Virus record (IMG/VR): IMGVR_UViG_3300017782_000217
Span: 1-24,037 of that record
Length of the DNA: 24,037 nt
Origin: a virus
Direction: 5' to 3' (one strand)
In this document: in pieces, positions 1-24,037 of the stretch
How the letters are laid out: each line of letters opens with the position of its first letter
How positions within the stretch are numbered: the stretch's first letter is position 1
Position numbers and translations under genes: made by a program
Notes under the pieces: generated by a model
Database searches by the model: none
Told to the model about the DNA's origin: nothing
The model's input: only the letters and a program-made list of their open reading frames with translations

Positions 1-2
1 AT

Positions 3-314
3 AGGGGGTGCATTTTTTTTCACTACCTCACGAAAATTTATGATGTATATTTCACGACTTTCAATTTCCTTTGAATTTTCTTTATAAGTCATTTTTAATT
101 TAATATATTTTCTTGTTTTTAATTGTCCAATCCAATCAGTAATTGATCTTGTTTTTACACCATATAGGTCAGCAAAATATTTATTTCTTGCAAAACAAAA
201 ACCTTTTTCATTACATAGGGCAGTAATTTCGCCATACAATAATTTGGCATTAGGGGTTAGTGTTTGGTCATATCTGACAAATGCAGGTATGATAGCATAA
301 TAACTTTTTTTCAT
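3..314 (-). CDS. HTH_36-type phage replication initiator-like protein, C-terminus off the window
   Basis: The frame is open from an ATG at 314 to the left edge, giving about 104 N-terminal residues. It begins MKKSYYAIIPAFVRYDQTLT, followed by PNAKLLYGEI and then a winged-helix stretch with FARNKYFADLYGVKTRSITDW. This is the pattern of the HTH_36 domain at the N-terminus of phage replisome-organiser or initiator proteins, in which the helix-turn-helix binds origin DNA and a later domain recruits helicase. The C-terminal part, which would show a DnaD-like or helicase-loading region, is outside the window. The gene follows the 84-aa ORF by about 8 bp and closes the recombination/replication block, which fits a replication role. 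Family recognition is by pattern; the exact function is inferred. Confidence 0.75.
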   Translation of the reverse strand, partial: MKKSYYAIIPAFVRYDQTLTPNAKLLYGEITALCNEKGFCFARNKYFADLYGVKTRSITDWIGQLKTRKYIKLKMTYKENSKEIESREIYIINFREVVKKNAPP

Positions 315-321
315 TTAATCT

Positions 322-576
322 TTACAGGTTTTCGGTAATGTTTTTTAATTCATTACAAAATTTTCTTAATCGGTCATACATTAATTGGACATCTTCAAAT
401 GAAATTTCTTCATCTTGAAACTTTAAAAAAAGTGCTTCAATTAATAGATCAAACTCAACTTTAGTTAAAGAACCTATGTAGTCATAGTTTTCAAAGTCAT
501 CAAAATTATGATTGACAGTATAACGAATCCTTTGCTTAGATTCTGACCAATAAACCATTTTATAACTCTGTACCAT
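322..576 (-). CDS. Hypothetical protein, 84 aa
   Basis: This is a small acidic, probably soluble and alpha-helical protein that I do not recognise. It has no membrane segment, no cysteine pairs and no catalytic motif. Two starts are possible: ATG at 576, which overlaps the end of the nuclease fusion gene by 17 bp, or ATG at 558 (residue 7), two bases after that gene's stop codon. The second would be a tighter coupling. It lies between the DnaA-like/VRR-NUC gene and the HTH_36 replication gene, so it is read in the same operon and may be a replication or recombination accessory. That is context only; no function should be assigned. Confidence 0.7.
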   Translation of the reverse strand: MVQSYKMVYWSESKQRIRYTVNHNFDDFENYDYIGSLTKVEFDLLIEALFLKFQDEEISFEDVQLMYDRLRKFCNELKNITENL

Positions 577-1234
577 TGGAAAGGGATAAATAAAGGTCTA
601 TAATTTCAATAGTTTTATCATAATCATTTGTCCAATGACACTCCCAATTCTCTTTTCTTAATCTCTCTAAAGCATCTTTTTGACTATCGGTTGGTTTATT
701 ATACCCAATCTTTAGTTCTATTGCAAGACCACTTTTATTATTACCACCAGGTCTAAATATTAAGATGTCAGGAATACCTGCTTTGCCACCTAAATATTTA
801 AACTTAAATCTTTCAAAAGGACTTCTTTTTCCCTCGTTAGCACAATGTATTGCATAAACATCAGGGTATTGAAACCCTAAATATTCCATTACACTATGTT
901 GTAACTTATCCTCTTTGCTAAGATATTTTTCGTATGGATTTGCCAATTTATCTATATTTCTTAAACATATATGTTTTAAAGTTAAGTAATTATTTTGGGT
1001 TGGTTTGTCAAACTCTAAAAAAGAGTGCAAAGTTTTAATGCCGTGATTTACCGAAGCGTGATCTTTGTGAACAGATTTGCCAATTCTTTCAAGAGTAGCA
1101 CCAGGAATTAATTCCCTTGACAAACTATAATACATACTCCTTGCATCAACAAATTGTCTTTTCCTTGATTTGCTTGTTATATTAACCTCAAAAAATTCAT
1201 TTACTATTCCTTTTATTGTGTTTAAATCTTTCAT
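560..1234 (-). CDS. DnaA domain IV-like HTH fused to VRR-NUC nuclease
   Basis: The protein is 224 aa from the ATG at 1234. That start overlaps the preceding stop as ATGA; a TTG four codons upstream is less likely. Residues about 5-75 resemble DnaA domain IV: RKRQFVDARSMYYSLSREL, then LERIGKSVHKDHASVNHG, where DHASVNHG sits at the DnaA-box-binding signature (DHTTVxHA in DnaA). Residues about 108-215 form a VRR-NUC domain of the PD-(D/E)XK superfamily: NEGKR, then GIPD (D156), AIELK (E173, K175) and Q185. VRR-NUC enzymes cut structured or branched DNA. The DNA-binding half could bring the nuclease to DnaA-box-like sites or an origin; that is inference. It lies between a RecE-like nuclease and a replication initiator. 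Both halves look intact. The domain calls are by motif and the fusion is direct from one uninterrupted frame. Confidence 0.85.
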   Translation of the reverse strand: MKDLNTIKGIVNEFFEVNITSKSRKRQFVDARSMYYSLSRELIPGATLERIGKSVHKDHASVNHGIKTLHSFLEFDKPTQNNYLTLKHICLRNIDKLANPYEKYLSKEDKLQHSVMEYLGFQYPDVYAIHCANEGKRSPFERFKFKYLGGKAGIPDILIFRPGGNNKSGLAIELKIGYNKPTDSQKDALERLRKENWECHWTNDYDKTIEIIDLYLSLSNGTEL

Positions 1235-2025
1235 CTTTTTTTCCAACCTTTTAAAATTATAGTACCATCATCATCAAAATCTTGGGATTGATACCCAGTT
1301 ACAATTCCCTTTTCTTTATAGAGTTTCCAAAATGTAAATGCTCTTTCAAAATCTAATTCAGCATTTTCAAGATGGACTTCATCTAATTTAAAAACTTCAA
1401 TACCAAAAGGGTGATTAGTTTCACAAGCTATAAATCTAAACCTCGATGGATCAATGCCTAACATAAAGCAGTAAAAATATGCCTGTATATGATAGTTTCT
1501 ATTTTGAATTTCTTTATTAAACTTTTCAGGTGAACTATCTTGACAAGTTTTTATATCGCTAATCCAATCATCGCCCATACAATCAGGTCTTACTCTAACT
1601 GGTATGCCTTGATAAGTTCCATAATGAGAAACCTCAATTTTACCTTTTGACCATTTTTTAACCTTATCATTGCTAATAAAATTCTCGTGTACTCCCCTTA
1701 TGATATTATCTTCTTCTTCATCTAAAGGTATTTTACCTTTATTTTTTTCAATAAGTATTGCTTTTAATTCTTTGTCATCTTTTTTTCTTAGATCAAGTTT
1801 TGGCATAACATAGTATTCCTTTTTAAATGCTTCAATACCCTCATAACAAATTGTGTGTACGGCATTACCCCTTGTCATATATTTAGTTGTCTTAATGGGT
1901 TTTCGCTTTAAATAGTGCCAAACTGATTTCTCAGCTATGAATTTCAAGCTACTTGCTGAAATTGAATCTTTTGAGTGATAATCCTTAATACTATCATTTT
2001 TTACTTCTAAGTTTTCTATTTTCAT
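1231..2025 (-). CDS. RecE/Cas4-like PD-(D/E)XK exonuclease
   Basis: This 264-aa protein resembles phage exonucleases of the RecE (exonuclease VIII C-terminal)/Cas4/YqaJ-like group. The expected motifs appear in order: SASSLKFI near the N-terminus; RGNAVH with H57; an acidic residue E131; the core RVRPDCMGDDWISDIKT with D148, D157 and K159; and YHIQAYFY with Q181 and Y185. Such enzymes resect double-stranded DNA ends 5' to 3' to expose a strand for an annealing protein. An Erf-type annealing gene lies about 440 bp upstream in the same operon, so the two probably form a two-component recombination pair. Its ATG lies inside the end of the coiled-coil miniprotein gene, and its stop overlaps the next ATG (ATGA), indicating translational coupling. 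Confidence 0.85.
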   Translation of the reverse strand: MKIENLEVKNDSIKDYHSKDSISASSLKFIAEKSVWHYLKRKPIKTTKYMTRGNAVHTICYEGIEAFKKEYYVMPKLDLRKKDDKELKAILIEKNKGKIPLDEEEDNIIRGVHENFISNDKVKKWSKGKIEVSHYGTYQGIPVRVRPDCMGDDWISDIKTCQDSSPEKFNKEIQNRNYHIQAYFYCFMLGIDPSRFRFIACETNHPFGIEVFKLDEVHLENAELDFERAFTFWKLYKEKGIVTGYQSQDFDDDGTIILKGWKKR

Positions 2026-2134
2026 TTTTAAGTTCTTTTATTTCTTTTTCTAATTGTTTATTTTTTTCTTCTTCTAATTTCAGCTTTTCATCGTAGTTAG
2101 CTAAAATATTGTGATATAAGATGTGTTCATTCAT
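1994..2134 (-). CDS. 46-aa coiled-coil miniprotein
   Basis: An ATG at 2134 opens a 46-codon frame ending in TGA. Residues about 16-46 are almost entirely Lys, Glu, Leu and Asn with a heptad-like pattern (LEEEKNKQLEKEIKELKNEN), so a single coiled coil is likely. It starts just after the terminator at 2146-2170 and runs 32 bp into the nuclease gene. Function is unknown; it could be a small partner of the nuclease. Support comes from position, a good start and the otherwise unexplained 150-bp gap. Lys/Glu-rich short frames can arise by chance in A-rich DNA, so confidence is moderate. Confidence 0.55.
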   Translation of the reverse strand: MNEHILYHNILANYDEKLKLEEEKNKQLEKEIKELKNENRKLRSKK

Positions 2135-2145
2135 AATATTGTATT

Positions 2146-2170
2146 AAAAAAGGGGGTGATTAACCCCCTT
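2146..2170 (-). terminator. Intrinsic terminator after the SSB-like gene
   Basis: On the minus strand a 7-bp stem (AAGGGGG/CCCCCTT) closes a 7-nt loop and runs into a T tract. It lies a few bases after the stop codon of the 95-aa gene and before the coiled-coil miniprotein. It may separate the annealing/SSB-like unit from the nuclease/replication unit, or attenuate between them. Confidence 0.85.
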
Positions 2171-2174
2171 AAAG

Positions 2175-2462
2175 TTAGAATGGTAAGTCATCATCTTGCT
2201 CTGCAATAACAGGTATAGATTCTGATTTAACTTCTTTTTGCTGCATATCATTTGTCTTGCCATTGCCAAGATAATTTGTTTTTGCACCACCATCTCTTTC
2301 TTCTTTTGTTTGAGATTGTGCTATTGCAACATTGTTATTGAACTGGTCAGGTTCATCATTTACAAAAAGAACTAAATTTAAATAAGTTCCTTTTTGACCT
2401 TTTATAAGTTTTGATTTATCAATTTTAGATAAATTAATACTTGCAGTAATTGTTCGTGCCAT
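2175..2462 (-). CDS. Small protein with SSB-like acidic tail
   Basis: This 95-aa protein has a beta-rich N-terminal half (TASINLSKIDKSKLIKG, then TYLNLVLFVNDEPDQFNNN), a polar middle and a C-terminus ending DDDLPF. An acidic tail ending in LPF or IPF is the hallmark of bacterial single-stranded-DNA-binding proteins, where it recruits repair and replication enzymes. The N-terminal region is shorter than a standard OB fold (about 110 aa), so this is not a textbook SSB. It may be a divergent phage SSB or a protein that uses the same docking tail. It is directly upstream of a terminator and directly downstream of the Erf gene (1 bp apart), which fits an ssDNA-handling role. Confidence 0.75.
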   Translation of the reverse strand: MARTITASINLSKIDKSKLIKGQKGTYLNLVLFVNDEPDQFNNNVAIAQSQTKEERDGGAKTNYLGNGKTNDMQQKEVKSESIPVIAEQDDDLPF

Positions 2463-2463
2463 A

Positions 2464-2955
2464 TTATATTTTGTTATGATAAACTTTTTTATTTTGATTT
2501 ACAGAAGTTATTGATCTGCTTTGATTTATTGTTTTTCCCGATGCTTGGTTTGCATCATCATCTTTAGTTCTAATTCCTATCAATCCTTGTAAAGTAAATC
2601 TTCTAAAATAAGTGATTGTGCTTCCAAGTTTTTGAGGATCAGATACAGGTTGTAATTCTAAACTTGATGATTTAGATTGTCCTGTTTCAACACAAGTCAA
2701 AATAGTAAAAACTTTACCATCTTTCATTGGTTGTTCAATACACACTTTATATTTATTTAATAAAGGTTGTAATTGTTCTAACATCGCATTGATGTCTGCA
2801 TAATTAGATTTAAAAAAAGGATTATTAGCATCTTTTATAATAGCTTCAATCTCATTTTGAATTCTAAATATTTTAAGATTGATACTCCAATTTGGAAAAT
2901 CCATCTTTTTAACAACTGTCTTTTTAGGAGTTGTCGTAGCTTTCTCTTTATTCAT
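2464..2955 (-). CDS. Erf-family single-strand annealing protein
   Basis: This 163-aa protein matches the ERF superfamily of phage recombinases, which coat and anneal complementary single strands during recombination and genome circularisation. Diagnostic stretches are NPFFKSNYADINAMLEQLQP (residues 45-64), a TxxxCVETGQSKSSS strand (about 85-98), then DPQKLGSTITYFRRF (106-120) and LIGIRTKDDDAN (125-136), the conserved GSxITYxRR and DDDA signatures. The basic N-terminal 18 residues and the polar C-terminal tail are variable in the family. It is encoded just before the SSB-like gene and one gene block before a RecE-like nuclease, giving a complete recombination set. Length is near the short end for Erf proteins but the core is intact. 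Confidence 0.92.
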   Translation of the reverse strand: MNKEKATTTPKKTVVKKMDFPNWSINLKIFRIQNEIEAIIKDANNPFFKSNYADINAMLEQLQPLLNKYKVCIEQPMKDGKVFTILTCVETGQSKSSSLELQPVSDPQKLGSTITYFRRFTLQGLIGIRTKDDDANQASGKTINQSRSITSVNQNKKVYHNKI

Positions 2956-2957
2956 TA

Positions 2958-3170
2958 TTATATATTAATAGTTTCTAAATTAAATTCTAATTCTTTCAAA
3001 TTACTCAAATCCTTAACAGTTAATGTATCAGGGTTTTGAATCTTTGAATTAAGTGTGGGCATAGTCATTTCTAACTTTTCTGCCACATCTTTCTTTTTAA
3101 GACCTAATCGCCTTAAATCATCAATGAATTCTATTTCGAACTCACTAATAAATGTTTGTATTTTATCCAT
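2958..3170 (-). CDS. Small XRE/Cro-like HTH protein
   Basis: This 70-aa protein carries a likely helix-turn-helix of the lambda-repressor/Cro type at about residues 26-47 (KKDVAEKLEMTMPTLNSKIQ). An N-terminal helix precedes it and a short C-terminal region follows. Proteins of this size act as DNA-binding regulators in phages. It is the second gene after the 3431 start, located where tail genes give way to DNA-metabolism genes, so it could control that unit; this is inference from position. No operator repeats stand out near it. Spacing to neighbours is 2-3 bp on both sides. Confidence 0.7.
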   Translation of the reverse strand: MDKIQTFISEFEIEFIDDLRRLGLKKKDVAEKLEMTMPTLNSKIQNPDTLTVKDLSNLKELEFNLETINI

Positions 3171-3173
3171 AAA

Positions 3174-3431
3174 TTACCATTTATCTAAAGGACATTTAGA
3201 AGATGGTGAAAGAGTTTTAGCAGGTAATCCACAACCACAACCTTTACGAATTTCGCCTGTAATTACATTAATACCAGACTTGGTTGGGTTACATATTGCA
3301 AATGATCTTAGTTCACAAATATTGCAAATTAACATTCTATGCTTTGCCATTTCTTTTAAAGAGGGTTGTAATAATTTTAATTTATCCTTTACAAGATTAC
3401 CCCAACCATCTAAAATCTCCTTTAGTAACAT
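3174..3431 (-). CDS. Cys-rich putative zinc-binding protein, 85 aa
   Basis: The protein has an N-terminal helical segment, a CNIC knuckle (C36, C39), C47, then KGCGCGLPAKTLSPSSKCPL (C65, C67, C80) ending in W85. The spacing suggests one or two zinc sites. The CGCGLPAKT...KCP pattern looks like a small conserved phage protein family, but I cannot name a function. It is the first gene of the left-hand block. There are about 38 bp upstream of it, holding an A/T-rich dyad that overlaps the stop codon of the tail gene. A structural or nucleic-acid-binding role is possible. Confidence 0.7.
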   Translation of the reverse strand: MLLKEILDGWGNLVKDKLKLLQPSLKEMAKHRMLICNICELRSFAICNPTKSGINVITGEIRKGCGCGLPAKTLSPSSKCPLDKW

Positions 3432-3450
3432 ACTGCAATATAAAATTATT

Positions 3451-3479
3451 TTTTGATTTTAAAAAATTTTTAATCAAAA
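3451..3479 (-). terminator. Possible A/T-rich terminator at the end of the tail genes
   Basis: There is an inverted repeat TTTTGATT/AATCAAAA with an A/T-rich interior that can extend the stem. It overlaps the stop codon of the 445-aa gene. It has no G+C-rich stem and only a weak downstream T tract, so it may be a poor bidirectional terminator or just A/T-rich dyad symmetry. Confidence 0.3.
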
Positions 3480-4807
3480 TTAAATTTATCTGTGTTTTGG
3501 TTATCGTTTGCATCAAAAATTTGAAACTCGGTTTCATTAACTTCAAATTCACTACCAACATTGGGTAAGTGCATATTTAATTTAAATGTATTTGCTTTAA
3601 CATTATATTCCATAGTATCAATCATAGCACTCACAAAATCTTGTAAAACTGTATCACCAAAGTTTACCCAAATTTTATGATAAAAGTATATTGGTATTTC
3701 ACTTACATCATCACGATAAAATTCACCTTCATATTTTTTTAATGGGCTTCTAAAATCATTTAAAATTTCTTGTAATTGCAATTTATCTAATGTATCATTT
3801 TGGATTTCAACTCTATCAATTCTTCCAAAATCACCTGCAACATTACTTAAATCATCATCATCAAGCTCATTTGTTAAATAATTACTACTTGTTTTATATT
3901 CACCAGTAAAATTATTTGAAACACCAATATTTAAAAAATCAAGCAAACCACCTGCCGTTTTTGTGTGTGTTAATTTTTTAAAATCTTTTGTTTGTGCAAT
4001 ATAAAAATTGTCAATAAAAGTATAACCTATTGAAAGATCAAAAAAACCATTAACACTTAAAGGAAAAAGTTTTACCTCTAATTTTGCACTAATATTTGCC
4101 AATCCAAAAGAAACATTATCTAAGGTTGTTTTATAACGATTCCACTTATTGTAAGATGTTACCTCAACAATTTTAAAAAATTGATCTTGTGTGAATGTAC
4201 CAGTAGTAAATTTATTATCGTTAAAATCATACATTAAATCAATTGAACCATTACCACTTGTGTCAGCACCAACAGATATAAAAAACCTTGATTTGACAGG
4301 TTCAACTTTATTTGCAATCGTGTGATAAGAAAAATTTATTTCAATTGGTCTTTCAGTAATTGCAGTTGTACTTGCCAATACATTTTTAATTAATGGATTT
4401 GTTTTGTCATCATTGATACTTGGTCGCCCTTGATATAAACAAAACACACCAGATATTGGCATAACTGTCAAATATATTTGATTGGGTTGTATAATTCCTG
4501 AAGGTATATTAGATTGTGCACGAGGTATAGTTGTAATTGACCAGTTGAAATTACCATAACGAAATGTAGGATTTTGATTTAATAATTTTATTGGATTTAT
4601 ATTGGTTTCTTTAATAGCTTTTTTTAAAGGCCTTAAATATTCAACAGATAAATTTTCGTTTATTGGTCTTAAAGTCGTTGGGCATTGTAACAAAACATCT
4701 CTTATTACATTAGTTTTTTGCACCCCATCTTTATCATATACTTTAAATTCAATGTTTTCTTGACCAGTATTTTTTAATGCTTCGTTTTGTTGTTTTCTAA
4801 TACCCAT
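3470..4807 (-). CDS. Tail-region protein of unknown function, 445 aa
   Basis: This is the last gene of the tail block, after the tail-tip and glycosyltransferase-like genes. It has no signal peptide or membrane segment. Sequence composition is beta-rich with many Asn, Thr, Phe and Tyr, and includes an acidic stretch ELDDDDLSN around residue 316. Its C-terminal part (HKIWVNFGDTVLQDFVSAMI onward) looks like a compact domain. I do not recognise the family. Position after the tape measure and hub-like protein, and the size, suggest a distal tail or receptor-binding component. A TAAATTTG box at 4812-4819 lies just before its ATG and could give it a separate transcript. Role is inferred from context only. 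Confidence 0.75.
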   Translation of the reverse strand: MGIRKQQNEALKNTGQENIEFKVYDKDGVQKTNVIRDVLLQCPTTLRPINENLSVEYLRPLKKAIKETNINPIKLLNQNPTFRYGNFNWSITTIPRAQSNIPSGIIQPNQIYLTVMPISGVFCLYQGRPSINDDKTNPLIKNVLASTTAITERPIEINFSYHTIANKVEPVKSRFFISVGADTSGNGSIDLMYDFNDNKFTTGTFTQDQFFKIVEVTSYNKWNRYKTTLDNVSFGLANISAKLEVKLFPLSVNGFFDLSIGYTFIDNFYIAQTKDFKKLTHTKTAGGLLDFLNIGVSNNFTGEYKTSSNYLTNELDDDDLSNVAGDFGRIDRVEIQNDTLDKLQLQEILNDFRSPLKKYEGEFYRDDVSEIPIYFYHKIWVNFGDTVLQDFVSAMIDTMEYNVKANTFKLNMHLPNVGSEFEVNETEFQIFDANDNQNTDKFNFD

Positions 4808-4811
4808 AATA

Positions 4812-4819
4812 CAAATTTA
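4812..4819 (-). promoter_or_regulatory. Possible -7 box (TAAATTTG) before the 445-aa gene
   Basis: This is an exact TAnnTTTG match, ending 4 bp before the ATG at 4807 on the minus strand. There is no clear TTTG about 20 bp upstream, and the box overlaps the stop codon of the preceding gene. In DNA this A/T-rich, chance matches are expected. Confidence 0.3.
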
Positions 4820-5725
4820 CAATATTTCCTTTATAAGTTGATAGTAATTGTAACAAGCTAAATTTGGATTTACTTCAAGGTCTTTTGGTGGTTTTTTAGT
4901 TCTGTAATGTCCTTTTTGAAATTCTTTATTTTTTGATGATACTATTCCTGCATTGTGATATATTGAATTTTTTTCCCAACTATCAATTGAGTGTGTTGCC
5001 CAAGTAAAATCTAATTCTTTAATAATTTTTGTTGGTTTATCAATTTTCCATAAATTCCACAAAACTGCCCACATATCGGCACACCAAATTTGTAATTCGT
5101 GATAATCTTTATCTTTTTTTTTCTTTTTGTTATTTAATTTAAAAACTTGTGAATATAAATTCTCACAATCATTTTCTACATCTTCCCAAAATTTAGCATT
5201 AATGTCTTTTAAAACATATTGACAACCTCCTGAATTTTCTTGATTATCTTTTAATATGTTTTTATCAATACCAACAACACTGCACATTAACTCTAAAACA
5301 TCTTCGCCTTTTGATAATATATAATCATAACCAATATAGCTTTTGGTATTGCTTAAATAACAATTTGGATCACAACCACACAATTTATCACTTAAATCTA
5401 AAGGTTTTGTTAAAACTATATCGCAATCGTGATACATAAATGTACCTCTATATTTCCACCAATACTTTTTAAAATGTTTTTTTAATAAATGTGGTCTAAT
5501 ACTTGAAATGTATTTAATATCAGTTCTTGTATCAGGATAAATATGAAAATTTACTTTTGGATATTTAATTTTTAAAAGGATATATTCATTTATATCGTTT
5601 TTAAAATCAGAAAAAATAATGTCAATCTTATCTTGTTCGATACCAACTCGGATAAAACTTGAAATCATTACATCAATTTGCCAACAAAAATAAAGTTGTC
5701 CTGGTTGAGCAGAAATATATCTCAT
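4817..5725 (-). CDS. Glycosyltransferase-like protein (GT-A type, DxD motif)
   Basis: The 302-aa protein has features of a GT-A-fold sugar transferase. There is an N-terminal region of alternating strands and helices, then MYHDCDIVLTKPLD (about residues 97-110), where D100 and D102 form a DxD motif expected to bind a metal and nucleotide-sugar. Late in the protein comes SIYHNAGIVSS, resembling the His-containing motif near the end of many GT-A domains. It starts 3 bp after the tail-tip gene and is followed by another tail-region gene, an unusual place for such an enzyme. A plausible but untested role is modification of the Thr-rich tail protein encoded just upstream. A Lys run (KKKKKDKD) is coded by A tracts prone to slippage. 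No signal peptide is seen, so it acts in the host cytoplasm. Confidence 0.65.
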   Translation of the reverse strand: MRYISAQPGQLYFCWQIDVMISSFIRVGIEQDKIDIIFSDFKNDINEYILLKIKYPKVNFHIYPDTRTDIKYISSIRPHLLKKHFKKYWWKYRGTFMYHDCDIVLTKPLDLSDKLCGCDPNCYLSNTKSYIGYDYILSKGEDVLELMCSVVGIDKNILKDNQENSGGCQYVLKDINAKFWEDVENDCENLYSQVFKLNNKKKKKDKDYHELQIWCADMWAVLWNLWKIDKPTKIIKELDFTWATHSIDSWEKNSIYHNAGIVSSKNKEFQKGHYRTKKPPKDLEVNPNLACYNYYQLIKEIL

Positions 5726-5728
5726 AAT

Positions 5729-8700
5729 TTATGGACAAGCAGGACAAGTAATTAATGTTAAACTAAATCCATTCCAAAAATAAGTTGTGTTTGCTTGTCT
5801 TATATAGTTACCTGGTGCAATTATTTCAGTACATAAAAAGTCCGTATATATAGTAGAGGAGTTTGCTAAACTTGTTCCATTTACATAAGCAGTTACGGCA
5901 CGACCACCACAACAAGCAGTTACGGCATCGTTGCCAATGTAAACTTGGATTGCAGTACAAGGTGTTTGTGTTGTTATAGGTGCAGGTGTTGTTGTAGTTG
6001 CTAAATATAACTGACAAGTATTACAATCTGCAAAATTTAAATATTCATCAACATCACCATCTACTCCAGCACCACCATTTGAATGACTTGAATAACATAC
6101 AACTCCATCTGATATTACTGCAGGAAAACTATTTGTTTGATTAGAAACCTCAATGATAATATCATCTTGCGAACAATCTGTGTTTAACCCTAAATATTTT
6201 CTGTAAAATATTGTAGGTGCAGCAGTTGTGGAAGTTGTTGTTGATGGAAGTTGAGTTGTTGTAACACCCTCACAATCATCACAACTTAAAAAAGCATTGT
6301 TTGCTAAATCTACTTCTTGAAATTTACTTGTTGGAAAACAACCTAAATTATTATTGTCATTTTGTACTTCAGTTGAAACTGTACCTACTTTGAAAAAACA
6401 AATACCTGTGCTAATTTGCTTGACAAAATCAGGTAATTCATTTTTATTTCTTCCAAATATTTCTATTTGGTCATCACCACAACCTTGATAATTTGCAAAA
6501 AATGTCATAGTAGGACAAGTTTCTGCAGGTTGTGTTGTTACAATATCACAAGAACCTACAATAGTTGTTGTTGGTGTTGTACCTAAATCAATAGAACCTT
6601 GAACAATGTAACAATTATCATTATCAGTATTAATTCTTACTTTTGAACCACTACCATCAAAATTACTATTATAAGCAACATTAATTCTTTGACCTGTAGT
6701 TTCATTTTCTACTATTAATGCAACAGGATTATCTACATCAGGATCACATTCAGGACATAATATTTTTGAACCAAGAGTTGTGCCATTAAAATATCTGTAA
6801 TATTGTCCATCATTTGCAAAATATTGTGCTGCTACCAATGTTGAACAAGTATCATCTGTAAAAACTTTTGTGGTTTCATCACTATATAAATTTGCACCGT
6901 TAATATATACATTTTTAGCTGCGATGTCATTACAACAAACTGCATAAGGAGATGCTGCACCAAATACCGATTCTATTAAACAAGTAGTAATTTCTTCAGT
7001 AGTTATTTCTTGGGTTGTTGTTATACATACACCACTAATTGTAGGTAATCCACTTGTACTTGCAATCGTTGCACCTGAAGTTATTGTATAACAAGTTGCC
7101 CCTGTATCAGATAATGTGATAGTTGTACCTGATGAATAAGTGTCATCATATACGGCATTCCTTACTGCATTTGTACTTGCATTTACAACTTTCCAAATAT
7201 TATGAGTTCGTTTTTTTACTTGTGAACCTACAGATTCACCTGCAGTGTTAACGGCAAAAGCATTTATGTAATATTGTGTGCCAGGTGTAAGAGTTAATGC
7301 AGGACTTGTTACTGATGATGTGTCCAAAGTAAATTGATTTGTACCTCCTGTGTAATTAACTGTTTGTGGTATTCTTCTATTTTGTGTGTAATTAAAACTA
7401 TTTGTTCCAAAGTAAAAACCAACTTGTGTGACATTTGATGAACCAATATCTTCAACTCTACCTGTCAATGTCATTTTATCATCAAATATTTGATTATTTG
7501 TGGGTTCAACTGTTACAACAGTAGCTTTTGTTTGTACTTGTCCTTGTGTGGTTGTTGTTGTTGATGCAATAAAAGAATTTGTTGCACCCCTTCCTTCATC
7601 AAATAAACTGTTTGTGGCAAATGCAGTAACAAAATATTGCCTACCTGCTATTAAATTACTTTGATTTAATGTAAATGTTGATGTGGTTTCAGTTGATTCA
7701 ATTCTTAAATTATTTGAATATTGGTTGCTTTCACCAAAATAAAATCCTCTTGTGTTAATTGGTAAACCTCTATCGTTTGTTACAGTACCACTTAATGTAA
7801 CACTTGTTTCGGTTATATTAGATGGACTGTTAGTTGTTACTAATGGGCTTGTATTACTCTTATTTGTTGTATTGCTACCTACTCCTGCAATAACAGTTCT
7901 GTCATAATAATTACTATTTGATACAATATACCAAGAAGCATTAGCTTGATATATTCTTGAATTTGTAAGTTTTAATATTTGCTTCAAAACATTTTTTGCA
8001 TTTTTACGAACAAAATCATCTGTAAGTGCAAATTCATTTATAAATATGTCGTGAAATATTGTTTTATTAGAATCAATAACAACATTGTTTATTTTTCTTC
8101 TAATATTATTTTGAATAAATATGTCAAAATCTAAACCAGTTAATTTTAATATTTCTTTTATATAGTAAAAAGCTGAATCAAAATTATTTTGGTCAGAAGA
8201 TGTTGTTTTTATACTTCCATCTGCATTAAGATTTATGTTACCGTTTGGAACTAAATATGAATCAAGTGTGCCTAAATTATCTATTGCCTTTAATTTTATA
8301 TCAAATGGCTTTGAAATTATTGATTCATTATAATTATCAAAAACTAAAAAACCTTCCCAATAAACCTCAAAAACCTCACTCTTTTGCCACAATAAATCTG
8401 TTTGTTCCCAATCTGTGTTTGCTACATTCCATAGGGGTGAATCTAAAGTTATTGAATTATCTTCTTGCCCTGCTAAAATTCTAATTTTAAAATCTCTTTC
8501 ATTAAAATTTTGAAATTCATCGTAAGAAATGTTATCAGTAGTTTTTAAATTTACAATACAAGATGATCCGATAATAGGATTATAAATATCATCAGAACTT
8601 GAATATCTTAAAATAGCAGGTGTTTCAGTACCAACAAGACTTAATATATCACCCTCGTAGTCTTTTTTTAATATTTCTAAAGTCCTTTTATGCCCTCTAT

Positions 8701-8743
8701 TATCTGAAAATTTTATTTCGTATTTGACTCCGTATGCTGCCAT
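5729..8743 (-). CDS. Tail-tip/hub protein with Fn3-like domains and Cys-rich modules
   Basis: The protein is 1004 aa and immediately follows the tape measure; its ATG overlaps that gene's end. Residues 1 to about 290 form a conserved-looking baseplate/hub region (RTLEILKKDYEGDILSL, later NESIISKPFDIKLKAIDNLG). Two Fn3-like domains follow at about 297-395 and 405-512; each carries a GFYFG motif and a Thr/Ser-rich strand pattern. The remainder is a mosaic of small Cys-containing modules, which I label C1 (515-586), A1 (587-665), C2 (668-740), B1 (741-825), B2 (843-912) and A2 (928-1004), joined by Thr-rich linkers such as TTTQLPSTTTSTTAAPT. Modules of the same letter are recognisably homologous. 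It probably forms the tail tip that contacts the host. The C-terminal modules are the best candidates for receptor binding or virion display. Module limits are approximate. Confidence 0.85.
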   Translation of the reverse strand: MAAYGVKYEIKFSDNRGHKRTLEILKKDYEGDILSLVGTETPAILRYSSSDDIYNPIIGSSCIVNLKTTDNISYDEFQNFNERDFKIRILAGQEDNSITLDSPLWNVANTDWEQTDLLWQKSEVFEVYWEGFLVFDNYNESIISKPFDIKLKAIDNLGTLDSYLVPNGNINLNADGSIKTTSSDQNNFDSAFYYIKEILKLTGLDFDIFIQNNIRRKINNVVIDSNKTIFHDIFINEFALTDDFVRKNAKNVLKQILKLTNSRIYQANASWYIVSNSNYYDRTVIAGVGSNTTNKSNTSPLVTTNSPSNITETSVTLSGTVTNDRGLPINTRGFYFGESNQYSNNLRIESTETTSTFTLNQSNLIAGRQYFVTAFATNSLFDEGRGATNSFIASTTTTTQGQVQTKATVVTVEPTNNQIFDDKMTLTGRVEDIGSSNVTQVGFYFGTNSFNYTQNRRIPQTVNYTGGTNQFTLDTSSVTSPALTLTPGTQYYINAFAVNTAGESVGSQVKKRTHNIWKVVNASTNAVRNAVYDDTYSSGTTITLSDTGATCYTITSGATIASTSGLPTISGVCITTTQEITTEEITTCLIESVFGAASPYAVCCNDIAAKNVYINGANLYSDETTKVFTDDTCSTLVAAQYFANDGQYYRYFNGTTLGSKILCPECDPDVDNPVALIVENETTGQRINVAYNSNFDGSGSKVRINTDNDNCYIVQGSIDLGTTPTTTIVGSCDIVTTQPAETCPTMTFFANYQGCGDDQIEIFGRNKNELPDFVKQISTGICFFKVGTVSTEVQNDNNNLGCFPTSKFQEVDLANNAFLSCDDCEGVTTTQLPSTTTSTTAAPTIFYRKYLGLNTDCSQDDIIIEVSNQTNSFPAVISDGVVCYSSHSNGGAGVDGDVDEYLNFADCNTCQLYLATTTTPAPITTQTPCTAIQVYIGNDAVTACCGGRAVTAYVNGTSLANSSTIYTDFLCTEIIAPGNYIRQANTTYFWNGFSLTLITCPACP

Positions 8744-10647
8744 TATAACATTCTGTTTCTACTTTTATTTGCTCTTTCAAGTGCTATTATTAAATCTTCT
8801 CCTCTTAAAACAAACTCCCCTTGTACTGCACCAGTTGTTCCTAACATCTTTTTAAGTTTACTTAAAGGTGCAACTACTTCAGGGTTTGATCTTGCACCAG
8901 GATATTCTCCAATTAAAGCATTTGTTGGCCCTGATACAATACCACCTTCAGCGAAAGGTGATACAAGACCTGTTAAACCTTTAAAAAATCCTCCAAAACC
9001 TTTAAATGTACCCATTGCACCACCAGATCCTCCTAAAAAAAATGATAATACTGCTGCTGCTGCAGCTGCTGCCATTAACCTCACTACTAATGCTTTTATT
9101 GTTGTTTCTAATCTTCTTAATGGTGCTTCACCATCTGCTATTGCTGCAAAACTATCAGTTAATGCTTGACCGACTTGTGGAATTAATTGCTCACCAAAAG
9201 TTTTAAAATCTTCAACTAAAGGTTTTACTGCTTGTGTATTTAAATCTTGAAATGCACTTGTTGTTGTTGTTATTATTGGGCTTAAAGATTCAAGTGCAGG
9301 TCTTACAACTGTATTAATACCAACACCTGCAGATTCAATCATACCAAATATAGATTGATGTAAACTTGCTGCACCCTCACTTAGCCCTGTAAATTTTGGT
9401 GGTGTTGTTGTTGCAGTAGAAGTAGATGCAGTTGTTGCACCAGGAAATAATAAATTTTGTAAATTTCTTGTTTGTCCTTTTTGCAAAGGCCCCATTACCC
9501 CCTCCATTGATTTTTTTAAAGCATCTAATTCAAGTTTTGCAGCTAATGAACCTGCTTGTAATGCTGCAAAAAGACCTCCACTTCCTTTTGATTTAACTAA
9601 ATTTTTAAGTGTTTCTCCAAATGATATTCCTGATGCTCTTGCAGTCAAAAATGTAGTAGATAATGTTCCTAAAACAAATATTAATGCAGTAATTAAAGGG
9701 TTTAATGCTATAACTGTAGTTACAATGGTAGATAAAGAAGCAGTTAATAAACCTAAAACCATTATAATAGGTGGAATAGCTGCTGCCATTAAAGAAGCGT
9801 TAATTATAAATTTTTGTGTATCATCATCTAAATTCTTAAACCTTTTTACTAATTCTCCAATCTTTTTAGATAAAGCAGGAATACCTTCTTTTAAATTAAG
9901 TGTATCTGCAATTTCTTGACCAAGTTCTGCAAGTGCAATATTTACATTATCTTTTAATGTACTGAACAATCCCTCTAAAGTTTGTGAAAGTATCTTTAAA
10001 CCATTGTTAAAACGACCACCCTCGCCTGTTGCAAATTTAAAACCATCTTGTAAAATTTTAAAAGATATTTTACCCTCTGAAGCCATCTCCATTATTTCAC
10101 CCCTTGCAACTCCCATTGACTCTGCAAGTATATCAAGAATTGGCACACCATTGTTTATAAACTGCCTTAAATCCCTTGTCATTACCCTACCCTCTGCAGC
10201 AGCTTGACCAAATGCTACGGCTATACCTGTCAGATTACCACCTGAAACTGCTGCAACATCACCCAACATTTTAAGCGATTTAAAAGCATCATCAGATGTC
10301 TGCCCAAATCCCATTAACATATTGTTCACTCTTGTTAGTTCCTCTAATTGCAGTGGTGTTTCTGCACTAAATTGAACCAATCTTTCAAATGCTTTTGCAC
10401 CCTCCTCTGCTGATCCTGTTAAAGTGTTTAATGTAACTTGTAATCTTTCAAACTTTGCAGCTTGTCTAACGGCTAAAGTACCAACTGCAAGTAAAGGAAG
10501 TGATAATCTCGTGGACAACATTTTACCTGTCCTTGTAGCTTGTTGGCTAAACTTATCAATTTTACCCCTTGCTTTATCAATATTAACATTAAACTGTGCA
10601 GTTTTAGCAATAAACTCGAATAATAACCTAAAATCTTGATTTGCCAT
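8743..10647 (-). CDS. Tape measure protein
   Basis: The protein is 634 aa. The N-terminal half matches the tape-measure N-terminal domain: FERLQVTLNTLTGSAEEGAK, FSAETPLQLEELTRVNNMLM, DDAFKSLKMLGDVAAVSGGN and VMTRDLRQFINNGVPILDIL. Hydrophobic segments at about residues 280-345 and 520-575 (MAAAAAAAAVLSFFLGG) would insert into the host membrane on DNA ejection. The C-terminus ends in a basic stretch. Tape measure proteins set tail length; at about 1.5 angstrom per residue this would give a tail near 90-100 nm, an estimate from the known rule rather than a measurement. It follows the frameshifted tail chaperone, the classical siphovirus order. A TATTTTTG box lies just before the ATG. Confidence 0.95.
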   Translation of the reverse strand: MANQDFRLLFEFIAKTAQFNVNIDKARGKIDKFSQQATRTGKMLSTRLSLPLLAVGTLAVRQAAKFERLQVTLNTLTGSAEEGAKAFERLVQFSAETPLQLEELTRVNNMLMGFGQTSDDAFKSLKMLGDVAAVSGGNLTGIAVAFGQAAAEGRVMTRDLRQFINNGVPILDILAESMGVARGEIMEMASEGKISFKILQDGFKFATGEGGRFNNGLKILSQTLEGLFSTLKDNVNIALAELGQEIADTLNLKEGIPALSKKIGELVKRFKNLDDDTQKFIINASLMAAAIPPIIMVLGLLTASLSTIVTTVIALNPLITALIFVLGTLSTTFLTARASGISFGETLKNLVKSKGSGGLFAALQAGSLAAKLELDALKKSMEGVMGPLQKGQTRNLQNLLFPGATTASTSTATTTPPKFTGLSEGAASLHQSIFGMIESAGVGINTVVRPALESLSPIITTTTSAFQDLNTQAVKPLVEDFKTFGEQLIPQVGQALTDSFAAIADGEAPLRRLETTIKALVVRLMAAAAAAAVLSFFLGGSGGAMGTFKGFGGFFKGLTGLVSPFAEGGIVSGPTNALIGEYPGARSNPEVVAPLSKLKKMLGTTGAVQGEFVLRGEDLIIALERANKSRNRML

Positions 10648-10651
10648 AGTA

Positions 10652-10659
10652 CAAAAATA
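10652..10659 (-). promoter_or_regulatory. Possible -7 box (TATTTTTG) before the tape measure gene
   Basis: This is an exact TAnnTTTG match ending 4 bp before the tape measure ATG. The nearest TTG upstream is only about 14 bp away, shorter than the preferred spacing, so this is a weak candidate. Confidence 0.35.
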
Positions 10660-10660
10660 A

Positions 10661-10990
10661 CTATTTTTTATTCAACTTACTATTAATGAGTTCTTGATAC
10701 TTTTCAAAATCTTCTCTTGATGTTTTAGCCGTATTTCTCTTTATGTTGTCTTGTGGTAATTCAAAGAGTTGGTGGGGTTTTATCATATCAGATTTCTTAC
10801 CAACATTAACATTGTGAATCATTGTCGCTACAAAACGATGTTGTTCCCAAAGTGCATTTATTTGGATTACATAGGATTCCGACATAAGTTTGTTTTCCTT
10901 AAATGTATTTGTCCAAAAGTCATTCGGATTAATACCACAATAACCAATGTAGAAATCGGTTATATCCTCCCAAGAAGTTTTATCGGTTAT
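10661..10990 (-). CDS. Tail assembly chaperone, T-like extension made by -1 frameshift
   Basis: This frame has no start of its own before residue 36 but is fully open from the A run at 10990-10999, encoding 109 aa after the shift. It begins ITDKTSWEDITDFYIGYCGI, then NPNDFWTNTFKEN, then MSESYVIQINALWEQHRF. The pattern SWxDxxxFYIGxxGxxPxxFW is typical of the T-region of lambda G/GT-type tail chaperones. Read with the upstream G-like ORF it gives a fusion of about 232 aa. If only the internal ATG at 10885 is taken, a 74-aa protein results and the conserved part is lost, so I treat 10885 as an artefact. The T part is expected to bind tail tube subunits while the G part coats the tape measure. 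Confidence 0.85.
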   Translation of the reverse strand: MTDKTSWEDITDFYIGYCGINPNDFWTNTFKENKLMSESYVIQINALWEQHRFVATMIHNVNVGKKSDMIKPHQLFELPQDNIKRNTAKTSREDFEKYQELINSKLNKK

Positions 10991-11358
10991 TTTTTTTTTG
11001 AATCAGTTTGTGGATTCCTATTTAAACCTGCATTTAAATCATTACCTAAGATTCGAGATTCTGTCATTGCTTTGATAATCTTTTCAATATCCTCAGAAGT
11101 AATATCTTCAAGCCAATTACCAACATCGAAATTATCATAGTCAATTTCTTTTTTGTTTTCTTGATCGTAAGTTAAAATACCTGCATATACTATCGTGATG
11201 ATAGCTTTAAGTGAAACACCTTTTTCAAAAATACCTCCAATTTCATCAAGAGAAACACCAAGCATATCCGTAAAGGTTGCCCAAAAGTTCATACTAAAGT
11301 GAAGTGTACGATTCTTTCCTCCGATTTTAAGAGTGTAATAACCTCTTTGTTTTGTCAT
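10987..11358 (-). CDS. Tail assembly chaperone, G-like protein
   Basis: The protein is 123 aa and lies between the tail tube gene and the tape measure, the usual place of the lambda G analogue. It starts MTKQRGYYTLKIGGKNRTLH, has a helical core (FSMNFWATFTDMLGVSLDEI) and ends in three lysines coded by a run of ten A residues, then TAA. A -1 shift on this run continues translation into the T-like frame. The unshifted product is expected to be the more abundant one. A good Bacteroidota-type promoter lies just upstream (TTG, 19 bp, TATATTTG), so the chaperone may have its own transcript in addition to read-through from the tube gene. Confidence 0.85.
   Translation of the reverse strand: MTKQRGYYTLKIGGKNRTLHFSMNFWATFTDMLGVSLDEIGGIFEKGVSLKAIITIVYAGILTYDQENKKEIDYDNFDVGNWLEDITSEDIEKIIKAMTESRILGNDLNAGLNRNPQTDSKKK
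10990..10999 (-). other. Programmed -1 frameshift slippery site (A10)
   Basis: On the minus strand the sequence reads TCA followed by ten A residues in all, then TAA in frame 0. It contains the A AAA AAA type heptamer, and the stop codon directly follows. A -1 slip puts the ribosome in a frame that is open for 109 codons and has tail-chaperone sequence. A +1 shift would meet a stop after two codons. Confidence 0.85.
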
Positions 11359-11377
11359 TTAAAATAGTTTACAATAA

Positions 11378-11407
11378 CAAATATAACAATTACACATTAA
11401 AAATCAA
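11378..11407 (-). promoter_or_regulatory. Bacteroidota-type promoter before the tail chaperone gene
   Basis: On the minus strand there is TTG (11405-11407), 19 bp, then TATATTTG (11378-11385). This fits the Bacteroidota consensus TTTG/TTG - about 19-21 bp - TAnnTTTG. The expected start of transcription is about 10-15 bases before the ATG at 11358. It lies in the gap between tube and chaperone genes. Confidence 0.65.
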
Positions 11408-11410
11408 GTG

Positions 11411-11830
11411 TTAGTTTGTAGATTCAGTAATTGCACCAGTAACTGTGATTGTTCCTGAATAAGTAACTGCTTCTTCCATTGCACCACTTATTTCACAACT
11501 TGACATAAAACCCTCACCACTGTAAATAGTGTCGCCAGTAGCAGCAGTTCCAAATGTCCAATCTATTTTTTGTTTTGTAAGTAGCTTGTGTGCAATTTCT
11601 TTACCACCATTAGCATCAGTATAATCAACTAAACCATCAAAAGATATTTCTGCAGATCTTAATCCTGCGATTGATTCTGAAAATCCTGCTGAATCTTTTG
11701 TAGTGGCAGCTGCCATATCGTTTGTAAATGAAATTGAACACGATGTAGTATGCCCAATAGTCGCTGGCGAACCTGCATCATCAGCGATTTTGATTAAAAG
11801 GTTAGTACCATTGAAAATTGTTGAAGCCAT
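11411..11830 (-). CDS. Major tail tube protein (TP901-1 type)
   Basis: The protein is 139 aa and fits the phage major tail protein family of the TP901-1 type, which stacks as hexamers to form the tail tube. Recognisable stretches are NGTNLLIKI near the N-terminus, SCSISFTNDMAAATTKDSAG, SAEISFDGLVDY and the C-terminal strand pair ISGAMEEAVTYSGTITVTGA. It is Ser/Thr/Ala-rich with a beta-rich pattern and about the usual length for the family. Genes for the frameshifted chaperone and the tape measure follow it, as in other siphoviruses. A TATATTTG box about 20 bp before its ATG suggests a dedicated promoter, sensible for a protein needed in many copies. Confidence 0.88.
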   Translation of the reverse strand: MASTIFNGTNLLIKIADDAGSPATIGHTTSCSISFTNDMAAATTKDSAGFSESIAGLRSAEISFDGLVDYTDANGGKEIAHKLLTKQKIDWTFGTAATGDTIYSGEGFMSSCEISGAMEEAVTYSGTITVTGAITESTN

Positions 11831-11850
11831 AACTTATAATTTTTATACTA

Positions 11851-11858
11851 CAAATATA
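11851..11858 (-). promoter_or_regulatory. Probable promoter -7 box (TATATTTG) of the tail tube gene
   Basis: This is an exact TAnnTTTG match, 20 bp before the tail tube ATG and just after the stop of a 34-aa ORF. The -33 region is poor (nearest match is TTAG about 23 bp upstream). Position before a highly expressed gene supports it. Confidence 0.5.
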
Positions 11859-11859
11859 A

Positions 11860-11964
11860 TTAATTTTTGATTAATAATTTTCTAACGATATTATTCCAAC
11901 CAGTTGCAAACCAACCATTGAAATTTCTTATCTTTTGTGCTAAATATTCGAATAATCTTGCCAT
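11860..11964 (-). CDS. 34-aa hypothetical miniprotein
   Basis: A short frame from the ATG at 11964 encodes a basic, amphipathic peptide with aromatic residues (MARLFEYLAQKIRNFNGWFA, then TGWNN). It starts 1 bp after the stop of the 51-aa membrane ORF and fills an otherwise empty gap before the tail tube gene. I do not recognise it. The compact spacing argues that it is translated; its size keeps confidence modest. Confidence 0.5.
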   Translation of the reverse strand: MARLFEYLAQKIRNFNGWFATGWNNIVRKLLIKN

Positions 11965-11965
11965 C

Positions 11966-12121
11966 TTAATTTTGTTTTTGTTTTTGTAATAATTGTACGA
12001 TCTTAATTATTGTATAAACCAAAGTTGCTATTATTAGAAGTCCTTGAAGTACTGAATTTATTTCTGATATTGTCATTATTATTGTAACTACTCCTAATAC
12101 TGTTGGTTCAAATCCATTCAT
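11966..12121 (-). CDS. 51-aa small membrane protein, holin-like shape
   Basis: The frame from the ATG at 12121 encodes two hydrophobic stretches (PTVLGVVTIIMTI, and VLQGLLIIATLVYTIIKIVQ) and a polar Lys/Gln tail. The second is a clear membrane segment; the first may pair with it as a hairpin. This shape is seen in small holins, but a separate 3TM holin is already present at 17443-17817, so it could also be a superinfection-exclusion or accessory membrane protein. It starts 5 bp after the 122-aa gene ends, and the next miniprotein begins 1 bp beyond its own stop. Confidence 0.6.
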   Translation of the reverse strand: MNGFEPTVLGVVTIIMTISEINSVLQGLLIIATLVYTIIKIVQLLQKQKQN

Positions 12122-12125
12122 AACA

Positions 12126-12494
12126 TTATTCTATTGTAAGTTCAACTATTTTCCACTCTTGGTTTTCTTCATTCCAATCATAAATATTATCATCTTCAGG
12201 ATAAGGAACTGGTGCTTCCCATATATAATTTTCATTTAATGACCAACTTGCAAAAGGTTGTGGTGTATAAAAAGCATCATTATCATTATCCCAAGTATAA
12301 CCTACTCCTGCAAAATTATGTCTAATAGTTCCATTATAAGATGTTTGTACCCAATCTCTATGTCCATAAATAGATTCACAAAAATCAATTCCTTTAGTTT
12401 CTGATTCTTCACCATCAACTAATAATTCGTTATTGTGTATGACAATTACCTGTGTTACTATATTATTTTCATCTATTTGTGCAAAATGTGCCAT
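12126..12494 (-). CDS. Marine-phage conserved protein, 122 aa
   Basis: The protein starts MAHFAQIDENNIVTQVIVIH and ends with Trp-rich segments (PFASWSLNENYIWEAPVPYP, then WNEENQEWKIV). I recognise this as a protein family frequent in marine phage genomes, where it lies near tail fibre genes; its function is not established. The many Trp, Tyr and Asn residues and the beta-rich pattern fit a virion surface or fibre-tip protein. It comes 10 bp after the large adhesin gene and likely belongs to the same host-recognition set. Confidence 0.8.
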   Translation of the reverse strand: MAHFAQIDENNIVTQVIVIHNNELLVDGEESETKGIDFCESIYGHRDWVQTSYNGTIRHNFAGVGYTWDNDNDAFYTPQPFASWSLNENYIWEAPVPYPEDDNIYDWNEENQEWKIVELTIE

Positions 12495-12504
12495 ATCTAT
12501 TTAT

Positions 12505-15384
12505 TTATGAGTGTACATAAGTTCCACTTCCTGTGTATTTTATTATTGTAAAATCTCCATCTGTTGTTACTGTTGGTGAACCTGTTACAGAACTTGAATA
12601 TTCAGATGTAAGTAATCTTAAAATTACAACTCCTGAACCTCCAACACCTCCATCAGTTGGCGTACCTCCACCTCCTGCACCACCACCACCACCTGTGTTA
12701 GCCGTTCCGTCTATTCCTCTTGATGGTATGCCTTGTGTAGCACCTCCACCACCACCTCCATCACCACCTGGAGTAACTGTAGAGTCATTTCTTGAACCTC
12801 CACCACCTCCTGCATATGTAACAGAAGAACCTGTTATTTCGACTGCTAATCCATCTCCACCATATCCTGCACCATCTGTACCTCCTGCTTCAGAAGCACC
12901 TCCACCTCCACCACCATTAGCAGGTTGAGTTGGTGCATTTCCAATACTACCACCAAATCCTTGATTTGCCGTTCCTGAACTTGTTGTTGTTGAATTATGT
13001 CCTGAACCACCACCAGAACCACCATCTAAACCATTTCCATATGTATCTTTACCACCTCCACCACCTAAAGATGTTATAGTTGTTAATCCTGATGCAGCTA
13101 TTGATGAATTACCACCATTTGTTTGAGTAACTCCACCTGCACCAATTGTAATTGTATAAGTTCCTGCTGCTAAAGTTATATCGCTTTCAGAACTTGAACC
13201 ACCACCTGAAGTAGGACCATAAGATGTACGAAGTCCTCCTGCACCTCCACCACCACCAATGGAATTAGTACAACCACCACCTCCACCAGCAATAACAAGG
13301 AATGACATATTACCTGCGACTGGATATAGTGTTGGGTTCATTTTTATTGCCCAGTATATAGAACTTTGTCCACTATCATTATAATAACCTGATGTAAATT
13401 CAAATCCAGTACTTGTAAAATTTATATTAGTAGTTTCATCAACTTCTGCATCTGAATTGTTAGCTTCTAATCTTTTTCTTTTTGGATTTCCATCTCTTAC
13501 ACTATCAAAAATCATCCAATCCTGACCGCTTGTATATTTTCGAAGCATTACAAAATCAGGTTTAAAACCAACATTAATTGATTGCGAAGTTCCATTACCT
13601 GCATAACTTCCAAACTTTTGATACGATGTAACATCGTGGAAACAGTAAGCTATGTAAGTACCACTATTAGAATTAATACAAGAACCTGAAGCACAATTAC
13701 TTAAAGTAAATACCGTGCTTGAAGGGGTTGTGTTATTAAATGCAGCATCAGTTACTTCAGCATCATCTGTGTTTAAGTTTAATGTTTTTGTATTACCTAA
13801 TGATGAGTGATATACTACCCAATCTTCTGCATAATCTAATCTTTTAACAATTATCATATTAGGTGCTGCTGAAAGACCGTGACCAACTGTAGCCCCTGCT
13901 GCTTGTGTTCCATCATATTTAACGATTGAAAAACCTGCATTAGCATTTGCACTAACAAGTGAATTTATGCTACCATTATCATTAATTGTCGGTTCGTTAT
14001 CATCAGCTTTCCAAGTCCAAGCTACAAATTTTGAATTATTATAATTATGACCTGATTCGCTTCCTACTGTAAACCCATCTGAATCAAATGAAGTTAATCC
14101 ATTGGCTATTGTTCCTTCAGCACCAGTTGTATTTGGTAAAATATATTTGCCAGTACCTCTTGTTGAATCGTATATGACGTGATTAAAATTTAAATCTCTA
14201 CCTTTAATCCAAACAAAAGATGGCGAAAATCCTAATCCTGTAATACTTTGTGTTCCACCATTACCAGTATAAGTTTTTACATTAAAACTATCTGCAAGTG
14301 TTGGTGCTTCTGTGTCAGGATCAGCAGCAAATGCCATATAGATAAATGTACCATTGTTTAAATTTACAGGACCTGAATTTGTGTTTATTCTAAATCCATT
14401 AGATAAAAACTCTAAATAATATCCACCATCATATTCAGCACCACTTGTATCCGCTCTTAATATTAATCTTTTTTCTTGACCAGGATTTCTTTTATTATCA
14501 AACATATACCAACCATAATTAGATGTATTTGTGTTTTTTATCATCACAAAAGCAGGTTCAAATCCTGTTTCTATAATTGGTCCTCCTCCAGATACTCCAT
14601 TACCTGTGTATGAACCAATCTTTGAAAAGCCATCAACTGAATGAAAACAGTAGGCAATAAAATTATCACTTGATTTTGCTACTGAATTATCAGCCCCTAT
14701 ACCAAACACTGTAGCATTTCCTGCTTGTGCAGTTGTAGAATCATCAGATTTTCCAGAAGTGCCATCAAGTAACATTCTTGCATTATCTCCTAATTGTGGC
14801 AATTGTACTATCCAATTATTTACACTATCTCTTGTTTTAATTATTACTAAATCACATTTAGCTGAAAGTCCGTGTCCTATTGTTCCTGCACTACCACTTC
14901 CAGTATATTTAACTATTGAGAATCCTGCATCTTGATTTGCTTGTACTGTACTTGTAACACTTCCATCTGAATTACTGCTTGTAGTTCCTCCGTTTGCTTT
15001 CCAACACCAAGCTACGTATTGAGTATTACTGTGGTTAAAATTAGAACCAGCTGCATTTGTTCCTTTTCTAACTGTAAATCCATCTGAATCAAATGAATCT
15101 AATTGTCCATATAACCCTCTCCAAGATGATGAATATGTTGATTCTGGGCTTGTGCCATCACTTCCAAGAATAGAGTTTATTCCACGAGTACTATCCATAA
15201 CAGTATGAGACCAAGCATAAGTTCTTGTTTTAATCCACACAAAGTCAGGTTTAAATCCAAGACCTGTAATAGATTGAGTTGAATTTCCATCGCCTGTGTA
15301 TGCAACTACCTTAAAGTTTTCACTTGGAGTTACTGCACCACTTCCAACAGCACCTGCACCAATTAATCTTTTATTTAAACCCAT
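12505..15384 (-). CDS. Large repeat and glycine-rich tail adhesin, 959 aa
   Basis: The protein consists of two long tandem halves followed by a glycine-rich domain. Half 1 starts near residue 23 (SITGLGFKPDFVWIKTRTY) and half 2 near residue 365 (SITGLGFSPSFVWIKGRDL). Each half holds three related sub-repeats, the second containing AGFSIVKY...GHGLSA (about 155 and 485) and the third GSYxGNG (about 253 and 590). The repeats resemble those of marine-phage fibre proteins (DUF7483-like). From about residue 698 to 930 the chain is very rich in Gly (GGGGGAGGLRTSYGPTSGGG), like polyglycine receptor-binding domains of phage adhesins. It ends IIKYTGSGTYVHS, a partial repeat. It probably binds the host surface. 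The long Pro-rich frame on the opposite strand here is a by-product of the glycine codons. Confidence 0.85.
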   Translation of the reverse strand: MGLNKRLIGAGAVGSGAVTPSENFKVVAYTGDGNSTQSITGLGFKPDFVWIKTRTYAWSHTVMDSTRGINSILGSDGTSPESTYSSSWRGLYGQLDSFDSDGFTVRKGTNAAGSNFNHSNTQYVAWCWKANGGTTSSNSDGSVTSTVQANQDAGFSIVKYTGSGSAGTIGHGLSAKCDLVIIKTRDSVNNWIVQLPQLGDNARMLLDGTSGKSDDSTTAQAGNATVFGIGADNSVAKSSDNFIAYCFHSVDGFSKIGSYTGNGVSGGGPIIETGFEPAFVMIKNTNTSNYGWYMFDNKRNPGQEKRLILRADTSGAEYDGGYYLEFLSNGFRINTNSGPVNLNNGTFIYMAFAADPDTEAPTLADSFNVKTYTGNGGTQSITGLGFSPSFVWIKGRDLNFNHVIYDSTRGTGKYILPNTTGAEGTIANGLTSFDSDGFTVGSESGHNYNNSKFVAWTWKADDNEPTINDNGSINSLVSANANAGFSIVKYDGTQAAGATVGHGLSAAPNMIIVKRLDYAEDWVVYHSSLGNTKTLNLNTDDAEVTDAAFNNTTPSSTVFTLSNCASGSCINSNSGTYIAYCFHDVTSYQKFGSYAGNGTSQSINVGFKPDFVMLRKYTSGQDWMIFDSVRDGNPKRKRLEANNSDAEVDETTNINFTSTGFEFTSGYYNDSGQSSIYWAIKMNPTLYPVAGNMSFLVIAGGGGGCTNSIGGGGGAGGLRTSYGPTSGGGSSSESDITLAAGTYTITIGAGGVTQTNGGNSSIAASGLTTITSLGGGGGKDTYGNGLDGGSGGGSGHNSTTTSSGTANQGFGGSIGNAPTQPANGGGGGGASEAGGTDGAGYGGDGLAVEITGSSVTYAGGGGGSRNDSTVTPGGDGGGGGGATQGIPSRGIDGTANTGGGGGAGGGGTPTDGGVGGSGVVILRLLTSEYSSSVTGSPTVTTDGDFTIIKYTGSGTYVHS

Positions 15385-15387
15385 TTA

Positions 15388-15867
15388 TTAAATTGTTGGG
15401 AAATCAAATGTAATAACTGCACCTTTTGCACTTAAAGCATTGATTTCAGTTTCAGTTGTATCAGATAATTCTCTTAAATCTTCTCTTGCATCAGCTATCT
15501 CTTGTGGCACTTCTGTTCCATTATCAGCTTTTCTAATAATGTACCAATCGGTTTTTGAAAGTTCACTTCCTATTTGTGCTTTAAAGTTGCTTATTGATTG
15601 CTCTTTTAATTCGCTTAATGATTTACTAAATGTTTTATTAGATATGTCTTTTTTAAAACAAGTAGCTTCTGTATCCCAATATATCTCACCTAAATCGTGA
15701 ATCCTTGAATCATAGCTATCATCTATCATTACATTGAAAAGACCGTTGTTTTCCATTTCATCTTCACTCCACTCTTTTACATTTAAATGCAATCCAGTTG
15801 ATGATCTAAATGAATTAGGTACTGATTGATAAAAAGTTATTACACCTGCGTTATTTACTGCTTTCAT
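15388..15867 (-). CDS. Tail fibre assembly-like protein, 159 aa
   Basis: The C-terminal third has the pattern TDWYIIRKADNGTEVPQEIA followed by DAREDLREL, typical of the end of phage tail fibre assembly/DUF4376-type proteins, where a helical region follows a xxDWYxxRxxExGxxVP motif. The N-terminal part (ITFYQSVPNSFRSS) looks beta-rich. It lies between two fibre/adhesin genes with 1-3 bp spacing, which fits a chaperone or a small fibre component. The motif resemblance is my reading and the exact family is uncertain. Confidence 0.65.
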   Translation of the reverse strand: MKAVNNAGVITFYQSVPNSFRSSTGLHLNVKEWSEDEMENNGLFNVMIDDSYDSRIHDLGEIYWDTEATCFKKDISNKTFSKSLSELKEQSISNFKAQIGSELSKTDWYIIRKADNGTEVPQEIADAREDLRELSDTTETEINALSAKGAVITFDFPTI

Positions 15868-15868
15868 A

Positions 15869-16858
15869 TTATGCTACTTTATTTATTGTTGCGAATTGTT
15901 CTGTGTTTCCATTTGTAGAAACTATACTAATTAAATTTTCTCCACTTCCATCATAAGTAGAAGCATTTGTAAGTTCTTTTACACTTGCAGGCAAAGTCAA
16001 AGTGTAATTACCACTAATAACTAAATTAATCTGCATTCCAGTTGATACATTAGCAAATGTTAATGTTGTATTGCTTCCTAATGTTTTAGTAAATGTTGTA
16101 GCAGTTGCCCAATCTACAGATGTACCACTTAATGCTGCTGCAGTAGTAAACTCTGCACCTAACTTAGAATATCCTACGGCATCTGCTGCAATCATTCCAC
16201 TTGCCACACTTCCTGTATCTCCTGTTGCTACAATAGTTCCTGTTGCAGTTGGCAAAGTTAATACTGCTGAACTTGCTGCACTATGTGGTGCTGCTTGTAT
16301 TGTTTGAAAATGTGCATTAGAGCTTTCACAATACATTTTAATTTTTGCAACATTACCAGTACCAGTTCTTACTTGCACATCACCATCATTAATTGTTACA
16401 CCACCAGTTGATCCATTACCACCCATTGTAAAAGCATTTGTGGTTGAAGCAGCTAAACTTACAGTAACATCTCCACTTGTTCCACCACCTGATAAACCTG
16501 CTCCTGCCGTAACGGCAGATATGTCACCACCACCTGCTGCTGATGTATAACTAAACGATCCATCTCCATCTGATTGTATTAATTGTCCACTTGTACCATT
16601 TCCACTAATGTTAAGTTGAGTGGCAGTAACGGCATTGTCGGCAATCATTGTTGAAGCTACCTCTCCAGTTGAAGATGTACCAACTAAAGTACCCTTAGAT
16701 GTTGAAACAATTACACCTGCATTTGTCAATGTAAGTCCAAGTGCATTACCTGCACCATCAGTTAGTGCTTGTGCTGAAGCATCTATTGTAGAATTATCAC
16801 CCACTTTAAGTAGTGATGTATAAGTATCTTTTATTTTATTACCTGTTAAACTTGCCAT
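15869..16858 (-). CDS. Tail fibre protein, 329 aa
   Basis: The protein is low in charged residues and rich in Gly, Ser, Thr and Ala. It contains the fibre-shaft-like stretches GTSGQLIQSDGDGSFSYTSA and ISAVTAGAGLSGGGTSGDVT, seen in many phage fibre proteins. The C-terminal part (TFTKTLGSNTTLTFANVSTG, then INLVISGNYTLTLPASVKEL) forms a beta-structured tip domain. It probably trimerises into a fibre; the N-terminal end (MASLTGNKIKDTYTSLLKVG) is the expected attachment to the virion, a start shared by many marine phage fibre proteins. It precedes the assembly-like gene by 1 bp. Confidence 0.8.
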   Translation of the reverse strand: MASLTGNKIKDTYTSLLKVGDNSTIDASAQALTDGAGNALGLTLTNAGVIVSTSKGTLVGTSSTGEVASTMIADNAVTATQLNISGNGTSGQLIQSDGDGSFSYTSAAGGGDISAVTAGAGLSGGGTSGDVTVSLAASTTNAFTMGGNGSTGGVTINDGDVQVRTGTGNVAKIKMYCESSNAHFQTIQAAPHSAASSAVLTLPTATGTIVATGDTGSVASGMIAADAVGYSKLGAEFTTAAALSGTSVDWATATTFTKTLGSNTTLTFANVSTGMQINLVISGNYTLTLPASVKELTNASTYDGSGENLISIVSTNGNTEQFATINKVA

Positions 16859-16869
16859 ATTTTGTTATT

Positions 16870-17001
16870 TTATAATGATTCCCAATTTTTATTTACATTT
16901 TGCCATTGTTGTTGATTCTTATTCCAATATTGTCTAACTTTAGAAATAGCAATAGCAACCTTGTTGCCCATTTTCGCTAAATTCATTCCAAGTCCTAACA
17001 T
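16870..17001 (-). CDS. 43-aa hypothetical protein
   Basis: A frame from the ATG at 17001 encodes an N-terminal Gly/Met-containing helix (MLGLGMNLAKMGNKVAIAIS) and a polar C-terminus rich in Gln, Asn and Trp (YWNKNQQQWQNVNKNWESL). It starts 1 bp after the stop of the 90-aa gene and ends 11 bp before the fibre ATG. I do not recognise it. Position suggests a virion or fibre accessory. Confidence 0.55.
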   Translation of the reverse strand: MLGLGMNLAKMGNKVAIAISKVRQYWNKNQQQWQNVNKNWESL

Positions 17002-17002
17002 A

Positions 17003-17275
17003 CTATTCGATATAAGCAATTACTTTTCCTGCTGCACAACTTATTGTATGAAATGTTCCATATATAATAATCCCTGCTGATAATTCTAAACTTGTTATCG
17101 CAGTATCTCCACCTGTTGCTGCATTTGTACAAGTTATCGTAGAATCTTCCATTGCTTGAATAGCATTGTATTTCTCACCAACTGTACTTGTACCACCTGA
17201 AGCTATGATTCTTAAACCAAATTCACCGAATGCTGCTTTCTGATAATTTCCTGAATAATATAAATCGTTTGACAT
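17003..17275 (-). CDS. Hypothetical small virion-like protein, 90 aa
   Basis: The protein is beta-rich with few charges (GEFGLRIIASGGTSTVGEKY, TAITSLELSAGIIIYGTFHT) and two Cys residues in the C-terminal two-thirds. The sequence resembles small proteins found near fibre genes of marine phages, though I cannot name a function. It could be a decoration or fibre-base protein. A TATTTTTG box at 17292-17299 precedes it, suggesting a separate transcript starting here and running into the fibre genes. Confidence 0.65.
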   Translation of the reverse strand: MSNDLYYSGNYQKAAFGEFGLRIIASGGTSTVGEKYNAIQAMEDSTITCTNAATGGDTAITSLELSAGIIIYGTFHTISCAAGKVIAYIE

Positions 17276-17291
17276 AAGTAATAATTTATTA

Positions 17292-17299
17292 CAAAAATA
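17292..17299 (-). promoter_or_regulatory. Possible -7 box (TATTTTTG) before the 90-aa/fibre gene group
   Basis: This is an exact TAnnTTTG match in the 36-bp gap between the 43-aa basic ORF and the 90-aa ORF, 16 bp before the ATG. The -33 region is not convincing. Confidence 0.4.
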
Positions 17300-17311
17300 A
17301 CAAATTAATTA

Positions 17312-17443
17312 TTAATGCTTTCGACCTTGCCCACGATATTTTTTTTTGTAACCTGATTGACCTTTACTTGCATTTTTACTATGGCGACCAGATCTTTTTT
17401 TCTTTGGCTTTTCAATATAAGAAACAAATACTTTTCGTGCCAT
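17312..17443 (-). CDS. 43-aa highly basic protein
   Basis: The ATG at 17443 overlaps the holin stop codon as TAATG. The protein has 16 Lys/Arg in 43 residues, with patches KPKKKRSGRHSK and YKKKYRGQGRKH separated by Gly/Ser. It has no hydrophobic segment, so it is not a lysis protein of the usual type. The charge suggests binding to nucleic acid or to another acidic polymer, as in small DNA-packaging or virion-associated phage proteins; this is inference. It lies between the holin gene and the fibre genes. Confidence 0.65.
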   Translation of the reverse strand: MARKVFVSYIEKPKKKRSGRHSKNASKGQSGYKKKYRGQGRKH

Positions 17444-17817
17444 TAGTTTGACTTGTTGTTAAACTTTTCAAAAGTTCTCATTCCTCCAAGACCAAGCATA
17501 CCTATTAAAACTGTCATTAAATGTTCCATTTGCAAAGCAGGTGGTGCTGATTCAACCCCAACATACCAAACAAGCAAATCTCTTAAAACAAAATTATATG
17601 CAAGTGCAAACCCACATACCCAACCGATAAAAGGTCTCCAACCTGCTACAAAAATTGTTCTGTGCTTGGCTTCTTGTTCGTTAATTTGTGCTTGTAATTC
17701 AATTAATGTTTGTGGATCAATCTCTTTCCCCTTGATGAGTTCCCTTATTTCAAGACCAAGCCCACCAATATTATCACTTGATTTAAACCCTAAAAGTTTT
17801 TTAAGAAGTTTCAGCAT
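17443..17817 (-). CDS. Holin of the 3TM type
   Basis: The 124-aa protein fits the 3TM-holin family (the gene-transfer-agent-like holin). After a helical region (EIDPQTLIELQAQINEQEAK) comes the characteristic RTIFVAGWRPFIGWVCGFAL (residues about 73-92), a second hydrophobic part (AYNFVLRDLLVWYVG) and a third membrane segment (HLMTVLIGMLGLGGMRTFEK). Holins open the inner membrane to release the endolysin. The gene overlaps the M15 peptidase gene by 17 bp, forming the lysis pair. The C-terminus is short and polar, as usual. Confidence 0.88.
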   Translation of the reverse strand: MLKLLKKLLGFKSSDNIGGLGLEIRELIKGKEIDPQTLIELQAQINEQEAKHRTIFVAGWRPFIGWVCGFALAYNFVLRDLLVWYVGVESAPPALQMEHLMTVLIGMLGLGGMRTFEKFNNKSN

Positions 17818-18310
17818 CGTAATTAATATCTAAGTCAAAATGAGTATATGTAGAATAACCTTTCCCCTCTTTTCTTTTTGCTTGGTACACTAACTTTCTA
17901 TTATTTCCTTTTACATAAGAAATGTGAATCCAAGCAGGGTTATCGTTATCTCCTAATTCCCATATAAGTTTATCAAAATCCATTTCATTTTTAATTATAT
18001 AAAATAATTCACAATTAGTAATGCCAGTAGCATCTAAATCTATTGCACAACCCTTAATGTGTTGTGATGTTGCAGCTGCACCTGAAATAGCATTATTTAA
18101 TTTCTCTGATCTAAAAAAACTATTTACTATAATTGGTTCACCTACTTTTTCTCTTAAAGGTTCAAAAAACTCATCTGCCAATATTTTCATATTCGCTAAT
18201 TGTTCATCGTTAGGTGTGTTTTTGATTTTTAATTTTTTAGCAGTTGCAGAACCAAATGCTTCTTTCCAAGATATATTTGTACTAAAGTTTTCTTTTTTAG
18301 ATTTTGCCAT
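17801..18310 (-). CDS. Endolysin, peptidase M15 family
   Basis: This 169-aa protein is an M15-type (Peptidase_M15_3-like) zinc peptidase expected to cut peptide bridges in peptidoglycan at lysis. Motifs are NSFFRSEKLN, then SQHIKGCAIDLD with zinc ligands H84 and D91, then LIWELGD with likely catalytic E118, and WIHISY with ligand H129. All four key residues are present. There is no signal peptide, so export relies on the holin encoded immediately downstream. The C-terminal 30 residues after the catalytic domain are polar and of unknown role. Confidence 0.92.
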   Translation of the reverse strand: MAKSKKENFSTNISWKEAFGSATAKKLKIKNTPNDEQLANMKILADEFFEPLREKVGEPIIVNSFFRSEKLNNAISGAAATSQHIKGCAIDLDATGITNCELFYIIKNEMDFDKLIWELGDNDNPAWIHISYVKGNNRKLVYQAKRKEGKGYSTYTHFDLDINYDAETS

Positions 18311-18315
18311 AATTA

Positions 18316-18753
18316 TTAATTTTGTTGAACTCTATTTGCAATGTCAATAATTGCTCTGTAATAAGTTTTTTCATCATCATCATCATTACTATAAGCAACT
18401 CCATTAATGTTGCTTGTAAACACATTAAAATTGTTTGATGTAAGGTCAAAGTAATCTGTCGTAGATGTCTTAATTAGTTCTAAAATAGATTCTACAATAT
18501 CATTTACTTGTAGTTCTCCACCATCATCAGAAAAGAAAGCAGTAACGACCTCGATTCTTGTGATACATTCTACTATAAAATCACTTTGATTTTGATTTGT
18601 TTGTGCAGAATCAGCAGAATACACAATTATATAAGGTTCGCTTTGTGAAGATGGCACACGATTATATACAGGTATATTTGCACCACCATAACTTACATTC
18701 CCATTTAAAAGTGTAAATATTTTTTGTCTTATAAATCGTATTGGTTCTTTCAT
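18316..18753 (-). CDS. Tail terminator/completion protein (DUF3168-like)
   Basis: The 145-aa protein has the layout of the gp17/DUF3168 tail-terminator family: an N-terminal helix (IRFIRQKIFTLLNG), then VPSSQSEPYIIVYSA, a long strand region and a C-terminal strand (YYRAIIDIANRV). It is encoded directly after the HK97 gp10-like gene with a 4-bp overlap, as in HK97-like morphogenesis clusters. These proteins cap the finished tail and join it to the head. Motif support is moderate; gene order adds most of the confidence. Confidence 0.8.
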   Translation of the reverse strand: MKEPIRFIRQKIFTLLNGNVSYGGANIPVYNRVPSSQSEPYIIVYSADSAQTNQNQSDFIVECITRIEVVTAFFSDDGGELQVNDIVESILELIKTSTTDYFDLTSNNFNVFTSNINGVAYSNDDDDEKTYYRAIIDIANRVQQN

Positions 18754-19097
18754 CTTAAACTTCTTTTAATTGCATTGTTTAAATCTAACATTAACCTTTT
18801 TAATCCTAAGTTTATTTTCCCAAAGAAATAAGGTTGTGCTTTTTGAAATCTTGTACCAAATTCAAGAAACCCTGAATAAGGTGCTTTAGATTCTATTGAT
18901 TTGTCTTTTGCATTATAAACAACATTGTTTCTTAAATTACCTGTATCAACTGGAATAGGTGGCAATTTTATTTCTCTTGATATTAATAATCCATTCTTGT
19001 CAATTATCATATCAACCCCTTTATTGCCAAGTGCATCTAACTTGTCAAACATTTTATTGACTTTTCTAAGATCAGATTTATTAACTCTAATATCCAT
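18750..19097 (-). CDS. HK97 gp10-like tail component
   Basis: The 115-aa protein shows the family signature PPIPVDTGNLRNNV (residues about 51-64) followed by YSGFLEFGTRFQKAQPYFFG (about 84-103), which is diagnostic of the HK97 gp10 family acting at the head-tail junction or tail completion. The N-terminal 45 residues are helical. It overlaps the adaptor gene by 1 bp (TAATG) and the tail terminator by 4 bp. Confidence 0.9.
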   Translation of the reverse strand: MDIRVNKSDLRKVNKMFDKLDALGNKGVDMIIDKNGLLISREIKLPPIPVDTGNLRNNVVYNAKDKSIESKAPYSGFLEFGTRFQKAQPYFFGKINLGLKRLMLDLNNAIKRSLR

Positions 19098-19423
19098 TAC
19101 TCCCTTTTTGTTGCCGTTATTGTTGTGTAATACTTGTAATTGCTATTAAACATATTGTTTATTTGAAATTGACCACTTTCATTTTCTATTTCTAACAGAT
19201 CTGTCGTATTTATAGCATCAGCAGTTTTTTTCCTAACAGTTAGTTCAATCACAAGGTTTCGATCTCTTTTACCATTCTTTGTTGCTACATCACCACTTGT
19301 ATAATTGACCATCGCCCAAATCGTTGTTTGTGTTGCAAGAGTAGATGAAAAACCACCAAACCCATCAGCAGTTTTAGATTGTCTTTTAATCAAAACTCTT
19401 GTATCTAATTTTCCTGAATTCAT
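19097..19423 (-). CDS. Head-tail adaptor/stopper (Phage_H_T_join)
   Basis: The 108-aa protein is of the SPP1 gp16/HK97 gp7-type head closure family. It starts MNSGKLDTRVLIKRQSKTAD, then DGFGGFSSTLATQTTIWAMV, and ends with YYTTITATKRE; the pattern LDxRVxIxR...DGxGG...WA is characteristic. It sits as a ring beneath the connector and closes the head. Start and stop overlap both neighbours by 1 bp (TAATG), indicating coupled translation of connector, adaptor and gp10-like proteins. Confidence 0.88.
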   Translation of the reverse strand: MNSGKLDTRVLIKRQSKTADGFGGFSSTLATQTTIWAMVNYTSGDVATKNGKRDRNLVIELTVRKKTADAINTTDLLEIENESGQFQINNMFNSNYKYYTTITATKRE

Positions 19424-19968
19424 TATATAAACATCGTTTTATACGAACTTAATAACTCCTTTACACTTGTTGGGATTTCATTAACAGTATTGCCAATCAC
19501 AAAATCAGCTCTATTATCATATAAAGTAGAAACAAGTTGTAAGTTCGCTTGAATTAAAAAACTATCATTCATTCCTGCCGTTGTATAACTGACGATTACT
19601 TCCTTTGATGGTAAACTATTAAGTTCAACAATAGTATCATCAAGACCATATTCTGTATAAGCAGTTGTTGCAGTTCCCTCAACAGTTATTGATTGAATTG
19701 AAGCTATGGGTGAAAATGGAAGAACAAACCTTTCATCAACACTCGCTAAATACAATTTTCTTGTTTTAGCAGCTATGTCTTTCGTAATGTAGTTTTCTAT
19801 TATAATCCTGGCTTGTGTTATCATTTGACCTATTAGAGTATCATCAGCACTTGTATCAACTCTTAAATAAGATTTAGCAGTTGCCGTATTGATTATCTCT
19901 GATCCAGTCGTTGCAGTAATTTTCATTTGTGTATGAAAACGATTTAAAGGATTACTATAATATTTCAT
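19423..19968 (-). CDS. Head-tail connector (gp6/gp15-like)
   Basis: The 181-aa protein begins with the helical signature of gp6-like connectors: TATAKSYLRVDTSADDTLIG and MITQARIIIENYI (residues about 27-61). A beta-rich region follows (FVLPFSPIASIQSITVEG), with a C-terminal helical part (LQLVSTLYDNRADF). This family binds below the portal. The ATG at 19968 overlaps the stop of the 37-aa ORF as TAATG, tying that miniprotein to the connector unit. Confidence 0.88.
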   Translation of the reverse strand: MKYYSNPLNRFHTQMKITATTGSEIINTATAKSYLRVDTSADDTLIGQMITQARIIIENYITKDIAAKTRKLYLASVDERFVLPFSPIASIQSITVEGTATTAYTEYGLDDTIVELNSLPSKEVIVSYTTAGMNDSFLIQANLQLVSTLYDNRADFVIGNTVNEIPTSVKELLSSYKTMFI

Positions 19969-20081
19969 TACTTATTTTTTTTAATTTTTTTCTTGTATGC
20001 TTGTTTTAGTTCCTTTGTTTCTTTTGTCTTTTTAGTATCTCTTTCTATGATTCCTAAAAACTCTAATATATCTTCTAACAT
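19968..20081 (-). CDS. 37-aa miniprotein coupled to the connector gene
   Basis: The frame MLEDILEFLGIIERDTKKTK... from the ATG at 20081 has a hydrophobic N-terminal helix and a long Lys-rich tail ending KKKIKKNK. Its stop overlaps the connector ATG (TAATG), as do the other head-completion genes, which supports real translation. It could mainly serve to load ribosomes on the connector gene. No family is recognised. Confidence 0.55.
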   Translation of the reverse strand: MLEDILEFLGIIERDTKKTKETKELKQAYKKKIKKNK

Positions 20082-20097
20082 AATTTATTATTTAAAA

Positions 20098-20105
20098 CAA
20101 AAATA
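20098..20105 (-). promoter_or_regulatory. Promoter -7 box (TATTTTTG) of the head-completion unit
   Basis: This is an exact TAnnTTTG match at the downstream end of the terminator T tract and 16 bp before the ATG of the 37-aa gene. A weak TTTA lies about 20 bp upstream inside the terminator. It would restart transcription for the connector genes after the terminator. Confidence 0.5.
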
Positions 20106-20140
20106 CAAAAAAAATGCACCATAAAGTTTACAGTGCATTT
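20106..20140 (-). terminator. Intrinsic terminator after the PD-(D/E)XK gene
   Basis: On the minus strand AAATGCAC, a 13-nt loop, and GTGCATTT are followed by a run of T. It lies about 30 bp after the stop of the 120-aa endonuclease-like gene and ends in the -7 box of the next unit. Confidence 0.75.
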
Positions 20141-20168
20141 GATTGAAAAAGAATAAAGAAAGAAAAAA

Positions 20169-20531
20169 CTATTTAAAGTCAAAGTTATTAAAAAATTTTG
20201 AATAATTATTTGTCAAACTTAATCTTACGGCTAATCTTGTACCATCATTTTTAAAAATAAAAAAACCTTCAAATTTTTCTACCCATATCGCAAAATAATC
20301 TACATCTACTTTTTCATAAGTTCGTTTCCATTGTATGTGTACAGTTTTTCTATTTCTTTGAAAACCTTGAAATGTTGATTTGATTTGAATTCTATAAATA
20401 TTATCTCCAGTGTCTGCAAGACAATCATATACGGAAGTATGGAGCAAGGGATAGGATATTTTTATGTCTCTTTTAAGACATTCAATACCGAATTTATATT
20501 CAGCAATACAACCCTTTGAATTGCTATCCAC
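20169..20531 (-). CDS. Stand-alone PD-(D/E)XK endonuclease-like protein
   Basis: The 120-aa protein has the core of the PD-(D/E)XK endonuclease family that includes the intron enzyme I-Ssp6803I and Holliday-junction-resolvase-like proteins. The pieces are KGCIAEYKFGIECLKRD with E11, a hydrophobic strand, SVYDCLAD with D36, and YRIQIKST with Q49 and K51 (Q in place of the usual D/E, as in the QxK form). A basic, aromatic segment (NRKTVHIQWKRTYEKVDVDY) follows. The start is GTG at 20531; there is no nearby in-frame ATG. It lies between capsid and connector genes, is bounded by terminators on both sides and has no intron around it. It may be a free-standing homing-type nuclease or a resolvase; which one cannot be told from sequence alone. 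Confidence 0.75.
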   Translation of the reverse strand: MDSNSKGCIAEYKFGIECLKRDIKISYPLLHTSVYDCLADTGDNIYRIQIKSTFQGFQRNRKTVHIQWKRTYEKVDVDYFAIWVEKFEGFFIFKNDGTRLAVRLSLTNNYSKFFNNFDFK

Positions 20532-20538
20532 AAATGTA
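20531..20538 (-). promoter_or_regulatory. -7 box (TACATTTG) touching the GTG start of the endonuclease gene
   Basis: This is an exact TAnnTTTG match just after a terminator T tract, with TTAG 18 bp upstream. Its last base is the first base of the GTG start codon, so a transcript from it would begin inside the gene. Either the start codon is further in, the box is not used, or the gene is read by read-through. Confidence 0.35.
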
Positions 20539-20543
20539 AAGTT

Positions 20544-20574
20544 AAAAAAAAAGTGGCTAACCGAAATTAACCAC
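20544..20574 (-). terminator. Intrinsic terminator after the three-miniprotein cassette
   Basis: The minus strand reads GTGGTTAA, loop TTTCGG, TTAGCCAC (one G-U pair), then nine T residues. It lies about 33 bp after the stop of the 53-aa ORF and only 13 bp before the GTG of the endonuclease gene. Confidence 0.85.
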
Positions 20575-20606
20575 TCATCACCTAATTAATATGAAAAAAA
20601 AACTAA

Positions 20607-20768
20607 TTAACTAAACACTTTATTTTTTTTACTCTTTTCTACTTCATCTTCTATACTATAAACCAAACCTAATATTTTAAAATACATATCTTGGGTAACA
20701 TCATCTTTATTTAAATTATCTGATACTATTCTCATAATCTTTGGTGCTATTTTTTTATTCATTGCCAT
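20607..20768 (-). CDS. 53-aa soluble miniprotein
   Basis: The ATG at 20768 overlaps the previous stop as TAATG. The product (MAMNKKIAPKIMRIVSDNLN, then KDDVTQDMYFKILGLVYSIE and an acidic/basic tail) has no membrane segment and is probably helical. I do not recognise it. It is the last gene of a three-gene cassette that ends at the terminator at 20544-20574. Confidence 0.65.
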   Translation of the reverse strand: MAMNKKIAPKIMRIVSDNLNKDDVTQDMYFKILGLVYSIEDEVEKSKKNKVFS

Positions 20769-20923
20769 TATCTAAATAACCAAAATAAAAATTCAATTGC
20801 TAATGTTGCCCAAAATGTAAATAATCCTAATCCCCAACATAAATACTTTAGTATTCTTTTTTGCAGTTGCTCATCAACTGGCATATTCAAATCTTGTTGT
20901 GTTGCTTTATATATTACTTTCAT
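20768..20923 (-). CDS. 51-aa single-pass membrane miniprotein
   Basis: The ATG at 20923 overlaps the previous stop as TAATG. A polar N-terminal 27 residues precede one strong membrane segment rich in Leu, Phe and Trp (YLCWGLGLFTFWATLAIEFL, then FWLFR). The shape resembles small phage membrane effectors, for example exclusion or lysis-control proteins, but no family is recognised. Confidence 0.65.
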   Translation of the reverse strand: MKVIYKATQQDLNMPVDEQLQKRILKYLCWGLGLFTFWATLAIEFLFWLFR

Positions 20924-21027
20924 TAATGAGTTATTAAACAAATTAAAAAGTGTGATGCAAAATAAACCACTGCAAGTACAATGATAGGTATTTGCAATTT
21001 TTCTATTGTTGTGAGAATTTTATTCAT
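20923..21027 (-). CDS. 34-aa membrane miniprotein
   Basis: The frame MNKILTTIEKLQIPIIVLAV... from the ATG at 21027 has a short amphipathic N-terminus and one membrane segment (IPIIVLAVVYFASHFLICLI). It is the first gene of the cassette, about 17 bp downstream of a good promoter, and its stop overlaps the next ATG (TAATG). Function is unknown. Confidence 0.6.
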   Translation of the reverse strand: MNKILTTIEKLQIPIIVLAVVYFASHFLICLITH

Positions 21028-21043
21028 TATTTCTAATTTTCAT

Positions 21044-21075
21044 CAAAGTAAACTAATTTATTTATTATATGCAAA
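21044..21075 (-). promoter_or_regulatory. Bacteroidota-type promoter of the miniprotein cassette
   Basis: On the minus strand TTTG (21072-21075), 20 bp, then TTACTTTG (21044-21051; one mismatch to TAnnTTTG). Spacing fits the -33/-7 arrangement. It lies between the capsid gene terminator and the first small ORF, giving a leader of about 10 bases. Confidence 0.6.
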
Positions 21076-21126
21076 TATTTTTTACTTTATTTAATATTCT
21101 TTAATGATTATTTAACATTAGGGTAT

Positions 21127-21154
21127 AAAAAAAGGGGGTATAAAACCCCCCTTT
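21127..21154 (-). terminator. Intrinsic terminator after the major capsid gene
   Basis: The minus strand reads AAAGGGGG(G), a short A/T loop, CCCCCTTT and a T tract. The stem is G+C-rich, unusual in this A/T-rich DNA. It lies about 20 bp after the capsid stop codon and closes the MuF-protease-capsid unit. Confidence 0.88.
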
Positions 21155-21174
21155 AATAATATAATCTCTAATGA

Positions 21175-22380
21175 TTATAGAGCAGCAATCACTGTTGCGA
21201 ATGAACCTCTACATAGAGCATTTGGAAGATAAGTTGTGAAACCTAATCTTTCTTGAACTCTAACTGTTATAAAGTTCTTTTGAACATTATCAGAATCTTG
21301 CTCGAAGAATTCAACACTAATGTTCTCTCTCTGCCAAATTTGAGCAGCTTGACTAAAGTTACCTACGATAAACTCTCCCTCTGCCATTGCAGTTGAGATT
21401 CTTACAGGTACTCCCATAAATGTTGGTTGTAGTCCTTGATAAACTTGGTCTTTTAGATATCTGTTGTCAGAATCTTTAAGAGCAAGAATTTTGTGGAAAT
21501 CAGTTGGGTGTAATAAAATACCATCTGAAGTATAGTTAGCTTTTGCCACTTGGTTTAATGCAGTTATAAGTACATCAAATTGTTGTGGGTTAGCAAAGTC
21601 AGCAGCACCAAAACCTGATGCACCTGTACTCCAAACTGTAGCTGAATTTCTTAATCCCTCTAAATTTGGTGCAGTACCATTACCACCTAATAACTGGTCA
21701 TCTTCTACTGCCATAAGTTTACTTGGAACTCTTGCTGAAATATATGAACTTAATTGTTCAGTATCTTCCATCATTTGTCTTGATAATCTTAGGTATGTAC
21801 CAATCGTTTCGACAGGTGCAGTTGATGCAGTTAAGTTAAAATCTGTTTGACCTAAAGCAGAACCCTCTGCCGTAGCAGCAGCACCTTGTGTATAAGCACT
21901 TTCTTTTACAAATCTAATTAGATCAGAATTTGTAGTTCCCACAGGAACAATTTGTCTTATATGTACTGCATTACTTGGATCAAACTTGTATCCAGGTACT
22001 CTTGTCGCTGCGATAACCTCACCAGTATAATCTGCACCAGTTGTCATATCAGCTTTAACTTCAAATGATGAAGCTCTTGATTTACCTTTTTTAAGTGCTT
22101 CAATAGCACCACCATCAATCGCATCTTTAATTGCGGATTTGAAGTTCATTGGCTTACTATCTACGGCATTTTTTTTAGCTGCCATTTCGATAATATCCAT
22201 TCTCTTTTGCATTTCATCATTCTTTGCAAGATAGTCGTTAGTTAAGTTTGAAATCTCACTCTTAAGTGATTCTTCAACCTCGCCTTTAGCGTTATCTTGT
22301 GCCGAATTAAATGCTTTTTCAATTTTAGAATCAACTAAATCTCCGATTTGGTCTAATTCTTTTTTGATTTCATCGTTCAT
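21175..22380 (-). CDS. HK97-fold major capsid protein
   Basis: The 401-aa protein is the phage major capsid protein. Residues 1 to about 100 form a charged helical delta-domain (coiled coil, scaffold function). A Lys-rich junction follows (LKKGKSRASSFEVK, 96-109), the likely region of protease cleavage. The mature part shows HK97-type sequence: VPVGTTNSDLIRFVKESAYT, PVETIGTYLRLSRQMMEDTE, LLGGNGTAPNLEGLR, DGILLHPTDFHKILALKDSD, and the end FITVRVQERLGFTTYLPNAL. Length is close to the HK97 gp5 precursor (385 aa). It starts 3 bp after the protease gene and is followed by a strong terminator. Confidence 0.96.
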   Translation of the reverse strand: MNDEIKKELDQIGDLVDSKIEKAFNSAQDNAKGEVEESLKSEISNLTNDYLAKNDEMQKRMDIIEMAAKKNAVDSKPMNFKSAIKDAIDGGAIEALKKGKSRASSFEVKADMTTGADYTGEVIAATRVPGYKFDPSNAVHIRQIVPVGTTNSDLIRFVKESAYTQGAAATAEGSALGQTDFNLTASTAPVETIGTYLRLSRQMMEDTEQLSSYISARVPSKLMAVEDDQLLGGNGTAPNLEGLRNSATVWSTGASGFGAADFANPQQFDVLITALNQVAKANYTSDGILLHPTDFHKILALKDSDNRYLKDQVYQGLQPTFMGVPVRISTAMAEGEFIVGNFSQAAQIWQRENISVEFFEQDSDNVQKNFITVRVQERLGFTTYLPNALCRGSFATVIAAL

Positions 22381-22383
22381 TTT

Positions 22384-23085
22384 TTACGAATTTAATTTAT
22401 TAAACAAATAATTATAAATATCACTATTATCAGCTTTTATCTGTGTCGGCTCTGTAACTTCAATTTCGGTTGGCAAAGTGGCACTATCGTTAAAAATAGA
22501 TTTTAGCTTAACGAGTTCTGCTTCGATAGCATAACCCATATTGTCAGAAATGTTACCCTTGCGAATTAACTTCACAAGTTTATCAAATCTTTTCAATACT
22601 TTCTCCTTATCTACATTCCCTTTTACATCTAATATCATTGCTTCATCATTTGCAGCAAGTGTAACGGCAGAAATCTCATAGAGTTTTACCTCTGTTAGTT
22701 TTCTATTGTAATCATCACCCATTCCTGCTTCTTTCTGAAGTGGTAATATACCAACACTATTTTCGGTAATCACTCCTGCTTTCATAAGTTCTAATACATC
22801 AGTTCCAAGTTGAGTTTTTGGTATTTTCGCTTCGAACATTAATCCTTTGTCATCTTCATATAGGTTTACCATTTTTCCTAAAGGTTGATCCATATTGTGC
22901 TGATATAGGTATTTAACACGACTACCATTTTCCATAATCGTTTTTGTATATGCACCAGGTGTAATTATATCACCATCACTATCTACATTGTTAAACACAG
23001 AACCATACCCTTTTACGATTCCACTCTTTTCATCGGCATCAATTAATTCACCGATTGGACTTGACTTATATATTATATTTTCCAT
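22384..23085 (-). CDS. Prohead maturation protease (U35/HK97 gp4 type)
   Basis: The 233-aa protein has the family core: KGYGSVFNNVDSDGDIITPG (residues 25-44), VKYLYQHNMDQPLGKMVNLY with the likely catalytic H63, VITENSVGI with candidate S110, and KLYEISAVTLAANDEAMILD with E137. The C-terminal region (about 155-233) is helical and may interact with scaffold or be removed. The enzyme trims the capsid delta-domain during head maturation. It lies between MuF and capsid genes as in related phages. A TATCTTTG sequence at 23090-23097 precedes the ATG too closely to serve as an ordinary promoter. Confidence 0.93.
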   Translation of the reverse strand: MENIIYKSSPIGELIDADEKSGIVKGYGSVFNNVDSDGDIITPGAYTKTIMENGSRVKYLYQHNMDQPLGKMVNLYEDDKGLMFEAKIPKTQLGTDVLELMKAGVITENSVGILPLQKEAGMGDDYNRKLTEVKLYEISAVTLAANDEAMILDVKGNVDKEKVLKRFDKLVKLIRKGNISDNMGYAIEAELVKLKSIFNDSATLPTEIEVTEPTQIKADNSDIYNYLFNKLNS

Positions 23086-23103
23086 TTTACAAAGATATTA
23101 ATT

Positions 23104-23979
23104 TTAATTGTTTTCATTTTCTTGTAGTGCATCATTAATAATTGCAACACTACCTGCTGCAACCAAACTATTTACAACACCACCTTGTCTTTCATTTAAA
23201 GTTTCTTCTTTTGGAAAAGGTGCATTGGTACATCTACAATTAATGACATTGGCAGCACTTCCTCTACTATCACCTGGATAACTTAATTCCTCACCACCAA
23301 CTAAAAAGTTTTTATCCATATCGACTACTTGTCCATTGGCTTCTATATGATCTATTCGTGTTCTACTATCAAAAGTTGCAATCCATTCCTTTTGTAGATT
23401 CTCTTTGCCAAAAACATCAGTAGCACTTTGATTTGTCGCATAATTAGCAGCATTTACACTTTCGGTTCTAACAATTCGTTTTGCATTATTAACCGACATA
23501 TTTTTAAACTTCTTTCGCAGTATTCTTCCTGCTTGTACCTCATTCATTGATTGAAAGTCAGGATCTGCCATATATCTTTGTAAAACCCTTACTAATTCTT
23601 TTTTACGATTACCACCAACACTCACAACTCTTGCACCTGCTACTTGACTACCTATATATGCAAACTTTTCATTCCATATATCCATATAATCCATATCAAT
23701 ATTTTTAGTAATGTATTTCTCAAAGTTTTGAGCATACCACTTGGCAAACTTATTTCCAACCTCTTGATAAAGTTCAACATAAAGATTTATTAAGTCGCTA
23801 TCCTTAAACTTAAATTGCAAGTCAGGTATTTGTTTATTGGCTTTTAGAAACTCATCAATTATTTGATTGTTTTCACTAACAAGATATTTTGTCCATTTCT
23901 TGTCTTGTTTCGCTTCCTCAATGTCTAATTGATTAAGCCAATCTTTATGATAGTTTTTTTTGAATTTTTTAGTCAGCAT
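23104..23979 (-). CDS. MuF-type head morphogenesis protein
   Basis: The 291-aa protein contains the phage Mu gpF/SPP1 gp7-like C-terminal domain. Markers are NAKRIVRTESVNAANYATNQ (about residues 177-196), then EWIATFDSRTRIDHIEANGQ, VVDMDKNFLVGGEELSYPGD, and NVINCRCTNAPFP with the conserved NCRC. The N-terminal 150 residues are charged and helical. These minor head proteins associate with the portal and act in head assembly or DNA ejection. No toxin domain is fused to the C-terminus, which ends shortly after the MuF domain with a short hydrophobic stretch (VVNSLVAAGSVAIIND). The ATG lies 11 bp inside the end of the upstream frame. Confidence 0.92.
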   Translation of the reverse strand: MLTKKFKKNYHKDWLNQLDIEEAKQDKKWTKYLVSENNQIIDEFLKANKQIPDLQFKFKDSDLINLYVELYQEVGNKFAKWYAQNFEKYITKNIDMDYMDIWNEKFAYIGSQVAGARVVSVGGNRKKELVRVLQRYMADPDFQSMNEVQAGRILRKKFKNMSVNNAKRIVRTESVNAANYATNQSATDVFGKENLQKEWIATFDSRTRIDHIEANGQVVDMDKNFLVGGEELSYPGDSRGSAANVINCRCTNAPFPKEETLNERQGGVVNSLVAAGSVAIINDALQENENN

Positions 23980-24037
23980 TTTGAGAAATCCTTTTTGCCC
24001 AAGAAATCATTGCTTTACCACCCCAAAGATTATAAGC
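23969..24037 (-). CDS. C-terminal 22 residues of an upstream gene, cut by the window edge
   Basis: The frame entering from the right edge reads AYNLWGGKAMISWAKRISQN AD and stops at TAA, 11 bp into the MuF gene. The compact overlap fits the operon style. In related phages portal or a small conserved gene precedes MuF, but the fragment is too short to say which. Confidence 0.5.
   Translation of the reverse strand, partial: AYNLWGGKAMISWAKRISQNAD

Follow-up and report, generated by a model that had tools for sequence, protein, structure and literature searches.

VRR-Nuc modules commonly occur as standalone domains, and in 2014 their role in phages was called unknown, according to passages of PMC4103454 that treat them. 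Three studied members, psNUC, stNUC and saNUC, are described there as single-domain proteins, all of them dimers and all able to cut four-way junctions: psNUC binds Holliday junctions and cuts them symmetrically and efficiently while leaving linear duplex uncut under the same conditions, and stNUC and saNUC cut junctions more weakly and show nonspecific nuclease activity. A nuclease joined to a DnaA_C HTH is described, in passages of PMC6006769, for TnpAREP subclass 2.1.2, where the nuclease is of the HUH transposase type and the HTH is C-terminal; in subclass 2.1 a Bac_DnaA_C-type domain sits on the nuclease and the flanking repeats are unlike DnaA boxes. According to passages of PMC5742627, DnaA itself inserts R399 into the minor groove and uses helix 434-451 to read the TnCACA half of its box.

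The stretch of viral DNA analysed here, 24,037 nucleotides of IMG/VR record IMGVR_UViG_3300017782_000217 (hereafter the window), encodes a protein that likewise joins a nuclease to a DnaA-type HTH. Unlike the single-domain VRR-Nuc proteins, it carries this HTH at its N-terminus, and unlike TnpAREP subclass 2.1.2, its nuclease belongs to the PD-(D/E)XK type. We found no paper on a DnaA_C–VRR-NUC fusion in the open-licence PubMed Central literature, among the matches listed. The protein represents a large family that ties a VRR-Nuc enzyme to a DnaA-type DNA-binding domain, fused or adjacent, beside a RecE-like gene. We think that it is, on balance, probably a Holliday-junction-resolvase-type endonuclease of a phage RecE/Erf recombination operon, with the DnaA-domain-IV-type HTH as its DNA-docking arm.

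The original prediction of a single frame joining a DnaA-type HTH to a VRR-NUC nuclease was borne out (Table 1). On the minus strand, a single unbroken frame of 224 codons runs from the ATG (1234) to the stop codon (562-560), and both domains score above their curated Pfam cut-offs: Bac_DnaA_C (PF08299) over residues 6-68 (E=2.4e-10, 40.7 bits against 31.5) and VRR_NUC (PF08774) over residues 128-197 (E=2.3e-6, 28.1 bits against 23.8). In an alignment of the window protein with 29 relatives of our choosing, Bac_DnaA_C is matched by 30/30 fused proteins and VRR_NUC by 29/30 (E<=1e-3), and a profile made from the 30 finds the VRR-NUC structure 4qbl at 6.4e-14 and the DnaA domain IV structure 1j1v at 4.8e-9. 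A structure model of the window protein built on the same alignment has a mean pLDDT of 87.6, falling to 63 over linker residues 91-100, and a pTM of 0.56, with the relative placing of the two domains unreliable. Its residues 2-95 superpose on 3pvp with Z 16.5 and an rmsd of 1.3 A over 93 residues (VIA-align), and it matches 1j1v with Z 15.5 and an rmsd of 1.4 A; in both structures DnaA domain IV is bound to DnaA-box DNA. The DnaA_C identity of the N-terminal part, on which the prediction had been staked, is thus carried by the Pfam score and the fold alike. Two other identities were rejected. The full-length DnaA family (NCBIfam TIGR00362) scores 35.2 bits against a cut-off of 343.9 and covers residues 4-87 only, matching the DnaA end without the AAA+ part, which rules out a DnaA replication initiator, and the window protein has no HUH or Y1 nuclease Pfam match at E<=1, which speaks against a TnpAREP with DnaA_C.

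Table 1. Features at the fused nuclease locus of the window (positions in the window; residues numbered in the fused protein).
Feature	Position	Strand	Basis
HTH_36 protein, cut by window edge	1..314	-	Pfam HTH_36 9.3e-10
84-aa protein, overlaps 3' end of fused gene	322..576	-	open frame
Fused protein: DnaA-domain-IV-type HTH + VRR-NUC nuclease, 224 aa	560..1234	-	frame, Pfam, predicted fold
VRR-NUC nuclease domain, residues 106-221	572..919	-	Pfam, invariant residues, predicted fold, profile
Linker with LANPYEKYL, residues 96-105	920..949	-	resembles MANPYDKWL start of free-standing nuclease in split relatives
DnaA domain IV-like domain, residues 2-95	950..1231	-	Pfam Bac_DnaA_C and VIA-align
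Recognition-helix stretch KDHASVNHGIKT, residues 57-68; D58=D433, H59=H434, H64=H439	1031..1066	-	alignment
R24, aligned to E. coli DnaA R399 (minor-groove arginine)	1163..1165	-	alignment
RecE-like exonuclease (DUF3799 / phrog_412)	1231..2025	-	Pfam, phrog match
95-aa protein, acidic tail (DDDLPF), phrog_24909	2175..2462	-	read from sequence; phrog match
Erf-family ssDNA annealing protein	2464..2955	-	Pfam ERF 5.8e-24; phrog_155

Among solved nucleases, the VRR-NUC protein 4qbl lies closest to residues 106-224 of the model (110 residues aligned at Z 14.9 and an rmsd of 2.4 A), and we take it to be the psNUC of Pennell et al. (2014, PMC4103454). The 4qbl structure has six chains, as stated for psNUC in passages of PMC4103454. 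Three VRR-NUC structures head the list of nucleases and are followed by archaeal Hjc, with RecU lower (Z 7.0-7.7, in the range of chance matches). The predicted model of the nuclease domain combines the PD-(D/E)XK catalytic residues with a VRR-Nuc/Hjc-like fold. E108, D109, Q112, D156, E173 and K175 are invariant in 30/30 fused proteins; D156 belongs to GIPD and E173 and K175 to the ELK motif, the two catalytic motifs that had been predicted to be intact. The domain is therefore like those of psNUC, stNUC and saNUC in Pfam family, in fold and in the E-D-x-x-Q, PD and E-x-K motifs (PMC4103454). By analogy with these assayed proteins, the fused protein would be expected to cleave junctions, and because stNUC and saNUC cut them weakly and show nonspecific activity, a less specific nuclease is also possible.

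The gene lies, as had been predicted, among recombination and replication genes, and both neighbours named in advance, the RecE-like and the HTH_36 protein, proved right. The TGA stop of the RecE-like gene overlaps the ATG of the fused gene (ATGA), and a RecE-like gene lies directly upstream of the nuclease locus in 27/27 contigs. Downstream, the 84-aa gene is matched in 25/27; an HTH_36 match comes after it in 20 contigs besides the window's cut copy and was not seen in 6/27 (G013, G015, G023-G026). The HTH_36 protein is possibly a replication initiator, and in contig G002 a primase/helicase-like protein, judged by eye, comes next. An Erf match was obtained in 16/27 contigs by simple BLAST. 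The acidic DDDLPF tail of the 95-aa protein is presumably an SSB-like motif, and the protein may serve as an SSB. Among resolvase families, a profile search that covered RusA and NinG found RusA in 0/27 and NinG in 0/27 of the contigs, which may be incomplete.

Why attach a DnaA-type HTH to a junction nuclease? Because the gene sits beside a RecE-like exonuclease and an annealing protein, resolution of branched intermediates is the expected task, and we suspect that the nuclease would resolve or trim the branched intermediates of recombination. The HTH would add DNA affinity or placement, holding the nuclease on phage DNA, and such docking could operate during recombination-dependent replication or branch removal. 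Since the two domains are fused or neighbouring in many relatives, they probably cooperate in phage DNA recombination. This reading builds on domain identity, predicted fold, catalytic motifs, the exchange between fused and split forms, gene context and the absence of RusA and NinG from the search of 27 contigs. Of the roles first proposed for the protein, processing of recombination intermediates is the most plausible, and a role in targeting DnaA boxes or oriC is unsupported.

The architecture is widespread among virus contigs as a module. When IMG/VR was scanned with a single sequence, 41 loci emerged, with a fused frame in 27, two cut by a contig end, separate adjacent genes in five and the nuclease only in seven, one of these last being cut by a contig end. 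With profiles made from the family, 102 loci were scanned, 94 virus loci (some near-copies) and 8 others, the alignment scan keeping the best 80 of 255 relatives. The nuclease is present in 101/102, fused in 56, accompanied by a DnaA_C frame starting within 700 nt in 27 and without a nearby HTH in 18, four of which are cut by contig ends (two of those being the same contig). Because it is present in many separate contigs, the fusion is no assembly artefact. The search for the same architecture, suggested along with the prediction, thus found it widely; the accompanying premise that VRR-NUC domains in phages usually stand alone matches passages of PMC4103454 but is contradicted by the family of the window protein. 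In a set of 50,697 annotated phage records, which may leave out records very near the window, no record matches 80% of the fused protein at a single place. The fused architecture has very probably been deposited already, in UniProt A0A516L0Z0 (BFVD, 218 aa), which aligns over 215 columns at 43% identity; its model differs from that of the window protein by a whole-length rmsd of 13.4 A, the domains being placed differently in the two models.

In the split loci the nuclease starts with MANPYDKWLGKED or similar, like the fused-form linker LANPYEKYLSKED, and the gap between the two genes is <=30 nt in 14/15 measured. In a tree built on 121 columns from 73 distinct nuclease domains, of which 41 are fused, 20 split and 12 lack the HTH, most split rows fall outside the group that holds all fused rows, so a separate gene pair probably came first, and the HTH was probably once the product of a neighbouring gene that was later fused to the nuclease; the pair is the unit either way. 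The base of the fused clade is an open fork with split rows L111 and L119 and HTH-less row L125, where single and multiple fusions both fit, and at least three changes are needed by the fused and split states alone. A chance read-through fusion of neighbours, without joint function, would account for the likeness between the fused linker and the start of the split-form nuclease, as adjacent-gene fusion predicts. We hold it to be highly improbable, however, given that the fused form is kept across a divergent group making up 41/73 distinct tree rows, that the HTH is under constraint, and that the pair is kept as unfused neighbours in 27 loci.

A clear DnaA_C match is present in 25/27 of the contigs read more fully, each at the nuclease locus (21 fused, 4 split), and G014 has an additional match at E=0.52. 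No DnaA_C match was found across contigs G021 and G022 (loci L080 and L081, from different metagenomes), in which the nuclease is preceded by about 40 residues; these include LKEICITKLNNLANPF, similar to the linker and the final helix of the HTH domain in fused proteins. These two look like natural deletions of the HTH with the nuclease retained, so the arm would not always be needed. The natural fused, split and HTH-less variants offer a way to ask whether phage resolvases reach particular DNA sites.

The HTH of the window protein resembles DnaA domain IV (1j1v, 3pvp) in the fold of the whole domain and keeps the equivalents of R399, R407 and H434, whereas the recognition helix has diverged in many members of the family. 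R24, R32 and H59, which align to these three E. coli residues, are invariant in 43/43 distinct fused and 20/20 distinct split phage domains, and the conserved Arg and His suggest that the HTH binds DNA. Of the 43 fused domains, 22 have Asn, 20 Asp and one Gly at position D58 (D433), and H64 (H439) is occupied by His in 17, Asn in 12, Val in 8, Phe in 5 and Tyr in 1. By comparison, 65 DnaA proteins from 118 Bacteroidota genomes, comprising the 30 best-scoring and 35 lower-scoring ones that we chose, have Asp at the D433 position in 65/65 and, at the H439 position, His in 59/65 and Tyr in 6/65. The window protein itself retains R, D, H and H at the R399, D433, H434 and H439 positions and, with D and H kept there, may still read a DnaA box; its relatives of 75-81% identity have Asn/Asn or Asp/Phe at D433/H439.

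A DnaA box in the host hardly varies as a target and should fix these residues, so their variability disfavours it. We therefore regard as very improbable a scheme in which the nuclease is led to host DnaA boxes, cutting oriC or blocking host DnaA, even though D, H and H are present in the window protein and duplex cutting is conceivable in light of some nonspecific nuclease activity reported for stNUC and saNUC in passages of PMC4103454. The same passages have linear duplex left uncut by psNUC, the gene order is that of a recombination operon and, a weak point, there was no PADLOC match; the targeting of host oriC that had been proposed is not supported when such variable positions are set against the near-fixed Bacteroidota DnaA.

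In 78 pairwise comparisons among 13 fused genes, the HTH domain has a pN/pS of 0.48 and a mean identity of 60%, the nuclease a pN/pS of 0.23 and a mean identity of 81%. Both domains look constrained, the HTH being maintained yet evolving faster than the nuclease, a pattern compatible with a specificity element and with a simple docking arm alike. We have considered, as a tentative and rather unlikely alternative, that the HTH binds a lineage-specific phage site, such as an origin or a recombination hot spot, and recruits the nuclease to forks or junctions at that site. The R399 and H434 equivalents are kept while D58 and H64 change even among close relatives, as expected of a diverging specificity element, and the gene adjoins replication-type genes. 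There is perhaps one chance in a handful that a reprogrammed DnaA domain IV directs a class of phage junction resolvases, with the docking geometry kept, the base-reading residues changed and each lineage given its own site; if so, origin choice would be linked to recombination. Against a sequence-guided enzyme stand the searches described below, which gave no box cluster beyond shuffles, no iteron common to lineages, no outstanding word per recognition type and no strong synonymous constraint in the HTH_36 or primase/helicase genes, although a single site would escape such tests.

The scan for matching DnaA boxes, suggested along with the prediction, showed the phage contigs to be neither enriched over a control nor clustered beyond shuffles. 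The 27 contigs hold 86 exact copies of TTWTNCACA, fewer than the 105 of the reversed pattern used as a control. One-mismatch TTATCCACA sites, scored against 60 dinucleotide shuffles with G017, G025 and G026 covered to 20 kb, number 10 in the window against 10.2 expected. They lie 1.5 to 2.5 sd above the shuffles in G001 (19 vs 13.0), G003 (19 vs 13.1), G004 (19 vs 13.2), G024 (8 vs 3.6) and G025 (6 vs 2.9) and >2 sd below in G007 (4 vs 10.6) and G011 (4 vs 12.3), the remaining contigs being within 2 sd. One or two exact TTATCCACA occur in 9/27 contigs. The largest 400-base cluster of boxes equals the 95th percentile in G001, G002, G006, G012, G013 and G024 and lies above it in none of 27, so no DnaA-box array was found in these contigs, which may be incomplete. 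With Asp in 20/43 and His in 17/43 at D433/H439 and two relatives that lack the HTH, these counts leave a nuclease aimed at DnaA boxes unsupported, and DnaA-box binding should not be assumed from a DnaA_C match in a phage protein alone.

A DnaA-box-like TTTTCCACA recurs at the same place in the primase/helicase gene in 8/12 contigs examined (G001-G004, G006, G009, G010, G012). We rejected it as a functional box: it lies within the codons of a conserved YFPQ, and synonymous changes disrupt it in G005, G007 and G008, as does a change to YFTQ in G011, so that its conservation looks like coding conservation.

De novo repeats were judged against a weak null of three first-order Markov samples per contig. 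The largest repeat count exceeded all three samples in G000 (6 vs 3-4, inside a glycine-rich gene), G002, G006 and G007 (5 vs 4 each), G021 (7 vs 5-6), G023 (6 vs 4-5) and G025 (7 vs 4). AATATTTAAG at +13 in seven of G001-G010 was discarded as a shared repeat, being coding conservation in the nuclease gene; the close relatives G007 and G008 also have common words at -258 and about -6400, and a tail-type gene holds CAACAAC-type repeats shared between contigs. No iteron or operator-like repeat common to lineages was found in the contigs, a weak null. Over-represented words per recognition type gave nothing outstanding by eye, and cumulative GC skew, which rises along nearly the whole of most contigs, locates no origin.

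Synonymous constraint was assessed for those G002 genes that have orthologues in six or more of 13 contigs, leaving out four genes, and no strong constraint appeared inside the HTH_36 or primase/helicase genes of this set. One interval of G002, at +1861 and shortly before the start of the primase/helicase gene, exceeds the permutation limit; insertions interrupt it in G006 and G008. Another, at -1262, barely passes this limit (0.92 vs 0.91). At +5491 to +5506 after the nuclease start of G002, codons are fully conserved among 6 contigs, above the permutation limit.

The repeat search also bears on an HTH that acts chiefly as an operon autoregulator, with fusion coupling the nuclease level to repression. 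DnaA-type HTH domains can regulate transcription, and the HTH gene comes first in the split loci inspected. The missing common operator, weak as that null is, counts against such a role, as does the place of the nuclease gene inside a run of same-strand genes in 27 contigs (only that strand was listed), and we consider it improbable. The docking arm of a recombination nuclease remains our preferred account of the HTH.

Both domains also occur close together in Cellulophaga phage phi46:1, as gp37 (VRR-NUC) and gp40 (putative DnaA protein), although there they are separate genes in reversed order with two small genes between, and Olleya phage Harreka_1 encodes a free DnaA_C protein and a NinG protein. 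Because free DnaA_C proteins are found in Bacteroidota phages and a relative of the nuclease lies in a Muribaculaceae assembly, a Bacteroidota host is plausible; other relatives are in assemblies labelled otherwise. Relatives of the module also appear in assemblies labelled Woesearchaeota (L124) and Gammaproteobacteria (L125), which are probably misbinned phage contigs. It seems that the DnaA HTH is mobile and has been attached as a module to several enzymes. In Bacteroidota genomes, Bac_DnaA_C lies C-terminal to DUF4406 (L231:2670-3263) and to DUF7768 (L228:2618-3265).

Elsewhere in the window, all on the minus strand, 20169-20531 encodes a small PD-(D/E)XK endonuclease (PF11645, E=1.4e-9) near the capsid genes, possibly a selfish nuclease; the 959-aa product of 12505-15384, probably a protein of the tail or of a fibre, has a glycine-rich domain and two DUF7483 stretches; and 4817-5725 encodes a 302-aa protein with no Pfam match at E<=0.01, whose YHDCDIV recalls, by eye, glycosyltransferases.
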